DNA of 64,000 bases from an uncultured cyanobacterium (GCA_937944885.1 CALFBB010000027.1:1-64000), one strand, 5' to 3'. Counted from the first letter of the stretch, positions 1-64,000 are shown. Translations and numbers: made by a program. The notes: generated from the letters alone by a model not told the origin.

Positions 1-636
1 ACGGGAGAAACGGGGCGGCGCATCGTACGGGAGTTGGTTAGCCGTGGCATCCCGGTACGGGCGTTGGTGCGCAGTCGCCAGTTGGCTGCTCAGGTTTTGC
101 CCCCAGAGGCTGAGATCGTTGTTGGGGATGTGCTGGATCCCGCCACTCTGAGGGCGGGCATGGCAGGATGTACCGTGGTGCTGTGTGCTACCGGGGCGCG
201 GCCTAGCTGGGATCCCTTCCAACCTTACCGAGTGGATTACGAAGGCACCAAGAATTTGGTGGATGTGGCCAAAAGCCAGGGCATTCAGCATTTTGTTTTG
301 GTGTCTTCCTTGTGTGTGTCGCAGTTCTTTCACCCGCTCAATTTGTTTTGGTTGATCTTGGTGTGGAAAAAGCAGGCGGAGCAGTACTTGCAAAAAAGTG
401 GCCTGACCTACACGATTGTGCGGCCAGGAGGTCTCAAGAATCAGGACAACGAAGACGGCATTGTTCTATCCAAAGCCGATACGCTCTTTGAGGGCAGTAT
501 CCCCCGCACCAAAGTAGCGCAGGTGGCCGTAGAGAGCCTGTTTCAACCGGCAGCCCGCAACCAGATCATCGAGATTGTGGCTAAGCCGGAGGTTGTTCAA
601 CAGGATTGGGGTACTCTGTTTGCCTCGCTGGCATAG
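1..636 (+). CDS. SDR/NmrA-family NAD(P)-binding protein (5' truncated by window edge)
   Basis: The reading frame is open from base 1 and already carries the tail of a glycine-rich Rossmann motif (TGETGRRIVREL), so the gene begins just outside the window. A TTG at 34 is internal, not the start. The visible part reads as an atypical short-chain dehydrogenase: 'IVVGDVLDP' follows the second strand, 'VVLCATGARP' the fourth, and 'QHFVLVSSLCVS' with 'YTIVRPGGL' is typical of the NmrA/Ycf39/DUF2867 branch that binds NAD(P). In cyanobacteria and plastids such proteins serve as chlorophyll or photosystem assembly factors or as NADPH sensors. Which role applies here cannot be told from sequence. A 207-bp spacer follows it, with no terminator that I can see. 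Confidence 0.85.
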   Translation, partial: TGETGRRIVRELVSRGIPVRALVRSRQLAAQVLPPEAEIVVGDVLDPATLRAGMAGCTVVLCATGARPSWDPFQPYRVDYEGTKNLVDVAKSQGIQHFVLVSSLCVSQFFHPLNLFWLILVWKKQAEQYLQKSGLTYTIVRPGGLKNQDNEDGIVLSKADTLFEGSIPRTKVAQVAVESLFQPAARNQIIEIVAKPEVVQQDWGTLFASLA

Positions 637-843
637 TTTGAGCACAGATCTTGTTGTGGAGGATACCGGACCACGGCTTGGATGGCTGTTTTGTCCATGT
701 TTTGGGGGAGCTGGTTGCTACATCTACTGAAGTTAGGAGCAGCCGGTTCGTTTTCTCCTCAGTGGGCCTGCAGCTATCTCATGTAAGGTGGCGGGCGAAA
801 GGGCTGTACTCTAGAAGGTGTTCTTGAGTAAGTTCGTGAAGCC

Positions 844-2175
844 ATGGCTCAGCCTGCCCTGCGTGTTGTGATTGTGCGTCATGGTGAGAGTACCTTTAAC
901 CTGGAAAATCGCATTCAAGGTCGGTCGGATCTCTCTCGCCTCACCCCCACCGGAGAATGGCAAGCACGGCAGGTGGCTGAGGTTCTAGCCGGGATCCCCT
1001 TTGACCAAGTCTTTTGTAGCCCTCTGAGTCGGGCTTATGATACAGCTCGTATCATTCTGGAAGAGCGGCCAGGGATCCCTTTACAGGTAACCGAGCAACT
1101 GCGGGAGATCGACCTTACCGCTTGGGAAGGGTTGACCTTTGCCGAGGTGAAAGAGAAATATCCTGACGATTATCACCTCTGGCGGGACTCTCCTGAGAAC
1201 CTGGAGCTGGAGGGGCGCTTTCCGGTACGGGAGCTTTGGCAGCAGGCACAAGAGTTTTGGCATACCCTGGCACAAGGGATCCCGGCACGGCAGGAGCTGG
1301 TGAACATTCTGGTGGTGGGGCACAGCGGCATCAACCGCGCTCTAATCAGCACCGCCATTGGCTTGAAGGCCCACTACTACCACCGTTTGGGGCAAGATAA
1401 CTGTGCCATTAGCATCCTGAATTTTCCCCAAGGGTTGTCAGGGCCGCCGCAGTTGGAATCCCTGAACATCACCACGCATCTGGGCCAAGCCCTACCCAAA
1501 CGCAAGCAAGGGCTGCGTATCCTCTTGGTGCGACACGGGGAAACCCAATGGAACCGGGAACAGCGCTTTCAGGGGCAACGGGATATTCCTCTCAATGCTA
1601 CGGGTATGGAACAGGCAGCTAAGGTGGCGGAGTTTTTGGCGGATCAGCCCCTACAGCTGGCGTTTTCCAGCCCTCTTAAGCGTCCTTGGGCCACAGCAGA
1701 TGCCATTTGCAGTAGTCATGGCAACCTGATTTTGCAGCCGGTTCCTGCTTTGCAGGAGATCAGCCACGGGGATTGGGAGGGCAAACTGCAAAGTGAGATA
1801 GAAGCGGAGTACCCGGGGGAGTTGGAACGGTGGCAACGGGATCCGGCGCATGTGCAAATGCCCAATGGGGAAAACCTCCATCAGGTTTGGGAACGAACGC
1901 GCTTAGCTTGGCAAGAGATTTTGGCCACCACCGAAGCTCGGTTTCCAGAGGGCACGGCAGTTGTGGTTGCTCACGATGCTATTAACAAAGCTGCCATCTG
2001 TCAGTTGTTTGACCTCTCCCCGGCAGCCTTCTGGATCTTTAAGCAGGGCAATGGTGCTGTTACGGTCATCGACTACCCGCAAGGCAAGGATGGCTCGCCG
2101 GTTTTAAAGGTGCTGAATATCACCACCCATCTCTCCGGCCAGATTCTGGACTGTACGGCGGCAGGGGCACTGTAA
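844..2175 (+). CDS. Tandem two-domain histidine phosphatase (phosphoglycerate mutase superfamily)
   Basis: 443 residues made of two complete histidine-phosphatase domains. Domain 1 starts with VIVRHGESTFN (about residues 9-19) and domain 2 with LLVRHGETQWN (about 228-238). In each, RHG supplies the histidine that becomes phosphorylated. Each domain also has its second catalytic block (VVGHSG in domain 1, VVAHDA in domain 2) and both end with a similar 'LNITTHL' stretch, so the protein arose by internal duplication. Cyanobacterial enzymes with this double architecture have been annotated as phosphoglycerate mutase or phosphoserine phosphatase. Substrate cannot be assigned from sequence. The stop codon lies 5 bp before the next start, so the two genes are probably cotranscribed. 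Confidence 0.9.
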   Translation: MAQPALRVVIVRHGESTFNLENRIQGRSDLSRLTPTGEWQARQVAEVLAGIPFDQVFCSPLSRAYDTARIILEERPGIPLQVTEQLREIDLTAWEGLTFAEVKEKYPDDYHLWRDSPENLELEGRFPVRELWQQAQEFWHTLAQGIPARQELVNILVVGHSGINRALISTAIGLKAHYYHRLGQDNCAISILNFPQGLSGPPQLESLNITTHLGQALPKRKQGLRILLVRHGETQWNREQRFQGQRDIPLNATGMEQAAKVAEFLADQPLQLAFSSPLKRPWATADAICSSHGNLILQPVPALQEISHGDWEGKLQSEIEAEYPGELERWQRDPAHVQMPNGENLHQVWERTRLAWQEILATTEARFPEGTAVVVAHDAINKAAICQLFDLSPAAFWIFKQGNGAVTVIDYPQGKDGSPVLKVLNITTHLSGQILDCTAAGAL

Positions 2176-2180
2176 AACCA

Positions 2181-3518
2181 ATGGCATCCTCTTTCCCCTC
2201 ACGGGTGCAGTCGCATGGTGTGCCGGTGGGCCTATTGCAAGGGGTACGTCTCCTGGATCCCTGGCAGGGTCGCGATCAAAGAGTGGATGTCTGGCTGGAA
2301 GCAGGGCAGATTCAGGCCATGGGTGAGCCGGGGATGCGTCGACCGGAAGGGATACCGGCGGATCTGCCGACGCTGGATGGCTCCGGTTGGGTCCTGGGGC
2401 CGGGACTGGTGGATCTCTACGCCCACAGTGGTGAGCCTGGCTATGAAAGTCGGGAAACCCTGGCCTCTCTGGCGGCAGCAGCCTTGGCCGGGGGCTTTAC
2501 CCGAGTGGGGATCCTGCCTACCACCCATCCTGTGTTGGACAGTGCCGAGCAGCTGGGGCGTTATCCCCGTCAGGATGGGGCTCCCGACTGGTGGCCTTGG
2601 GCAGCGCTAACGCTAGGGGCAAAAGGGAAACACCCCAGTGAATGGGGAGAACTGGCTCAGGCAGGAGCAATTGGGTTTACAGACGAGCAGCCCTTGCGCT
2701 CCTTGGTGCTGCTGCGGCGAGCGCTGGAGTATTTGCACGTCTGGAATAAACCGCTGCTGCTATGGCCCTGGGATCCCCAGCTGGCCGGGTCGGGCAGCCT
2801 GTACGAAGGGGTTTGGGCCTTGCGATTGGGATTAAAAGGGATCCCTGCCGATGCGGAAACCGCTGCTCTGGCCCGGATTTTGGAGGTGGTTCGCAGTGTG
2901 CCCTCTCCTGCTCCTGTTCACATTATGCGTCTGAGCCAGGCCCGCAGCCTGGAGCTGATCCAGCAAGCCCAGCAAGAAGGATTACCGGTTACCGCCAGCA
3001 CCACCTGGATGCATCTTCTTCTGGACGAGCAGGCGATCCTGGAGCAGGATTACAACCCCAACCTGCACCTGTTACCCCCTCTACCGAAAGCATCTGACCG
3101 GCAAGCTTTGATCCACGGGATCCGCTCCGGTAGCCTAGCCATTGCCACCGACCACCGCCCCTACACCTACGAAGAGAAAACCTTGCCCTTTGCCGAGGCT
3201 CCTGTGGGCGCCATTGGTCTGGAGCTGGCCTTGCCCTTGCTCTGGCAGAACTTGGTGGAAAGCGGGGAGCTGACCGCTTTGCAATTGTGGTCGGCTCTCA
3301 GTTTGCATCCGGCCCGTTGTTTGGGTTGGGAGCCTGTTCCGCTGGGCTCCGCCGCCGATTGGGTGCTCGCCGATTGGGTGCTCTTTGATCCCCACCTCAC
3401 CTGGACTGTCTCTGCTTCCACTTTGGAGTCAAAATCCCTGGCTACCCCCTGGTTGGACAAAACCATTCGAGGTAAAGTTCTACACACCCAATTGGGAAAG
3501 ACGAAAGGTAGAGGTTAG
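2181..3518 (+). CDS. Dihydroorotase-like amidohydrolase, probably catalytically inactive (PyrC/PyrX-like)
   Basis: 445 residues aligning by eye with type I dihydroorotases throughout, but the metal site is gutted. The usual DxHxH-(L/F)R-EPG is here GLVDLYAHSGEPG (about 75-87): the first His is Tyr80 and the substrate-binding Arg is Gly84, leaving only His82. The later 'HxxH' block is HIMRLSQARS with the second His replaced by Arg. 'TPHHL' is TWMHL and 'TDHAPH' is TDHRPY. Non-catalytic PyrC homologues (PyrX) are known to support aspartate transcarbamoylase in other bacteria, and that is a reasonable hypothesis here. Near the C-terminus a perfect 15-bp in-frame duplication (3354-3383) gives ADWVLADWVL. 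The stop overlaps the convergent hemY stop by 4 bp. Confidence 0.85.
   Translation: MASSFPSRVQSHGVPVGLLQGVRLLDPWQGRDQRVDVWLEAGQIQAMGEPGMRRPEGIPADLPTLDGSGWVLGPGLVDLYAHSGEPGYESRETLASLAAAALAGGFTRVGILPTTHPVLDSAEQLGRYPRQDGAPDWWPWAALTLGAKGKHPSEWGELAQAGAIGFTDEQPLRSLVLLRRALEYLHVWNKPLLLWPWDPQLAGSGSLYEGVWALRLGLKGIPADAETAALARILEVVRSVPSPAPVHIMRLSQARSLELIQQAQQEGLPVTASTTWMHLLLDEQAILEQDYNPNLHLLPPLPKASDRQALIHGIRSGSLAIATDHRPYTYEEKTLPFAEAPVGAIGLELALPLLWQNLVESGELTALQLWSALSLHPARCLGWEPVPLGSAADWVLADWVLFDPHLTWTVSASTLESKSLATPWLDKTIRGKVLHTQLGKTKGRG
3354..3383. repeat. 15-bp perfect tandem duplication inside the dihydroorotase-like gene
   Basis: GCCGATTGGGTGCTC occurs twice head to tail (3354-3368 and 3369-3383). It stays in frame and repeats five residues (ADWVL) in the C-terminal segment, where dihydroorotases normally have a single 'ADLVLFDP'-like stretch. 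Confidence 0.9.
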
Positions 3519-4990
3519 CCATGACCGCTCTTCAAAATCTCCTGGGCCATGGCTTCGGCACGGCGCACACAATCTCCTAAGGCAACCCCATCCAGATAAT
3601 TGGCACAAACGGAGAGCCCCGGCGTTTGCTGGGCAAGACTCTCTTGGAGCTGAGCCATTCGCTGCCGGTGACCCAGGGTATATTGCGGGATGGCTTGGGG
3701 CCAGAGCCGTTCTCCCAAGCGGATGGGTTCTCCAGGACAAGTCAGAAGGATTTGGCTTAGCTCCTCATGCACAAGTTGGGCCCGTTCTTCTGGCGAGAGG
3801 GCCAAAAGCGGTGGAACCCCCCTTTCTCGGGCATAGGCTGCATCTGTCGCCCCTCCGATGAAGCTGAGGAAGCAGTGATAACCTTTTGGGGCTCGCCCCG
3901 GGAACAGGCAGGAAGCCCAAAGGGTGCCAAGGGTGCGGTAGCCCTGGGAGCGTGGGATCAAATGGCCAAAGCCCCGCAGCGGTTGCGGTAGAACCTCTTC
4001 TGGGTAAGCCAGAGTCACCACGGCCACCGGTGGGTAAGGGATCTCTGCCAGTAAGCGGCTAGCCTGGGGATTGAGCTCCTGCAACAGGGCGGCGGCGACG
4101 TAGGCCGGTACCGTTAGAACCACCCGCTCAGCTGTAACCCAACGGGATCCCTCTGGCGTCTCAAACTGCACCCAATACTTGCCCCCATCTTGCTTGAGAT
4201 GGGTTGCCTGCCAGCGTAGGCGCAGAACATCCCCCAGTTGTTGGGCAATGGCTTCTGGGAGTTGTTTGAGCCCCTGCCGCAGATTGCCCAATTGACCCCG
4301 CTTGGGTGGCGGTTGAATCAGGGGGGATAGGGGGGGCTCGGGTTGGCTGCGGCGAGCCTGCAGAGCCCCGGCAAAGAGGCTGCCATAGCGTTCTTCTAGG
4401 CCAGCCACCCGAGGAAAAGCTGCTGTGGCACTCAGTTGATCCACATCGCCAGCAAAAACCCCAGAGGTAAAAGGCACAATCAAGCGCTCCACCACCTCCG
4501 AGCCCAGTTGCCGCCGAAAAAACTGCCGCACCGTTTCTTCTCGGCCAGGAGGGGGGGCCACAAACCCCAGCAACCCACGCAGGGCACGCAGTTTGCCGCC
4601 AACACTTAACAGCGGCGATCCAAGCGCCGCCGAAGGACTCATGGGCACCGGCAGCAGCTCTCCCTCCCAGTAAACATAGCGAGGCAGCTTGCCATCCGCC
4701 AGCACCAGTTGATCCGCCAAACCCACCTCGGCAATCAGGTTCAGCAGAGCCGGAGCAGGCGTAAAGCTGTTGGGGCCTTCCTCCCAGCAATAACCCTCTT
4801 TGGATTGGCTAGAAATGCATCCCCCCACCCGGTTGCCGGCCTCGGCCAGGAGCACCGATCGGGATCCCTGCTGGAGCCCCTGTTGCAGCCGTAGCGCCAA
4901 GGTTAAACCGCTGATCCCGGCTCCGATCACCACCACTTGGGTGTGGATTGTTTCTGTAGGAGAATTCCCTTCCAAGACAAAGCCACTCAT
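3515..4990 (-). CDS. hemY: Protoporphyrinogen IX oxidase (HemY/HemG type, oxygen-dependent)
   Basis: 491 residues. The FAD/NAD dinucleotide fold VVVIGAGISGLTLALRL sits at about 20-36, followed by 'GNRVGGCISSQ' (amine-oxidase superfamily FAD contact). The C-terminal 'CANYLDGVALGDCVRRAE' is the usual closing FAD-binding motif of this family. The enzyme oxidises protoporphyrinogen IX to protoporphyrin IX, the step before the heme and chlorophyll branches divide. Many cyanobacteria use the unrelated HemJ instead, so a HemY-type enzyme marks this lineage. The ATG at 4990 gives an N-terminus slightly longer than the fold needs. The gene lies downstream of hom on the same strand with a 125-bp gap. 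Confidence 0.9.
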   Translation of the reverse strand: MSGFVLEGNSPTETIHTQVVVIGAGISGLTLALRLQQGLQQGSRSVLLAEAGNRVGGCISSQSKEGYCWEEGPNSFTPAPALLNLIAEVGLADQLVLADGKLPRYVYWEGELLPVPMSPSAALGSPLLSVGGKLRALRGLLGFVAPPPGREETVRQFFRRQLGSEVVERLIVPFTSGVFAGDVDQLSATAAFPRVAGLEERYGSLFAGALQARRSQPEPPLSPLIQPPPKRGQLGNLRQGLKQLPEAIAQQLGDVLRLRWQATHLKQDGGKYWVQFETPEGSRWVTAERVVLTVPAYVAAALLQELNPQASRLLAEIPYPPVAVVTLAYPEEVLPQPLRGFGHLIPRSQGYRTLGTLWASCLFPGRAPKGYHCFLSFIGGATDAAYARERGVPPLLALSPEERAQLVHEELSQILLTCPGEPIRLGERLWPQAIPQYTLGHRQRMAQLQESLAQQTPGLSVCANYLDGVALGDCVRRAEAMAQEILKSGHG

Positions 4991-5115
4991 TCTTGATGCC
5001 CTACCGATGTTCTTCTACCCAAAGGGTGCCACTCCCGGTCAGGGGTGGGGGGAAATCCGACCACCCTCCCCCGACTATGCCGACCCAATCCCGGTACCAC
5101 CAACCCTCTTGCCCG

Positions 5116-6429
5116 CTAGCGCAGCACCCGGAACACGGCAGGGATCCCGGCCACTTGGGGAAGTTGACGAATCTCGGCAATCGCCTGTTGACAGTCGGCT
5201 TCCCGCACCGTGTGGGTAAGGATAACAATCTCCGCCTGCTCCCGATGGCATTCCTTTTGGGTAATGCTCTCCAGACTAACCTGATGGTTGCCAAAGCAGG
5301 TGCCAATCGCCCCGATTACCCCCGGTCGATCCTGAGCCAGCACCCGCACATAAAACTCCGCCTCCAATTCAGCCAATGGGATCAGGGCTGGCAGCTCCGC
5401 CGACTCCGCATCAGCTGGAGGAAAAGCCGACGCAGGGGGAAACCCCCACAAGGGGTTGGGGACTTGGGCACCGGTTTGCAGATGGGCAATCAGGCTGAGC
5501 AAATCCCCCACCACGGCACTGGCGGTTGGCCCCTGTCCTGCCCCCGGCCCGGATAGAACCACCTGCCCCAGGGGATCCCCTTGTACCAAAACGGCATTCT
5601 CCACACCGCTGACGCCGGCCAAGGCATGGGTGGAAGGCAAAAGGGTAGGATGAACCCGAATATCCAAGCGGGAGGGGCCGGCCTTTTGGGCAATGGCCAG
5701 CAGCTTAAAGGTAAACCCCCACTCCCGCGCATAGCGAATGTCGGTGGCACTAATACCGCGGATCCCTTCACAGGGGATCTGATCCCGCGCTACCGGTAAG
5801 CCAAAGGCAAGGCTGGCCAGAATGGCAATCTTGTCGGCAGCATCCCACCCTTCCACATCGGCACCGGGATCCGCTTCCGCATAGCCGCGGGCCTGGGCAA
5901 CGGCCAGAGCTTCCTCAAAAGAACTCCCCTCCTGCGTCATCTGGCTGAGAATAAAGTTGGTGGTGCCGTTAACAATGCCCCAAACCGCCTCAATGCGGCT
6001 GGCCCGCAAAGAGTGCTGCAAGGGTTGCAGAATCGGGATCCCACCGGCAACCGCAGCTTCTAGGAGCACACTTACTTTCGCTTGAGCAGCGGCTTGAAAG
6101 ATCTCCGCCCCATGACGGGCAATCACGGCCTTGTTGGCGGTGATCACCTGTTTACCGTGATCAACAGCCTTGAGGATCAAACTACGGGCCGGCTCAATCC
6201 CCCCCATCAACTCAATTACCACATCGATCTCCGGGTCAGAGACAATCCGCTCCAAGTCTGTGGTCAAGCGCTCAGGGGGGATGTGTACCTCCCGCGGTTT
6301 ATCCAGGGAGCGCACTCCCACTGCAGCAATATCCACAGTCTGCAGGAGAGGATGACCTGGACGCTGTAAAATCTGCACCACACCTGTACCCACGGTGCCC
6401 AACCCCAGTAGCCCAACCCGATAGACCAC
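5116..6429 (-). CDS. hom: Homoserine dehydrogenase
   Basis: 437 residues in the monofunctional layout: N-terminal Rossmann domain (GLLGLGTVGTGVVQIL, about 6-21), the 'VITANKAVIA' segment with the conserved lysine, the catalytic/dimer region ('GIVNGTTNFIL', 'GADVEGWDAADKIAIL'), and a C-terminal ACT domain from about residue 350 ('DRPGVIGAIGTCFGNHQVSLESI'). It reduces aspartate semialdehyde to homoserine for threonine and methionine synthesis. The ACT domain usually carries threonine feedback inhibition. It is not fused to aspartokinase. The ATG at 6429 begins directly at the first beta strand, which supports the start. Confidence 0.95.
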   Translation of the reverse strand: MVYRVGLLGLGTVGTGVVQILQRPGHPLLQTVDIAAVGVRSLDKPREVHIPPERLTTDLERIVSDPEIDVVIELMGGIEPARSLILKAVDHGKQVITANKAVIARHGAEIFQAAAQAKVSVLLEAAVAGGIPILQPLQHSLRASRIEAVWGIVNGTTNFILSQMTQEGSSFEEALAVAQARGYAEADPGADVEGWDAADKIAILASLAFGLPVARDQIPCEGIRGISATDIRYAREWGFTFKLLAIAQKAGPSRLDIRVHPTLLPSTHALAGVSGVENAVLVQGDPLGQVVLSGPGAGQGPTASAVVGDLLSLIAHLQTGAQVPNPLWGFPPASAFPPADAESAELPALIPLAELEAEFYVRVLAQDRPGVIGAIGTCFGNHQVSLESITQKECHREQAEIVILTHTVREADCQQAIAEIRQLPQVAGIPAVFRVLR

Positions 6430-6640
6430 AATCGCTGCCCTCGCCTACTGACTGCCTGTACTCTCACCCTTACTACGATAAACGGTGCTGTTTACCGATT
6501 GGGGAGCTGGCGTGAACTACCTGATGACAATCGCTAGGCGGTACGGTGTGGGTTGGCTTTCTGCTGCAAGAAAACCAGAAAGCTCCTCGTTCGCGTTGGC
6601 AGTGTGTATTCCTTTTTCCCCTTGAGGTAAACCGACCTTG

Positions 6641-6660
6641 ATTGGCAAAGATTGGCAAAG
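6641..6660. repeat. 10-bp tandem duplication between hom and the GvpF/L gene
   Basis: ATTGGCAAAG is repeated perfectly head to tail. The rest of the 252-bp spacer shows no gene or hairpin that I can support. Confidence 0.85.
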
Positions 6661-6681
6661 CTGAGAAGGCTAACTCTGTTC

Positions 6682-7467
6682 TCAGGGGCTGCCTATTCCC
6701 CTAGCCTCCTCTGTATCCCGAAGGACACCCACAAAGTGATAAGGGGGTAAGGGGGTGCTCCACTCCAGCTGCCAGTTAGGGTGACGGGTTAGCCAAGTTT
6801 GACTGATGAGGTCGGCCTGCTGCTTTTCGGCAGGTGTCAGGAGAAAATAAAGTCGCAGGGCTTCTTCCGGTCGGGGATCCGCCACTTGCACCGGCCAGGT
6901 AGGTGGCCAAAGCTGTTGCAACTCTGCCAGCTCCTGTTCCTGGCGGGCCTGTGCCTGCTGCTGCTGCAGGTAGGCCTGTTTGCGGGCCAACAGGTAGGCG
7001 GTTCCGCTTAGGGGAGCTTGGGGATCCGCCTGTGACGGAGAAGGTTGAACCCTGCTTTTGAGGCAATACTCGGCCCGTCCTTTGATGGCTGCTAGGGTCT
7101 GTTCGTACTCCGCTTGCCGGGCCAACAGATGGGAGACCAGTTTTTCCACCGAAAGAAAACAGGTGCCAAAGCGCAGCGGCAACACCGGGATCTGGGAAAA
7201 CAGCCGACAGATCACCTGGTCATGCCGCAGGGCAGAGTGCACCAACACCTCATCAGACACTTGTAGAGACTTGGGATCCTGCATCGGCTCCACAGCAGCA
7301 GCAATGCGGCTGCCCACAGGAGAAACCACCTGTACCGACTCTTGGAGCCCTTCCGTCTGCTGGATAAATTGCAACAATTCCCGATCTGGCTGCGGCAAAA
7401 AAGCATAGGTGTAGAGGGGCTTAGCTTCCTTGTGCAGGAACGGTTCAGGCGGGGTAGGGACTGTCAT
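6682..7467 (-). CDS. GvpF/GvpL-family protein (orphan gas-vesicle-type protein)
   Basis: 261 residues. Family marks are the start 'PLYTYAFLP', the 'VLVHSALRHDQVICRLF' helix, 'IPVLPLRFGTCF' followed by the 'VEKLVSHLL...YEQTLAAIKGRAEY' helix, then 'GTAYLLARKQAYL' and a C-terminal 'YHFVGV'. In gas-vesicle clusters GvpF/L contacts GvpA during vesicle assembly. No gvpA, gvpN or other gvp gene lies in the window, so this copy stands alone. A central Gln/Ala/Glu-rich segment (about 165-185) probably forms a long helix. Family assignment is good, but function outside gas vesicles is unknown. Confidence 0.8.
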   Translation of the reverse strand: MTVPTPPEPFLHKEAKPLYTYAFLPQPDRELLQFIQQTEGLQESVQVVSPVGSRIAAAVEPMQDPKSLQVSDEVLVHSALRHDQVICRLFSQIPVLPLRFGTCFLSVEKLVSHLLARQAEYEQTLAAIKGRAEYCLKSRVQPSPSQADPQAPLSGTAYLLARKQAYLQQQQAQARQEQELAELQQLWPPTWPVQVADPRPEEALRLYFLLTPAEKQQADLISQTWLTRHPNWQLEWSTPLPPYHFVGVLRDTEEARGIGSP

Positions 7468-7650
7468 CGTGCAGGTTCAAGAGGTTGCATCTTTTCCCTC
7501 CTCAGTTTACGAAACCTGATCTGAGGGAGTTCCACGGGCCGTCTGGAGATGCGGTAGACTAACCTCGCACAGGTTTAAGCCCCGAATAATAGGGGCTGGT
7601 ATCTGGCGCTTTGGGATCCTCTTAATCGCATCTCCCCAACAGGTGAGGCC

Positions 7651-8268
7651 ATGACCAGCGCAAGAGACTTCAAATCCTTTGAACAGGAAGAGACCGAACG
7701 GTTGCGGGATTTGCTTCCTGCTTCCCTGCGACCCCTGATCAGCATTGTTCCCACCTTCGGCGGGGATACGCTGTTGCTCTCCCGCCGCAAAGCCCCTTGG
7801 CAGCCTCAGGGCACCATTGCGATTGATTTTCGCCGCTGGCAACAGATCCCACAGCCGCAGCGGGACCTGTTGTTTCTGCGGGAGGTGGGCTGGTTTGACA
7901 ACCGCAACTGGTTACAGCCGGGGTTTTACCAATCACTGGCCCTGATGGGTGGCATTACCACCCTGGCGGAGCTTGCCTTGCAACATCCTTTTTCAGCTTT
8001 ATTGGCAGGAGGCATTACTGCCCTTTCAGCTCGCCAAATCTGGCAGAACCTGAACCGGGAAAGTGCCCATTTTGATGCTGATGAATTTGCTTTGCGTCGT
8101 GCCCAATACCGTGGCTATACTCGCCAGGAGGCTGCTCAACACCTGGTGGATGCTTTGGAGCGAACCTTGAAGCTGGATCCGACGGATATCTTGACCGCAT
8201 TACGCCTGCAACGGCTGAAAGCCATTGCTTTGAACCTATCCCCCAACCCCTCAAACCAAGGGCTATGA
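7651..8268 (+). CDS. DUF3318 family protein
   Basis: 205 residues matching a family confined to cyanobacteria: N-terminal 'EETERLRDLLPASLRPLI', then 'GTIAIDFRRW...RDLLFLREVGWFDNRNWLQPG', a hydrophobic stretch (about 97-130) that may be one or two membrane helices, and 'SAHFDADEFALRRAQYRGYTRQEAAQ' near the C-terminus. The 'FDADEFALRRA...Y' segment recalls peptidase-like cores, but no HExxH motif is present. Function unknown. The 3' end overlaps the convergent surE stop by 6 bp. Confidence 0.8.
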   Translation: MTSARDFKSFEQEETERLRDLLPASLRPLISIVPTFGGDTLLLSRRKAPWQPQGTIAIDFRRWQQIPQPQRDLLFLREVGWFDNRNWLQPGFYQSLALMGGITTLAELALQHPFSALLAGGITALSARQIWQNLNRESAHFDADEFALRRAQYRGYTRQEAAQHLVDALERTLKLDPTDILTALRLQRLKAIALNLSPNPSNQGL

Positions 8269-8982
8269 AGCCAGCTGCAGCTGAGTAATCGCCACTCGAC
8301 CGGAAAAGCAAATATCGGTATCTGTTTGTGGATCATGGGCGCGCTCTGCGTAGCGGCCTTGATAAGAAAACCAAAGGGACTCGGTGCCGTTCTGCTCTGG
8401 TTCAACGGCATAGTCAAGGGGCAAAGGCTGGGTGCACAGCCGGCAATACACCCGTTCCGGCAAAGGGGATCCCGGCGGCAAATGGGGTAAGTTCACATTC
8501 CAAAAGGCCCCAGGAGGCAGAGGTTGTTCCATCAGCTCCGCCAGAATTGCCCTTGTCCAACGGCGCGCCTGTTCCCAGTCGATCGGCTGGCCACCGGCCC
8601 GGTACTGGGAAATGGCAATGGCTGGGATCCGGCGCATTGCTGCCTCCCGCACGGCTGCTACTGTCCCTGACAGATAGACATCGGCTCCGAGGTTGCCCCC
8701 CTCGTTGATCCCAGAAAGCACCCAATCCACAGAGGGAACCAGTTTGAATAGGCCAACCCGCACACAGTCGGCGGGGGATCCCTCTACAGCAAAGGTCCGC
8801 TCCCCACGGAATTGGGCACGAAACGGTCGCCCCGTCGTCACTTGGTGGCTACAACCGGACAACTGTTGATGAGGAGCAACAACCCAGCAGTGTTCCTCAC
8901 CAAGCAGAGATTGCAGGGCCAGCTTCAGATTGGCAAGACCGGCAGCGTCGATGCCATCGTCATTGGTCAGTAGCACCCTCAT
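8263..8982 (-). CDS. surE: 5'/3'-nucleotidase SurE
   Basis: 239 residues. The ATG at 8982 is chosen because MRVLLTNDDGID is the exact SurE N-terminus carrying the metal-binding Asp8-Asp9 pair. The open frame runs about 93 codons further upstream and overlaps the divergent gap gene, but that extension is not protein-like. Other family marks: 'VVAPHQQLSGCSHQVT' (nucleotide/phosphate contact), 'SGINEGGNLGADVYLSGTVAAVREA' with the metal-binding Asn. SurE dephosphorylates nucleoside monophosphates and is linked to stationary-phase survival. Confidence 0.93.
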   Translation of the reverse strand: MRVLLTNDDGIDAAGLANLKLALQSLLGEEHCWVVAPHQQLSGCSHQVTTGRPFRAQFRGERTFAVEGSPADCVRVGLFKLVPSVDWVLSGINEGGNLGADVYLSGTVAAVREAAMRRIPAIAISQYRAGGQPIDWEQARRWTRAILAELMEQPLPPGAFWNVNLPHLPPGSPLPERVYCRLCTQPLPLDYAVEPEQNGTESLWFSYQGRYAERAHDPQTDTDICFSGRVAITQLQLAS

Positions 8983-9157
8983 CCTTGATTTTCCCTTTGC
9001 TGGCAGCTCCTTTAGCTTACTCCGGCTGCAAATCTGGAGACTTTGGGTGCAAAAGCACCTGTGAACCTTTTCTTCCCTTACCCTGTCTTTAGAGAAGATT
9101 AGAAGATCATTCAAGTCGGTCAACTTATCGCAACAGTGTTTACGCAGGAGGAGAACC

Positions 9158-10171
9158 ATGACCACACGGGTAGCCATTAACGGATTTGGTCGTATCGGAC
9201 GAGCTTTCCTGCGCATACTCCTATCCCGGCCAACTTTGGAGCTGGAGGTGGTGGCAGTCAATGATTTGACCGAACCCGATAACTTGGCTTACCTGCTTCA
9301 GTTTGATTCTGCCTATGGACGATTGCCTCAGTCGGTGAGGGCCGTAGATGGACATTTACAGGTGGGCGAGCACAAGATCAGGGTTTTGGCAGAACGGGAT
9401 CCGGCTCAGCTACCTTGGAAGGATTTGGAGGTTGATTTGGTGGTGGAATCCACCGGTTTTTTTACCAAGCGGGAAGGGGCTGCCAAGCACCTGGAAGCCG
9501 GAGCCAAAAAGGTGATTATTTCTGCTCCCGCCAAGGGCCCTGACCTAACGGTGGTGATGGGGGTAAATGATGATCAGTACGATCCCGAGCGCCATCACAT
9601 CATTTCCAATGCCTCCTGCACTACCAATTGCCTGGCTCCTGTGGCCAAGGTGCTGCTGGATCGCTTCGGCATTGAGACCGGTTTTCTCACCACCTGCCAT
9701 GCCTACACCGCTACCCAGGCGATTGTGGATCGTCCGGATCCCAAGGATTTTCGTCGGGGTCGCTCGGCAGCAGTGTCAATTGTCCCCTCCACTACAGGGG
9801 CTGCTACTGCGGTGGCCGAAGTCTTGCCCGCTCTCAAGGGTAAGATGGATGGCTTGGCCCTGCGGGTACCCACCCTAACCGGCTCGATTGTGGATTTTGT
9901 GGCGCGTACCGAGCAGCCGATCAGCAAAGAGGCCGTCAATCAGGCCTTTGTGGAAGCTGCCGAAGGGCCGATGCGGGGCATACTGGCCATTGCCCCGGCG
10001 GAGATCGTCTCTGCCGATATTGTCGGGGATCCCCATTCCTCAATTGTGGATTTGGGCTCCACTATGACCTTAGGGGATCGCACCGTGAAGGTGCTCTCTT
10101 GGTATGACAATGAGTACGGCTACGCCTCGCGGGTAGTGGATCTGGCTGCTAAGATAGCAGCAGCTTTGTAG
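9158..10171 (+). CDS. gap: Glyceraldehyde-3-phosphate dehydrogenase, NAD-type (type I)
   Basis: 337 residues. NAD-binding 'VAINGFGRIGRAFLR', catalytic Cys in 'SNASCTTNCLAP', 'TCHAYTATQ', and the closing 'SWYDNEYGYASRVVDLA'. Asp36 in 'VAVNDLTEP' occupies the site that hydrogen-bonds the adenine ribose in NAD-specific bacterial enzymes. The photosynthetic NADP-using cyanobacterial Gap2 usually has Asn/Thr/Ser there. I therefore read this as the glycolytic, NAD-preferring paralogue, not Calvin-cycle Gap2. A strong GGAGGAG sits just before the ATG. The spacer to the divergent surE is 175 bp, and an intrinsic terminator follows. Confidence 0.93.
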   Translation: MTTRVAINGFGRIGRAFLRILLSRPTLELEVVAVNDLTEPDNLAYLLQFDSAYGRLPQSVRAVDGHLQVGEHKIRVLAERDPAQLPWKDLEVDLVVESTGFFTKREGAAKHLEAGAKKVIISAPAKGPDLTVVMGVNDDQYDPERHHIISNASCTTNCLAPVAKVLLDRFGIETGFLTTCHAYTATQAIVDRPDPKDFRRGRSAAVSIVPSTTGAATAVAEVLPALKGKMDGLALRVPTLTGSIVDFVARTEQPISKEAVNQAFVEAAEGPMRGILAIAPAEIVSADIVGDPHSSIVDLGSTMTLGDRTVKVLSWYDNEYGYASRVVDLAAKIAAAL

Positions 10172-10220
10172 CAGGCTGGTTTCATTGTTTGAGCAGTTTT
10201 GAGTACCCCTGAAAACCCTG

Positions 10221-10265
10221 AGTCTTGCCCTTCAGCATTCCACCCGCTTCGCTGAAGACTTTTTG
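10221..10265 (+). terminator. Intrinsic terminator of gap
   Basis: Inverted repeat CTTCAGC (10230-10236) / GCTGAAG (10251-10257) followed by ACTTTTTGTTG. An alternative outer pairing AGTCTT/AAGACT runs directly into the T run. It lies 50-95 bp after the gap stop. Confidence 0.7.
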
Positions 10266-10359
10266 TTGTTTCCTTCCTCTTTAGGGGAAGAAACACGGAC
10301 CTTGAAAGCGAATGTTCCCCATATTTATATTATGGGGAATAGCCGCTCCCTGAACTTCT

Positions 10360-10890
10360 ATGACGCTGGAAGCCTTTTTTATCCATTTGAACAACAATAG
10401 CCTACCCATTGCTTTGTGGGTCTTTGCCGCCCCTTGGTTGATTTGGGTCCTCTGCCATTGGATCCCGGGCCAGTGGGAAGAGCCCTTTTTGCTCAGCCTA
10501 AACATTGCGCTGGCAGCAGTCAGCATGGTTCTTTGGGCCGGTTACTTGGCCTATGCCTCCAACACAGGAGGCTGGCAGCTTGTGGTGAAACAAGCAGACA
10601 TATTTCTGCTTTTGCTTCCCCCCTACTACATCCTCAGCTCCATTTGGGTGGCGCGGCAGCGGATGCCTTTGTCCCGTGTACCGGCTTTTCGGACGCTGCA
10701 GGGAATTAGTATTTTGGCAGCAGTATACCTAGTCTTATCTTGGCTCAGCCGTCGGGTTTACATTATTTTCTTTTCCCGCATGCCCTTTTCGGCGTTTTTG
10801 TGGATCCTGGCCGGCTTGCTGGGGATAGCCTACATTGGCTACCGCATTGTCTTCGGGGATCCGCCTAAGTATCCCCCTGATGAGGCGTGA
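10360..10890 (+). CDS. Hypothetical polytopic membrane protein
   Basis: 176 residues with about five hydrophobic segments: about 18-34, 43-66, 78-93, 110-127 and 140-160. The C-terminus is short and proline-rich (FGDPPKYPPDEA). No catalytic motif is visible and I do not recognise the family. It starts at ATG 10360, about 190 bp after gap and beyond the gap terminator. It ends in a GTGA overlap with the longest possible reading of the ZIP transporter gene, so the two are likely cotranscribed and possibly translationally coupled. Confidence 0.65.
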   Translation: MTLEAFFIHLNNNSLPIALWVFAAPWLIWVLCHWIPGQWEEPFLLSLNIALAAVSMVLWAGYLAYASNTGGWQLVVKQADIFLLLLPPYYILSSIWVARQRMPLSRVPAFRTLQGISILAAVYLVLSWLSRRVYIIFFSRMPFSAFLWILAGLLGIAYIGYRIVFGDPPKYPPDEA

Positions 10891-10991
10891 AGGGATTTCT
10901 CCTCATTCTCCAACCCCCAGCCAACGCCAAGGGAAACTCAGGGGAAAAGGGAGAATCCAGAGGGATCCCACAACAAGCAAGGATTGCACCT

Positions 10992-11780
10992 GTGCAAATA
11001 GTTGACCTACACCCGATCTGGATTGGCTCCCTGGGCAGCCTAGTAGCCGGATTGGCAACGGCAATCGGGGCCTTGCCGGCGCTGTTCTTCTCCTCTATCC
11101 CAGAACGGGCCCAAGGGATCCTGCTTGGGTTTGGAGGAGGAGTGATGTTGGCTGCCACCTCTTTTTCTTTACTGGTACCCGGCACAGAGGTTGCTCTGCT
11201 GCTGGACTACCCTCGCCTTGTGGTGGGTTCCATCATGGTGGCCGGCATGCTCATCGGAGCTATTTTTCTGGAGAGTGCCCACCGTTTTTTCCCTCATGAA
11301 CACTTCTTTAAGGGGGTAGAAGGAGAAAACCGAGCTCATCTGCAGCGGATATGGTTGTTCATCATTGCCATTGCCCTGCACAATCTACCGGAAGGGTTGG
11401 CCGTGGGCGTGGGATTTGCCGGTGGAGAGCTAACGCAGGGTCTGCCGCTCATGGTTGGCATTGGCTTGCAGAACATTCCTGAGGGCACGGTGGTGGCCCT
11501 GTCTTTGGTTGCCCAGGGGTACCGGCGGCTGTTTGCCTTTTGGGCGGCTTTGTTAACGGGTTTGGTCGAACCACTGGGGGGCATTATCGGAGCAACAGTG
11601 GTGTCGTTGGCACAGCCTTTGTTGCCGTGGGGCATGGCCTTTGCGGCAGGAGCAATGCTGTTTGTTATTTCTGATGAGATTATCCCGGAGTCTCACCGCC
11701 AGGGTATGGAGCGAGAAGCAACTTTCGGGGTGCTCAGCGGGTTCGTCATCATGCTGCTGCTGGATATTACGTTGGGCTAG
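10992..11780 (+). CDS. ZIP family divalent metal transporter (GufA-like)
   Basis: About 262 residues from GTG 10992. The frame is also open to GTG 10887, which overlaps the upstream stop as GTGA. I prefer 10992 because AAGGA lies 8 nt upstream and the extra 35 residues look non-conserved. Eight membrane segments are expected. Diagnostic ZIP motifs are HNLPEGLAVGVGFAGG (TM4) and QNIPEGTVVALSL (TM5), which form the metal path, plus 'ISDEIIPESHRQG' near the end. ZIP proteins import Zn2+ and sometimes Fe2+ or Mn2+ across the inner membrane. GufA-type members tend to be broad-range. No Zur box was recognised nearby. Confidence 0.88.
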   Translation: MQIVDLHPIWIGSLGSLVAGLATAIGALPALFFSSIPERAQGILLGFGGGVMLAATSFSLLVPGTEVALLLDYPRLVVGSIMVAGMLIGAIFLESAHRFFPHEHFFKGVEGENRAHLQRIWLFIIAIALHNLPEGLAVGVGFAGGELTQGLPLMVGIGLQNIPEGTVVALSLVAQGYRRLFAFWAALLTGLVEPLGGIIGATVVSLAQPLLPWGMAFAAGAMLFVISDEIIPESHRQGMEREATFGVLSGFVIMLLLDITLG

Positions 11781-12244
11781 TTAGGGATCCCATGCTCAGC
11801 ACTGAACCTTTTTTGTGGCGGCTTCCTCGGATATGCCTGTCTGCTGCTGCACGGGGTGGTATCTACCAGTTGTAACGGCTGGCGGAGCAGTTGCCGGCCT
11901 TGGTGTGACGGTATAGGGCTGCAGGTCGTCTTGCTGGACCTGTGCCTCACTTTGGACAGAAGGGTATGGGTGTGTCTTGGAGCACTCTCTGGCTTTCCCG
12001 CAGAAGTAGCGCCGCAGTTGAGCTTTCCACCGGTTGGCGTTGCACTTAGCCTTTGCCCACCCCGTGCACCAATATCCACCCTCATCTTACAATCGCCGCC
12101 GATACGGTGGTGGATCCATAAAACAGGCCGAGGGGCTTTACCCAGAGCTGGGATCCGGGCAAAAGACTCTACACCGGCTGGAGCACTCCAATCACCTTCT
12201 GAGCTTAGAGCGAGAGCGAGAACTTGCCTTGGTTTGTGCTTTTC
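11781..12244. other. Intergenic stretch without recognisable gene
   Basis: 464 bp between the convergent ZIP and DUF3598 genes. Overlapping open frames exist on both strands, but their translations are low-complexity and not protein-like, and no tRNA or terminator was found. Several GGATCC cores are present, as elsewhere in the window. Confidence 0.5.
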
Positions 12245-13033
12245 TCAGTGGAGACGTTTCTGAGCTCGGATCAGGGTCACCCCTTGCCAAGCACCCCGGG
12301 CATCGTAATCCCGGATTAATCGCAGCACCTCCTGACAGCGCTCCGGTTGGGGAAACCAACTCAGGCTAACCGAGAAGCTACGCTCACCAGCGGCGGTCGT
12401 CGTAGGTAAGGGATCCGTTCCCCCGATCCACAGCCCACCCGGTAAGGGATCCCAGTGGCTCAGCCAGGCGGTTCCGCAAAAGTGGACCTCGGTTTCCTGA
12501 AGCCGGTAATCTAGACTTGAAAAGCTCTGGGCAACCCCCCACCACTCTCCCTGTAAGCGCTCCCTCAGCTCCTCTTTGGATAGGGGGAAAAGCTCTGCTG
12601 CCAGCTCTGGCAGTTGGCCACGCCGCTCCAGAATGGTAGTCACCTGAACCAGATGGCCCTGGGGATCCCATTGCTGGACAACCCGTGCTTTGCGATCCTG
12701 CCAGAGAAACCCTTGCTCAACGGCAAAATCGCTGAAGGGGGCCCGTTGCACCCGCCCGTTGGAAAAGGAACCTTCCGGAAAAAAGCGCAGCCCGGCGGAG
12801 AAATCTTGATAAACCCAGCTGTGGCAGCTCCCCGGCCTAGGGGATCCCTGGAGAGGGTAGTAGCTGTTGGTTTGACGGATCCCGCCTGTGCCGTCAGTTC
12901 CCAGTGCCTCAAACCTAATGCGGCTGCATTTTTGACCGCTCAGCTGCCAACCTGCAGCAGTGGGTTGGTAGGTGGAAAAAAAACCGTGCCATTCTCCAAG
13001 GTGTAGAGCCAAGCATTGTTTCTGAGTTTTCAT
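12245..13033 (-). CDS. DUF3598 family protein (lipocalin-like)
   Basis: 262 residues from ATG 13033 (MKTQKQCLALHLGEWHGFF). The frame extends 11 codons further, but family members start near the 'LGEWxGxF' block. Content is beta-rich, with alternating aromatic strands such as 'YYPLQG', 'GLRFFPEGSFSNGRVQ', 'VVQQWDPQGHLVQVTTILE' and 'GEWWGVAQSFSSLDY', consistent with the calycin/lipocalin-like fold assigned to DUF3598. No catalytic residues are known. The family occurs mainly in cyanobacteria and its function is undescribed. The upstream neighbour starts about 50 bp away on the other strand, so the promoters are back to back. Confidence 0.75.
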   Translation of the reverse strand: MKTQKQCLALHLGEWHGFFSTYQPTAAGWQLSGQKCSRIRFEALGTDGTGGIRQTNSYYPLQGSPRPGSCHSWVYQDFSAGLRFFPEGSFSNGRVQRAPFSDFAVEQGFLWQDRKARVVQQWDPQGHLVQVTTILERRGQLPELAAELFPLSKEELRERLQGEWWGVAQSFSSLDYRLQETEVHFCGTAWLSHWDPLPGGLWIGGTDPLPTTTAAGERSFSVSLSWFPQPERCQEVLRLIRDYDARGAWQGVTLIRAQKRLH

Positions 13034-13083
13034 GAAGCAACGTAAAGTAAGATTAGGTGGAGGCAAAGCTGGAGCAGCGTCAG

Positions 13084-13464
13084 ATGGGGAAGCAGTTGCA
13101 AATGTGGAAGAGACTGCGAGGAGGCCTTTTACTGGTCTTGGGGTTTATGCTATCGCCCCTCTCCTGGTGGAACGACCTATTTTTTAATCTGCCGATTGCC
13201 TACGGCTTTGGCTACCTTTGCAGCCTGTGGCAGCCGGATTGGTTACTGGGCGGAACCCTCGTTGGCTACTGGATCTCCAACTTGCTCGGTATTCTTATGA
13301 TGCAGATTGGTGCCACCGATGTTGTAGAGAATGAGCAAAAGCCCCGCAGCCTGAAGCGCAATATCTTAATCGGCTTGGCCTCCTCTACTGTATACACGCT
13401 GGTGATCCTCGGCTTGGTGGAATTTCGCATCGTTGATATTAGCGCCATTTTTCCGTTTGTGTAG
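13084..13464 (+). CDS. Hypothetical small membrane protein
   Basis: 126 residues from ATG 13084, which has GGAG 9 nt upstream. A GTG at 13057 would add nine residues. Hydrophobic segments lie at about 10-27, 33-50, 54-75 and 96-118, so three or four transmembrane helices are likely. The loop between the last two is charged ('VENEQKPRSLKRN'). No recognised family or motif. Confidence 0.6.
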   Translation: MGKQLQMWKRLRGGLLLVLGFMLSPLSWWNDLFFNLPIAYGFGYLCSLWQPDWLLGGTLVGYWISNLLGILMMQIGATDVVENEQKPRSLKRNILIGLASSTVYTLVILGLVEFRIVDISAIFPFV

Positions 13465-13480
13465 TGGGAAGGAGTCCTTT

Positions 13481-13510
13481 CTCTTAAGCAGGAATCTCTT
13501 AGGCAGGAAT
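13481..13510. repeat. 15-bp tandem duplication (one mismatch)
   Basis: CTCTTAAGCAGGAAT followed directly by CTCTTAGGCAGGAAT in the spacer just before the CadD-like gene. It may sit in that gene's 5' untranslated region. Confidence 0.8.
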
Positions 13511-13532
13511 CATCTCTCATTATTAAAATTTC

Positions 13533-14189
13533 ATGTCCACTACTGTTTTTTGGGCAACCCTGGTCGAGGGGATCGCTGCTTTTGTTGCCACCCACATTGA
13601 TGACTTTCTCTTGCTGGCTTTGCTGTTTGCCCAGGCCCAGATTCAACCCACCTGGAAACCCTGGCATGTCTGGTTGGGGGGCTATATGGGTTTGGCAGGA
13701 CTGATTTTCATCAGCTCCTTAGGGTACATGGGGGGTCTCTTCCTACCTCCCCCTGTCATTGGTCTGCTGGGGTTGCTCCCGATATCGGTGGGTTGTTGGA
13801 AATTGTGGCAGGTGGAAGAAGAAGCGATAGAACAGCGACTGGAGGAACTTCAAGAGTCCCCCCTCAAGAAGACTGGGTGGAACTCTCTGCCCTTGTTGCC
13901 CTCCCCTGTTGTGATGTCCACCCTTCTCACCTTTGCCAATGGAGGAGATAATATCAGCTTGTATGTTCCTCTGTTTGCCGGTAGCAGCACCCTTCAGCTG
14001 GTTCTCTTCTGTCTCATCTTCTTCCTGATGAAAGGGTTATGGTTTGCCATGGCACAAAGGTTGGCGCTGCAGCCTGCGGTGGTTAAGGTCTTAACAGAAC
14101 GGGGAGAACGTTGGGTGCCCTGGCTCCTGATTGGGTTGGGGATATGGATTTTGGTTGAGAACGAAACTTGGCAATTGATTGCCACCTAG
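13533..14189 (+). CDS. CadD-like cadmium resistance / heavy-metal transporter
   Basis: 218 residues with six hydrophobic segments. The two paired signature blocks of the CadD family are both present: 'FVATHIDDFLLLALLFAQ' (about 17-34) and 'LTFANGGDNISLYVPLFAG' (about 130-148), each putting acidic residues in the membrane. A charged cytoplasmic loop (about 88-118) separates the halves. CadD proteins confer cadmium efflux or binding in Gram-positives, and cyanobacterial members are annotated by similarity only, so the ion is uncertain. Neighbouring ZIP and CadD-like genes make this a small metal-transport area. Confidence 0.8.
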   Translation: MSTTVFWATLVEGIAAFVATHIDDFLLLALLFAQAQIQPTWKPWHVWLGGYMGLAGLIFISSLGYMGGLFLPPPVIGLLGLLPISVGCWKLWQVEEEAIEQRLEELQESPLKKTGWNSLPLLPSPVVMSTLLTFANGGDNISLYVPLFAGSSTLQLVLFCLIFFLMKGLWFAMAQRLALQPAVVKVLTERGERWVPWLLIGLGIWILVENETWQLIAT

Positions 14190-14190
14190 C

Positions 14191-14463
14191 TCAGTCATTG
14201 TGCCGATCAAAATCAGAATAAGTATCCCATTCCAACTTATCGTGGCGATGCTCTCGTTCCCAGCGATGGACCCAATCCCAAATACGATAGTGCTGGTCAG
14301 CAGTGAGCTGTGTGGGATCCTGACTTAATGTGGCAACCTCTTCTGGAGTCAGCAGAGCCGCTTGACTACCGATCTCCACCAAACAACGACGTTCCTCACC
14401 GGTGGTATTGGACTGGTGTAGCCGTCGAATCAGCCGACGCATCGAAAGGATTTCTTGACCCAT
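14191..14463 (-). CDS. Small conserved hypothetical protein
   Basis: 90 residues, soluble and highly charged. It contains 'RRLIRRLHQSNTTGEERRCLVEIG' and 'LTADQHYRIWDWVHRWEREHRHDKLEW', with a His/Arg/Trp-rich C-terminal half. Convergent to the CadD-like gene with only 1 bp between the stops. The GC content and codon use look like the neighbours, which supports a real gene. Family not recognised. Confidence 0.55.
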   Translation of the reverse strand: MGQEILSMRRLIRRLHQSNTTGEERRCLVEIGSQAALLTPEEVATLSQDPTQLTADQHYRIWDWVHRWEREHRHDKLEWDTYSDFDRHND

Positions 14464-14601
14464 AAGTTATTCACAAACAGGAGTAGAGGATAGACCCATG
14501 AGAACTAGGGAAATAATCGAACAAAATCAGGCCTTTACTCTGTATAAATTTCAACCGGACCAAAGATGGATCAATTCTATCCAACTTTAGAAAAAGAAAA
14601 C

Positions 14602-15564
14602 CTAAGAAGAGATGTCAAACTGCCCCAAAATACGTACCTCTGGTTCCAATAAAATTAACCATTGCTGATAGACTTTCTCCTGGGCCAACCGAATCAAACG
14701 GTGAATATCGCTAGCAGTTGCCTGATCACGATTGAGGATAAAGTTGGCATGGCGCTCAGAAATTTGGGCCCCACCAATGCGGTAGCCCTTCAGCCCCACC
14801 TGCTCGATCAGCCAGCCCGCAGGGTACGTCTCAGGATTACGAAAGACACTACCACAACTGGGCAAATGATAAGGCTGCGAATTTAGGCGTTGGTTCAGGT
14901 TGCGCTGGGTTTCTAACTGCACCTGAGCCGGATCCCCACCTGGGATCAACTGTAGGGTGGCACCCGTCACTGTCCATGCGGATCCCTGCAAGCGAGAACG
15001 GCGGTAACCAAAGTGTAAATCCTGCCGCTCCAGCCGATACAGCTCTTGTTCTTCATCCAAAATGTACGCCTCAACCAGCACATCCGACATGGCACAGGCA
15101 TGAGCGCCGGCATTCATCACCACTGCTCCCCCGACTGTGCCAGGGATCCCAATGGCCCACTCCAAGCCTCGCCAACCCTGCTTGGCCGCCACTCGGGATA
15201 AGTTAACCAAAGGCTCACCGGCAGCAGCCCAAATTTTTCCTCCCTCCAACAGTTGGATCCCGCGCAAACGGCGGGTATTGATCACCAAGCCGCGCAACCC
15301 GGCATCGCTGATCAACAGGTTGCTACCTGCCCCTAGGAGGGTCACCGGCATCCCTTCTGAGCGGGCCCACCCTAGGCACTGCCGCAACTCCAAATCGCTA
15401 CAGGGTTCACAATACCACTCCGCTTGGCCGCCGACGCGAAAAGTGGTGAAAGGAGCCAATGGGATCCCTGATTGAATCCATTCCGAAACGCTGACAGAAC
15501 TTGGGGCTGAGCCTGAACCTGCACAGGGGCTATGCCGCGGGATCATCAGCGGAGCCGTAGTCAT
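14602..15564 (-). CDS. murB: UDP-N-acetylenolpyruvoylglucosamine reductase MurB
   Basis: 320 residues, including a ~30-residue N-terminal extension before 'PLAPFTTFRVGGQAEW'. FAD-binding blocks are 'LLGAGSNLLISDAGLRGLVI' and 'GLEWAIGIPGTVGGAVVMNAGAH'. The catalytic Ser is in 'LPSCGSVFRNP' and the catalytic Glu in the closing 'LLEPEVRILG'. It reduces the enolpyruvyl group to the lactyl ether, giving UDP-MurNAc. The start overlaps the murC stop in an ATGA, so murC-murB is a translationally coupled pair committing UDP-GlcNAc to peptidoglycan. Confidence 0.96.
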   Translation of the reverse strand: MTTAPLMIPRHSPCAGSGSAPSSVSVSEWIQSGIPLAPFTTFRVGGQAEWYCEPCSDLELRQCLGWARSEGMPVTLLGAGSNLLISDAGLRGLVINTRRLRGIQLLEGGKIWAAAGEPLVNLSRVAAKQGWRGLEWAIGIPGTVGGAVVMNAGAHACAMSDVLVEAYILDEEQELYRLERQDLHFGYRRSRLQGSAWTVTGATLQLIPGGDPAQVQLETQRNLNQRLNSQPYHLPSCGSVFRNPETYPAGWLIEQVGLKGYRIGGAQISERHANFILNRDQATASDIHRLIRLAQEKVYQQWLILLEPEVRILGQFDISS

Positions 15565-17096
15565 GATGCCAACACCTCAGAAGTACCCCTCTGTCCGGTC
15601 GAATCTTCTGTTGATCCAGCTGCCTCCGTTTCAGGAGCCATTGGGGACTGCTGCTCGATCTGGACAGCGTATGCCCGCATCGTAGCCGCTATCTGTTGGT
15701 TCAGATCACCGGCGCTCAGAAAAATGGCCAAATCTCCAGGTTGCAGAACCGATCCCAACACCTGGGGCAATTGCGGCAAAGAAGATACATACCGTACATG
15801 GGGATGATGCTCAGACACCGCCACCGCCAACCGCAAACTGTCGGCGTGCAGAGGAGGTGGAGGTGGTTCTCCAGCCCCATAGGTGGGTACGATCAACACC
15901 ACATCTGCATCCCCAAAGCAGCGGGCAAAATCCTGAAACAACCTGGCCAAACGGCTGTGACGGTGGGGCTGAAACACCGCCACCACCCGACGTTGCTGGA
16001 GACGGGCTGCGCGCAGGGTGGCTTGAATTTCACTGGGGTGATGAGCATAATCATCCACAAAAGTAACCCCCCCTACCTCTCCCTTGCGCTCAAAGCGGCG
16101 ATGGGCCCCCTGAAATTGGGAGAGAGCCGCAGCGATGACCGCAAACTCCAAACCCAACTGGCGTCCCACGGCAACAGCAGCCAAAGCATTACTAAGGTTA
16201 TGGGATCCCAACACCTGTAAGCGGAGAGAACCAAGTCGGGATTCCCCTTCCCAAATTTCGGCGGTAGTTGAGTCGGCCGCATAGACAATTTCACGGGCCT
16301 GATAAAGAGCTTCCGGGTGACCCTCGATGCTATAGCCCACATCCACCATAAGGTGGGAAGCTAAGTTAGGACAATCCAAGCAGGCCACCAGGGTCTGACT
16401 TTGCGCCGCATACTGCTGGAAGGCGCAAATCACCTGCTCCAGATCCGTGTAGTGATCCGGATGATCCAACTCGATATTGGTGATCACTCCTATTTGGGGA
16501 TGCAGCCGCACCAGCGATCCATCTGATTCATCCACCTCCGCTACCAAATACTTTCCCTGACCAAGGCGGGCATTCCCCTCCCAGGCATCCACCTCTCCGC
16601 CAATGATCAAGGTGGGATCCCAGCCCGCCGAGAGCAGCACATAGCCAATCATGCTGCTGGTGGTAGTTTTGCCGTGGGTGCCCGCCACCCCAATACTGGG
16701 GCGATGGTTAAACAGGGCCGCCAACAACTCGGCGCGGTGCCAAACGGGAAGACCTTTGCCCAAAGCAGCCGACAACTCCGGGTTGCCGGGGCGGATGGCG
16801 CTGGAATAGATCACCTGCGGTTCCCCAATCAACCCCTCAGCAGTATGCCCCTCGATGAAGCGCACCCCCAAACTTTCTAGGCGGCGGGTACGACCATTGG
16901 CAGCAATATCCGAACCGGAAACCCGAAACCCTTGTTTGGCCAGGATGTAAGCCAGTGCCGACATGCCTACCCCACCAATACCGACAAAGTGATAGGTAGA
17001 CAGCAAAGGATTAAGCAGATCTAAAGTCAGAGGTGAAGGTTGAGAAGGAACTGGCACCGATGTAATGGGATCCTCCCCCTCAAGCGGCTCTAGCAT
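15561..17096 (-). CDS. murC: UDP-N-acetylmuramate--L-alanine ligase MurC
   Basis: 511 residues with the Mur ligase order: N-terminal 'YHFVGIGGVGMSALAYIL' (about 36-53), P-loop 'GVAGTHGKTTTSSMIGYVL' , 'NIELDHPDHYTD', and the C-terminal 'FVDDYAHHPSEIQATLRAAR' block. About 30 extra N-terminal residues precede the fold. It adds L-Ala to UDP-MurNAc with ATP. The gene is divergent from devB across a 216-bp spacer that must hold both promoters. Confidence 0.96.
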   Translation of the reverse strand: MLEPLEGEDPITSVPVPSQPSPLTLDLLNPLLSTYHFVGIGGVGMSALAYILAKQGFRVSGSDIAANGRTRRLESLGVRFIEGHTAEGLIGEPQVIYSSAIRPGNPELSAALGKGLPVWHRAELLAALFNHRPSIGVAGTHGKTTTSSMIGYVLLSAGWDPTLIIGGEVDAWEGNARLGQGKYLVAEVDESDGSLVRLHPQIGVITNIELDHPDHYTDLEQVICAFQQYAAQSQTLVACLDCPNLASHLMVDVGYSIEGHPEALYQAREIVYAADSTTAEIWEGESRLGSLRLQVLGSHNLSNALAAVAVGRQLGLEFAVIAAALSQFQGAHRRFERKGEVGGVTFVDDYAHHPSEIQATLRAARLQQRRVVAVFQPHRHSRLARLFQDFARCFGDADVVLIVPTYGAGEPPPPPLHADSLRLAVAVSEHHPHVRYVSSLPQLPQVLGSVLQPGDLAIFLSAGDLNQQIAATMRAYAVQIEQQSPMAPETEAAGSTEDSTGQRGTSEVLAS

Positions 17097-17282
17097 CGCG
17101 ACTTCACCCCACTCCTAAAGATCACCACACCGTAACACTAGGCACCTGTAGCACAGGTTCCAGACAGGCCACATCATATCAGGAATCCCCTAAAGCAGGT
17201 AGCTCCCACCTCACAGGGACCTAGGGGGAGAGAAAATAGCGCCAAAACAAAAGATACAACTGGACATCCTGACTCAACGAAT

Positions 17283-17300
17283 TTTACATTTGTTTAAGAA
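17283..17300 (+). promoter_or_regulatory. Possible half HLR1-like element upstream of devB
   Basis: TTTACATT-TG-TTTAAGAA. The first octamer fits the HLR1 half-site bound by the cyanobacterial regulator RpaB, but the second half matches only partly. It sits within 35 bp of the devB start. Confidence 0.2.
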
Positions 17301-17312
17301 CACTCGGATTCA

Positions 17313-18473
17313 ATGGGCGGCAGGCTCCCGATGAGACAGCAGGTGCTTTGGTCAGTGGTAGTCGCCGGGATCCTCGGGTCAGCAACCTTGGCAGGATGGA
17401 CTCTCGGTCAGCAAAGCGTTACGCAGTCCACATCCGCAGAAGCGGCAGCTGAAACTCCCTTGCCTCCTCGCATCGGTGCTTTGGGCCGGATTGAGCCAGA
17501 AGGGGAAGTCTTGCGCATTGCCGGCCCTGCTGGAGAACGGGTCGGAGAGCTACTGGTGGCAGAAGGAGACAAAGTAGTTGCAGGACAGGTGATGGCCCGT
17601 CTGGAGAGCTACACCGAGCGGCTAGCAGAACGGGAATACGCAGCCGCCCAATTACAGGAAGCTCGCACCCGGCTAGAGGCCGAGACCCGTTTTAGTCAGG
17701 CCCAAATTCAAGAGGCCCGCACCCGCGTGAGCCGCCTGGATCAGCCCTCACTGATGCAGATTCGTGCTCAGGAGGCTGTTGTAGAACGGATTCAGGCAGA
17801 ACTGGCGGATGCACAAGCCAATCTGGCCCGCTTTCAAGCCCTTTGGCAGGAAGGGGCCATTTCTCGGCAGGAGCTGGATCAGCGGGCTTTACTGGTGCGG
17901 CAACGCCAAGAGGAACTGCGCTCAGCTCAGGCCACCCTCACCCAGCTGCAGACCGCCCGTACTCAAGATTTGCTGAATGCACAAGCGCAAGTCCAGGCCG
18001 CCGAAGCGCAACTCAGCCTAGCCCAGGCACAAGTGCAACTGGGATCCCTGGCCCGCAACCTGGAATTGGCAGAGGCTCGCCTAGAGCGCACCCTGATTCG
18101 TTCCCCCCGAGAGGGTCAGGTGCTGCGAATTCTCACCTATCCTGGAGAAGCAATCACCAACAACGGCATTCTCGAACTTGGCAATACCGAGCAAATGATG
18201 GTGGTGGCGGAGATTTATGAAACCGACATTCTGCGCATCCGGCCAGGGCAGCAGGCCAGCATTCGCAACCGTGCCTTAGCAGAAGAATTGCGGGGTCAGG
18301 TGGAGCAGATTGGCCTGCAAATTCGCAAGAAAGATGTCTTAGATACCGATCCGGCTGCCGATGTGGATGCTCGAGTTGTAGAAGTCCGCATTCGCCTGGA
18401 TCCTGAGAGCAGCGCTCGTGTGGCCGGCCTAACCAACTTGCAGGTGGATGTAGCCATCGATGTGGAGGGGTAA
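17313..18473 (+). CDS. devB: ABC exporter membrane fusion protein, DevB/HlyD family
   Basis: 386 residues. One N-terminal membrane anchor (about 10-28), a lipoyl-like half ('GEVLRIAGPAGERVGELLVAEGDKV'), a long coiled coil (about 105-255) rich in Gln/Ala/Glu/Arg, the second lipoyl half ('RTLIRSPREGQVLRI') and a beta-barrel segment ending 'LTNLQVDVAIDVEG'. A second ATG at 17331 (MRQQVLW) is an alternative start. DevB bridges inner-membrane DevAC to a TolC-like outer-membrane channel. In Anabaena the system exports heterocyst glycolipids, but in a unicellular strain the cargo is unknown. First gene of devB-devC-devA. Confidence 0.88.
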   Translation: MGGRLPMRQQVLWSVVVAGILGSATLAGWTLGQQSVTQSTSAEAAAETPLPPRIGALGRIEPEGEVLRIAGPAGERVGELLVAEGDKVVAGQVMARLESYTERLAEREYAAAQLQEARTRLEAETRFSQAQIQEARTRVSRLDQPSLMQIRAQEAVVERIQAELADAQANLARFQALWQEGAISRQELDQRALLVRQRQEELRSAQATLTQLQTARTQDLLNAQAQVQAAEAQLSLAQAQVQLGSLARNLELAEARLERTLIRSPREGQVLRILTYPGEAITNNGILELGNTEQMMVVAEIYETDILRIRPGQQASIRNRALAEELRGQVEQIGLQIRKKDVLDTDPAADVDARVVEVRIRLDPESSARVAGLTNLQVDVAIDVEG

Positions 18474-18482
18474 GCACCACTG

Positions 18483-19667
18483 ATGTACTCCCTTTTCAGC
18501 CTTGCTTTTATCAGCCCCAAAATCCCCCTGGCTTGGTTACAGCTGACGCGGGAAAAGGTTCGCCTACTGGTGGCCCTGGCCGGGATTGCCTTTGCTTGCA
18601 TCTTGATGTTCATGCAGCTGGGCTTTCGGGATAGCTTACTGGAAAGTGCCATTCGTTTTCACGTCGCCCTGCGGGGAGACATCTTTTTGGTGAGCCCCCA
18701 GTCCAATGCCCTGATTGCTATGAACACCTTTTCGCAGCGGCGGCTTTACCAAGCGCTGGGTTTTGAGGGTGTCCGGTCCGTTTCACCGGTCTATGTGAGT
18801 TTTGCCCTCTGGAAAAATCCCCAGACCCGTCGCACCCGCAGCATCTTTGTGGTCGGCTTTGACCCGGCTGAGGATTTGTTGGAGCTGCCTGAGCTGACCC
18901 CGGCCAAGTTGGTGGAGATCCAAAAAGCCGATGTAGTTTTGTTTGACCGCAGCTCCCGCACCGAGTTTGGGCCGATTGCCGAGTGGTTTGAGTCAGGACG
19001 AGAGGTGATCACAGAGGTGGGTAATCGGCGGGTAACCGTGGGTGGCTTATTTCAAATGGGGGCTACCTTCGGGGCAGATGGCACCATCCTCACCAGCGAT
19101 CTCAATTTTCTGCGGTTGTTTCCACAGCGGGGGCGCGGCTTGGTGGATATTGGCGTGGTGCAGTTGCAACCAGGGGTGGATCCAGAACCGGTCGTGCAAC
19201 AGATGCGGGCGCTATTAGCCGAAGATGTGCGGGTGCTCTCCCGAGAAGAGTTTATCAACATGGAGAAAACCTACTGGGAAGAAGGCACCGCCATTGGCTT
19301 CATTTTCGGCCTCGGGGTGGGCATGGGTTTCATCGTCGGCATCGTCATTGTCTACCAGATTCTCTACACCGATGTGTCGGATCACCTGGCGGAATATGCC
19401 ACCCTTAAGGCCATGGGCTACACCGATGGCTACCTGCTGGGGGTTGTGTTTCAAGAAGCGATTTTCCTGGCGGGGCTGGGTTATATTCCTGCTTTTGCCT
19501 TGGCAATTTTGCTATACGACCTGACGGCCAGTGCTACCTTGCTACCGATCTCTATGACCTGGAACCGGGCTTTGCTGGTGCTGGGCCTGGCGGTGACGAT
19601 GTGTTTTATTTCTGGGGCGATTGCTGTGCGTCGGCTGCGGGCAGCAGATCCGGCGGATATTTTCTGA
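18483..19667 (+). CDS. devC: ABC exporter permease, DevC family
   Basis: 394 residues with MacB/FtsX-like topology: one N-terminal membrane helix (about 27-48, 'LLVALAGIAFACILMFMQLGF'), a large periplasmic domain (about 50-260), then three helices near 270-293, 316-342 and 352-375. The C-terminus 'AVRRLRAADPADIF' is typical. It starts 9 bp after devB and ends 3 bp before devA. It forms the transmembrane part of the DevBCA exporter. Confidence 0.9.
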   Translation: MYSLFSLAFISPKIPLAWLQLTREKVRLLVALAGIAFACILMFMQLGFRDSLLESAIRFHVALRGDIFLVSPQSNALIAMNTFSQRRLYQALGFEGVRSVSPVYVSFALWKNPQTRRTRSIFVVGFDPAEDLLELPELTPAKLVEIQKADVVLFDRSSRTEFGPIAEWFESGREVITEVGNRRVTVGGLFQMGATFGADGTILTSDLNFLRLFPQRGRGLVDIGVVQLQPGVDPEPVVQQMRALLAEDVRVLSREEFINMEKTYWEEGTAIGFIFGLGVGMGFIVGIVIVYQILYTDVSDHLAEYATLKAMGYTDGYLLGVVFQEAIFLAGLGYIPAFALAILLYDLTASATLLPISMTWNRALLVLGLAVTMCFISGAIAVRRLRAADPADIF

Positions 19668-19670
19668 CGG

Positions 19671-20444
19671 ATGGCCTGGGTTATTTTTGTTTTGCAATTG
19701 GGGGATCCCTGTTTGATGATGCTCACGTCTTGGGTTAGCCAAACTACCACTGCCACCTCCGCCCTTGAACCGGTGGTGAAGGTGGAGGGGGTCAACCACT
19801 ACTTCGGGGATGGATCCCTGCGCAAACAAGTCCTCTTCGATATCAACCTCACCCTCAATCCCGGTGAGATCGTCCTCATGACCGGGCCTTCGGGATCCGG
19901 AAAAACCACACTGCTGACGCTGTTGGGGGCTTTGCGTTCGGCACAAGAGGGCAGCCTCAAGGTGTTGGGCCAAGAGCTGCGGGGAGCCAAGCAGAGCACT
20001 CTGATCCAAGTCCGCAGGCAAATCGGTTACATTTTTCAGGCTCACAACCTGCTTAAATGCTTGACAGCAGCACAAAATGTGCAAATGTCCCTGGATCTCC
20101 ATGATCATCTTTCCCCTCAGCAGGCTAAGCAGCGGGCAGAGGAAATGCTGGCGGCAGTGGGATTGGCGGATCGCACCCACTATTACCCAGAGAAGCTCTC
20201 AGGTGGGCAGAAACAACGGGTGGCCATTGCTCGCGCTTTGGTCAGTCACCCCAAATTGGTACTGGCAGATGAACCCACTGCAGCCCTAGATAGTAAATCT
20301 GGCCGAGAGGTGGTGACCCTGATGGAAAACCTGGCCCGGGAGCAGGGGTGCACCATTCTCCTGGTGACCCACGACAACCGCATTCTGGACATAGCTGACC
20401 GGGTGCTGCACATGGAAGATGGCCGTTTGCAGTCAATGGCCTGA
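19671..20444 (+). CDS. devA: ABC exporter ATP-binding protein, DevA family
   Basis: 257 residues. Walker [11 protein letters not shown]-loop '[11 protein letters not shown]', signature LSGGQKQR, Walker B '[12 protein letters not shown]' and H-switch 'LLVTHDNRI' are all intact. It belongs to the MacB/LolD-like clade that pairs with DevC. An ATG pair at 19716 is an alternative start that would drop a hydrophobic leader ([11 protein letters not shown]) unusual for this protein. The 3' end overlaps the convergent fcl stop by 12 bp. Confidence 0.93.
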
Positions 20445-21398
20445 GTGCTGGCGGTACCAATCGATGGTGCGCTGCAGACCCTCCCGTAGGCTAACCTTGG
20501 CTACAAATCCTATCGCTTCGCGGGCTTTAGACACATCCAAACAGCGGCGCGGCTGACCGTTGGGTTTGTCCGTTTGCCAACGAATCTCGCCCTTAAACTC
20601 CATTAGCTCACAGATGAGGGTAATTAGATCCCGGATCGAGATCTCCTCGCCGGTGCCTAAGTTCAGAGGCTCCGCCCCATTGTAGAGCTGGCTGGCCATC
20701 ACAATGCCGCGGGCTGCATCCTCAGCATAGAAAAACTCGCGGGTTGGAGTTCCATCCCCCCAGACGTAAATGTAATTTTGCCCTTGCATCTGCGCCTCAT
20801 GGACTTTGTGAATCAAAGCCGGAATGACATGGGAGCTAGCAGGGTCAAAGTTATCCATCGGGCCGTAGAGATTAACTGGCAACAGGTAAATGCCATTAAA
20901 GCCGTACTGCTGCCGATAGGCCTGTAGTTGAACCAAGAGCACCTTCTTCGCAAGACCATAAGGGGCATTGGTCTCTTCAGGGTAGCCATTCCACAGATCT
21001 TCTTCTTTGAAGGGAACCGGTGTGAACTTAGGATAGGCACAGATGGTGCCCACACATACAAACTTCTCGACCCCCGCCTGATAAGCAGCATGAATCAACT
21101 GGGATCCCATGATCAAATTGTCGTAGAACAGCTCGGCAGGCTTGGCTTGGTTGAGACCAATCCCACCCACATGGGCAGCCAGATGAATGACTAGGTCTTG
21201 TCCTTGTACCACTTCCTGGCAAACTTCCCAACGGCGCAGATCCTGGGTTTGCGAACGTGGGATCCGCACTTGCTCTGGACTGACTCCCAGCAGCTGCAAC
21301 TGTTCCATCACATGTTTGCCCAAAAAGCCGCTTCCTCCGGTGAGCAAAATTTGCTTTTGGCTGAGATCAATGGGGGTGGAGAGGCTATTTGGCAGCAT
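20433..21398 (-). CDS. fcl: GDP-L-fucose synthase
   Basis: 321 residues from ATG 21398. The frame continues to 21470, but the fold starts at '[19 protein letters not shown]'. It is an extended SDR: glycine-rich motif, '[12 protein letters not shown]', '[12 protein letters not shown]', catalytic 'YGLAKK' (YxxxK) and '[24 protein letters not shown]'. It converts GDP-4-keto-6-deoxymannose to GDP-L-fucose by epimerisation and NADPH reduction, for surface polysaccharides. No GDP-mannose dehydratase is adjacent. Confidence 0.92.
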
Positions 21399-21529
21399 GA
21401 TTCGGTAGGAAAAACCACTGACTTCCATTATCCCAGAGCTTTGTAGCCTACCCGAGGCAACCCTTACCACTCAGGAACAACCCGACTGTAGGAGTATTTT
21501 CTCCGAGCTGAAAAAAGCTGCACTAGCAA

Positions 21530-22477
21530 CTAACTTCCCAGCACAGGGCGATGGCCAGCTCGGTTGTAACGGGCAAGCAGCACTGCAATACCCAGAGCAA
21601 TCAGGCCTGCCACCAACAAAGTGAGGGGGGAGGCTCCCAAGTTTTCAAAATACTGGGTGTAGAAATGGATGGCCCCAAAGACAGACAAAGTATTGACCAC
21701 CCAGCGGCGATTGTGACGTGCTGCCCAAATGATCATTCCAACCAGAGTGATGGCCCAGGCCCAGGTAAAAAACCAATCTGGGATAAGACTGCTGCCATCC
21801 AGGCTCCAGCTATCCTCTTGCAGCCAGAGGGAATCCCCCCACAGGGAGCCAACCCAAAACCCGAAGTTCACCAAAAACAAGGAAGTGCGGGAGACGGCAA
21901 TCGCTAGGTGGGAATAGTCTGCAGATAGCCTGAGGGAGAGAACATAAGCACCCCAACCCAAGAGACTAAACAGGATCACCGTAATCAAAGGTTGGCGAAT
22001 AACGAAAAGATAACTGGCATGGCTATAAATCAGCATTGCCCCTACTGTTGCCGAAAGAGCTAAGGTTGCTATGATCACAAGAAGAGTTCGTTTGGTCAAA
22101 ATTCCCCCAACTGCAGAAAATACCATCACCAACAGAAAGCCGACAACACTCCCCCGGGTCATGATTAAAATGCCACCACTCGCTATCAGTGTGCCGACAA
22201 GCAGTAAAATCATGCCCAGTACACCCCAGTTTTTTGCATATCGGGTTTGAAAATAAATACCGGCCACCGATAATAACAAGCCAAGAGTGATTGCTGTCCA
22301 AGCAGATGGCAGCAAAGCTATAGCTCCTAGTGTTGCAGCAATCACACCAAAGCTAATCAAGATATTGAATGCTAAAGAACCAGTATCTTCACTTGCAAAA
22401 GACTTGAGACGATTATATTCTTCTTGGTCAATTCGACCGTCTGTCAAGAGCTTATCAATGTCAATCGTGATTTTCAT
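21530..22477 (-). CDS. Hypothetical polytopic membrane protein (DUF2157-like)
   Basis: 315 residues. A short cytoplasmic head 'IDIDKLLTDGRIDQEEYNRLKSF' resembles the N-terminus of DUF2157 and SHOCT-type proteins, and it is followed by about ten hydrophobic segments to the C-terminus. AGGAG lies 10 nt before the ATG. Trp-rich loops (about 215-235) sit between helices 7 and 8. No enzymatic motif. The resemblance to DUF2157 membrane proteins is by pattern only. Confidence 0.65.
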   Translation of the reverse strand: MKITIDIDKLLTDGRIDQEEYNRLKSFASEDTGSLAFNILISFGVIAATLGAIALLPSAWTAITLGLLLSVAGIYFQTRYAKNWGVLGMILLLVGTLIASGGILIMTRGSVVGFLLVMVFSAVGGILTKRTLLVIIATLALSATVGAMLIYSHASYLFVIRQPLITVILFSLLGWGAYVLSLRLSADYSHLAIAVSRTSLFLVNFGFWVGSLWGDSLWLQEDSWSLDGSSLIPDWFFTWAWAITLVGMIIWAARHNRRWVVNTLSVFGAIHFYTQYFENLGASPLTLLVAGLIALGIAVLLARYNRAGHRPVLGS

Positions 22478-22530
22478 AGCTACTTTTCTCCTGTTTAGTT
22501 CTTTCTAGATAGCCAAAGACTGATAACTTA

Positions 22531-22550
22531 TTATTCATTATTATTCATTT
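22531..22550. repeat. 10-bp tandem duplication upstream of the membrane-protein gene
   Basis: TTATTCATT(A/T) occurs twice head to tail in an AT-rich spacer between two minus-strand genes. Confidence 0.75.
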
Positions 22551-22630
22551 AGTATCCATGAATGCAGAGCAAACAATCAACAGTTTCTGCAAAGACTATT
22601 CCAAAGACCCTGTGTCTACATTTGATTTGA

Positions 22631-23713
22631 CTACACCTCCCCCCAGCCGGGTTCCAACCTTTGCTTGAGAGGACGATAGAGCTTGAAATAGGCAATGGAT
22701 CCCACCTGTCGCAGAAGTGCTTTGCCGGGTGTGTCGGCACCCATGCAGCGTTGACAGATGGGATGGTTCACCTGAAACCGGTTAAACCCTTGTCGTAAGG
22801 TGCAGGCTGGTTGCCCCAGCAAAAGGTCGAGCAGGGATCCGCCTAGCCTGAGCTGTCCGAGGGGGATCCGCCCTTCAAAATCTTTGCAACAAGGAACCAC
22901 GGTACCATCCCAGAGAACCCCTGCCTGTGCGGAAGCCCCATTGCAGTAGCCCCAGCGGGCTGGGATCACCTGCTCTATTTCAACATTGCCCCAGCTGTCT
23001 AAGGGAAAGGTTTCCAAAACCAAGCGCGGGTGTATGCGCATCTGCTGCCAATGGCCGGGTCGATAGGTGGCGATTTGGGATCCCACCCAATCTGGATCAA
23101 CAGGGATCCCTGCGAGGGCACGGGTGGCCCACTCCGAGAGCACTGAACGCATCTGCTGGGCAGAGTTGATCACGGCAAGGGCTTTGTGGGGCACCAAAAA
23201 GGGGTGAGGGCTGGTGTCAAGGAATTTCAGGTGCACCTGCGTGGGGCTATGGGAGCGCAAATGGGCTTGCAGAAACTGGGTAATACCAGCAAAGTAGCGC
23301 TCCGGGGTCAGGCGAGGGGGAGCACCGCGAATGCTGAAGGTTACTGGATCGGGGGTTTGCAGAGAAATCGTCAGTTTGGGAAGACGACTGTGGATCAGCC
23401 GCTCAATCTGCTCCGGCCAGAGGGCAAAGGTACTGCCGTTGCTGGTCAGGTGCAGATTAAGACCCCGTGCCACTGCCATGTCAATGGCTGGAAAAATGTG
23501 CGGATAGAGCAACGGTTCTCCCATGAGGTGAAAGGTGAGAATGCGGGCCAATCCGGTCGTGGCCACCTCATCCAGGATCTGCTCCAACAGGGCCGGATCC
23601 ATATGTCCCCGTTGTCGCTGCAGGATGGCATCGGGACAAAACTCACACTTGAAGTTGCAGACATTGGTCACTTCAAGGTGCAGGCGCTCCAATTGGAGAA
23701 CAGGGGAAGACAT
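22631..23713 (-). CDS. Radical SAM/SPASM domain protein
   Basis: 360 residues. The radical SAM cluster motif is NVCNFKCEFCPD with Cys19, Cys23 and Cys26. The barrel continues with 'FHLMGEPLLYPHI' (GEP) and 'LTSNGS'. The C-terminal third carries SPASM-type cysteines (WGYCNGA, VVPCCKDF, PICQRCMG) for auxiliary Fe-S clusters. Enzymes of this build modify peptides or proteins, or act as AdoMet-dependent sugar or cofactor enzymes. No precursor peptide gene or transporter is visible within about 1 kb, so the substrate is unknown. Confidence 0.88.
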   Translation of the reverse strand: MSSPVLQLERLHLEVTNVCNFKCEFCPDAILQRQRGHMDPALLEQILDEVATTGLARILTFHLMGEPLLYPHIFPAIDMAVARGLNLHLTSNGSTFALWPEQIERLIHSRLPKLTISLQTPDPVTFSIRGAPPRLTPERYFAGITQFLQAHLRSHSPTQVHLKFLDTSPHPFLVPHKALAVINSAQQMRSVLSEWATRALAGIPVDPDWVGSQIATYRPGHWQQMRIHPRLVLETFPLDSWGNVEIEQVIPARWGYCNGASAQAGVLWDGTVVPCCKDFEGRIPLGQLRLGGSLLDLLLGQPACTLRQGFNRFQVNHPICQRCMGADTPGKALLRQVGSIAYFKLYRPLKQRLEPGWGEV

Positions 23714-23872
23714 GGAAAAAACTGAGATGGGGCTGTACAGGTTTATCCTAGGATCCTGGGGGGATGTTTATCTCAAGCTGGGATCCCTGGCACCAGCATC
23801 CCCAGAAATCGGCAGCAGCTGTCAGCACCCCGTGTGAAGAAGGTTAGGCTCAGCAGAGAGCAGGCTCCTCTG

Positions 23873-26080
23873 TTATCCCAACAACTGCCGGGCCCGCTGC
23901 ACAAAAGCTTCCACCGTTAAGCCGTTGAAGGTCATCAGCTCGGCGGGTGTAGCGGTGGTTTCCCCTCGTTTCCAAGTTAAGAAATCCCGTGGGCCGGTGT
24001 AGCGCAGCATCAGTGGCTCTAGCATTAAGCTGGCCCCCCCCGTTACGCCGATTAAGACATCCCCCGCAAAGCCATCCGCAAACTCTGCATCCGTTAGAAA
24101 CTTTCCATCCGGTTGGGCACAGGTTGACCAGGCTACATCCTCAGGGCGGTACAAACGACGTGGGTTGACCACTGAGACAATGCGGGATCCGATCCCTTGC
24201 GCGCTCAGTTGCTCAGCCGCCTCAAACACCGGCAGCAGGATCATATCCCCCACCACGGCAAAGACCACCGTTTTGGACCCGGGCAGTTGCTGGAGCAGAG
24301 TGTAGCCTTGTTCTACCGCTTGGCGAGCTTGCTGGAGACTGGTGCGGATGGGTAGAGGGGTTTTGCTGGCAATAATCGGGATCCCTTTGTTGAAGGTGCC
24401 TAAGGCCCATTCGTAGGCAGCTTGCGCACAATTGGCATCCGGCGGAAAAAGGGGGAAAACATTGCCGTTGCGTATCATGGCCGCCAGGTAAGCCTCAATT
24501 TCAGGCCGCTGGTGGGTCCAGCCGTTGCGCCCCTGCTCCAAAGCGCCAGCGGTGTAGAGGGCAATCAGAGAGGGGGTGGGACGCCGCAATTCCGCCATTG
24601 CTTGGGTGACGGTCTGCCAAATCGGTAGGCCGTTGATGGCAAAGGATTCGTAGGAACACCACAGGGAGCGTCCCCCCAACAGAGCTAGACCTGCTGTCAG
24701 CCCGGCACAGGCATCTTCGCTTAAGGGTTCATAGACCTGTCCCTGCGGTTGTTGGTTGTAGAGGGGATCCACGGTGGGGTGAATCACCTTGAGGCCTTGG
24801 TTGATGTTGGCAATGCCGGAAGCCTCGTTGCCATCGGCGTTGGCCACCAAAAAGTCTGGATCCTTTTGTCCCACTTGCACCACCATTGCCCCGATGGCTG
24901 TGGTGGAAACCTGCTTATCCCCCAGGGGAAATTCTGTGACCGTCAGGGATCCCAGCTCTGGTAAGGGGCGAATGGATTCGGTAACGGCAACGGTTGCCGC
25001 CGGCCCCCCTGCTGCCCGTTCACAATTTTGTCGGACCAAGGCCCAGGCTGCCGGAGCCAGAGCTCGTGCCCGCAAAGCCGCAACAATATCGGGGTTATCT
25101 AGGGTGTGGTGGCCGTAGAGATTGTGGGATTTGGATCCCTTGGCGTGCACTCCTGCCCCTTTCAGCTGTTTGAGGATAAAGACCGTCAGTTGCCCTGACA
25201 TTGCCGATCGGATGGCCCGTTCCATTTCGGTGAGTACTGTCCGGGCAAAGCGGATCCGGCCTTCTAGGGAGAACTGGGTGCTATCTACATAAGAGCCGGG
25301 TTGATCGGCATCGTCGAAGTCTTTGGCATCCACCAGCACCACTTCCTCAAAACCATTACCCCGCCAGTAATCCACCATCTGGGTGTTGCTCATGGCCGAA
25401 ACCATGCTGTGGTGCTCCTGGCTGTAGCCATTCCAAACCAGCACAGGCAAAAAGTTGGTCCGCTGCGGAAAGGCGGTGTGAAAGTGGATCATGGAGCTCA
25501 TCACATAAGGCTCTCCCAAGCCACCATCGCCAATCGTCACCGGGAAGAGGCGATCCGGATACAGCAAAGCCCCTGCCATGGCAAAGTGTTGCCCCTGACC
25601 CAATGGGCCTGCCGGTGCCAGTAAGCCGGGAATATAGCCGGATAGGTGCCCCAATAGCCCCTCCCGTTCCCGGAAGCGAGCCCGTAAATCGGTGACGGTG
25701 TGGATGCCCATCCCCGCCAGGGATCCATCCAAAAACATGGCTGCATAAAATCCCGGTGCGTGGTGACCGACTTCGGTGGGGATATTCTTGTGCCCCAAAT
25801 AGACCAGGGCGGCATAGGCTTCCGCTTGGCTGGCAAACCCACCCGGATGCCCTGAGGCTTTGCTGGCGGTCATTTGTAAGGTGAGGTACCGTAGGGCATC
25901 GGCATAGAGCAAGGTTTGATAGGCAGCCACCCGACTTCCGGGATCCCTCAGCTTGCCGGTGGCGGCATCTACCGCAGGCGCTTGGCCCAGTTGCTCAAAC
26001 TCCGGCCAGGGATCCCCAAAGTACTGGATCCCATCACAGAAGGCTGGAATCTGAGTGGTTGCATCCTGAGCCAGGGTCAT
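23873..26080 (-). CDS. Thiamine-diphosphate enzyme, divergent phosphoketolase/transketolase-like
   Basis: 735 residues from ATG 26080 (MTLAQDATTQ). The frame is open to 26173, but the added residues are basic and not conserved-looking. The N-terminal half has 'SKASGHPGGFASQAEAYAAL' (transketolase-like) and the ThDP motif GDGG...N ('TIGDGGLGEPYVMSS...LPVLVWN'), then 'HAKGSKSHNLYGHHTLDN'. The C-terminal half has a pyrimidine-binding 'LSEDACAGLTAGLALLGGRSLWCSYESFAING' segment. It resembles the divergent second phosphoketolase-like proteins of cyanobacteria more than canonical Xfp. It would cleave xylulose-5-P or fructose-6-P if active as phosphoketolase, but transketolase-like activity cannot be excluded. 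Confidence 0.75.
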   Translation of the reverse strand: MTLAQDATTQIPAFCDGIQYFGDPWPEFEQLGQAPAVDAATGKLRDPGSRVAAYQTLLYADALRYLTLQMTASKASGHPGGFASQAEAYAALVYLGHKNIPTEVGHHAPGFYAAMFLDGSLAGMGIHTVTDLRARFREREGLLGHLSGYIPGLLAPAGPLGQGQHFAMAGALLYPDRLFPVTIGDGGLGEPYVMSSMIHFHTAFPQRTNFLPVLVWNGYSQEHHSMVSAMSNTQMVDYWRGNGFEEVVLVDAKDFDDADQPGSYVDSTQFSLEGRIRFARTVLTEMERAIRSAMSGQLTVFILKQLKGAGVHAKGSKSHNLYGHHTLDNPDIVAALRARALAPAAWALVRQNCERAAGGPAATVAVTESIRPLPELGSLTVTEFPLGDKQVSTTAIGAMVVQVGQKDPDFLVANADGNEASGIANINQGLKVIHPTVDPLYNQQPQGQVYEPLSEDACAGLTAGLALLGGRSLWCSYESFAINGLPIWQTVTQAMAELRRPTPSLIALYTAGALEQGRNGWTHQRPEIEAYLAAMIRNGNVFPLFPPDANCAQAAYEWALGTFNKGIPIIASKTPLPIRTSLQQARQAVEQGYTLLQQLPGSKTVVFAVVGDMILLPVFEAAEQLSAQGIGSRIVSVVNPRRLYRPEDVAWSTCAQPDGKFLTDAEFADGFAGDVLIGVTGGASLMLEPLMLRYTGPRDFLTWKRGETTATPAELMTFNGLTVEAFVQRARQLLG

Positions 26081-26226
26081 GAGCGCCGCCTCGCTATACT
26101 TGTGTGAATTTCTTCTCACTGTAAACCTGATTGCGGCAGTCGTGAGAAGCTGAAGGTTCCTCCGGCTTGGCATCCGGTTAGACCAACTGACTTGGGGATC
26201 CCTGGTAGCCTACCGCTGCTTGTAAC

Positions 26227-26260
26227 TGTATGACTTGTGTATGACTTGGTGTATGACTTG
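26227..26260. repeat. Three copies of an 11-bp repeat just upstream of glcE
   Basis: TGTATGACTTG at 26227-26237, 26238-26248 and 26250-26260, immediately before the glcE start at 26269. It could affect the leader or ribosome access. Confidence 0.85.
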
Positions 26261-26268
26261 GCTTCTCT

Positions 26269-27453
26269 ATGTCTGCTTCTCCTTATCTGGCGGCCTACTT
26301 GTCAAGCCGACCCAACCCCGCGAAACTCTCCACCCCCTCCACCGTGGCTGAACTAACCGAGATTCTCAAATCAGGACAGAGGCTACTGGTGGCCGGCAAC
26401 GGCAGCAAGTTGAGTTGGGGCAATCCGACAGGAGGTGAAGATCTGCTGGTGAGTACCTGCCGGCTGAACCGCTTGGTGGATCACGCGGCTGCTGACCTTA
26501 CCGTTACTGTGGAGGCGGGGATGACCCTGGCCCAATTGCAGCAGATCTTGGCGGAAAAAGGGCAATGGTGGCCGGTGGATCCCCTCTATCCCGACTGGGC
26601 CACCCTAGGTGGGATCATCGCCACCGCCGATACGGGTTCTCTGCGGCAGCGCTACGGCGGCATCCGCGATCTACTCTTGGGGATCACCTTTGTGCGGGCG
26701 GATGGAGAAGTGGCCAAAGCCGGTGGACGGGTGGTGAAAAATGTAGCTGGCTACGACCTGATGAAGCTGTTTACCGGATCCCTGGGTAGCTTGGGGATTT
26801 TGACCCAGGTAAGCTTGCGACTGTACCCTCTCCCCGCCCTCCAGGGTTGCCTCCAAGGAAGGGGATCCCTGCCGGATTTGGAGGGGTTTTGTCGGCAGGT
26901 TTTGCAGGCAAAGTTGAGTCCGGTCGGACTGGATCTGGGGCTAGATGGAGGTGAACCCTATGTGGCGATCCTCTTTCACGGCTCGCAGCCGGTGATTGCT
27001 GAGCAGGTGGCCCAAACCCGAGCCTTAGGCGAGACACTCGACTGGCAAGCAAAGATCCAAGAAGGGAGGGTGCTAACAACTACGGCAGGGCAGACCTCGA
27101 CAACTTTTCCACCCGGCGGGATCCCTTCCGAAACCATACTGGTGAAATTTGGCTGTCTGCCCAACCAAAGCTTAGGGGTTTTGCAAGAGTTTCAAGCTCT
27201 TTTCCCCGGTTGCTCAGTCCAATTGCATCGGGGCTGTGGCCTGGGACGGGCTTGGTTAACCCACCCAGAGAAGGGATCCCTGGAAAAACTGCAGCAGCAC
27301 CTAAAGTCCGTTGGCGGTTTTCTCACCCTACTGCAGGCCCCCTCCCCCTTGAAAGCAGCCCTAGCCCTAGACCTTGGGCCCGCTGGGATCCTGATGGATA
27401 AACTCCGCCAGCAATTTGATCCCCGCCGCACCTTTAGCTCTGGCCCCCTTTAA
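26269..27453 (+). CDS. glcE: Glycolate oxidase/dehydrogenase FAD-binding subunit GlcE
   Basis: 394 residues. A PCMH-type FAD domain fills the first half: 'LLVAGNGSKLSWGNP', 'LTVTVEAGMTLAQLQQIL', 'GGIIATADTGSLRQRYGGIRDLLLGITFVRADGEV' and 'VVKNVAGYDLMKLFTGSLGSLGILTQVSLRL'. The shortened C-terminal half lacks the full GlcD cap, as expected for GlcE. With GlcD and GlcF it oxidises photorespiratory glycolate to glyoxylate. glcD and glcF are not in the window, as is usual in cyanobacteria where these genes are scattered. Confidence 0.88.
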   Translation: MSASPYLAAYLSSRPNPAKLSTPSTVAELTEILKSGQRLLVAGNGSKLSWGNPTGGEDLLVSTCRLNRLVDHAAADLTVTVEAGMTLAQLQQILAEKGQWWPVDPLYPDWATLGGIIATADTGSLRQRYGGIRDLLLGITFVRADGEVAKAGGRVVKNVAGYDLMKLFTGSLGSLGILTQVSLRLYPLPALQGCLQGRGSLPDLEGFCRQVLQAKLSPVGLDLGLDGGEPYVAILFHGSQPVIAEQVAQTRALGETLDWQAKIQEGRVLTTTAGQTSTTFPPGGIPSETILVKFGCLPNQSLGVLQEFQALFPGCSVQLHRGCGLGRAWLTHPEKGSLEKLQQHLKSVGGFLTLLQAPSPLKAALALDLGPAGILMDKLRQQFDPRRTFSSGPL

Positions 27454-27461
27454 CTAGCCGG

Positions 27462-28619
27462 CTACAAAGTCCCAAAGCGAGCAGGCAAGGGGATCCCAAG
27501 CATCTCCAACAATTTTTTCGCAGCATCCTGGCCTGATAGCCAAGCCCCCTCAATGCGGCCTCCTGCACACCAATCCCCCGCACACACCAGCGGTAACCCT
27601 TTCGCATCGGAGGAACAGGGAACCCGGGTTCCCAAGCTAACCAACCCCAGAGGTTCAACCGGTAAAGAGTAGCGCCAGCAATGGACTTGCATCCACACCG
27701 GCGTAGCCAACTCCGGCTGAACCCGTTTGCCAACATGGGCCAACAATTCTCGCCCCGCTTGTTCCAGCTCAGACGGGGTAGCATCCCCATACAAAGAAGA
27801 CCACTCCGCCCCCCCATGCACCACCACCACCGGCGGTATTGAGCTTGAGCGTTTGCTGCTATCCAACCCTATCCAGGCCAGGAGGGGATCCCCCAGACAC
27901 TTAATCCCTTTCCATTCCAGCAGCGGCATTCCCTCCCCATAGCCGGCCAACACGGCAACACAGGACAGATATTCGGCGGATTTCAGTAAGGACAGCAGAT
28001 TGTTGGTGGGGGGGATGGCCTCTTGCAGCAGCGGTAGCATCTGAGGGGCTGGGATTGCCACCACCAGTGATGCAGCCTGATAAACATTGCCATTATCCGC
28101 GATGACCTGCCAGGTTTTCTGCAGCGGTTTCAGACTGACCACACGGGTTTGCCGAAGCGCCTGGAGCGGGGTTGCCATGTACTTGGCCAGAGCTGACATA
28201 CCCTGCGGACAGATATAGCGCGGTTTTTGATCATTGGGATCTTCCGGGCGTAGGCCATCGGCATCCAACAGGTGTAGCGAGCGCGTCCATTCCGTCAGGA
28301 GACCCAAAGCCACCAGCTCCTTCACCCAGCGGTTCAGACCATCCGAATCAGCAGTTAGATATTGGGCTCCGTGATCCACCGGCACCATTTGCCCGGCATG
28401 TTCAACTCGGCGCGTGGCCATGCGTCCCCCCAAACCGGCGGATTTCTCCAGGACCAAAACCTGTAGCCCTGCCCGCAGCAGTTGCCTGGCACAGACCAAA
28501 CCGGCTACCCCAGCTCCGACCACAATCACATCAGCCAACTGTGAGTTTGTTCCATCAGCCTGAGTTTCTGCTGCTTGAGTCTCTTCATCCGACATACTAA
28601 GCCTACTAACCGGATTCAC
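27462..28619 (-). CDS. FAD-dependent oxidoreductase, renalase/amine oxidase-like
   Basis: 385 residues. FAD fold 'VIVVGAGVAGLVCARQLLRAGLQVLVLEKSAGLGGRMATRR' begins near residue 30. 'HGAQYLTADSDGL' and the closing 'GLPLVCAGDWCAGGRIEGAWLSGQDAA' are typical of the renalase-like NAD(P)/FAD oxidoreductases (COG3380). The first ~28 residues are polar and probably not part of the fold, and ATG 28592 (MSDEE) is an alternative start. In bacteria renalase oxidises isomeric dihydronicotinamides, but the cyanobacterial substrate is not established. Convergent with glcE, 8 bp between stops. Confidence 0.8.
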   Translation of the reverse strand: MNPVSRLSMSDEETQAAETQADGTNSQLADVIVVGAGVAGLVCARQLLRAGLQVLVLEKSAGLGGRMATRRVEHAGQMVPVDHGAQYLTADSDGLNRWVKELVALGLLTEWTRSLHLLDADGLRPEDPNDQKPRYICPQGMSALAKYMATPLQALRQTRVVSLKPLQKTWQVIADNGNVYQAASLVVAIPAPQMLPLLQEAIPPTNNLLSLLKSAEYLSCVAVLAGYGEGMPLLEWKGIKCLGDPLLAWIGLDSSKRSSSIPPVVVVHGGAEWSSLYGDATPSELEQAGRELLAHVGKRVQPELATPVWMQVHCWRYSLPVEPLGLVSLGTRVPCSSDAKGLPLVCAGDWCAGGRIEGAWLSGQDAAKKLLEMLGIPLPARFGTL

Positions 28620-28813
28620 ACTTTCGATTGCCCCAGCCCATGGAGCACCGCTGCTCCTGTGAACAGCAGGCCAACTCTTTGAGTGGAGCAGAGCATCATT
28701 GCAATTCTATCGGCCCAGAGGTGACAAACTCTCGTTTGCCCGCCATTGCCTGCAATCTGGCCTAGAGCTTGGGGCTGCCAAAAACAAAGGCTAGATTGAC
28801 CAAGACTGTTTAA

Positions 28814-29170
28814 ACTAAATGTATAGAAGTTGATTATGATAAATGTATAGAAGTTGATTATGAACTTCTTAGGAAATCTCCCGAGTCAGCAATTTTAGTA
28901 CACTTTGGCACCGATATATGTCAGAGTATTCAGTATTTTTACTGAAGCTCAAAAGCATGAAGGCATTATAATTAATGAAAACATCTTGTAAGTCAACTTA
29001 AAATTGTGGCTCAAGCTATGTTATGTTTAAAAGTTTATATTTGAAAATTGTGCGCAATCCTTACGCAGCATCCGATGATTGAGTTGGAGTTGTACTACTA
29101 CTGGCTGATGAAGGGAGAGTTTTTGAAAGCGCTCTGCTGTATCACCGGTGAAGATACTGCGTTTTGCAAC
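28814..29170 (+). pseudogene. Candidate decayed coding region, multiply frameshifted
   Basis: Reading plus-strand frames in order gives protein-like pieces interrupted by stops or shifts. From 28814: 'KCIEVDYELLRKSPESAILV' then 'HFGTDICQSIQYF'. After a shift at a T run: 'TEAQKHEGIIINENIL' and a stop near 28990. Then 'KIVAQAMLCLKVYI', and after another shift 'FENCAQSLRSIR'. Finally 'MIELELYYYWLMKGEFLKAL' and 'CCITGEDTAFCN' before a stop. The composition looks coding, but no single frame is open and no start is seen. Parent family not recognised. Chance short frames in AT-rich DNA are the alternative. Confidence 0.35.
28816..28863. repeat. 24-bp perfect tandem duplication
   Basis: A 24-bp unit beginning TAAATGTATAGAAG occupies 28816-28839 and 28840-28863 without mismatch. 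The length is a multiple of three and repeats eight codons (DKCIEVDY) of the candidate remnant. Confidence 0.95.
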
Positions 29171-29270
29171 TGAGGATATCGCGCTCTTCTGACGCGATTT
29201 TAGGGAGCAACAAAAAAGCCTAAAGATCAGTTTCTCTCCATCAATTGTTTTCCATGAAGGAGGCGATGCC

Positions 29271-29648
29271 ATGCAAAAGATCGAGGCTAGTCTAGCTCAG
29301 GCCTTGGAAATTGCCGGAGCTCTAGGAGTAGCTTTGGGTGACTGGAAAAGTGGCATGTGCTTGGGGTTCAAGGGCATCGACAATTCTGCTTTTCCCACAG
29401 CCAACTTAGAGCTAGCTGTAGCAGGTAATACCGAAGTTATTCGCGCCAAAATGCGAGTTGCGGAGGCTTTGAAATTGGAAGTTAGTATCGAGGAAATTCT
29501 GATTGTTCTAGATACTCAATATCACTTGATTCGAATCATTAGATCAATCAATGGATTGTTTTTCTACTTGGTTTTGGATCGTGAGAAGAGTAACCTGGCC
29601 CTTGCCCGTATTAAGCTCAACCAACTGGAAGCTGAACTGAGGATCTGA
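29271..29648 (+). CDS. Roadblock/LC7-like small protein
   Basis: 125 residues with AAGGAGG upstream of the ATG. The layout resembles bacterial roadblock/LC7 (MglB-like) proteins: a first helix 'LAQALEIAGALGVALGDWKSGMCLG', a central helix 'TEVIRAKMRVAEALKLEVSIEEILIVLDTQYHLIRII', and strand 'GLFFYLVLDREKSNLALARIKLNQLEAEL'. Such proteins commonly regulate small Ras-like GTPases, but none is adjacent. Its codons are more AT-ending than the neighbours and it lies beside degraded AT-rich DNA, which suggests acquisition or relaxed selection. Family assignment is by pattern only. Confidence 0.65.
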   Translation: MQKIEASLAQALEIAGALGVALGDWKSGMCLGFKGIDNSAFPTANLELAVAGNTEVIRAKMRVAEALKLEVSIEEILIVLDTQYHLIRIIRSINGLFFYLVLDREKSNLALARIKLNQLEAELRI

Positions 29649-29735
29649 GGATTTCTTGTGCCTTGCTTGCAGGGATAAAAGCTCAAGTGCTTCAAGCGCA
29701 AAAAATCTCCTCTTGTTCTCGGGCGTGTATCATTA

Positions 29736-29757
29736 TATTTGAAATTTTATTTGAAAT
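29736..29757. repeat. Period-12 partial tandem repeat abutting tRNA-Leu
   Basis: TATTTGAAAT occurs at 29736-29745 and 29748-29757, a 12-bp period. The second copy touches the 3' end of the tRNA gene. Confidence 0.7.
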
Positions 29758-29839
29758 GCGGAACCGGGGACTTGAACCCCGAAGGCATTGCTGCCACTAG
29801 AACCTGAATCTAGCGCGTCTACCATTCCGCCAGTTCCGC
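29757..29839 (-). tRNA. tRNA-Leu (anticodon CAG)
   Basis: 83 nt. Acceptor GCGGAAC pairs with GTTCCGC, discriminator A. The anticodon stem CTAGA/TCTAG encloses TTCAGGT with anticodon CAG. A long variable arm (about GTGGCAGCAATGCCTTC) is typical of class II tRNA-Leu, and the T arm GGGGTTCAAGTCCCC is intact. CCA is not encoded. Confidence 0.95.
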
Positions 29840-30010
29840 AGCGATCTACAAGTCTGCCTAAGGACAGGATACCTGTCAAGAGCTAGACAGGATCTGGCTC
29901 AGTATTTGGCAGCAACAGTTGTAGGGGTGCTCTGCTTTGGCGGGTGTAAGCCTATTGGTTAAGACTCGTCTAGTCCATCCAGTTGTGCTAAGCTCTGCTG
30001 CGCATCTTGA

Positions 30011-31123
<1,113 letters not shown>

Positions 31124-31129
31124 CCTGGC

Positions 31130-31900
31130 TTAGGGGTTGGGTTTGGTCGGGACAGGGATAGTCGAAGAAATCGAAGAAACCGTCGCTTTGGCAGGTATGG
31201 GCGGAGGCTCTAAAGGAGAGTGCTCCAAGCTGAAGCAGTAGCCAACGCTGCGTACCGTTTGGATCAAGTTCGGTTGACGGGGATCCCGTTCCAGTTTTTT
31301 GCGCAAGGAGAGAATGTGGGTATCGACGGTACGCGGGTTATCCGTGGAATCCGGCCAAGCTCGCTCCAGTAGCTCCATGCGAGAAACGGGATCCCCGTTG
31401 GCTTGAACCAGCACCATCAACAAACTAAATTCTTGTGGGGTGAGGTCGATCCCTTCACCAGCCAGGGTAACGCGCCGTTGAACCAAGTCGATCTTCAGCT
31501 CCCCATACTGCAAAAAGGTGGGCGGAACACTGCGACGAAATCGACGGGCCAGTGCCTGGATATGAGCATCCAGCAATTGCATACTGAGGGGCTTGGTCAG
31601 GTAATCATCTGCCCCTGCTTCTAGTCCGGCGATGATGTCTGCTTCCGATCCCCGTTGAGAGAGCAACAGAATCAACAGATCACAATGGCGGTGGGCCCAC
31701 TGGCACAGTTGCAACCCAGCCCGGTTGGAGAGCTCTGCATCCAAAATCATCAGGTGAATGAGTTGCTGTTGCAGCAAGGATTTGGCCTGGCGGATCGTAT
31801 CGACTTCACAAACCTGGTGCCCCGCCTGTTGCAGATGCCAACACAACAGGCCGCGCAGGTGAGGATTGCCTTCGACCACCAAGATGTGCAGGTGTTGCAT
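31130..31900 (-). CDS. OmpR/PhoB-family response regulator with altered acidic pocket
   Basis: 256 residues: receiver (about 4-118) plus winged-helix DNA-binding domain (about 130-230: 'LTPQEFSLLMVLVQANGDPVSR', 'DTHILSLRKKLERDP', 'TVRSVGYCF'). The phosphoacceptor Asp ('LMILDAEL') and Lys ('LTKPLS') are present. The metal-binding acidic pair reads VVEGN in place of VVEDD or VVDDD, so one acid is missing and phosphorylation may be weak or constitutive. The C-terminal tail after 'YCFSL' is Pro/Ser/Thr-rich. No histidine kinase is nearby. Its stop lies 6 bp from the convergent tgt stop. Confidence 0.87.
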   Translation of the reverse strand: MQHLHILVVEGNPHLRGLLCWHLQQAGHQVCEVDTIRQAKSLLQQQLIHLMILDAELSNRAGLQLCQWAHRHCDLLILLLSQRGSEADIIAGLEAGADDYLTKPLSMQLLDAHIQALARRFRRSVPPTFLQYGELKIDLVQRRVTLAGEGIDLTPQEFSLLMVLVQANGDPVSRMELLERAWPDSTDNPRTVDTHILSLRKKLERDPRQPNLIQTVRSVGYCFSLEHSPLEPPPIPAKATVSSISSTIPVPTKPNP

Positions 31901-32105
31901 GGCCGTCTTCAGGAGGGAGCAATGAAGAAAGTTGGCTGACCAAGAACACGATGAAGCTGTTCACTTCGGGGGGAAATAGGCGATGCGCCTCCGTAACAAC
32001 TTGCCCAAGCGCTTCTCCGGCTACTCATCTCGTCCAGCCACATCATAGATAGCACCTCGGCTGCGGGCAATGCTGGTAAACTAAGGTGCCGGTTTGCCAT
32101 ACTCC

Positions 32106-33188
32106 ATGACCGACTCACTTTCTTCGATTTCCGAACGTAAGCAGGATCACTTGGACATTGTTCTAGAGCAGGATGTCTCTGCCAAAGGGATCCGCACCGG
32201 GTTTGAACGGTTTTTTTTCGAGCATGTGGCTCTGCCGGAGTTGCATCTGGATCAGATCGACTTGAGCAGTGATTTCTTGGGCAAACGACTGCAAGCTCCT
32301 CTCCTCATCAGCAGCATGACCGGCGGAACCGGATCCGCCCATGAGATCAATTTGCAATTGGCTGCTGCCGCCCAACATCTGGGTATTGCCATGGGGGTGG
32401 GATCCCAGCGGGCTGCCCTAGAACATCCGGAATTGACCTGGACCTATCAAGTGCGCAAGGTTGCACCCGATATTCTTCTGCTGGCCAATTTGGGGGCGGT
32501 ACAGCTCAACTACGGCTATGGGCTGGAGCAAGCCCGGCGGGCGGTGGAGATGATCGAGGCGGATGGGCTGATTTTACATCTCAACCCTCTGCAAGAGGCG
32601 GTGCAACCCCATGGGGATCGGGATTGGCGGGGGCTGTACGCTCGCATCGAGCAGTTGGTGGCGCAATTGCCGGTGCCGGTGGTGGTCAAAGAAGTGGGGA
32701 ATGGCCTGAGTGCAACGGTGGCTCGCCGGTTGGCGGAATGTGGGGTGGCGGTTTTGGATGTGGCCGGCGCCGGAGGGACCAGTTGGAGTGAGGTGGAGGC
32801 GCATCGGCAACCGGATCCGCTGCGCAAGCGCATTGCCCATGCTTTTGTGGGGTGGGGGATCCCGACTGCTTTGGCGCTGCTGGAGATTCGCCGTCAGTTG
32901 CCCCATTTGCCTTTGGTGGCCAGCGGAGGGATTCGCAACGGCATTGATGTCGCCAAGGCCATTCGCCTGGGGGCCAATCTGGTAGGAATGGCTGCCCCGG
33001 TTTTACGGGCGGTCTGTGGGGCACAGGAGCAAGCGGTGATCGAGGCAATTCAAGCGGTGATTGAGGAGTTGCGCATTGCGGCTTTCTGTACAGGATCAAG
33101 TGACCTGAACCGGCTCAAACAGGCCACCCTCCGCCGCCAGGATACTTGGGATCCAGTCCCTACACCCCGATCACCTGCCACAGGCTAA
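32106..33188 (+). CDS. fni: Isopentenyl-diphosphate delta-isomerase, type 2 (FMN-dependent)
   Basis: 360 residues from ATG 32106. A TTG at 32094 would add four. Features: 'RKQDHLDIVL' N-terminus, 'APLLISSMTGGTGSAHEINLQLAAAAQHLGIAMGVGSQRA', 'LHLNPLQEAVQPHGDRDW', 'VVVKEVGNGLS', 'VAGAGGTSW' and 'ASGGIRNGIDVAKAIRLGANLVGMAAP', the FMN phosphate site. It interconverts IPP and DMAPP for carotenoids, phytol and quinones. The 3' end overlaps the convergent Fe-S membrane protein gene by 29 bp. Confidence 0.95.
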   Translation: MTDSLSSISERKQDHLDIVLEQDVSAKGIRTGFERFFFEHVALPELHLDQIDLSSDFLGKRLQAPLLISSMTGGTGSAHEINLQLAAAAQHLGIAMGVGSQRAALEHPELTWTYQVRKVAPDILLLANLGAVQLNYGYGLEQARRAVEMIEADGLILHLNPLQEAVQPHGDRDWRGLYARIEQLVAQLPVPVVVKEVGNGLSATVARRLAECGVAVLDVAGAGGTSWSEVEAHRQPDPLRKRIAHAFVGWGIPTALALLEIRRQLPHLPLVASGGIRNGIDVAKAIRLGANLVGMAAPVLRAVCGAQEQAVIEAIQAVIEELRIAAFCTGSSDLNRLKQATLRRQDTWDPVPTPRSPATG

Positions 33189-35694
33189 CGGTCAACAGTA
33201 GTGCCCCCAAATGCAAGGGCCACTGCAGACCTTGGCGGGCTATCTTTTGGATCAACACCCAGGAAAGCAGCAGGCCCAAGATCAAGGTGCATCCCTGCAG
33301 AAAGTCAATCACCGCCGGATGGGCACTCCAACCGGGGAGGGTGGATCCCACTTGGCCAAACGTTGCCCAAGTAACCGGCAGGATTTGCCCGGCCTCCGTT
33401 AAAAAAAGGGGCCAGTAAAAGGCCAAGGTACCCCCGAGCACCAGAGGTAAGTAGCCGTAGATCATCTCGGCAAATCCCCGCTGCCCCTTTCTCCGACCTT
33501 GCCCCAGCCAAGTCAATCCATAAGCCAAAAGCGGGATCAGACTAGGGATCCCCAGCGCCAGCAGAGAGGCTCCTAAGTGGGGCCAAAACTTTTGCAGATC
33601 CCAGCTCAACCCCCCCACCTGTTCAACCCAAGTCATTACCCGGGGCAAACAATGGAGGTAAATCCCCCCCAGCAGCAGCAACAGCAAAGCCACCTCATGG
33701 GGGCGGGGGGTATGGGTTGTCCACAGTTCAATTCCCGGTGGGCGCAGGTTGAACTCCACCGAGCGGTGCGGGCAAGCCTTGAGGCAGGTCATACAGAGGA
33801 CGCAGTCTTTGTTGTCCTGCAGTTGGGCCGGATGGGAGTAGAGAGGGCAGCCCCCCGTTGCCATCCCCTCGCCTTTGGCCGGCCCCCCCTTGTAGCACTG
33901 GTAGGTGGTGCACTCCGCCGAACAGGTACCCTGCTGTGCCCGTAGCTCCGTTATGGCGAGTTTGGCATACAGACCATTCATGCCGCCGATTGGGCAGAGA
34001 TAACGGCACCAAAAGCGCCGCTCAAACAACAAGGAGCAGACCACCGCTCCGCCCGTAATCAGCAACAGCAACCACGCCGATAGATAGGCCGTATTCGGCA
34101 AATCCCAAATCTCTTCCCACAAGAAAATCAGGCCAAACCCGGTTAATAAAATCCATCCCCCCCAGCGCTCCGCCCATGCTCGGGGCCATTTTTTCAGTTG
34201 CCGCGGCCAGATCCACAGGGACACCTTTTGCGCCAGTTCCCCATAGATCATAAAAGGGCAAACCGCACACCATATTCTGCCCAAAAAGGGGAAGATCATA
34301 AGAATCACCGGCCACCACCAGGCCCAAAACAAGTTCAGGCCGATGTTGTGGGCCCGATCCTGCGGCCCCCAAAACAGCAGAAAGACAACCAGTGTGTACA
34401 GGGGCAGCACCAGGCCGTAGTTGAGGCGATCCGGCCACCAAGGGCTACGCAGAAATTTTCGCAGATTCGGATAGGCATTGAGCAAATTGAGACGAAATTG
34501 CTTACCCCGTGGCTGAGAAGGCCAAAACACCTCTTCGTTCAACACCGCTGCCCCTGCTGCCTGAACCACCGCCCGCTCAATCAAATTGCGCAATTCCCGT
34601 GAATTGCCGGGGTAATCATAGCTTTGCAAGCGCCGCAGGGCTTCCGGACTGAGGCGGGGTTTGGGGATCCCCCGGCGACGGCTACAAAGACTGAGGAAAT
34701 ACTCTGCTTTGGCTTTAATATCGGCTTTGCGCACCCGCAGCGGCGGTACCTTGATGGCAGTCACCCAGGGCTCCAGAGCAGGGATCACCCGTTCCGACAC
34801 CATAAGAATCCGACAGCGACAAGGGCGGGGATCCGCTGTTGCTTCACTCTCTCCCCGCTGCACCGGTGTGTAGGATCCCGTCTCCAGTAGCTGGAGGATC
34901 TTCGGCATCAACTCAGCGGGTAACTCTTGGATGTTGTTGAGCAGAAGAGTGCCTTCCCCCAGCCATTCCAGCAATCCCGGCTTGCCCCCGGCTCGCCCAA
35001 ACAAATCCGCTCCACTAGCCTGCAGAGCGCTGCAATCCAGCTTAATCATCGGTTGGCGACGGTAAGGGGAGCCAAAGTGGATCAAAGCAGCAATGTTGTC
35101 TTTTTCTAGGCCCGGTTCCCCGAAGATCAAAATCGGCTGGCGGCTGTGGGCAGCTTCCTTGACCTGTTGCCGCAACCGCACTGCATAGCGGCTAGGGCCG
35201 ACAATGCCCCGATCCACCTTCGGGACCAAATAGGGTCGCAAAGCCACCTGACGTTCTTGTTCGTAGCTGAGGCGAGCAGTCATCTCGGCCAGGGCTTCCA
35301 CCAATTCCTGAGCTTCCACTTGGTTAGACAGCCAGCTTGCCACCTGAGGATGCTCTGCTACCCAAGCCCGCACCGCAGCAGCAGGGATCCAACCCAAGCT
35401 CCCATCCGAAAGAGCAACCACACTGCAGGACAGGGGCTGCTCCGTCAGCACCTCCTTCAAGCCGGTTATGGATCCCGGCAATAGACATACCTGCGACAGA
35501 GGATCCCGTTGTTCCCATCGCCCCTGGAATAGGATCTGGATCCCATCGGGCACCGTTGCGGCTTCTGCCAAAGCCTGCCCTTGCCGAAAGGGGCGCTCCT
35601 GCATCTGTTCGGCCAGGGGATACAAACTCTCCGGCGGCAAGGCTTGAAATAAGGTGTGAATTTTAAGCCACTGGGCACGCTCTGCCGGGATCAT
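33160..35694 (-). CDS. Fusion protein: cNMP-binding-like domain + degenerate AAA+ + NapH/NosR-like polyferredoxin membrane domain
   Basis: 844 residues. About 10-125 looks like a cyclic-nucleotide-binding-type beta roll ('LFQALPPESLYPLAEQM'). About 160-385 follows the sigma54-activator AAA+ core ('GIVGPSRYAVRLRQQV', 'LKLDCSAL' equivalent, 'LRVRKADI', 'YDYPGNSRELRNLIERAV'). Walker A keeps only a G192-to-K198 skeleton (GEPGLEKD). The Walker B DE pair is Asn253-Asn254 and the GAFTGA loop is absent. From about 425 there are roughly six to eight membrane helices with NapH/NosR-type cysteines: WCAVCP (475-480), WCRYLCP (562-568), CSAECTTYQC (591-600) and the ferredoxin motif CVLCMTCLKACP (631-642). 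I infer a membrane redox sensor or electron-transfer protein with a regulatory, probably non-hydrolysing head. Confidence 0.85.
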   Translation of the reverse strand: MIPAERAQWLKIHTLFQALPPESLYPLAEQMQERPFRQGQALAEAATVPDGIQILFQGRWEQRDPLSQVCLLPGSITGLKEVLTEQPLSCSVVALSDGSLGWIPAAAVRAWVAEHPQVASWLSNQVEAQELVEALAEMTARLSYEQERQVALRPYLVPKVDRGIVGPSRYAVRLRQQVKEAAHSRQPILIFGEPGLEKDNIAALIHFGSPYRRQPMIKLDCSALQASGADLFGRAGGKPGLLEWLGEGTLLLNNIQELPAELMPKILQLLETGSYTPVQRGESEATADPRPCRCRILMVSERVIPALEPWVTAIKVPPLRVRKADIKAKAEYFLSLCSRRRGIPKPRLSPEALRRLQSYDYPGNSRELRNLIERAVVQAAGAAVLNEEVFWPSQPRGKQFRLNLLNAYPNLRKFLRSPWWPDRLNYGLVLPLYTLVVFLLFWGPQDRAHNIGLNLFWAWWWPVILMIFPFLGRIWCAVCPFMIYGELAQKVSLWIWPRQLKKWPRAWAERWGGWILLTGFGLIFLWEEIWDLPNTAYLSAWLLLLITGGAVVCSLLFERRFWCRYLCPIGGMNGLYAKLAITELRAQQGTCSAECTTYQCYKGGPAKGEGMATGGCPLYSHPAQLQDNKDCVLCMTCLKACPHRSVEFNLRPPGIELWTTHTPRPHEVALLLLLLGGIYLHCLPRVMTWVEQVGGLSWDLQKFWPHLGASLLALGIPSLIPLLAYGLTWLGQGRRKGQRGFAEMIYGYLPLVLGGTLAFYWPLFLTEAGQILPVTWATFGQVGSTLPGWSAHPAVIDFLQGCTLILGLLLSWVLIQKIARQGLQWPLHLGALLLTVSLWQVIGV

Positions 35695-35830
35695 CTATGG
35701 TGCCTCTTGCTGCTGAAATTCCGATAGCTGTATTATCCTGTCGGTTTTTGGGGAGCTGCGGGGTTGTTGAGATCCTTTACCAAGTCATGGCCCTACCCTG
35801 TGCATCCTGACGAGAATGGGGTTTTCTTCA

Positions 35831-35872
35831 ACAGCACAGAGATAACAGCACAGAGATAACAGCACAGAGATG
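35831..35872. repeat. Three 14-bp tandem repeats
   Basis: ACAGCACAGAGAT(A/G) is repeated three times head to tail (35831-35844, 35845-35858, 35859-35872) in the spacer upstream of the AAA+/Fe-S gene. Confidence 0.93.
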
Positions 35873-35953
35873 TCCAAGAGATGCTTGGTCGGTATTTTTA
35901 GGAAAGATTCCGTTGGATGACTAGCAAATCTCGGTTGCGGCCGTGCCGACAAA

Positions 35954-35973
35954 CTCTTCCTGGCTCTTCCTGG
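35954..35973. repeat. 10-bp tandem duplication abutting the stop of the following gene
   Basis: CTCTTCCTGG occurs twice head to tail, ending one base before the minus-strand gene's stop codon at 35974. Confidence 0.85.
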
Positions 35974-37611
35974 CTAGGTTGAGTGAAACTGACGACTGAT
36001 CCGCACCATCGGCCCTAGGCCTAACCGCTTCGGGTTCAAAGTCTGCATTTCAAAAAGCGCCAAGATATGCCGCATTTGCAACTCTGGACGTACTGAGGTC
36101 ACCCCCATAGCTACCACCAGACCACAGTAGCCACCCGTCTCGCGGCAGCGGCGTTCCCAACGTTTGCGGGCCATAGAGTGAACCGGGTCATCTTCAGGAA
36201 ATTCCCCAAACAGGTGGAGATCCTGATTACCTGTTTGCAGGATCTCCAGGTCGTAGCGATCCCCATCAAAGGGATCTACCCCCGTGTTGAAACAGATTCC
36301 CTGGGGTCCTCCTTCTCCCTGCAGGTTTTCGATCAACCGTTTTGCCTTCGGACGAGAGGTACGCACAATCACCACCGGCAGCCCCTCTCCTTCTTCCACT
36401 AGCTTGCTTTCGGGGAGCGGATGCAGTTGTCCGGTCAGCCGCAGCGCTTCCACCGTTGTCCAGGGCAGCACCCCCAAGCCCAACTGAGCTCCCTCCGGTA
36501 CCAGGTCATCCCGCAAGAACACCTGAGGAGTTACCTCTAGCTCCTCTCCGCTTAACCGCAGCAGTTCTAAGGCCAAATCGGGCAAGGTCTGTACCTGAAC
36601 CGAGAGGGTACTCCCCTGAGATTGGGGATTGGGAATGCGGTATCGCCCTTGGCAGGCATGAAAGTCTTCCTCTAATGCGTTCTCTAATGTGTTGCGGTGT
36701 TGCTTCAAGAAACGATGCAGTGCTTCCAGGGCCACCGTTAAAATGGCTGCTTCATCCTCTTGAACTGCAGAGCGCAGCCCCTCTAGGGGATGAATCGTGC
36801 CAAAATTGGGCTCTATCTCATCAGGATCCAACTCCGCCAAGTCCAGATCCGGTAGCTCATTCAGGTCGGGATGACGGGCTTGGAAGGTAAGGTAAAGACA
36901 ATCTTGCCTCAGAAAAGCCTCCTCCATCTCCTCTGGCGTAGCCGGCTGGCCTGCATCCTGACGAAACTGTTTAAGAGAATGTAAAGACCGGTAAAAGAGC
37001 ACCCCGTACTCCAGCCCTAGCCGGCCCATCACCGAAACGTACAAAGTTTGCACATCCCAATGGTTCAGCTCAATGGCCAGAATCTGATGATCTTCCAGGT
37101 AATTCCAGGGGGCATCCTGCCAAAGGGTGAAGGCTTTCTGGGTGAGCAAATCAGCATACTCTGCCGGTAGAGGAGGAGGGATCCGCTCGTGGGCATCCTC
37201 AAAGCTTTGGAGAATTTCATCGATTAAGGGGAGCTGCGGCTGACATTCCACCTTGATATCCAGCTCGTGCAAAACCCCCCGCAAGAAAAATTGCGCTTCC
37301 CGGTCTCGCACAATGATCTTTTGTGGACGAGCAGGTGAGGCAGAATGGGGTCGCTCCATAGCCAGGATCAGGGTACGCACCATCGGCTCAATCCCTGAAC
37401 CGAGAGGCACCACTTCCATCGCCCGCACTATCCCCTCAATACCATCCACCCAAAGGATGCACTCCCCATGAGTACTACCCTGTAATCCAATGGGAAACCG
37501 TCCTGAAAGGTTGTGGCGATCCCCCTCCCATATGGATGGCACCTGAGGCAGCTTTTGTAGTCGACGAACCGTAGCGGCTGGGAGACCGAACATAGACATC
37601 CAAACATCCAA
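35974..37611 (-). CDS. Conserved hypothetical protein, 545 residues
   Basis: Soluble, acidic protein with no membrane helix. An N-terminal region (about 1-130) contains 'ECILWVDGIEGIVRAMEVVP' and 'IIVRDREAQFFLRGVL', the latter recalling domains of cyanobacterial proteins of unknown function (DUF6930-like, tentative). A middle acidic segment is 'LPDLDLAELDPDEIEPNF'. The C-terminal region (about 330-545) contains 'YDLEILQTGNQDLHLFGEF' and an MYND-like but incomplete 'RKRWERRCRETGGYCGLVVAM'. ATG 37599 (MSMFG) is an alternative start. I cannot assign a function. Its neighbours (an Fe-S membrane protein and a tRNA) give no hint. Confidence 0.7.
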   Translation of the reverse strand: MDVWMSMFGLPAATVRRLQKLPQVPSIWEGDRHNLSGRFPIGLQGSTHGECILWVDGIEGIVRAMEVVPLGSGIEPMVRTLILAMERPHSASPARPQKIIVRDREAQFFLRGVLHELDIKVECQPQLPLIDEILQSFEDAHERIPPPLPAEYADLLTQKAFTLWQDAPWNYLEDHQILAIELNHWDVQTLYVSVMGRLGLEYGVLFYRSLHSLKQFRQDAGQPATPEEMEEAFLRQDCLYLTFQARHPDLNELPDLDLAELDPDEIEPNFGTIHPLEGLRSAVQEDEAAILTVALEALHRFLKQHRNTLENALEEDFHACQGRYRIPNPQSQGSTLSVQVQTLPDLALELLRLSGEELEVTPQVFLRDDLVPEGAQLGLGVLPWTTVEALRLTGQLHPLPESKLVEEGEGLPVVIVRTSRPKAKRLIENLQGEGGPQGICFNTGVDPFDGDRYDLEILQTGNQDLHLFGEFPEDDPVHSMARKRWERRCRETGGYCGLVVAMGVTSVRPELQMRHILALFEMQTLNPKRLGLGPMVRISRQFHST

Positions 37612-37820
37612 CTAAAGTAGGGGCAGCAGGAGCACCGAACACACCGAGAACATAAGTTACTCATCCACTGCCGGAGCAAGATCACGGGATTCGGCTGCAG
37701 TTGATCTGGCGACCAGTGCTAATCACCAGTGTAGGAGTTACCACCGGGATAGGAGAACTCAGCCCAGGCTTTGGAGGCCAAGGATCCCCAGTCCGGCCCT
37801 GCTGCTGTTCTAAACCGTAA

Positions 37821-37893
37821 AGCTGATGGTCAGACTCGAACTGACGACCGCTCGATTACAAGTCGAGTGCTCTACCAACTGAGCTACACCAGC
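37821..37893 (-). tRNA. tRNA-Thr (anticodon UGU)
   Basis: 73 nt. Acceptor GCTGGTG pairs with CATCAGC (one G-U), discriminator U. D arm GCTCAGTTGGTAGAGC, anticodon stem CTCGA/TCGAG around CTTGTAA with anticodon TGT, and T arm GTCAGTTCGAGTCTGAC. CCA is not encoded. Confidence 0.95.
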
Positions 37894-37986
37894 AATCTAG
37901 GCTTATTGATCTTAGCATTGCCTCCTCTTACAGGGATCCCAGCAGGCTGAAGGAGGCGGGATCCTATACTGGATCTAAGAAGCCCT

Positions 37987-38679
37987 GTGGATGGATGCCT
38001 GCTGATGTTGACACCGCCTGGATTGATGTTGCCCTTGATCCCGTTGGAGATTTTGCTTTCCACCAAAGGGTTAATGTTTTTGTTGCTCTCCGCCTATGGC
38101 GGGGCAATGTGGACTTTTCTAAGTGGAGCACCGCGAGTCCACACCATCATTGTGCCGGATCTGGAGCAAGCCAGAAACTTTTACGAGAAGGTGCTGAAGT
38201 TGCCGGAAGCAGAACTCCCCTTGCAGTACTATTACGGCTACGAACAAAGTGTGGTGAGCTCCAGTTTGAGCTCCGTCTATTTTCCAGGGGATATCGGCCT
38301 GAGTTCGCGTTTTGACTCTCGATCCCGTCCAACTTCCGTTTCTGCCCAGGTGGATACTCCCGGCCTTTGGTATCAACTCTCCGACAATACACAGCTCCAT
38401 GTGATCCCGGGGATAACCGACACCTATGCTACCCCTGCTTATGGGGCCTATGGAAGCAGTGCCTATGGCAGAGGGTACTCTGCAACTTCTACTGGCACAA
38501 CTACAAGCGGTGGGGTGCGTTACCGGCACACTAGCTATGAGAGAGAATCCTTAAAGGCTCTCTTGAAGTGGATCAACAAGCAAGGGATCCGTAACAGCGT
38601 TCGCTCCGAGAAGCCCTTTGTGTTTTGGGTGCGAGATGCTCAGGGTCAAATTATCGAATTTGCCGAGATCAAGGGTTGA
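37987..38679 (+). CDS. VOC/glyoxalase-like domain protein with N-terminal membrane segment
   Basis: 230 residues from GTG 37987. An ATG at 38005 is possible. A hydrophobic segment (about 8-45) precedes 'RVHTIIVPDLEQARNFYEKVLKLPEAELPL', the first beta-alpha-beta unit of the vicinal oxygen chelate fold. The second half has a Tyr/Gly/Ser-rich insertion (about 150-178) and then 'KALLKWINKQGIRNSV...KPFVFWVRDAQGQIIEFAEI', which resembles the fold's closing strands. The His after 'RV' and the terminal Glu could be metal ligands. The substrate is unknown. Membrane anchoring of a VOC domain is uncommon. Confidence 0.72.
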   Translation: MDGCLLMLTPPGLMLPLIPLEILLSTKGLMFLLLSAYGGAMWTFLSGAPRVHTIIVPDLEQARNFYEKVLKLPEAELPLQYYYGYEQSVVSSSLSSVYFPGDIGLSSRFDSRSRPTSVSAQVDTPGLWYQLSDNTQLHVIPGITDTYATPAYGAYGSSAYGRGYSATSTGTTTSGGVRYRHTSYERESLKALLKWINKQGIRNSVRSEKPFVFWVRDAQGQIIEFAEIKG

Positions 38680-38721
38680 TCCCCTAGGATTAGAATCAGC
38701 GGGGCTTCAGGGTGCAGTTTT

Positions 38722-39177
38722 ATGAAACGGATACTGGTGCTGATCTTAAGTTTACTGCTGCTGCTCGGATGGGGCAGCCCGGTGATGGCGCTTTCGCGAG
38801 CCAAGGATAACCCGGTTGTGAATGTGCAGCCCGGTGATTTCATTACAACTGATTCTGGGTTGCAATACTACGACATCACTCAGGGCAGTGGGCCTTCTCC
38901 TGAGCCGGGGCAGACGGTGGTGGTGAACTATGTGGGCAAGCTGCAGGATGGTAAGGTGTTCGACAGCTCTTACCAACGCAACCAGCCCTTTGCCTTTACC
39001 TATGGGGTGGGTCAAGTGATCCCCGGTTGGGAAGAAGGTCTGGCTACGATGAAGGTGGGAGGTAAGCGGCAGTTGCGTATTCCCCCTGAGTTGGCCTACG
39101 GCAGTCGTGGGGCTGGTGGCGTGATCCCGCCCAATGCCACCTTAGATTTTGAAGTGGAGTTGCTGGCCATTCAGTAG
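38722..39177 (+). CDS. FKBP-type peptidyl-prolyl cis-trans isomerase, exported
   Basis: 151 residues. A signal peptide ([18 protein letters not shown]...MALS, cut near residue 24) is followed by a full FKBP domain: '[21 protein letters not shown]', '[36 protein letters not shown]' and '[15 protein letters not shown]'. It would act on folding proteins in the periplasm or thylakoid lumen. It starts 42 bp after the VOC gene, possibly in the same transcript. Confidence 0.94.
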
Positions 39178-39260
39178 CTGAGGTTTGCTGACAAGCCGGT
39201 GTATTTGCTTCCTTACTGTCACGAGTTAACCTCCGTCTAGAGGGATCCGCTTCTTTAGCC

Positions 39261-39848
39261 GTGCAACTTGATCTCTCAAGCAATCCTGCTGATTCCAGGT
39301 TGGAGAAAGCCCGCCTGAGGCATTACTTTCGCCAGCTCAGGCAGGGGCTAGATGGGATCCTGCTCGGCCAAAGGATCTCCGCCCATTTGGCCTGTAACCC
39401 AGATCTGTTGGCAGCAAGAACCATCCTGGCTTATGTTGCGTTTGGTTCTGAGGTGGATTTAGCACCCCTGTTTGCTACCTTGCCGGAGAAGCGCTGGGGG
39501 ATCCCCCGTTGTTTGCCGCAGCGGCAGATGCACTGGCACCGCTATAACCCTAAAGAGCTGGTTCGGAATTCCTTTGGTCTGCTTGAGCCTGAACCTAGCG
39601 CTGAGCTGATCGACCCTGAGACTGCCGATTTGATTTTGGTACCAGCCCTTGCCTGTGACCGGCAGGGGGGGCGATTGGGTTATGGCGGCGGTTATTACGA
39701 CCGCTTTTTGCAAAACCGCTCCACGCCCAAATGGGGCATTGTGCCGCAGGCCTGCCTGTTGGAGGAGGCCTTGCCTCAGGAGAGCTGGGATCAGCGCCTA
39801 GACGGGATCCAAACTGAGCAGGGGTTCTACAGGACAGGGATCCCCTAG
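39261..39848 (+). CDS. 5-formyltetrahydrofolate cyclo-ligase
   Basis: 195 residues from GTG 39261. Basic N-terminal helix 'KARLRHYFRQLRQGLD', 'ILAYVAFGSEVDLAPLF', and the signature 'VPALACDRQGGRLGYGGGYYDRFL' with the ATP/folate site. It makes 5,10-methenyl-THF from 5-formyl-THF with ATP. Length is normal for the family. Confidence 0.93.
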   Translation: MQLDLSSNPADSRLEKARLRHYFRQLRQGLDGILLGQRISAHLACNPDLLAARTILAYVAFGSEVDLAPLFATLPEKRWGIPRCLPQRQMHWHRYNPKELVRNSFGLLEPEPSAELIDPETADLILVPALACDRQGGRLGYGGGYYDRFLQNRSTPKWGIVPQACLLEEALPQESWDQRLDGIQTEQGFYRTGIP

Positions 39849-39879
39849 ACTAAGAGGGATAGGCATTCAAGGAAAAACG

Positions 39880-40314
39880 ATGAGCCAATTTTGGGATCGG
39901 GCCAAACGGGTGATGCTCGGCTGTTGTGCGGTGTTGGCCTTTCTACTTGTGGGTTTTGGAGCAACTCCTCTGCAGTTGAAGGATCTTCACATTACCCCCT
40001 GCCCGGATACTGCTGAGTATTCGAACATGGTGACCAGCACTGCGAACCCAATGCCGGCTAGGTGTCTGTTTATCGAAGGCACAGTGGTGAATCGCTCGAA
40101 AAATACCTTGGTCAATGCTGATGTTTTTGGCCGTCTGTATGATGCCAATGGCAATGATGTGATGCCGGAACGGACGCGGCTAGGGGCGATTGAAGAAGTG
40201 CCTCCTGGCGAAAGTCCTTTCTCGATTCGCATTTCGGTGCCGGTCACCAGCCCCTTACCCTTGACGATGGAACAATTCAAAGCCAGCGGTTTTAGTGGTA
40301 CGGTACGGCGTTGA
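39880..40314 (+). CDS. Hypothetical exported protein with FxLYD-like domain
   Basis: 144 residues. An N-terminal signal or membrane segment (about 10-30, 'MLGCCAVLAFLLVGFGA') precedes a beta-sandwich-like domain: 'LFIEGTVVNRSKNTLVNADVFGRLYDANGNDV' and 'GAIEEVPPGESPFSIRISV'. This order of 'V.N.S...L..v.v...lyD..G......' and 'l.PGe...F.i.i' is typical of FxLYD domains found in extracytoplasmic proteins. No enzymatic motif. It follows the cyclo-ligase gene after 31 bp. Confidence 0.65.
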   Translation: MSQFWDRAKRVMLGCCAVLAFLLVGFGATPLQLKDLHITPCPDTAEYSNMVTSTANPMPARCLFIEGTVVNRSKNTLVNADVFGRLYDANGNDVMPERTRLGAIEEVPPGESPFSIRISVPVTSPLPLTMEQFKASGFSGTVRR

Positions 40315-40336
40315 GATTGGGGATTGTCTGGGATCC

Positions 40337-41614
40337 CTAGGGGCGAGTGAACTCCACTTGGGTGGGACGACCGGGCAGGTTGAGCTGAGTCACTACAGAC
40401 GGGGTTTGAGCAATAAGTCGGCCACGGCGGAATACGTACAAACAAGCCGGTTGCAGGCGAATGGCTTCCACTGCATCCCCTGCCTGGAGCACCACCAGGT
40501 CTGCGTAACAGCCGGGTTGCAGGCCATAGCCCTCCAGGCCAAGGATGCGGGCGGGATTTTCGGTAACTGCCAAGAAGCACTGACGCATCTGCTCATAGCC
40601 GGTGAGTTGGGCGGCGTGGATCCCCATGTGGGCCACCTCCAGCATGTTGCCGCTGCCCAAGGGATACCAGGGATCCATCACACAATCCTGGCCAAAGGCT
40701 ACTGTTAGCCCTGCCCCCATCAATTCCGGTACCCGTGTCAGGCCGCGCCGCTTCGGGTAGGTATCGTGGCGACCTTGAAGAACCAGGTTGACAAGCGGGT
40801 TGGAGATCACTGCCAGCTCCGCCTCCGCCATGAGGGGGATTAATTTGCTCACATAGTAGTTGTCCATGGAGTGCATGGAGGTGAGGTGGGATCCGGCCAC
40901 CCGCCCCTGCAAGCCCAGGCGCCGGGTTTCGTAGGCCAAGGTTTCCACATGGCGGGAAAGGGGATCATCCGTTTCATCACAGTGCAGATCCACCCGCAGG
41001 CCCCGTTCGGCGGCAAGCTCACACAAGGCTCGTACCGAAGCTGCCCCCTCCGCCATTGTGCGCTCAAAGTGGGGGATCCCACCCACCACCTCCACCCCCA
41101 GATCCAGGGCTTTCTCCAGCAGCTTCACCGCCCCCGGCGAGCGGTAGTAACCCTCCTGGGGAAAGGCCACCAACTGCAAATCCAGGTAGGGAGCCACCTT
41201 CTGTTTCACCTCCAGCAGGGCCTGCACCGCCAGTAGGCTGGGATCACCCACATCCACATGGGTGCGAATGGCCAAAATCCCTCGGGCCACCGCCCAGTCG
41301 CAATAGGTCAAGGCCCGCTCAATCACCGCTGCAGGGGTAAGCAGAGGTTTGAGTTCTCCCCAGAGGGCAATGCCTTCCAGTAAGGTGCCCGATTGATTCA
41401 CCCGTGGGATCCCATAGCTGAGGGTGGCATCCATGTGAAAGTGGGCATCCACAAAAGGGGGCGAGACCAACCGACCGCTGACATCCAGCTCCTGAGTTGC
41501 AGTAGCCTGCAGGTTGACTTCCAGAGCCACAATGCGGCCTGCTTCAATACCAATGTCTACCCCTTTGCGGCCATCCGGTAAGTTGGCCCGGCGCAAAATC
41601 AGATCCATACCCAA
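40337..41614 (-). CDS. Cytosine deaminase-like amidohydrolase
   Basis: 425 residues. Metal ligands are visible: VDAHFHMD (His58, His60), 'LHCDETDD' (His plus catalytic Glu region), 'AGSHLTSMHSMD' and 'VAFGQDCVMDPWYPLG' (Asp). The composite beta-sandwich ends with 'GCYADLVVLQAGDAVEAIR'. This set is closest to bacterial CodA-type cytosine deaminases and related isoguanine or creatinine deaminases. The substrate is therefore probably a pyrimidine or N-heterocycle and is not fixed by sequence. An ATG two codons downstream (41608) is an alternative start. Confidence 0.88.
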   Translation of the reverse strand: MGMDLILRRANLPDGRKGVDIGIEAGRIVALEVNLQATATQELDVSGRLVSPPFVDAHFHMDATLSYGIPRVNQSGTLLEGIALWGELKPLLTPAAVIERALTYCDWAVARGILAIRTHVDVGDPSLLAVQALLEVKQKVAPYLDLQLVAFPQEGYYRSPGAVKLLEKALDLGVEVVGGIPHFERTMAEGAASVRALCELAAERGLRVDLHCDETDDPLSRHVETLAYETRRLGLQGRVAGSHLTSMHSMDNYYVSKLIPLMAEAELAVISNPLVNLVLQGRHDTYPKRRGLTRVPELMGAGLTVAFGQDCVMDPWYPLGSGNMLEVAHMGIHAAQLTGYEQMRQCFLAVTENPARILGLEGYGLQPGCYADLVVLQAGDAVEAIRLQPACLYVFRRGRLIAQTPSVVTQLNLPGRPTQVEFTRP

Positions 41615-42115
41615 TCCATACCCCTCCTGCTTGGCGGGATCCCTGTCCCGGCTAGGATGAAAACGACAAAAGCCCCTCTCCCGCAGCTCCTATCATAGGC
41701 CCCTGCTCAGAATCTGCGCTCCTCTGGAGGACAGGACACACCCCCTCCAGGGTAAGGGGCGACAGGGATCCCTGTGGCTGGCAACTATGAAAATGACAAC
41801 AATAGAGAGGGTGCATGGGGGTGGGTATGCCGCTGACTCACCAGAAATTAAAACAGAAGCACAAGTAAGCACAAAGAAATAAGCACCAAGAAAGTTAGCC
41901 GTCGGGATCCCATGTTCACCTTTACAATTGGTCAGCAATGTTTTTGATGAACATTGGCTTGGGTGATAGAATCTTTCCCTTTGCGGATCGGTTTGCCCTC
42001 CCTGCCCAGCGGCGATCCTTGCCGATGATCAGAGCAGAAATAACAGCGGATCTGGGTCAAACTTTTCTTCGCCTGGATCCCTTCACCATTCACCACAACT
42101 ACCCAAGGAGCCCCT
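41615..42115. other. Spacer upstream of the small heat-shock gene
   Basis: 501 bp between divergent genes. It holds a 14-bp imperfect tandem duplication (41866-41893) and a perfect 7-bp stem CAATGTT/AACATTG with a 7-nt loop (41936-41956). I saw no CIRCE element. An open frame from 41938 overlaps the hspA start and looks like a chance frame. Confidence 0.5.
41866..41893. repeat. 14-bp tandem duplication (one mismatch)
   Basis: TAAGCACAAAGAAA followed by TAAGCACCAAGAAA, about 220 bp before the Hsp20 start. Confidence 0.8.
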
Positions 42116-42589
42116 ATGGCACGCCTTCATTTCACCCCGATTCTAGAAATCGGAGCTCTACAACGGGATCTGAATCGCCTCCTGGAATCTCCCGGTGAGC
42201 GCCCCACCGCCACCGTTGCCCTTGCCCCCCTACAGGTGTGGGAAAGCCCTGAAGCCTACACCGTCCAGCTGCTCATTCCCGGCGCGGATCGGGAGAGCTT
42301 AAGTATCGAAGCCACCCCCCATCAGCTCTCCGTCAGCGGTGAGATCAAGCTAAGTGGCCCTACCGGTGCCGAACTGCGCTACCAAGAGTTAGAAGCCACC
42401 TCCTTTCAGCGCGGCCTAAAGTTGGCCCGTCGCATCCAGCCGGACAAAGTATCCGCTACCTACACCGATGGCATTCTTAACCTGACGCTGCCCAAGGCCG
42501 AATCGGCTCGGGTGGTGAAGGTACGAGTAACTACCGCAGAGGATGCTCCCGCCTCAAAAACGGTGTCTGTAGAAGGCCAGTCTGCCTGA
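42116..42589 (+). CDS. hspA: Small heat-shock protein, Hsp20 family
   Basis: 157 residues. An N-terminal helix 'LQRDLNRLLESP' leads into the alpha-crystallin domain: 'PLQVWESPEAYTVQLLIPGADRESLSIEATPHQLSVSGE', 'SFQRGLKLARRIQPDKVSATYTDGILNLTLPKAE'. The last motif is the characteristic G-x-L-x-(L/V)-x-x-P. AAGGAG sits 6 nt before the ATG. The C-terminal extension lacks an obvious IxI motif. It is an ATP-independent holdase. In cyanobacteria HspA also protects membranes and phycobilisomes under heat. Confidence 0.94.
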   Translation: MARLHFTPILEIGALQRDLNRLLESPGERPTATVALAPLQVWESPEAYTVQLLIPGADRESLSIEATPHQLSVSGEIKLSGPTGAELRYQELEATSFQRGLKLARRIQPDKVSATYTDGILNLTLPKAESARVVKVRVTTAEDAPASKTVSVEGQSA

Positions 42590-42655
42590 TGCAACCCACA
42601 GCTAGGAGCAGAAAACCCAGTCAGAACCGGTCAAATAACGGGCCGACCACCTGCT

Positions 42656-43435
42656 TTAAAGCCATTCCACCCGGATCTCATCTGCCACGTTGAGGCCCAA
42701 AGTCCGGCTGGCATTGCCTAAGTTTTGGGCAATCTCTAGCCAGCCGGAGCTACCCACTACAGCAATCAATTCTCCCACTGCGCTATCGGCAAAGGTGAGG
42801 GCAGCAGGGATCCGGGTTCCTTTCACCCAGACACTCCAGCTTCGCCCCTGCAAAAGGTGGCCGGGTAAATTGCTGATGCAGTTGCCGAAGTGATCAACGG
42901 CCTGGATAACGGCGTGGTATCCCTTGGGTGTGGGCTGAGGTTCCGGCCAATCTAGCCTCACCAATTCTGCCGGGTCAATGGGATCCCCCAGTTCCGACAA
43001 GGGGATGCCGTTGGCCAGATGAGCCGCGATCGGAGCAAAGATATCCCGTCCATGAAAGGTGAAGCTAGGTGCAGGGGTGCGCCAGTAGCAGGGGTTGTTC
43101 AACTGAATGGCGGCAAGAGGTGGGGAGAAAGTCAGAACGCCACTGAAAAGACCATTATCAGGGCCAACCAGGTAGCCTTGAGCTGTTTGCAAAGCAATGG
43201 CACGGCGGTTGCTACCCACGCCCGGATCGACCACCGCCAAGTGGATGGTTCCTGCGGGCAGGTACGGATAGGCTGTCATCAAAGCAAAGCGTGCCGCTGC
43301 TACATCCTGAGGCGGGATCCCATGGGTGAGATCCATCAGCTGAACCTGGGGAGCAATGGTGTAGATCACCCCCTTCAGGATGCCGACATAGGGATCCCGC
43401 AGGCCAAAATCCGTCAACAGGCTGATCAAGGGCAT
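42656..43435 (-). CDS. SAM hydroxide adenosyltransferase (DUF62 family)
   Basis: 259 residues. 'LISLLTDFGLRDPYVGILKGVIYTI', 'MDLTHGIPPQDV', 'IHLAVVDPGVGSNRRAIAL', 'LVGPDNGLFSGVL', then 'TFHGRDIFAPIAAHLANG' and 'VDHFGNCISNL'. The Asp-Arg-His set of the hydroxide-adding branch is present (D in TDFG, R and H in FHGRDIFAPIAAH). These enzymes hydrolyse SAM to adenosine and methionine and are related to the fluorinase and chlorinase. Halogenase-specific loops are not apparent. Confidence 0.9.
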   Translation of the reverse strand: MPLISLLTDFGLRDPYVGILKGVIYTIAPQVQLMDLTHGIPPQDVAAARFALMTAYPYLPAGTIHLAVVDPGVGSNRRAIALQTAQGYLVGPDNGLFSGVLTFSPPLAAIQLNNPCYWRTPAPSFTFHGRDIFAPIAAHLANGIPLSELGDPIDPAELVRLDWPEPQPTPKGYHAVIQAVDHFGNCISNLPGHLLQGRSWSVWVKGTRIPAALTFADSAVGELIAVVGSSGWLEIAQNLGNASRTLGLNVADEIRVEWL

Positions 43436-43492
43436 TTTGGGAATAGACCTTACTTCCTTCCTCTCCGGATCTGACCCAAGGATCCCCCACTT

Positions 43493-43873
43493 TTATTTTT
43501 TCTGACAACGGCCGCCCAACAGCCGTGCCTCAGCCAGAGCCTTAAGGTACAAGCCGGTAAACACCGCCAGTGTCCACAAAAGAGTAGTAAGGATCCCTAT
43601 CCCCCATACCCAAGGCATTTGATGACGCAGCGGCAACATAGCTAAATAGCCCCAGAAGAATCCCAAGGGATAGAGGATATTCAAAAGAATCGCCAAGAAT
43701 AGACCCCCCAGTTCCAACCCTTCTGCAAAAGAGTGGCCAAACCAACCCTTGTAGAGGTTGGAATAGAAGTCCGTTAGCCAAAACCCTAGCCCTGAAAAAG
43801 ATATGGGAACGGCAGCCACCCCAGAAAGGAGCAGTACCCACCACCAAGCTTTGGCATCCGGAGGCAAGGGCAT
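43493..43873 (-). CDS. Hypothetical membrane protein
   Basis: 126 residues from ATG 43873 (MPLPPDAKAWWW). The frame opens at 43969 and overlaps argZ's 3' end, but those residues look unlike a leader. Hydrophobic segments at about 8-25, 52-70, 73-90 and 95-113 predict four helices, with a possible amphipathic 'LTDFYSNLYKGWFGHSFAEGLE' loop between the first two. No family recognised. Lies 82 bp downstream of argZ on the same strand. Confidence 0.6.
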   Translation of the reverse strand: MPLPPDAKAWWWVLLLSGVAAVPISFSGLGFWLTDFYSNLYKGWFGHSFAEGLELGGLFLAILLNILYPLGFFWGYLAMLPLRHQMPWVWGIGILTTLLWTLAVFTGLYLKALAEARLLGGRCQKK

Positions 43874-43955
43874 AGAAGGGAAAGTTTTGACTGCACTTCC
43901 CAGACTAGCAAGACAATCCCTGCCAGCGGCGAGTTGCCCCTCCCCCAAAGCTGGA

Positions 43956-46064
43956 TCAGAGAGCAGCAAGCACCGATCCCGGGCGTTCGTACACTTGCCC
44001 CAAGCGGGCTAACTGCTGTACCAACAAGCTCAAGAACAAGCCCACATCCGTAACAATTCCCACCGACTCCAGGGATCCCCGATCCGCCAACTTGGTCACC
44101 ACCGCCGGGTTGATATCCACACAGATCAGCTTCACCCCTGCTGGAGTCATATTCCCTACCCCGATCGAGTGCAACATGCTAGAGAGCATCAGCACCATAT
44201 CCGCCCCCTGGATCAGGCGGGCATACTCCTGCTGCGCCTTAACCAAGTCCATCTCCGTATCCGGCAGCGGTCCATCATCCCGGATGGAACCGGCTAAAGA
44301 AAAAGGCACCTGCGCCCGAATACACTCGTAGAAGACTCCACCGGTGATCACACCTGCCTCCACTGCCGCCCGAATGCTGCCATACTTGCGAATCAGGTTA
44401 ATGGTTTTTAGGTGATGCTTGTGACCACCTTTGACGGCAGTGCCCCGCGCCAGATCCACCCCCAGGGAGGTGCCGTAGAGGTTTTGCTCCAGATCGTGCA
44501 CAGCAATGGCATTACCCCCCAACAAAGCCTGCACATAGCCCTCCCGCACCAAGGTGGCCAAATGGGATCCCCCACCCGTGTGGATCACCACCGGCCCCGC
44601 CACCACGACCGTCTTGCCACCCCGCTCCTTGATTCGGCGCAACTCCCAGGCAATTTGCTCCACCAGAATCTCCACCCGCCGCTCGCTAGATACCCCGGAT
44701 CCCATAAAGGTAAACTCCTGGGGTACCCGCTCCTTGTTGGCTTGGCGCAGGGTACGCAGCCCTTCCACTCCCACCACCACCGCATCTCCCTCCTGCAAAT
44801 CCCGAATCAGAGTGCAGTAGGCTTCCGTTCCTTTGACCACAATCACCCCATCCATCCGCTGCCGCTGCACCGGGATCCACTGACCGGCCACCCGCACCTG
44901 GGTAGGATAAATGGTGGTGACATAAAAGTCATCTGGGGCCACCCCGGCTTTTTCCACCCGTTCTAAGCGAGCATCCTGCTGGGTTTGCTCCGACAAGCGG
45001 GCGCCCCGCTCAATCAAAGCACTGAGAATCGTATCCAGCATCTCCTCAGTCGGAGCGGAAACCGCTAGCTCCGCCGTTGAGGTGCTCTGGCGCTTTTCTC
45101 CGAGGTGAAACTTGAGGATCTGGAAGCTGCCACCATTTTCCACAATGCAATCAATGGCATTGGTGAGTAAAGCACTGTCCACCAAGTGGCCCTCCAAAGT
45201 CACGGTTCGGCTCAGCACACTTGCCACCGGATCCGTTTGCGGAGCCACCGCCTCCGTGAGACGTAAGGTCAAGCACTTGGCCGCCCCACCCGCCTTCAAA
45301 AACTCTGTGAGTTCTGTCTGCAGGACCGTAAAGCCCCGCTCCTGCAGAGTAGCCTCCAGCTCCGGGCTAACCCAATTCACCAAAATCGTGCCGTTGACAT
45401 CCACAGCGTTGCAGGCAAACTGAATGGCATCCGCCTCTTGAATCGGGATCCGTTTTTCAGGCGGCACCCGCATCTCGATTAAGCGATTGGAGTAGGTATC
45501 GAAAGCCGGCGGGTAGTAGAGCAAATAGCCTTCCGAAAGCGGGCAAAAGCAGGTGTCTAGGTGATAGAAACGCTCATCCACCAGCCGCAGAGAGAGCACC
45601 TCAATTTCCAGCCACTTGGCCAGGTAGGGATGGGATTCCAGCATGGAGCGAAAGCCGTAACCGGCCCACAGCCAGCGCCCCGCCCGATCCAACAGGGCAT
45701 CACCGGCCCCCTCAAAAGCCAGTGCTGGCGGCAACTCGTAGACGGTGTACCCCTGCTTCTCAAACCAAGCCTTGAAATGAGGTTGTTCCCCCTGCCGTTC
45801 CGGGTGGTAAAAACGGCTTAACACAACAGTGGAGCCGAGAATTAACCCTGCATTGGCCGTAAAGACCATATCCGGCCATCCTTGCACAGGATCTACCAAA
45901 TGAACCTTGGCCCGCTGGCAGAGGTGCCGGTACAAAGCTTGCCATTGCTGCATCGCCCGTTCCCGTGAGCAACGATGCACATTCCCGGCCATCCAGGGAT
46001 TGATTACATAGTCCACCTCATAGTAATCAGGTGGACACATCAAATACTCAATCAGACTAGACAT
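43956..46064 (-). CDS. argZ: Arginine dihydrolase / ornithine cyclodeaminase-type bifunctional protein ArgZ (AgrE)
   Basis: 702 residues. The N-terminal guanidino-group-modifying domain keeps all residues implicated in cyanobacterial ArgZ catalysis at identical numbers: Asn22 (VINPW), Glu118 (AFEGAGD), His168 (FYHLD) and Cys264 (GGAAKCLTLR). It converts arginine to ornithine, CO2 and two NH3. The C-terminal ~350 residues belong to the TIGR00300 ornithine cyclodeaminase-like family, with 'VVVAGPVVIHTGGG', 'ALLGGNAIAVHDLEQNLYGTSLGVDL' and 'GNMTPAGVKLICVDINPAVVTKLADRGS'. In Anabaena AgrE this half yields proline from ornithine. It mobilises nitrogen from arginine or cyanophycin. It sits 69 bp downstream of rpaA on the same strand. 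Confidence 0.95.
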   Translation of the reverse strand: MSSLIEYLMCPPDYYEVDYVINPWMAGNVHRCSRERAMQQWQALYRHLCQRAKVHLVDPVQGWPDMVFTANAGLILGSTVVLSRFYHPERQGEQPHFKAWFEKQGYTVYELPPALAFEGAGDALLDRAGRWLWAGYGFRSMLESHPYLAKWLEIEVLSLRLVDERFYHLDTCFCPLSEGYLLYYPPAFDTYSNRLIEMRVPPEKRIPIQEADAIQFACNAVDVNGTILVNWVSPELEATLQERGFTVLQTELTEFLKAGGAAKCLTLRLTEAVAPQTDPVASVLSRTVTLEGHLVDSALLTNAIDCIVENGGSFQILKFHLGEKRQSTSTAELAVSAPTEEMLDTILSALIERGARLSEQTQQDARLERVEKAGVAPDDFYVTTIYPTQVRVAGQWIPVQRQRMDGVIVVKGTEAYCTLIRDLQEGDAVVVGVEGLRTLRQANKERVPQEFTFMGSGVSSERRVEILVEQIAWELRRIKERGGKTVVVAGPVVIHTGGGSHLATLVREGYVQALLGGNAIAVHDLEQNLYGTSLGVDLARGTAVKGGHKHHLKTINLIRKYGSIRAAVEAGVITGGVFYECIRAQVPFSLAGSIRDDGPLPDTEMDLVKAQQEYARLIQGADMVLMLSSMLHSIGVGNMTPAGVKLICVDINPAVVTKLADRGSLESVGIVTDVGLFLSLLVQQLARLGQVYERPGSVLAAL

Positions 46065-46133
46065 GAAAACCAGCTACCGCACCAGGAGGGTACCCCCTAG
46101 ATTAGCAGTTGATGTCGACGGCGTCTGCAACAG

Positions 46134-46886
46134 CTACTTAAGGCTCTCCTTGGCCAGTTTCGGCTCCAGCTGACCAGGCTCAGCAATGTTGGGTAACTCC
46201 AGACAATACCCTGCCCCATAAACCGTTTTGATGTATTGGGGATGACGGGGATCCGGTTCCAGCTTGGTGCGCAGGTGGCGGATGTGGACGCGAATTGTTT
46301 CAATGTCATCATCCGGCTCGTAGCCCCACACCTCCTGCAAAATTTCGCTGGGAGAAACCGTCTGGCCGTGGCGCTGCATCAAGCAGTGAAGCAGATCAAA
46401 CTCAAGGTGGGTGAGCTTAATGGTCTTGCCAAACCAGAGCACCTCAAAGCGCTCCGGCACCAAAGTGAGGGGCCCATAGCTGAGAATCTCGCTGTGCTTG
46501 GCCGTCTGCGGGATCCGATCCGAGCGGCGTAACAAAGCCCGTACCCGCACCAGCAACTCCTGCACCTCAAAGGGCTTGGTGAGGTAGTCGTCTGCCCCGG
46601 CGTTGAAGCCCTCAATCTTATCCTGAGTTTGTCCAAGGGCAGTAAGCATCAAGATGGGAATCTCACTGGTACGCTCTTCCCGACGCAAGCGCTGACAGAC
46701 AGTCAAACCATCCACTTGTGGCAGCATCAGATCCAAAATGATCAGGTCAGGGAGCACTTGTAAGGCCATTGCCTGCCCGCGTACCCCATCGCTAGCTTTT
46801 ACCACTTCGTAGCCCGCTAACTCTAGGTTGATGCGCAGGATATCCAGGATAGAAGGGTCATCTTCAATGATGAGTATACGAGCCAT
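46134..46886 (-). CDS. rpaA: Response regulator RpaA (circadian output / phycobilisome association)
   Basis: 250 residues. Receiver '[25 protein letters not shown]' with phosphoacceptor Asp52 ('[13 protein letters not shown]'), '[33 protein letters not shown]', then the OmpR-type winged helix '[61 protein letters not shown]' in segments matching cyanobacterial RpaA. It is phosphorylated through SasA/CikA under KaiABC control and drives dusk-phased genes. It also affects energy transfer from phycobilisomes to photosystem I. No kinase gene is adjacent. Confidence 0.94.
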
Positions 46887-47345
46887 AAGTCAGAGTGCAG
46901 CCCAGACTGCAGATAAAGCGTTTTTGTTAAATGTGCTGACGAAGAGTCCAAAGCTTTACGACTCAAAGTTTACTTAATTTTACCGCCATTGCAAATCTCC
47001 TGCCGAAGGCGCTGTGTTGCTGTCTCTTGTGTTTGTCTACACCAGGCTGCACCTTCCCCTAGAGCAGATGTTGGATAAACCTTAATCAACAGAGTCAGGT
47101 GAGGTAATCGGTGACTCAGTTCCCTATCCCTTCCAGAGCAGAGCAGCACCCCGCTACACCTCAGCCGTGGTTGCCCCCAACTCGGGCACTTCGGGGGCGA
47201 AGTCCTTTGCACAGGCTGCGCCACTGGGAGAGGGCGAGGTTTCCCATCAACTAGCTCAAACTGATTGGCCTGTCAGTGTCCTGCCAAGACCCCCAGACCG
47301 GAGTAAGTGATCGCAGATCCGGGATCATGCAGCTGGGAATGAGCA
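46887..47345. other. Spacer between the NIL-ferredoxin gene and rpaA
   Basis: 459 bp holding the presumed rpaA promoter. A perfect hairpin ACTTCG-GGGG-CGAAGT lies at 47188-47203 with no T run on either side. A minus-strand open frame (46970-47224) is low in protein-like features and is rejected. No small RNA recognised. Confidence 0.5.
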
Positions 47346-47750
47346 TCAAAGGTTGGTGCTAATCGCCCCGACAGGGCAGGTAGGTATACACTGTTCACAC
47401 ATAACACAGCGGCTACGTAAAAACTCTAGCTTCCACTCCGGAGCGGAGATTCTTAGAGCTTCTGTTGGGCAAACTCCCGTGCACAAACCACAGTCCACGC
47501 ACAGATGCGGGTCGATCTGAATCTCTTTGGTTCGTTCTGCTACCTCAATCCCCAAAGATTGCACCCACTCCAGGCTAGCCTCCACCTGGTCGATATCCCC
47601 CGAAAGCTCCACCACAAGAGTGCCCACCTCATCTGGGTCTACTCGTGCTCGCACAATGTTGGCCGCTACGTCAAAATCCTTAGCCAACCGATAGGTAAGA
47701 GGTACATTCACCAAATGGCGAGGAAAAATTAGCGTCACTCGTTTGCGCAC
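47346..47750 (-). CDS. NIL domain-containing 2x[4Fe-4S] ferredoxin-type protein
   Basis: 134 residues. An N-terminal ACT-like NIL domain (about 1-75: 'VTLIFPRHLVNVPLTYRLAKDFDVAANIVRARVD', 'GTLVVELSGDIDQVEASLEWVQSLGIEV') is fused to two bacterial-type cluster motifs, CVDCGLCTGVCP and CVMCEQCIPTCP. NIL domains otherwise occur in the methionine ABC transporter ATPase. In cyanobacteria and plants the NIL-ferredoxin is conserved and its role is unsettled (sulfur or redox metabolism suspected). Confidence 0.92.
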   Translation of the reverse strand: MRKRVTLIFPRHLVNVPLTYRLAKDFDVAANIVRARVDPDEVGTLVVELSGDIDQVEASLEWVQSLGIEVAERTKEIQIDPHLCVDCGLCTGVCPTEALRISAPEWKLEFLRSRCVMCEQCIPTCPVGAISTNL

Positions 47751-48072
47751 CGCTGTTGATCCCGCAATAACTCTTTCCAGTATGACAAGTCCAAGCTGCT
47801 CTCATCTTGCCAGAGTAGCACCCCCACTCAGCCCACCCATCAAAAAGCTCCCCTTACAAATCAAGGGAGCCAAATAGAGCTAAAGGGCTAAACATCTGAA
47901 AATAGGTCGTGACAGATACCAGTTACAAATTTTCTCTATATACCAACCAAATGAGTAGTAAAAGCTTTGAAAACTAAACAGTCATTGATAATCAAGCAAC
48001 GACATATCCTCTAGCTGGTTCCATAGGTGGAGCATTGGGTCTATCTTCATTCAAACAATTTAACCTACTAAC
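47751..48072. other. Spacer downstream of cysS
   Basis: 322 bp. It contains the cysS terminator (47842-47870, separate entry). The portion from 47880 to 48060 is AT-rich with no gene that I can support. Confidence 0.55.
47842..47870 (-). terminator. Intrinsic terminator downstream of cysS
   Basis: Read on the minus strand: GCTCCCTT-GATTTGT-AAGGGGAGC with one bulge, directly followed by TTTTTGATGGG. It is oriented to stop transcripts from cysS, about 200 bp beyond its stop codon. Confidence 0.75.
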
Positions 48073-49638
48073 CTATTCTAATAGCCAGCGGGTAGTACCG
48101 TCCTTTTGATCGATGAGGGTGATCCCTCGTTGCTTCAGCTGATCCCGGATCCGATCTGCTTCTGAGAAGTTTTTTGCTCTGCGGGCTGCCAAACGTTGAG
48201 CGATCAGCTCCTCAATATCTTCTGGCTGTAACGATTCTGTCTTACTCTCTTCTGGTTCTGAACTCTGTAACTGTTGTGGGTGAACCGCTTCCACCACAAA
48301 CCCTAAAGTCTCCAAAATCTCTAATAGAGCAGCACTTTTCTGCTTTAAAACTTCCAATTCCAGATGAGTCTGACCTTGGTGGATCAATAGATTGTGTTCA
48401 CGGGTGAGTTCTTTGGCCAACTCAAAAGCTATGGCCAGAGCTCCAGGTGTACCAAAATCATCATCCATAGCCGATGCAAAGGCCTGGATTGCCCCCGTCT
48501 CTGAGGACACTCCGGAACTGTCCTTGTTAAACTGCTGTGCCGCTTGGATCCCTTTGTGGAGGGTTTCCCAGCCGCGGCTAGCCGCCTGCATGGCTGCCTC
48601 CGTCAGATCAATCGGGCTGCGGTAGTGGGTCTGGAGAAGAAACAGGCGCAGAGCCATGGGATGGTAGACGGTGAGGGCTTGTCTCAAGGTGGTGAAGTTG
48701 CCCAAAGACTTGGACATTTTCTCCCCGTTGATGTTGAGAAAACCATTGTGTAGCCAGTATTTGGCCATGGGCTTACCGACTATCGGTTCCGATTGGGCCA
48801 GCTCATTCTCGTGGTGAGGAAAAATCAGGTCGGCTCCCCCGGCGTGGATGTCAATGTGCTCCCCTAGGGTCTCTCGGACCATGGCAGAGCATTCAATGTG
48901 CCAGCCCGGTCGCCCCCACCCCCAAGGGGACTCAAAGCCGGGCTCTGTGGTTGGGGCAGCCTTCCAAAGGGCAAAATCAAAGGGATCCTGTTTGTCAGCC
49001 CCTTCTTCTCCCACCCGGCCACTGGCCCCGGCCTCCATATCCTGCAACTTGCGCCCGGAGAGTTGACCATAATCCGAAAATTTACGGACAGAGTAATAAA
49101 CATCATAGGCAGGAGGGGATAAATCTGCTTCTGCAGTGGAAGAGAATTTGGCTCTCTTTTGCATAGGATTCCTAACCCGATAGGCAAAGCCTTTGAGTTC
49201 CAAAGATTCAATTAACTCAAACATTGCCTGCAAGGATTGAGTTGCCCTTGGATAGAGGTCGGCTCGCTTAATGTTCAGGCGATCCATATCCTGGAAGTAC
49301 TCTGCTATAAAGCGTTCTGCCACCGATTGCATCGATTCTCCACGTTCTAAAGCCCGCTTGAGAATCTTGTCATCAACATCTGTAAAATTCTGCACATACT
49401 GTACTTGATATCCACGCCACTCCAGGTAGCGGCGCACCATGTCCCAGACCACATAAGTACGCGCATGGCCGAGGTGGCAGAAATCGTAAACGGTAACCCC
49501 GCAGACATACATGCGCACCCATGGTTTCTCTGAGGAAGACGAGTTCGCAATGCTACTCGGATCAGCAGATAGAGAAAGCGGATGAAACACTTCCTTGCGG
49601 CGGGTCAATGTATTGTAGACAACCAAACTCATTGGCAT
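48073..49638 (-). CDS. cysS: Cysteinyl-tRNA synthetase
   Basis: 521 residues. 'VRMYVCGVTVYDFCHLGHARTYVVWD' carries the zinc-binding Cys and the HIGH-like HLGHA. 'KMSKSLGNFTTLRQAL' is the KMSKS loop. 'WHIECSAM' and 'HAGGADLIFPHHENELAQSE' supply the other zinc ligands. Slightly longer than average because of a ~20-residue insertion after 'SLSADPS' (about 22-38) and another near residue 170-200. The C-terminal 'AQRLAARRAKNFSEADRIRDQLKQRGITLID' is typical. Confidence 0.96.
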   Translation of the reverse strand: MPMSLVVYNTLTRRKEVFHPLSLSADPSSIANSSSSEKPWVRMYVCGVTVYDFCHLGHARTYVVWDMVRRYLEWRGYQVQYVQNFTDVDDKILKRALERGESMQSVAERFIAEYFQDMDRLNIKRADLYPRATQSLQAMFELIESLELKGFAYRVRNPMQKRAKFSSTAEADLSPPAYDVYYSVRKFSDYGQLSGRKLQDMEAGASGRVGEEGADKQDPFDFALWKAAPTTEPGFESPWGWGRPGWHIECSAMVRETLGEHIDIHAGGADLIFPHHENELAQSEPIVGKPMAKYWLHNGFLNINGEKMSKSLGNFTTLRQALTVYHPMALRLFLLQTHYRSPIDLTEAAMQAASRGWETLHKGIQAAQQFNKDSSGVSSETGAIQAFASAMDDDFGTPGALAIAFELAKELTREHNLLIHQGQTHLELEVLKQKSAALLEILETLGFVVEAVHPQQLQSSEPEESKTESLQPEDIEELIAQRLAARRAKNFSEADRIRDQLKQRGITLIDQKDGTTRWLLE

Positions 49639-49963
49639 CCTTAATTTGTAGTTTCAGCTACAGCAAAATCGGCTTCCTGTGCCCAAAAAAGATGTCGGTG
49701 TATTCTGCCTAACATTGGATAGAAGCCTCGAAAAATATCTGTGCAGCTAACGGCTGGGATCCTTGCGGGATAAGCGTTATGGCTGAAATTACCTGCGAAG
49801 GCTTGTCTAGATTTGTTAACTACGGTACTCTAACCTGAGTGCAAATTGACCTGTTCACTTTCCAACTCCCTTCGTTCCCGGTGGCCTTGTCAGTGCTTAG
49901 CGCCAACGGGTTGCTGTTTTTATTTTCACCTCTTCTCTTGCGCTCTAGTATCAGTCTGTTTGT
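49639..49963. other. Intergenic region between divergent cysS and the LysM/M23 gene
   Basis: 325 bp that must contain two promoters. No T-box, terminator or small gene was recognised. A short minus-strand open frame across 49820-50005 looks like chance. Confidence 0.5.
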
Positions 49964-51721
49964 GTGAGGACGCCCTTGAGACCTACGCTCTCGAATCCCC
50001 AGCATAGGGAACCGGACTCCAGCGGTGCTGCCGTGAGCACCCTTTCTAGCCCAGACCGAGCTCTTCCTGCTGGGATCCCTTCTGAAGACTCATGGATTGC
50101 CCGGGAAGATCAAGCTCCCTTTGCAGATTCCCTTTCAGATTCCCCCTCCAGGCTGAGGCTGGCGGGGTTTGCCCTATCCCTTGGTTTAACCGGGCTGGTA
50201 TGGCTGCTTAAGGTAGAGTCGGATCCCTACGCAGAATCTGCAGAGTCTTTGGAGATTCCGGCGTGGGATCCCCAGCAGGCGATTCCGGATCCTCTTTCGG
50301 ATGAGGCGCAAGAGGATAAACCGAATGCCTCAGGCCGGCGCATCTACCCTGTTTGGGCCACCGGGCTTTTGCTGATGTTGGGTTTGGCCGGAGTCGCCAC
50401 GCTGCAGCAGCGACAACTACATCGCCAACCCTTGACCTTGCTTTCTCCGGCGATAGAGCGGGTCTCACCTTCGGTGCACACGCTATCGGGGGCTTTGCAG
50501 CAAAACTACGACCTCAAAAAGGCCCAGCTGCGGGAAGCGTTTCAAGAAGGCTTGATTCCCACTGGAGAGGGAGCCAGGGGTATTCTCGAGCACGAGATTC
50601 AGCCGGGAGAAACCCTTTGGCAACTGACCCAGATGTATCAGTTGGATGCTGCTGCCATTACGGTTTCCAATGGCATTCAGGCCGATACACCCCTGGAGCC
50701 GGGGCAAACCTTGTGGATCCCTAGTCAGTCGGGACTGGTTTACACCGTTAAACAGGGAGATACCCTTGAGGGTATAGCCAATCGTTATCAGGTTTCGCAG
50801 CAGCAGATCATTGCCGCCACCCCTCTTGATCGACCTGAGTATTTACGTATTGGTCAGCGCCTACTCATTCCCGGCGATGTGGGCGAGTTGATCAAGCGGC
50901 AGAAAGAGATGATGGCTGCCCAAAAAGCTCGGGAAGAGGAAGAACGCCGCCGTCGAGAAGAAGAGGCGCTGCGCCGAGCTGAGGAACAAGCCCGTCAGGA
51001 AGCCGAACGGCAGCGTCTGGCGGAAGAAGCGCGACGGCAAGCCGAACAAGAACGCCAGGCCCAAGCTGCCCTGCTAGCCAGTGGATCCCTGACCCACACT
51101 GTTAGCTCTGGGGACACGATTGAGCGTATTGCCGCCCGTTATGGAGTAACCCAGCGCTCCATTATTCAGGCCAACAACCTCCGTAATCCCCATTGGCTGC
51201 GCATTGGCCAGCGTCTGACAATTCCAGCACCGGGTACACAGCCTGCCCAAGCCCCGGCTCCACAACCTCAGTCTCAACGCCAAGCTCAACCGGCACCCGC
51301 CGTGGCGCCCCCTCAAGCTCCCCCTCAAGCTCCCCCTCAAGCCCGCCGTAGTGGTTTTATCTGGCCTGTTTCTGGGCAGATTACCTCTGGTTTTGGCTAT
51401 CGTCGCGGGCGTTTTCATGCCGGGGTGGATATCCCTGGTCCCGTGGGATCCCCGATTGTGGCAGTGATGGAGGGAACTGTGATTTTTGCTGGTAATGGCG
51501 GCGATGGCTATGGCAACCGGGTGGATATTCGCCACCCCAACGGGATAGTTACCCGCTACGCCCATGGGCATCAGATTTATGTGTCCAAGGGCCAGTATGT
51601 GCAGCAGGGACAAACGATCATGAGTCGGGGGAGCACCGGCTGGAGCACCGGCCCTCACCTGCACTTTGAAGTGCGCCCTGGGGGGGGAGCACCGGTGGAT
51701 CCCCGACCTTATTTGCCCTAA
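49964..51721 (+). CDS. Membrane-anchored LysM x3 / M23 metallopeptidase family protein
   Basis: 585 residues from GTG 49964. GTG 50033 is an alternative. Hydrophobic segments lie at about 66-83 and 129-147. LysM units lie near 207-252 ('IQPGETLWQLTQMYQLD'), 258-303 ('VKQGDTLEGIANRYQVS') and 378-422 ('VSSGDTIERIAARYGVT'). A charged coiled coil (about 312-372) lies between LysM 2 and 3, and a Pro/Gln/Ala linker has a 12-bp triplicated unit. The M23 domain (about 462-585) keeps HAGVD and HLHFE, so zinc binding seems intact. It likely cleaves or remodels peptidoglycan at the cell envelope, as NlpD/EnvC-like division factors do. Confidence 0.9.
   Translation: MRTPLRPTLSNPQHREPDSSGAAVSTLSSPDRALPAGIPSEDSWIAREDQAPFADSLSDSPSRLRLAGFALSLGLTGLVWLLKVESDPYAESAESLEIPAWDPQQAIPDPLSDEAQEDKPNASGRRIYPVWATGLLLMLGLAGVATLQQRQLHRQPLTLLSPAIERVSPSVHTLSGALQQNYDLKKAQLREAFQEGLIPTGEGARGILEHEIQPGETLWQLTQMYQLDAAAITVSNGIQADTPLEPGQTLWIPSQSGLVYTVKQGDTLEGIANRYQVSQQQIIAATPLDRPEYLRIGQRLLIPGDVGELIKRQKEMMAAQKAREEEERRRREEEALRRAEEQARQEAERQRLAEEARRQAEQERQAQAALLASGSLTHTVSSGDTIERIAARYGVTQRSIIQANNLRNPHWLRIGQRLTIPAPGTQPAQAPAPQPQSQRQAQPAPAVAPPQAPPQAPPQARRSGFIWPVSGQITSGFGYRRGRFHAGVDIPGPVGSPIVAVMEGTVIFAGNGGDGYGNRVDIRHPNGIVTRYAHGHQIYVSKGQYVQQGQTIMSRGSTGWSTGPHLHFEVRPGGGAPVDPRPYLP
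51308..51343. repeat. 12-bp tandem repeat x3 in the linker of the M23 protein
   Basis: CCCCCTCAAGC(T/C) three times in frame, encoding repeated Pro-Pro-Gln-Ala in the linker before the peptidase domain. Confidence 0.9.
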
Positions 51722-51784
51722 GCTCAGCCGGTTGGGTAACAAAAATTGTTAGCCTAAAGGCAGTCATCTCCATACCGTAGGAAC

Positions 51785-53104
51785 ATGCCGATGCAGTGGG
51801 TGAATGTACTCTCCCAGCTCCCCTCCCTAGAAGCGGCTCTGCGGCAAGTGGCGGAAGAGGCCAAGGCAAAGCTTCAGGCAGCACAACTCAAAAGTGCCCT
51901 GGAGCAACAGGTGCAAAGGGTGGGATCCGGAACTTTACCTGGAGTGCTGACGGGGTATGCGCCCTCTCAGCCACTGCGCCCTAGCCTTGGCATCCTGTTT
52001 GTATCAGCCGCCTTTGCCAGTGAATACATTCGGGTGTTGCCACTGCTGTCGGAGCTCCTGGAGGTTGAGGTTTTGATTGGGTGTTCAGGAGCAGGCATTG
52101 TCGGCGGGGGCCAGGAAATCGAAGATGGTCCGGCTCTCTCTTTATCACTGGCGGTGCTGCCGGATGCAGTAGCTCATCCTTTCCATTTGCAAGCCAATCA
52201 ACTGCCGGATTTGGATGCACCCCCTTCGGCTTGGACCGATTTGATTGGGGTATCTCCGCAAACCAAGCCGAATTTCTTGATTCTGGCGGATGGATTTTCC
52301 TCCCGTGTTTCGGAACTGCTACAGGGTTTAGACTTTGCCTATCCCGATGCAGTTAAGGTGGGGGGATTGGCCAGTGGCGGTCGTAACCCTAAGAGCAATG
52401 CCTTGTTTTTAGTGGATGCTCGCACGCCAACGCCGCGGCGGGAGATGTATCGACAGGGAACGGTAGGGATAGCCCTTTACGGGAATGTACTCCTGGAGGC
52501 AGTGGTAGCGCAGGGGTGTCGCCCAATTGGGGATCCCTTGCGGGTTACCGAAGCAGAAGGGAATGTAATTCTAGGGTTGGAGGGGCGTGCTCCATTGTCT
52601 TTGTTGCAAGAGCTAGCAGAACGGCTCAGCCCTGCAGATCAGCAGTTAGCCCGTCACTCCCTCTTCATTGGCCTGTTGATGGATGAATTCAAGCAGAAGC
52701 CAACCCCAGGGGACTTTCTGATCCGGGTAATTTTGGGCATCGACCCACGGGTGGGAGCTATAGCAATTGGGGATCGGGTGCGCCCCGGCCAAACGGTGCA
52801 ATTTCATCTGCGGGATGCTCGGACATCAGCGGAAGATTTGCGCTGGGCCCTGAGCCGCTACCGAAAAGAACAGTCTACCGAGCCTAAACCGGATCCCTGC
52901 GCAGCCTTAATGTTTGCCTGCCTGGGGCGAGGTCAAGGGCTGTACGGCACGCCCCATTTCGATTCGCAACAATTTCGAGAATTGGTAGGGGATATACCAC
53001 TGGGGGGCTTTTTCTGTAACGGCGAGATTGGTCCGGTAGGGGGAACCACTTTTCTCCACGGCTACACTTCCTGCTTCGCCATTGTCCGCCCTGTTCATCG
53101 GTAA
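51785..53104 (+). CDS. FIST domain signal-transduction protein
   Basis: 439 residues. FIST N-terminal domain (about 60-240): 'PSLGILFVSAAFASEYIRVLPLLSELLEVEVLIGCSGAGIVGGGQEIEDGPALSLSLAVL' in pieces, 'NFLILADGFSSRVSELLQGLDFAYPDAVKVGGLASGG', 'GTVGIALYGNVLLEAVVAQGCRPIGDPLRVT'. FIST C-terminal domain (about 255-430): 'FLIRVILGIDPRVGAIAIGDRVRPGQTVQFHLRDARTS', 'FACLGRGQGLYG' and 'PLGGFFCNGEIGPVGGTTFLHGYTSC'. FIST proteins are proposed sensory input modules for small ligands. Here the protein stands alone with no kinase or cyclase fused. An N-terminal amphipathic helix (about 15-45) may mediate oligomerisation. Confidence 0.9.
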   Translation: MPMQWVNVLSQLPSLEAALRQVAEEAKAKLQAAQLKSALEQQVQRVGSGTLPGVLTGYAPSQPLRPSLGILFVSAAFASEYIRVLPLLSELLEVEVLIGCSGAGIVGGGQEIEDGPALSLSLAVLPDAVAHPFHLQANQLPDLDAPPSAWTDLIGVSPQTKPNFLILADGFSSRVSELLQGLDFAYPDAVKVGGLASGGRNPKSNALFLVDARTPTPRREMYRQGTVGIALYGNVLLEAVVAQGCRPIGDPLRVTEAEGNVILGLEGRAPLSLLQELAERLSPADQQLARHSLFIGLLMDEFKQKPTPGDFLIRVILGIDPRVGAIAIGDRVRPGQTVQFHLRDARTSAEDLRWALSRYRKEQSTEPKPDPCAALMFACLGRGQGLYGTPHFDSQQFRELVGDIPLGGFFCNGEIGPVGGTTFLHGYTSCFAIVRPVHR

Positions 53105-53257
53105 GGGGTTCCTGACCACGCGATCAGAAGTTACAACGGGATAGCGAGTAGCTGGGCGCTCCGACAAGGTTACTGTTTACCCAATTCCAATTCTCACAAT
53201 TCTTTGAGATAGCGCTGCAGATAGCCCGGTTGGTAATGTTGAAACTGAGGCAACCCC

Positions 53258-54001
53258 ATGAGCCGGATCTCTACCCAAGATGCACAGAAAGCTGAAAAAA
53301 CTGCGGTGGTGATTCAGCATGTAGCCTTTGAGGATCTGGGCAGTCTGGAGCCGGTGTTGCAGCAGCAAGGGTTTCAGATTCGGTTTTGGGAAGCAGCACG
53401 GGATCCCCTTGCCGATTTGGATCCCCTCGCAGCCGATCTCATGATTATCTTGGGTGGGCCAATTGGGGCCTATGAGGAGGAGAGCTACCCTTTTCTGCTC
53501 TCGGAATTCCAGCTCATTGAAAAGCGCCTACAAGCAGATCGCCCCCTACTGGGGATTTGCTTGGGGGCCCAATTGATGGCACGGGTCTTGGGAGCTGCTG
53601 TTTATCCAGGGGGCAGTAAAGAGATGGGTTGGAAGCGGATTTATCTGACAGCAGCAGGACAGGGATCCCTTTTGTCTTGTCTAGACGCAACCACCCCGGT
53701 GTTACACTGGCACGGGGATAGCTTTGACTTGCCGCCAGGGTCTATCCACTTGGCCGGTTCCGATCTCTATCCTCATCAAGCATTTGCCTATGGCCAGTCT
53801 GCTTTGGGGTTACAGTTTCATCTGGAAGTTACTCCAACAGGGCTGGAGCGGTGGTATGTAGGCCATGCCTATGAGATTGCAGCAACTGAGGGGATCTCCG
53901 TGGCTCAATTGCGCCAAGATACTGCTTGCTATGGCTTCCGTTTAGAAAGGCAAGCCCGGCAGATTTGGCACAATTGGCTAAAGAGCCTAGAAGAAGCCTG
54001 A
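53258..54001 (+). CDS. Class I glutamine amidotransferase-like protein
   Basis: 247 residues. 'LMIILGGPIGAYEEESYPFLLSEFQLIEK' and the nucleophile elbow 'LLGICLGAQLMARVLGAAVYPG' place it in the GMP-synthase-like free-standing amidotransferase group. 'VLHWHGDSFDLPPGSIHLA' and 'LGLQFHLEVTP' complete the Cys-His-Glu triad. Members include putative gamma-glutamyl hydrolases or amidotransferases without a synthase partner. The acceptor is unknown. Confidence 0.9.
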   Translation: MSRISTQDAQKAEKTAVVIQHVAFEDLGSLEPVLQQQGFQIRFWEAARDPLADLDPLAADLMIILGGPIGAYEEESYPFLLSEFQLIEKRLQADRPLLGICLGAQLMARVLGAAVYPGGSKEMGWKRIYLTAAGQGSLLSCLDATTPVLHWHGDSFDLPPGSIHLAGSDLYPHQAFAYGQSALGLQFHLEVTPTGLERWYVGHAYEIAATEGISVAQLRQDTACYGFRLERQARQIWHNWLKSLEEA

Positions 54002-54143
54002 GTTTTGCCCCCTGCTGCTGTTTATCTCCGGTCAGGTTGCCTGTAGGATTACCCAGAACCTTGATGCTCCTAAAGTTCGCGCCGGGATCATCTCAGGTAG
54101 AGGCACTCTTATCACGGTGCAATCCTAGAGTAGGGGATCAGTC

Positions 54144-54542
54144 ATGGTCAAAACTCTTTTATTTCTCTCCGGCTTCGTTTTGGCAGGGGGAGCTGCTGTT
54201 TTGGTTCTCACCAATCCCACCTTGGAAGAGTATGGTGCCTATGCAGGAGAAGAACTAACCGCCTATGCCATGCAGGAGTACTGTGCCCAAATCCCAGCTT
54301 TTTTGAATAGCTTGAGCGGGGAATGTCAGGCTCTTGTACAAAAATTGCAACCCGAACTAGAAGCCCTCTTCATCCGCCAAACTCGTCGGCAAAACTTTGG
54401 GCTATTCAGCCTCTATACCACAGATTTATCTTTACTCAACCTCAGTCCCCTTGGAGTCTCTCTGCCCACCTATCACTTTGCCACCCTGGCAGTAGCAGGA
54501 CGATTTTATACCTATAAAATTCAGGAGGGCAGTGCTTCCTGA
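54144..54542 (+). CDS. DUF4359 family protein
   Basis: 132 residues. An N-terminal signal/anchor (about 4-22, 'TLLFLSGFVLAGGAAVLVLTNP') is followed by 'YGAYAGEELTAYAMQEYCAQIP', a Cys pair (Cys about 49 and 61) that could form a disulfide, and 'RQTRRQNFGLFSLYTTDLSL...YHFATLAVAGRFYTYKI', the repeat-free conserved end of DUF4359. Probably periplasmic and membrane-tethered. The family is mostly cyanobacterial and has no known function. Confidence 0.8.
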   Translation: MVKTLLFLSGFVLAGGAAVLVLTNPTLEEYGAYAGEELTAYAMQEYCAQIPAFLNSLSGECQALVQKLQPELEALFIRQTRRQNFGLFSLYTTDLSLLNLSPLGVSLPTYHFATLAVAGRFYTYKIQEGSAS

Positions 54543-54647
54543 GCAAGGAGCCTATTGGCCGGAGTTGCCCCCTACAACTTAGCTAGGGCAATCAGCCAGG
54601 GGAATTGAGTTGGATCCCTACTCTAGCTGAGAAAGCTTTGCAAAGTG

Positions 54648-54675
54648 TTATACTTGAGCTTTTACCTAAGTATAA
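54648..54675. promoter_or_regulatory. Palindromic operator candidate upstream of the thioredoxin-permease pair
   Basis: Perfect 8-bp inverted repeat TTATACTT-N12-AAGTATAA, 38 bp before the thioredoxin-like start. The left arm contains a good -10-like TATACT, so a protein bound here would block transcription. The dyad size suits a dimeric repressor such as an ArsR/SmtB member, but no regulator gene is adjacent. Confidence 0.5.
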
Positions 54676-54712
54676 GGTCTAGGATGTAGGCAGGGTTCTT
54701 GGAACAACTGCT

Positions 54713-54955
54713 ATGGATCCACTGAAAATTGAGATTTTAGGTTCTGGCTGCAAAAAGTGTCATCAACTGGAAGAGAATGCCAAACTTGCAGCTTCAAGCC
54801 TTAACTTAGCTGCCGAGATCTCTCACATTACTGACCCAATGGGTATTGCAGAACGAGGGGTCATGAAGACTCCGGCCCTGGCTGTGAATGGGAAAGTTTT
54901 GAGTCAGGGCAAGGTTCTTAGCCCTGAACAAATTCAACCTCTACTTCAACAGTAA
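54713..54955 (+). CDS. Small thioredoxin-family protein (redox-active disulfide protein 2 type)
   Basis: 80 residues. 'IEILGSGCKKCHQLEENAKLAA' holds the CxxC (Cys-Lys-Lys-Cys). 'MKTPALAVNGKVLSQGKVLSPEQI' has the cis-Pro TPA motif. This short thioredoxin type is often next to COG0701 permeases, as it is here (34 bp spacing). It probably reduces the permease's substrate or a partner metalloid protein. Confidence 0.9.
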   Translation: MDPLKIEILGSGCKKCHQLEENAKLAASSLNLAAEISHITDPMGIAERGVMKTPALAVNGKVLSQGKVLSPEQIQPLLQQ

Positions 54956-54989
54956 CCATCCATCTGGCTCCATAAGAAGCGGTGAGGGT

Positions 54990-56324
54990 ATGAACTTCTG
55001 GAAAACTGAAGGGCAGAAGCTGCTCTGGGTTGTGGGTATTTTTTTGGTCTGCTTTTTCCTGCCGGTGGAGACTCTGCAGCAATCCGAGCGGATTCAAAAT
55101 GCCCTTTGGGAGTCTCTGTATCTGGTGCGGTGGTATGCCCAAGAGCATGTCATCTTATGTCTGTTGCCTGCTTTTTTTATTGCAGGGGCAATTGCCGTTT
55201 TTCTTAGCCAAGATGCCGTGATGAAGTATCTGGGGGCAAAGGCTAAGCCTATCCTCGCCTATGGGGTGGCTTCTGTCTCAGGTATCCTCTTAGCCGTCTG
55301 CTCCTGTACCGTTCTGCCTTTGTTTGCCGGTATTTACCGGATGGGGGCAGGCTTAGGCCCTGCAACAGCTTTTCTCTATTCCGGCCCGGCCATCAATATC
55401 CTGGCGATTGTGATGACGGCACGGGTTTTGGGATGGCAACTGGGTCTGGCTAGGGCCTTGGGAGCAATTGCATTCAGTGTGATCATTGGTTTAGCCATGG
55501 CTTTTTTGTTCCGCAAAGAAGACCTGGTGCGGGTGGAGCCTCAGCCGGGTTGGGCGGAAATAGAAGCCTCTCGCCCCCTTTGGCAAAACGCTCTTTTTTT
55601 TGCTGTGATGGTCGGGATCCTGGTGTTTTCCAACTGGGCTAGGCCGGCAGAAACAACCGGAGTTTGGTACTGGATCTATTCGGCACGCTGGCTCCTGACC
55701 GGGTTTCTGGCGCTGGCCCTGAGTTTGATCTTGGTCTTTTGGCTGCGGATCCCGCGTCTAAAAGTTGCAGCTGTAGCTGGGATTACCGGGGTGCTGGCGC
55801 TTTTCATTCCTCATGAACCGCTGCTGCCCTTCTCGGTAGGGATTGTTGGCCTCTCCTGGTTGCTGAGCACAGATGCCAACCCAGAAAACACAGAATGGTT
55901 CAGCTCCACTTGGGATTTTGCCCAGCAGATTCTGCCCTTGCTATTGATTGGGGTACTGGTGGCCGGAGCCCTACTGGGTCGTCCCGAACAGGAAGGGTTG
56001 ATCCCTGCTGCTTGGGTGAGCTGGGCAGTGGGCGGCAATTCTATACTGGCCAATTTCTTTGCTGCTTTGGCTGGGGCACTGATGTATTTTGCAACCCTGA
56101 CAGAAATCCCTATTTTGCAAGGGCTGCTTGGCAATGGCATGGGACAAGGTCCGGCATTGGCTCTGCTGCTGGCTGGCCCGGCTCTATCTTTACCTAATAT
56201 GTTGGTCATTCGTCAAATTCTGGGCACCCGCAAAACCCTAACCTTTGTTGGGTTGGTGGTAGTGATGGCTACCCTCAGCGGGATTGTCTACGGGCAAATG
56301 GTTGCTGTTGCCCCAGACCCCTAG
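54990..56324 (+). CDS. Permease, COG0701/ArsP-like (DUF318)
   Basis: 444 residues with about ten membrane helices. Family blocks: 'FFIAGAIAVFLSQDAVMKYLG', 'YGVASVSGILLAVCSCTVLPLFAGIYRMGAGLGPATAFLYSGPAINILAIVMTARVLG' (in pieces; the CSC motif is characteristic), and in the second half 'GGNSILANFFAALAGALMYFATLTEIPILQGLLGNGMG'. ArsP members export organoarsenicals, but other members are of unknown specificity. Association with a small CxxC thioredoxin and a palindromic operator suggests a metal(loid)- or thiol-responsive export unit. Confidence 0.88.
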   Translation: MNFWKTEGQKLLWVVGIFLVCFFLPVETLQQSERIQNALWESLYLVRWYAQEHVILCLLPAFFIAGAIAVFLSQDAVMKYLGAKAKPILAYGVASVSGILLAVCSCTVLPLFAGIYRMGAGLGPATAFLYSGPAINILAIVMTARVLGWQLGLARALGAIAFSVIIGLAMAFLFRKEDLVRVEPQPGWAEIEASRPLWQNALFFAVMVGILVFSNWARPAETTGVWYWIYSARWLLTGFLALALSLILVFWLRIPRLKVAAVAGITGVLALFIPHEPLLPFSVGIVGLSWLLSTDANPENTEWFSSTWDFAQQILPLLLIGVLVAGALLGRPEQEGLIPAAWVSWAVGGNSILANFFAALAGALMYFATLTEIPILQGLLGNGMGQGPALALLLAGPALSLPNMLVIRQILGTRKTLTFVGLVVVMATLSGIVYGQMVAVAPDP

Positions 56325-56745
56325 CAGCCGTGATTTGACTGACCGGGACTGTGTTGGAGAGCCCTGCCCCTGTAGAGGGAGAAGGGCAGGCGAACTGGGC
56401 TACCAATGGAGGGGTGTACCTAAATAGGACTCTCTCCGGCTATCGCGACGGGAAATTGCTGGTGCTCTGCTTCTCCTGGTGTAGCCAAACGTTGCCGCCG
56501 ATGCGGAAGGGAAAGTCAGATAGGCACTGAGATGATTTGGTAACGAGAATCTCGCTTCGGTGGCAGCAAGCTAGCAGGCCGGGGAGTGGGCCAAAGCTAG
56601 AGGGGAACCACAACTGTCTGTGATCACCACCCCTTGGTCCTATAGGATGCGAGCCCAGCTGATCCCACAGGCTCTCCCTCCGGCCAAAATTGGCCCCCCT
56701 CCCTCTAGGGGAAAGGGAAGGGATCGAAGGGATCCCGTCCCCAGT
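56325..56745. other. Intergenic stretch, no recognised gene
   Basis: 421 bp between convergent genes. I looked for SRP RNA, RNase P RNA, tmRNA, cobalamin and glycine riboswitch marks and found none. A small GGCCAA/TTGGCC hairpin lies near 56683-56696 with no T run. Confidence 0.5.
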
Positions 56746-57780
56746 TTAGAGAGTCACCAAAGACCCAGATAAACCCTGTTGCAGCTCCGACAGCAACGAG
56801 GCAGGACGATCCTTGTAGGGCCAAGCAAAGGCATGACGGAACGCCGCCTCCTGACAGCGTTTCAACTGTTCAAAATTGATGATGTCGTGGGTGAGCAGAT
56901 TCTCATACTCAAAGGGCAGGCGCACATTGTGTAAACCGGCATTGTCGGTACAGATGGCGATATCTACCCCTGCCTCAAAGCAGCGATCAAAAACAACCTT
57001 GAGAGGCTCCAAGCTGGGCAAAGTGCCAGTTTTTAGATAAGTGGTGGGGCATACCTCCAAGCATTGTCTCCGTCGTGCCAATTCCGGCAGCAGCTCCGGG
57101 TAATGCAGCGGGATTTGAATGCCATGCCCAATCCGCGAGACATAGGGCAACAATTCTGGGTGGCATCCATCCAAGGTTTCGTAGAGGTGAGCAGTTGTTT
57201 TCAGGCCGCGGGCCAAGGCATATTTGTACAACTCAATCCATTCATCCATCCGTTCTCGATAGGGTTTGTCTCCCCCGGCCAGATCGATGGCACACACGTA
57301 TTCGGACTCGACAGCCGCCTCCAGCATGGCCCGGTTAATGTGGCTAGGTAGACGCGAGTGTAAGCAGAGAATCTGACTGGTAACAATCGGGTACTCCTGC
57401 TGTTGGCTGGCCTGACCGACCGTCTCGATCACCTGGTACATTTGCTTGAGGCGATCCGCTTCATCTAAGCTAGGGTCTGTGCGCAAATAGGGAGTGTAGC
57501 GAATTTCTAAATAGGCCAAATCTTCAAACACATAGGCCCCCCGCAGCAGACGATAGATGAAATAGGGTAAAGTCTCCAGGGTCTGTACCTGCTCCACCAG
57601 GGTGTGCAGCTCTAGGTAATCTTCAAGGGTGTTGCGGGGGCGAGTGTAGAACTCTTCAAATTCTGGGTAGCCAGGAAAACGCTCCGCTAAAGGGGATCCC
57701 TGCCGCTGCAGATAGCGCCACAGAATTCTAGGGACAACAGAACCGCCTAGGTGGCGGTGCAACTCAGCGTGAAGTGCCAT
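56746..57780 (-). CDS. Adenosine deaminase-family protein with altered active-site motifs
   Basis: 344 residues. The first metal motif is intact (AELHRHLGGS). The block normally reading HAGE is TTAHLYETLDG: the zinc-binding His and catalytic Glu are kept but Ala-Gly is replaced. 'SRIGHGIQI' is normal. 'CPTSN' is CPTTYLKTG. The Asp-Asp pair appears as CTDNAGLH, keeping the first Asp and losing the second. It is therefore an ADA-fold deaminase whose substrate may not be adenosine. Starts at ATG 57780 and ends 'GLSGSLVTL'. Confidence 0.85.
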   Translation of the reverse strand: MALHAELHRHLGGSVVPRILWRYLQRQGSPLAERFPGYPEFEEFYTRPRNTLEDYLELHTLVEQVQTLETLPYFIYRLLRGAYVFEDLAYLEIRYTPYLRTDPSLDEADRLKQMYQVIETVGQASQQQEYPIVTSQILCLHSRLPSHINRAMLEAAVESEYVCAIDLAGGDKPYRERMDEWIELYKYALARGLKTTAHLYETLDGCHPELLPYVSRIGHGIQIPLHYPELLPELARRRQCLEVCPTTYLKTGTLPSLEPLKVVFDRCFEAGVDIAICTDNAGLHNVRLPFEYENLLTHDIINFEQLKRCQEAAFRHAFAWPYKDRPASLLSELQQGLSGSLVTL

Positions 57781-57896
57781 AGATTGGAGTTTCCATTGTG
57801 GGGGAGCAGGCTAGGTTTGTTAGGTACTAATTCCACTCTTATCCAACGGCAATAGGCTTGTCCAGGAGGAGATCCGCATGATCTCTGCTTGCTCCT

Positions 57897-58775
57897 TCAG
57901 AGGGTGAAGGCAATCTCTTGCCCATCGTGATAGGCAGCCAAGAGCATATCGGTGGTGGTATCCCAAGCAATTTCACCGAATTGGGACAGGGCAATGGCCC
58001 CAAAGGCGCGGTTGCGCTGGCGGGCCTCCTGAAAGGACTTGGCCACTGCGGCTTTCAAGCTCATTCCCTCTTCCACCCGCACCACGATCCGCGCCGCCAG
58101 GCACTCATCCAAAATGTCTTCCCCAACACCGGTGCAGCTAACCCCTGCCACGGCACTGGCATAAGTTCCTGCCGGAGTGGCGGAGTCACTCACCCGACCT
58201 AGGCGCTCGAAGCCGCGCCCACCGGTGGAGGTGCCCACACAAATGTGCCCCTGTTGATCCAGAGCCACTGCTCCAATCGTGCCCATCGTCAGAGAGGTAA
58301 GCACACGAGCGGGAGGGTGCTCCTGACGCAACCGCAGCCATTCCTGCACCCGTTTTAGGGTGGCCGGGTCGTAGAGAGGCAACTTGAGTTCCCGTGCCAA
58401 TTCGGCTGCTCCTTGTTCGGCTAGAACTCGATCGGGGCTAGATTGCAGAGCCTGAGCCATGAGGATCGGATGTTGAACACGGCTGACATTGATGACCCCA
58501 CTGAAGGATTGGGTGTGCCCATTCATCAAGGCGGCACTCATGCGAATTTGCCCATCCGCTTGCAGCACCGAACCGGTACCGGCGTTGTAGAGAGGATCAT
58601 CCTCCAATAATTGGCAAGCATGCAGCACTGCTGCCTCTGCACTTTGTCCTGCCAGCAGCAATGCGTAGGTGCTCTCCACCACCTGCTGCAGGGATCCCCT
58701 AATTTTATCGGGGCTGATATCTCCATCCAGGGCGCTCCCGGCTCCACCGTGGATAATGAGTTTGGGCTGAGGCAT
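57897..58775 (-). CDS. iaaA: Isoaspartyl peptidase / L-asparaginase (Ntn hydrolase, plant type)
   Basis: 292 residues. 'LIIHGGAG', 'DDPLYNAGTGSVLQADGQIRMSAALM', and the autocleavage site 'LTMGTIGAVALDQQGHICVGTSTGG' with Thr166 as the new N-terminal nucleophile, followed by 'GRVSDSATPAGTYAS' (where the family usually has GRVGD). The precursor would self-cleave into alpha and beta chains. It hydrolyses isoaspartyl dipeptides and asparagine. In cyanobacteria it also degrades beta-aspartyl-arginine from cyanophycin, which would feed arginine to ArgZ, encoded about 12 kb away. Confidence 0.93.
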   Translation of the reverse strand: MPQPKLIIHGGAGSALDGDISPDKIRGSLQQVVESTYALLLAGQSAEAAVLHACQLLEDDPLYNAGTGSVLQADGQIRMSAALMNGHTQSFSGVINVSRVQHPILMAQALQSSPDRVLAEQGAAELARELKLPLYDPATLKRVQEWLRLRQEHPPARVLTSLTMGTIGAVALDQQGHICVGTSTGGRGFERLGRVSDSATPAGTYASAVAGVSCTGVGEDILDECLAARIVVRVEEGMSLKAAVAKSFQEARQRNRAFGAIALSQFGEIAWDTTTDMLLAAYHDGQEIAFTL

Positions 58776-59210
58776 GGTGACTTGGATCCCTTACGAACAG
58801 GTTAGTCATAGGTTCTCTAGGATCCATTCTCAGGTAGAAGGATTCACAGATGTACCTATTGTTGACGTTCATCCCGTTGGCGTGAGCGGGCTGGAGGCCT
58901 TAGAGCGCTTGCCCAAAGCAGCGGCTAAGCCCTGTGGGCAGGCTGCGCCAACACCGACGCGTATGGCAACCCCTTCACAGAGTCTTGTCTAGAACACTCC
59001 CCATCAGAACCTCTGCGGGAGCATTTAACCCACTGCCAAGGGGAGGGGCGGAGCACTGCGGCGGCTTTTTTTAGATAGAACACATAGATAGAACACAGCT
59101 CTAGCTCCTGGTGGAGCGTGCTAGGCTCAGCGAATGCCTTGATCGTGCCTTTACAATTACAATGGAGTCAGGTTTGGTTTAAGCCAGTCACTCCCGAAGG
59201 CGAACAGGAC
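58776..59210. other. Spacer upstream of ndhL
   Basis: 435 bp between divergent genes. It includes a 13-bp tandem duplication (59072-59097). The ndhL frame is open back to 59118, but that stretch is not NdhL-like and is treated as leader. Confidence 0.5.
59072..59097. repeat. 13-bp perfect tandem duplication
   Basis: TAGATAGAACACA occurs twice head to tail, about 115 bp before the ndhL start. Confidence 0.93.
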
Positions 59211-59432
59211 ATGAGCTCTACTACGCTGCTGATTTTGATGACGTATGCTGGGTTGGCAGGTCTTTACCTATTGGTGTTGCCTTTTTTGTCCTTGCTGTAC
59301 GTAGACAAGCGCTGGACCAGCGGCAATGCTTGGGAAAAGGTCTTGATGTTTTTCCTGGTCTTGTTTTTCTTCCCGGGTATGCTGTTGCTGGCACCCTTTA
59401 TGACCTTCCGACCCAAACCGCGTTCTCTGTAG
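59211..59432 (+). CDS. ndhL: NAD(P)H-quinone oxidoreductase subunit L (NdhL)
   Basis: 73 residues from ATG 59211 (MSSTTLLILMTYAG), the length and N-terminus typical of NdhL. The frame is open 31 codons further, but only this start fits the family. Two membrane helices flank 'LLYVDKRWTSGNAWEKVLMFFLVLFFFPGMLLLAPFMTFRP' (read in parts), and the ending 'FRPKPR' is characteristic. NdhL is an oxygenic-photosynthesis-specific subunit of the NDH-1 complex for cyclic electron flow and CO2 uptake. Confidence 0.93.
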   Translation: MSSTTLLILMTYAGLAGLYLLVLPFLSLLYVDKRWTSGNAWEKVLMFFLVLFFFPGMLLLAPFMTFRPKPRSL

Positions 59433-59462
59433 AACATCTGTTCTGTTAGGATACTTGAGCGG

Positions 59463-59804
59463 ATGCGTAGACTGGATGTTCTCGGCTTGGGCCTAGCCGT
59501 TCTGCTGGGGGGTGGCATTCTCTACGGCAGCTTGATTTGGCTAGGCTTGGATACCGGTTCTGCCCAAAAGGCAGCGAGCATGGTACTTTTGTTGGCTTGC
59601 GTGGGATGGACTTTGGGTTATCTGAGGCGGGTAGTACGCGGGGAAATGACTCTGAAAGCCCAGAGGGCTAGTTTTGAAGCTCAGCAAATGCAGCAGCAGC
59701 TAGAAGCCCTGTCACCGGAAGAATGGCAGGCTTTACAGGCAGAGTTGGCAGCTGAGGAGGAAGGGATCCCCGTGTTAGGGTCTCCTGAAATAGGCACGAA
59801 GTAA
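59463..59804 (+). CDS. DUF3007 family protein
   Basis: 113 residues. Two N-terminal membrane helices (about 5-28 and 34-52, 'LGLAVLLGGGILYGSLIWLGLD' and 'ASMVLLLACVGWTLGYLRRV') are followed by a Gln/Glu-rich cytoplasmic helix ('QMQQQLEALSPEEWQALQAELAAEEEG'). The protein sits directly after ndhL (30 bp), the usual cyanobacterial arrangement, so a link to NDH-1 or the thylakoid membrane is plausible but unproven. Confidence 0.85.
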   Translation: MRRLDVLGLGLAVLLGGGILYGSLIWLGLDTGSAQKAASMVLLLACVGWTLGYLRRVVRGEMTLKAQRASFEAQQMQQQLEALSPEEWQALQAELAAEEEGIPVLGSPEIGTK

Positions 59805-59811
59805 ACTCAGG

Positions 59812-59833
59812 TTTGCAACTGATTTGCAACTGA
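59812..59833. repeat. 11-bp tandem duplication
   Basis: TTTGCAACTGA twice head to tail, right after the DUF3007 stop. Confidence 0.9.
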
Positions 59834-59860
59834 CCTGTGGCCTCTCCTTACTGATACGGA

Positions 59861-59884
59861 TTCTTTTGCTGTTTCTTTTGCTGT
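59861..59884. repeat. 12-bp tandem duplication
   Basis: TTCTTTTGCTGT twice head to tail, 27 bp after the 11-bp duplication in the same 261-bp spacer. Confidence 0.9.
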
Positions 59885-60065
59885 TGAAGTCCTAGACAAA
59901 AAGACTAGGGAATTACCCTCTCTTTTCAGAGATCATCGAGAACACTGCCCTCATTTTGAGTTCCTCTCGCCGAGAAAGGGGAATTCGCATGTGAGATAAG
60001 TAACCTGTAGAAAAGGCATATTCGTGTAGTTACGTATAACCGATTACCGTTTCCAGCTTCTACGG

Positions 60066-60758
60066 ATGGTAGTCTACCCATGGCATAGAGTTGTGAAGTA
60101 CAACGAAAGAAATTCCGTGGTACAGACTCTGACTTCCTCTTCTGGACATTTATCTTTATCTGCCGTGACCAAAACTGTTTTGGTGGCCCAGAGTCAGTCT
60201 CTACAGGCACAACTGTGGAAGTTGGTGATGGAGTCGCAGCAACATTCGGTAGTGTTGACTGCCCCACGCATCGATTTGTTGGAGGTGGCAACGGCTCAAC
60301 CTTTGGATTTGATGATCGTCGATATGACAACGGGCCTGTTTAACCCTTATGCACTTTGCCGAGATTGCCGCAGCCAGTTGCCCAATACCCCTGTCATTTT
60401 GACTCACCCCGCTCGTCGCCATATTGAGCCGGTGGAACGACGCTGGGCGATCTATCAAGGTGCCACAGACATTATCCCCGCCTTGGTTGAAGCGGGTGAT
60501 GTTCTCGATGCTCTGAGGCACATTTATGCAGCAGTGAAATGGCCTCTGCCTATCGACACCGATGCGCTCTATGCAGCGCTAGAGCAGCTGGGGTTCATGC
60601 CGGAGAAGTCGAATTCCGTTTCTTCTACCTCTCCACCCCAGGTGGCTATTCCGGCGCCCACCCCGGCACCGTCGATAGACTCAGAAGAACAAACGGCGAG
60701 CAAACCCTCTTCTTCGGTGAAGTATCGTCTCATGTACAGAGGCCGGCCCGTCAACTAA
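60066..60758 (+). CDS. Pseudo-receiver domain protein with C-terminal YRG-like tail
   Basis: 230 residues from ATG 60066. GTG 60117 is an alternative. The core (about 35-165) has response-regulator topology: 'TKTVLVAQSQSLQAQLWKLV', 'PLDLMIVDMTTGLFNPYALCRD', 'TPVILTH'. The phosphoacceptor-position Asp is kept (IVDM), but the acidic pair after the first strand reads VAQSQ and no conserved Lys follows, so canonical phosphotransfer is unlikely. A Pro/Ser-rich linker (about 185-218) ends in 'KYRLMYRGRPVN', resembling the YRG motif of DUF4278. No output domain. I read it as a phosphorylation-independent protein-interaction module. Confidence 0.75.
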   Translation: MVVYPWHRVVKYNERNSVVQTLTSSSGHLSLSAVTKTVLVAQSQSLQAQLWKLVMESQQHSVVLTAPRIDLLEVATAQPLDLMIVDMTTGLFNPYALCRDCRSQLPNTPVILTHPARRHIEPVERRWAIYQGATDIIPALVEAGDVLDALRHIYAAVKWPLPIDTDALYAALEQLGFMPEKSNSVSSTSPPQVAIPAPTPAPSIDSEEQTASKPSSSVKYRLMYRGRPVN

Positions 60759-60990
60759 CCCTGATGGACCCGGAAGGAGACGACCGGTGAGAGTGTGAGG
60801 GTGCGGTAAACCGGATCCTTTATGAGGGGGAGATAGGCTAGCCTACAGACTAGGGTAAGCTACCCGACTGTTCCTGGGGAGGCTAAGCTAATATACTCAG
60901 CGAGAGGCTTGGAACATCCCGGCTTTGTGGCCTTTGTGGCAGTGCTGATTGTCTATGCACATGTTTAGATTCTGAGGAAGGGTAATCAAG

Positions 60991-61371
60991 ATGCGGTTTG
61001 ATCAGCCCAAGACCTACTCCATCTCCCTGCACGGCTGGGGATTCTGGCTGGGATCCCTGGCGGGGGCAACCTTGCTAACCAGCTTAGGCTTGGGATGGTT
61101 GGTAACGGGCTTGGTGGCTTTGTTGCTATTGTTGTTGTCTTTGCCGATTTTGGTTCTGCTGGCCTTTCGTTGGTGGGCGCGTCGCTGGATTGCAACAGAT
61201 CACTGCCCGGTGTGCGGGTCAGAGTCGCAAGCGGTGGAAGGCACCCGTTTTCTTTGCCCAGAGTGTGGGGAACCGCTGTTTGTAGCGGATGGGCATTTTT
61301 ATCGGCAAACACCGCCAGGAACCATTGAAGTGGAACCTCTGGAAGAGGGGGGCTGGGAATTGATGAGCTAG
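60991..61371 (+). CDS. Small membrane protein with C-terminal zinc ribbon
   Basis: 126 residues. Two membrane helices (about 14-37 and 38-60) are followed by 'HCPVCGSE...FLCPECGEPLF', a CxxC-CxxC zinc ribbon (about 72-95), then an acidic tail. The family is not recognised. Zinc-ribbon membrane proteins of this size often act in assembly or proteolysis complexes. It lies 20-50 bp before the carboxypeptidase gene and may be cotranscribed with it. Confidence 0.65.
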   Translation: MRFDQPKTYSISLHGWGFWLGSLAGATLLTSLGLGWLVTGLVALLLLLLSLPILVLLAFRWWARRWIATDHCPVCGSESQAVEGTRFLCPECGEPLFVADGHFYRQTPPGTIEVEPLEEGGWELMS

Positions 61372-61421
61372 GCCAACCCTGGCCGAAGGGGTTGGGTGGA
61401 ATACAGTTTGAGGTGAATCCG

Positions 61422-62678
61422 GTGAATCGGAAGAGGGGGAGCCGGCTGATTTCTGTTTGGGTGGGGCTGGGCACGGCTGGGATCCTGCTGGGTTTGTTTT
61501 TGGCTTTGCCTGCCTCCAAGGCAGCTGAGTCGGGATCCCTGCAACCTCAGGTGGAGGGCTACCTAACCCGGTTGACCCAGCGAGGGTTTCCCAAAGCAGC
61601 ACAAGGGGTGTGGCTACAGACAGGTAAGCAGGTACTGGCGCAACATCAAGGCTCAACGCCTTTACCGGCGGCTTCCTTAACCAAGGTGGCGACGACATTG
61701 GCCAGTTTGTATCAATTTGGCCCGGAGCATCGCTTTGTAACTCTGTTTGGCACCTCCGGTTCTGTGGACAATGGTGTCTTGCAGGGAGATTTGTGGGTGC
61801 TAGGGGGTGAGGATCCCCTATTTGTGTGGGAAGACGCGATTGCGGTTGGCAATGTGCTCAATGCCCAGGGGATCCGTCAGGTCACAGGGGATCTGGTGAT
61901 TGTTGGTCGTTTTTACATGAACTTTTTCCCACAGCCGGAGCGCTCTGGGACTCTATTGCGACAGGGATTGAACGGTCGAGGCTGGCCGGCAGAGGCAGAG
62001 GTTCAGTTTCAAACCCTACCGCCCGGTACTCCTAGACCGGAGGTCAATATTCGGGGTTCAGTGCGCATGACGGAGGGGATCCCTGCGGAGTGGCAAGTAT
62101 TGGTTAAACATGAATCGGCGCCGCTGCTTCGTCTGCTCAAGCTGATGAACCTTTACAGCAATAATCTCATGGCAGACATGTTGGCGGATGCGGTAGGGGG
62201 TGCCAAGGAGGTATCCCGAATCTGTCGGACCTTGACCGGGATCCCTGCTGAGGAGATCCAACTGATCAATGGATCGGGGTTGGGGGTTGAAAACCGTATT
62301 TCTCCGCGTGCCAATGTAGCGCTGTTGCAAGCCATTCAAGCTTTGTTACAGGAGAAACAGCTCTCTTTGGCGGATGTTTTTGCCGTTGTTGGGCAGGATG
62401 TTGGGGTACTGGAACGGCGACTTTTGCCTGCTGTTTTGATTGCCAAATCTGGGACTTTGAATAGGGTAAGCACACTGGCGGGTGTACTGCCAACGGAACG
62501 GGGAGATATTTGGTTTGCCCTGATGAATGGGGGCACCGATTTGGTAGGATTTCGCACAGAGCAAGGTCAATTTTTAAGACAACTTCAGGAGCAACAGGGA
62601 TCCCCCCATGCTCTGCCTCCCCGCTGGATCCCTGTAGAAGTGGCAGCTCGGTCACGAACTGAATGGATGGGGGAATAG
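61422..62678 (+). CDS. dacB: D-alanyl-D-alanine carboxypeptidase/endopeptidase, PBP4 type (family S13)
   Basis: 418 residues from GTG 61422, preceded by GAGG at 8 nt. The frame opens at 61392. A signal peptide (about 1-35, 'LISVWVGLGTAGILLGLFLALPASKA') targets the periplasm. Penicillin-binding motifs: 'PAASLTKVATT' (SxxK), 'LYSNNLMADML' (SxN) and 'LIAKSGTLN' (KSG for KTG). The large insertion usual in S13 enzymes between SxxK and SxN is reduced. It would trim pentapeptides or cleave cross-links in peptidoglycan. Confidence 0.9.
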   Translation: MNRKRGSRLISVWVGLGTAGILLGLFLALPASKAAESGSLQPQVEGYLTRLTQRGFPKAAQGVWLQTGKQVLAQHQGSTPLPAASLTKVATTLASLYQFGPEHRFVTLFGTSGSVDNGVLQGDLWVLGGEDPLFVWEDAIAVGNVLNAQGIRQVTGDLVIVGRFYMNFFPQPERSGTLLRQGLNGRGWPAEAEVQFQTLPPGTPRPEVNIRGSVRMTEGIPAEWQVLVKHESAPLLRLLKLMNLYSNNLMADMLADAVGGAKEVSRICRTLTGIPAEEIQLINGSGLGVENRISPRANVALLQAIQALLQEKQLSLADVFAVVGQDVGVLERRLLPAVLIAKSGTLNRVSTLAGVLPTERGDIWFALMNGGTDLVGFRTEQGQFLRQLQEQQGSPHALPPRWIPVEVAARSRTEWMGE

Positions 62679-62691
62679 CCACACTTGGCGC

Positions 62692-62733
62692 AAGGTTTTC
62701 ATTTTAAGGTTTTCATTTTAAGGTTTTCATTTG
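62692..62733. repeat. Three 14-bp tandem repeats downstream of dacB
   Basis: AAGGTTTTCATTT(T/G) three times head to tail, starting 14 bp after the dacB stop. The remainder of the 286-bp spacer up to 62964 shows nothing recognisable. Confidence 0.93.
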
Positions 62734-62964
62734 TGGAAAACTCCGCCCACTACGCGTAGCCTACTGTAGATACAGCATCAGGAAGAGAGCCTAAGCCCTG
62801 CAAGGCTCACCATGGCAATCACACCTGGTTGCTCCCTTGTACCAATCCGCTGCCTGTGTTTTACAGACGGCAAGCAACAGCAGCCCCGAGCCCACGCCTG
62901 CAGCTAGAGTGGGCTGGTGGGATGAACTCAAACTTTGGATCTGGAAGTTGGATCTGGAAGGGGG

Positions 62965-64000
62965 CTAAACCTTAGTGGAAATCCCCAGCAATTGCAGGAT
63001 CCCGCGCAGGGGAATTTCCACCCAATTGGGGCGATTGTTCAATTCATACCCCAATTCGTAAATGGCTTTTTCCAACAAGTAGGCATCCAACAACACTTCT
63101 AGCTCCTGCCGATTACGGGGCAAAAAGTTGGATTGGGAGGCCACCTGCAAGTATTCTGCCAAGAAGCCCGCACTTACCCAGCGATGCCAGAACTGGGCCC
63201 AGTGCATCATGACGGATCGGTTGTCATCGTTGATCAAGCCACTCTCCAGTTGCTGGCGTAGGGTCATGCTGACGGCATAGTGGAAGGAGCGCAGCATCCC
63301 TGCCACATCCCGTAAAGGAAAGCGTTTCAGCCGCCGTTCCCCGAGAGAGCGGGCTGGTTCCCCTTCGAAATCGATGATGACAAAATCCTTACCGGTAAAC
63401 AGCACTTGGCCCAGGTGATAGTCGCCATGACAGCGGATGCGTAAAGCCGTGATCTTTTGCTCCAGAACCAAGCGAAAACGGCTCAAGATCTCGTCTTCTC
63501 GATCCTTAACCACACGGGCCAGCTTGGCTTCCGTTTCCGGCAGCTTGGCTATCTGTTTGCTAAGCAACGGAAACACCTGCCCGACCAAGTTGCGCATCGA
63601 CTGATAAATGGAGCGCTGATAGAGACTGGAAAAAGGCTCCGGGGCAAAGTCCTTGTCTTCGGTTTCGGCAGCTAAGGCCACATGCAGCTCAGCTGTGCGC
63701 TTGGCCAAAATCCGCACCGACTCCAGGTAACCGCCAATGGTAGCATAGGCTAATTCCGGTAGCGGTGATTGGGCTAGCTGCAGCAGGGATCCCTGCGGCA
63801 CCGGCACAGGGTCCACCTCATGGTGGTGGATCAGCACCGTCTCAAAGTATTGGCTTAAGCTGTCAAGGGTATAGCACCAGGCATCCCCCTCATTGGGAAT
63901 GTATTCTTGCAGAATGGCAAGGGTAATCGACTGGTGAGTGGGCTCAAAGCCAGAGGCTCCCTTGCGGCGACGATACTCCAGGGATCCCAGGAGTTTGGGC
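62965..64000 (-). CDS. treS: Maltokinase domain of trehalose synthase (TreS-Mak fusion), 5' part outside window
   Basis: The frame is open through the right edge. Upstream of the GTG at 63837 it still encodes conserved sequence (SLEYRRRKG, ITLAILQEYIPNEGDAW), so the gene is truncated here. The visible ~345 residues are the C-terminal maltokinase region: 'IRCHGDYHLGQVLFTGKDFVIIDFEGEPARSLGERRLKRFPLRDVAGMLRSFHYA' in parts, with the HGDYHLGQ catalytic loop and the IIDFEGEP metal motif. TreS interconverts maltose and trehalose, and the fused kinase makes maltose-1-phosphate for the GlgE route. The closing 'NNRPNWVEIPLRGILQLL' is typical. Confidence 0.93.
   Translation of the reverse strand, partial: PKLLGSLEYRRRKGASGFEPTHQSITLAILQEYIPNEGDAWCYTLDSLSQYFETVLIHHHEVDPVPVPQGSLLQLAQSPLPELAYATIGGYLESVRILAKRTAELHVALAAETEDKDFAPEPFSSLYQRSIYQSMRNLVGQVFPLLSKQIAKLPETEAKLARVVKDREDEILSRFRLVLEQKITALRIRCHGDYHLGQVLFTGKDFVIIDFEGEPARSLGERRLKRFPLRDVAGMLRSFHYAVSMTLRQQLESGLINDDNRSVMMHWAQFWHRWVSAGFLAEYLQVASQSNFLPRNRQELEVLLDAYLLEKAIYELGYELNNRPNWVEIPLRGILQLLGISTKV

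Follow-up and report, generated by a model that had tools for sequence, protein, structure and literature searches.

The window analysed here is a stretch of 64,000 nucleotides from an uncultured cyanobacterium, and its minus strand carries, at positions 33160-35694, a single uninterrupted open reading frame with an ATG start, 844 codons and a stop. The gene is situated downstream of a DUF6930/DUF7309 gene and lies tail-to-tail, with a 29 bp overlap, with a gene of the FMN-dependent dehydrogenase family (32094-33188), presumably a type 2 isopentenyl-diphosphate isomerase. Elsewhere in the window, positions 23873-26173 encode a divergent phosphoketolase-like protein of 766 amino acids, which the XFP models match weakly (2e-14). 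In the 844-residue protein, Pfam recognizes Sigma54_activat (residues 165-280, 1.8e-15), AAA_lid_14 (320-384, 9e-16), two copies of Fer4_5 and, below the cut-off, a weak cNMP_binding match (34-114, 8e-5, 22.9 bits). The predicted structure of the full protein has a mean pLDDT of 85.5. A reading made from the sequence alone had placed in this one gene a head resembling cyclic-nucleotide-binding (CNB) domains, an AAA+ core and an iron-sulfur membrane part, and the intact frame, the Pfam matches and the fold comparisons agree with it. The same reading had considered that a sequencing error might have merged two separate genes. Since the identical fusion recurs in more than 100 independent genomes, an assembly join is rejected as its origin.

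The CNB-fold head comprises residues 1-130 (35305..35694, minus strand, as for all features below). Its fold matches CNB domains with Z of 17.4 and 16.9 (about 17 to 2ptm and 16.9 to 1u12), which places it within the CNB fold. The phosphate-binding cassette is non-canonical: among the 107 sequences assigned to subfamily 1, which include one damaged subfamily-2 copy (L131), position 75 is Ala, Ser or Thr in 102, in place of the usual Glu, and the conserved cassette Arg is found at position 90 in just 30. A role as a cAMP sensor was rejected on the basis of this cassette. The head has also been lost repeatedly; it is gone from an entire genus (family f24) and is reduced or absent in picocyanobacteria.

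The second part, residues 160-390 (34525..35217; core 160-315, lid 316-390), is a pseudo-AAA+ domain of the sigma54-activator type. It superposes on FleQ (6jdi) with Z 24.0 and an rmsd of 2.2 over 226 residues, NtrC1 is equally close (Z 24, rmsd 2.2, 225-226 residues for the two), and regulators, VpsR as well as FleQ, are among the nearest folds. Profile and structure thus bear out the sigma54-activator ancestry proposed earlier. Matches in a defence library are exclusively to the AAA+ domain of RtcR-like proteins. A longer version of the protein, of 1134 residues, is encoded at L114:5104-8505 with two tandem AAA+ domains before the membrane module, and proteins of equal length and layout occur in two further genomes (G046, G059).

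The motifs of this domain are altered in a fixed manner. In the P-loop GEPGLEKD (residues 192-199, 35098..35121), the Walker A Lys198 is invariant in the 107 subfamily-1 sequences (107/107), and the position before it, normally Gly, holds Glu in 86 of them and Gly in 17. The Walker B segment LLLNNIQE (residues 250-257, 34924..34947) has Asn-Asn instead of Asp-Glu, with N253 and N254 each present in 105/107, so the substitution first noticed in a single sequence is a property of the subfamily. The GAFTGA loop is missing as described, LFGRAGGKPGLLEWL standing in place of the NifA segment with a deletion of 8 residues. The Arg-finger segment FREDLYYRLN is missing as well, and sensor I and PPLR lie 12 residues closer together than in NifA. 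The Glu in the P-loop, the missing Arg-finger segment and the eight-Cys dicluster pattern of the ferredoxin region are additions to the sequence-only reading.

These changes bear differently on the two nucleotide-related properties that had been suggested for the domain. Hydrolysis of ATP, previously held to be probably absent, is very probably so, given the Asn-Asn Walker B and the lost Arg-finger segment. Nucleotide sensing finds no such backing: the Gly before the invariant Lys is mostly Glu, the Glu and Arg of the CNB cassette are not conserved, and ATP binding by a P-loop of this chemistry appears doubtful. The hosts also lack the partner of a sigma54 activator. In 175 Cyanobacteriia genomes, no RpoN match is credible, the four hits obtained being partial and of borderline significance, and sigma54 and its activators were found in none of 29 cyanobacteria (PMC3162934), in agreement with the earlier remark that cyanobacteria are not known to use it. 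Pfam detects no helix-turn-helix (HTH) or other DNA-binding domain in the 844 residues. The pseudo-AAA+ domain cannot function as a sigma54 activator, and a sigma54-dependent regulator was rejected as lacking GAFTGA, the Walker B acids, the Arg fingers, an HTH and a host sigma54.

The third part, residues 396-844 (33163..34509), is a nine-helix membrane module with a cytosolic ferredoxin loop, predicted to run from an inside N-terminus to an outside C-terminus on the basis of positive-inside counts. Modelled alone, it reaches a pTM of 0.86. Twelve Cys are invariant, each being present in 130-131 of the 131 sequences compared. Four of them belong to the membrane-interface motifs CAVCP (residues 476-480, 34255..34269) and CRYLCP (residues 563-568, 33991..34008), which adjoin helices 2 and 4 and were both already seen, with their preceding Trp, in the earlier reading. 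The other eight (C591, C595, C600, C616, C631, C634, C637 and C641; 33772..33924) lie in the ferredoxin loop and are conserved in 130/131; they form an unusual first motif, Cx3Cx4Cx15CP, followed by Cx2Cx2Cx3C. The [4Fe-4S] motif reported previously is thus present, but as a variant dicluster pattern rather than a single cluster. With 95% consensus, the loop is the most conserved region family-wide.

The twelve invariant Cys are naturally read as serving redox chemistry or electron transfer, as had been suggested. The mean numbers of Lys and Arg in the loops of the nine helices, whose boundaries were taken from the structure model, are 6.9, 1.5, 4.7, 0.0, 10.9, 1.0, 2.5, 0.9 and 1.5, and this alternation fits an N-terminus inside. 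The Cys motifs and the AAA+ domain are accordingly predicted to share the cytosolic face, the iron-sulfur content and the membrane side being deduced from sequence. The best NCBIfam family for the membrane part is NapH/MauN (TIGR02163), which covers both Cys motifs at 1e-12, with 48 bits against a cut-off of 213 bits. NosR matches weakly. Of the three relatives proposed for this part, CcoG has no model among the NCBIfam matches at E 0.1, and a distant CcoG/FixG kinship may still exist. No solved relative of the module is found by sequence; all Foldseek matches have E > 0.5, and the best VIA-align Z, 6.5, is in the range of unrelated helical bundles. As the Fe-S loop is also modelled with low confidence, the path of the electrons cannot be traced through the structure.

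A single scan of bacterial and archaeal contigs confirmed 374 relatives. In a phylum-wide sample, for which the share of other classes is unstated, every match fell within the same class. A family member is present in 124 of the 175 sampled Cyanobacteriia genomes: the window type in 115, subfamily 2 in 21 (17 of which have both) and a picocyanobacterial branch in five. Subfamily 2 is a paralogue, about 41% identical to the window type, and its 20 sequences (L131-L150) form a clade with support of 1.0 and retain a canonical GxGKT P-loop. The fusion common to 115 genomes and the separate paralogue clade indicate that the fusion is old and the split between the two types ancient. Two subfamily-2 copies (L104 and L131, in G014 and G045) appear to be interrupted, or to carry a frameshift, close to the beginning of the membrane module. 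The window gene itself has been lost within its genus. Two congeners (G001, G003) are without it, and a third (G004) retains, between the same neighbours, a disrupted fragment comprising roughly the final 80 codons (L112:9513-9773). The loss is recent, and at least some congeners can do without the gene, probably in a condition-specific manner.

Selection acts unequally on the three parts. When the window gene is compared with its 89% identical counterparts in two congeners, dN/dS rises from 0.04 in the AAA+ part to 0.09 in the membrane part and 0.19-0.22 in the CNB head, so that the AAA+ part is the most constrained within the genus; across the whole family it is the Fe-S/membrane part, rather than the AAA+, that is most conserved. 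The AAA+ part is kept in every member examined, including small picocyanobacterial versions without all or most of the CNB head. This retention, together with the low dN/dS, suggests that the AAA+ domain probably performs something needed by the membrane module.

Gene neighbours, which the sequence-only reading had named as a check, give no clue for the window type, for which no neighbour is conserved across 80 loci. Among the 175 genomes, it does not co-occur with NiFe hydrogenase (p 0.49) or NifJ (p 0.85). Co-occurrence with NarB-type Molybdop_Fe4S4 reaches p 3e-5, but this association is not used as evidence, since the statistic ignores phylogeny and many of the absences come from genome-reduced picocyanobacteria. 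The genome of the window (G000) has no Molybdop_Fe4S4 match and five congeners have one; its assembly is ~95% complete, and a gap may be the cause.

The surroundings of subfamily 2 are more informative. Cysteine synthase A (cysK, TIGR01139) is encoded downstream in the same orientation in 11 of 20 loci, seven of them with an overlap or a gap of no more than 4 bases, and occurs anywhere in the flanks of only 4 of 92 subfamily-1 loci (p 3e-7 between the subfamilies, kinship ignored). The flanks contain psbA in 4/20 subfamily-2 versus 1/92 subfamily-1 loci, and FeoB and an aldehyde-oxygenase paralogue each in 3/20 versus 0/92. Two of the D1 proteins encoded beside the paralogue (L143:2625-3878 and L144:8286-9578) carry D170E, E189D, E333A and D342V, numbered by our own alignment to standard D1, which is the pattern of 'rogue' D1. 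An SQR-like flavoprotein is encoded near two loci (L134, L147), and hydrogenase is enriched in genomes with subfamily 2 (15/21 versus 35/154). The sqr gene lies close to low-oxygen psbA genes in 15 cyanobacterial genomes (PMC5061849). Taken together, cysK, the psbA variants, FeoB, the SQR-like gene and hydrogenase place the paralogue in reductive, low-oxygen or sulfidic settings. This context may extend to the window gene, but need not.

The interpretation to which we give about even chances is that of a membrane electron-transfer protein that takes up electrons on the cytosolic side and uses the pseudo-AAA+ domain as a docking, oligomerisation or gating module. Electrons from a donor in the cytosol, for which reduced ferredoxin is the most plausible candidate, would enter the variant two-cluster loop and pass through the CxxCP and CxxxCP sites to an acceptor in the membrane, such as the quinone pool or a partner protein. 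The retired sigma54-activator domain would survive as a rigid element for docking, oligomerisation or conformational gating that shares its membrane face with the clusters, and through it the N-terminal half may control the membrane half, the CNB-fold head being an optional addition. The model is favoured by the twelve invariant Cys, the top-conserved Fe-S loop, the NapH/MauN match and the shared cytosolic face; the direction of the electrons, their donor and acceptor and the gating role are conjectural. The model also accommodates an AAA+ domain that is kept under strong constraint while its catalytic motifs and the host sigma54 are gone, as well as a paralogue near cysK, psbA variants, FeoB and an SQR-like gene. 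Against it stand the lack of conserved neighbours of the window gene and its independence of hydrogenase and NifJ, as well as a membrane fold with no solved relative and a low-confidence Fe-S loop. A bolder form, in which the pseudo-AAA+ domain gates ferredoxin electron entry into the quinone pool, as an overlooked route in about two thirds of cyanobacteria with the paralogue serving low-oxygen or sulfidic conditions, is a long shot.

The constraint on the AAA+ part within the genus could also be that of an output domain. The protein would then be a membrane-tethered regulator in which the Fe-S module serves as the sensor of oxygen or redox state and the pseudo-AAA+ domain as the output that binds or sequesters a transcription or signalling protein, in the manner of sigma54-independent activator relatives of the TyrR and VpsR type. 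The fold neighbours FleQ and VpsR, the oxygen- and sulfide-related genes beside the paralogue and the weak match to NosR, itself annotated as a regulator, agree with this. However, a DNA-binding domain is absent, the Fe-S/membrane part exceeds the AAA+ in family-wide conservation, and the 80 window-type loci contain no conserved target gene nearby, which makes such a regulator a tentative and rather unlikely explanation. It is unlikely, too, that the protein is a maturation or repair factor like NosR, NapH or CcoG, delivering low-potential electrons for the assembly or protection of a metal site, for instance while a photosystem or an oxidase is being built: the NapH-type membrane module, the near-housekeeping distribution without a fixed operon and the psbA variants adjoining the paralogue would suit it, but no client is conserved, and the loss of the gene in three congeners argues against an essential photosystem role. 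That the AAA+ domain is a passive relic riding on a working Fe-S protein accounts for its lost catalytic motifs but is scarcely credible in view of its dN/dS, its conserved Lys and Asn-Asn and its retention in all examined members while the CNB head was lost.

Under the electron-transfer interpretation, a transcription motor would have been co-opted into a membrane redox protein after losing catalysis, in a widespread and strongly conserved cyanobacterial gene. If its electrons do feed the membrane, it would provide an extra ferredoxin-linked route for electron flow, either photosynthetic or in the dark. A 'sigma54 regulator' label derived solely from domain matches would mislead. Functional work would start better from subfamily 2 than from the window gene; the link of the paralogue with cysK and low-oxygen D1 genes offers a direct experimental handle. 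The gene had been put forward as an undescribed system; no description was found in the searchable literature, which leaves most subscription journals outside and may miss an account under a locus name, but it is a widespread single gene and not a multi-gene system.

With the sigma54 activators (bEBPs such as PspF, NtrC1, FleQ and NifA), the protein shares the AAA+ core and lid fold, at 27-32% identity over ~225 residues; it differs in having no GAFTGA, Walker B acids, Arg-finger segment or HTH, in its membrane Fe-S module and in a host without sigma54. VpsR, TyrR and DhaR are soluble regulators that retain a DNA-binding domain, and both features set them apart from the protein described here. 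A bEBP fold without GAFTGA is common to both. In these sigma54-independent relatives, the loss of GAFTGA accompanies a role other than sigma54 remodelling (PMC3162934). CRP-type CNB domains share the fold of the head (Z 17), whereas the cassette Glu and Arg are not conserved and the HTH is absent here. NosR, historically termed a regulator, is likewise a membrane polyferredoxin with a Cx3CP motif (a weak match), and differs by its FMN_bind domain, which Pfam does not detect here, and by a NosZ context, none of which is seen. NapH/MauN (TIGR02163), a quinol-dehydrogenase ferredoxin family, has in common with the protein the two membrane-interface Cys-Pro motifs and the cytosolic dicluster ferredoxin region. 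Compared with that family (48 of 213 bits, no nap context seen), the protein has five extra C-terminal helices, a variant first cluster motif and the AAA+/CNB N-terminus. The parts are thus known, and what is new, as far as searched, is that they are combined and that a sigma54-type AAA+ domain has been disabled in a fixed way within a membrane redox protein.
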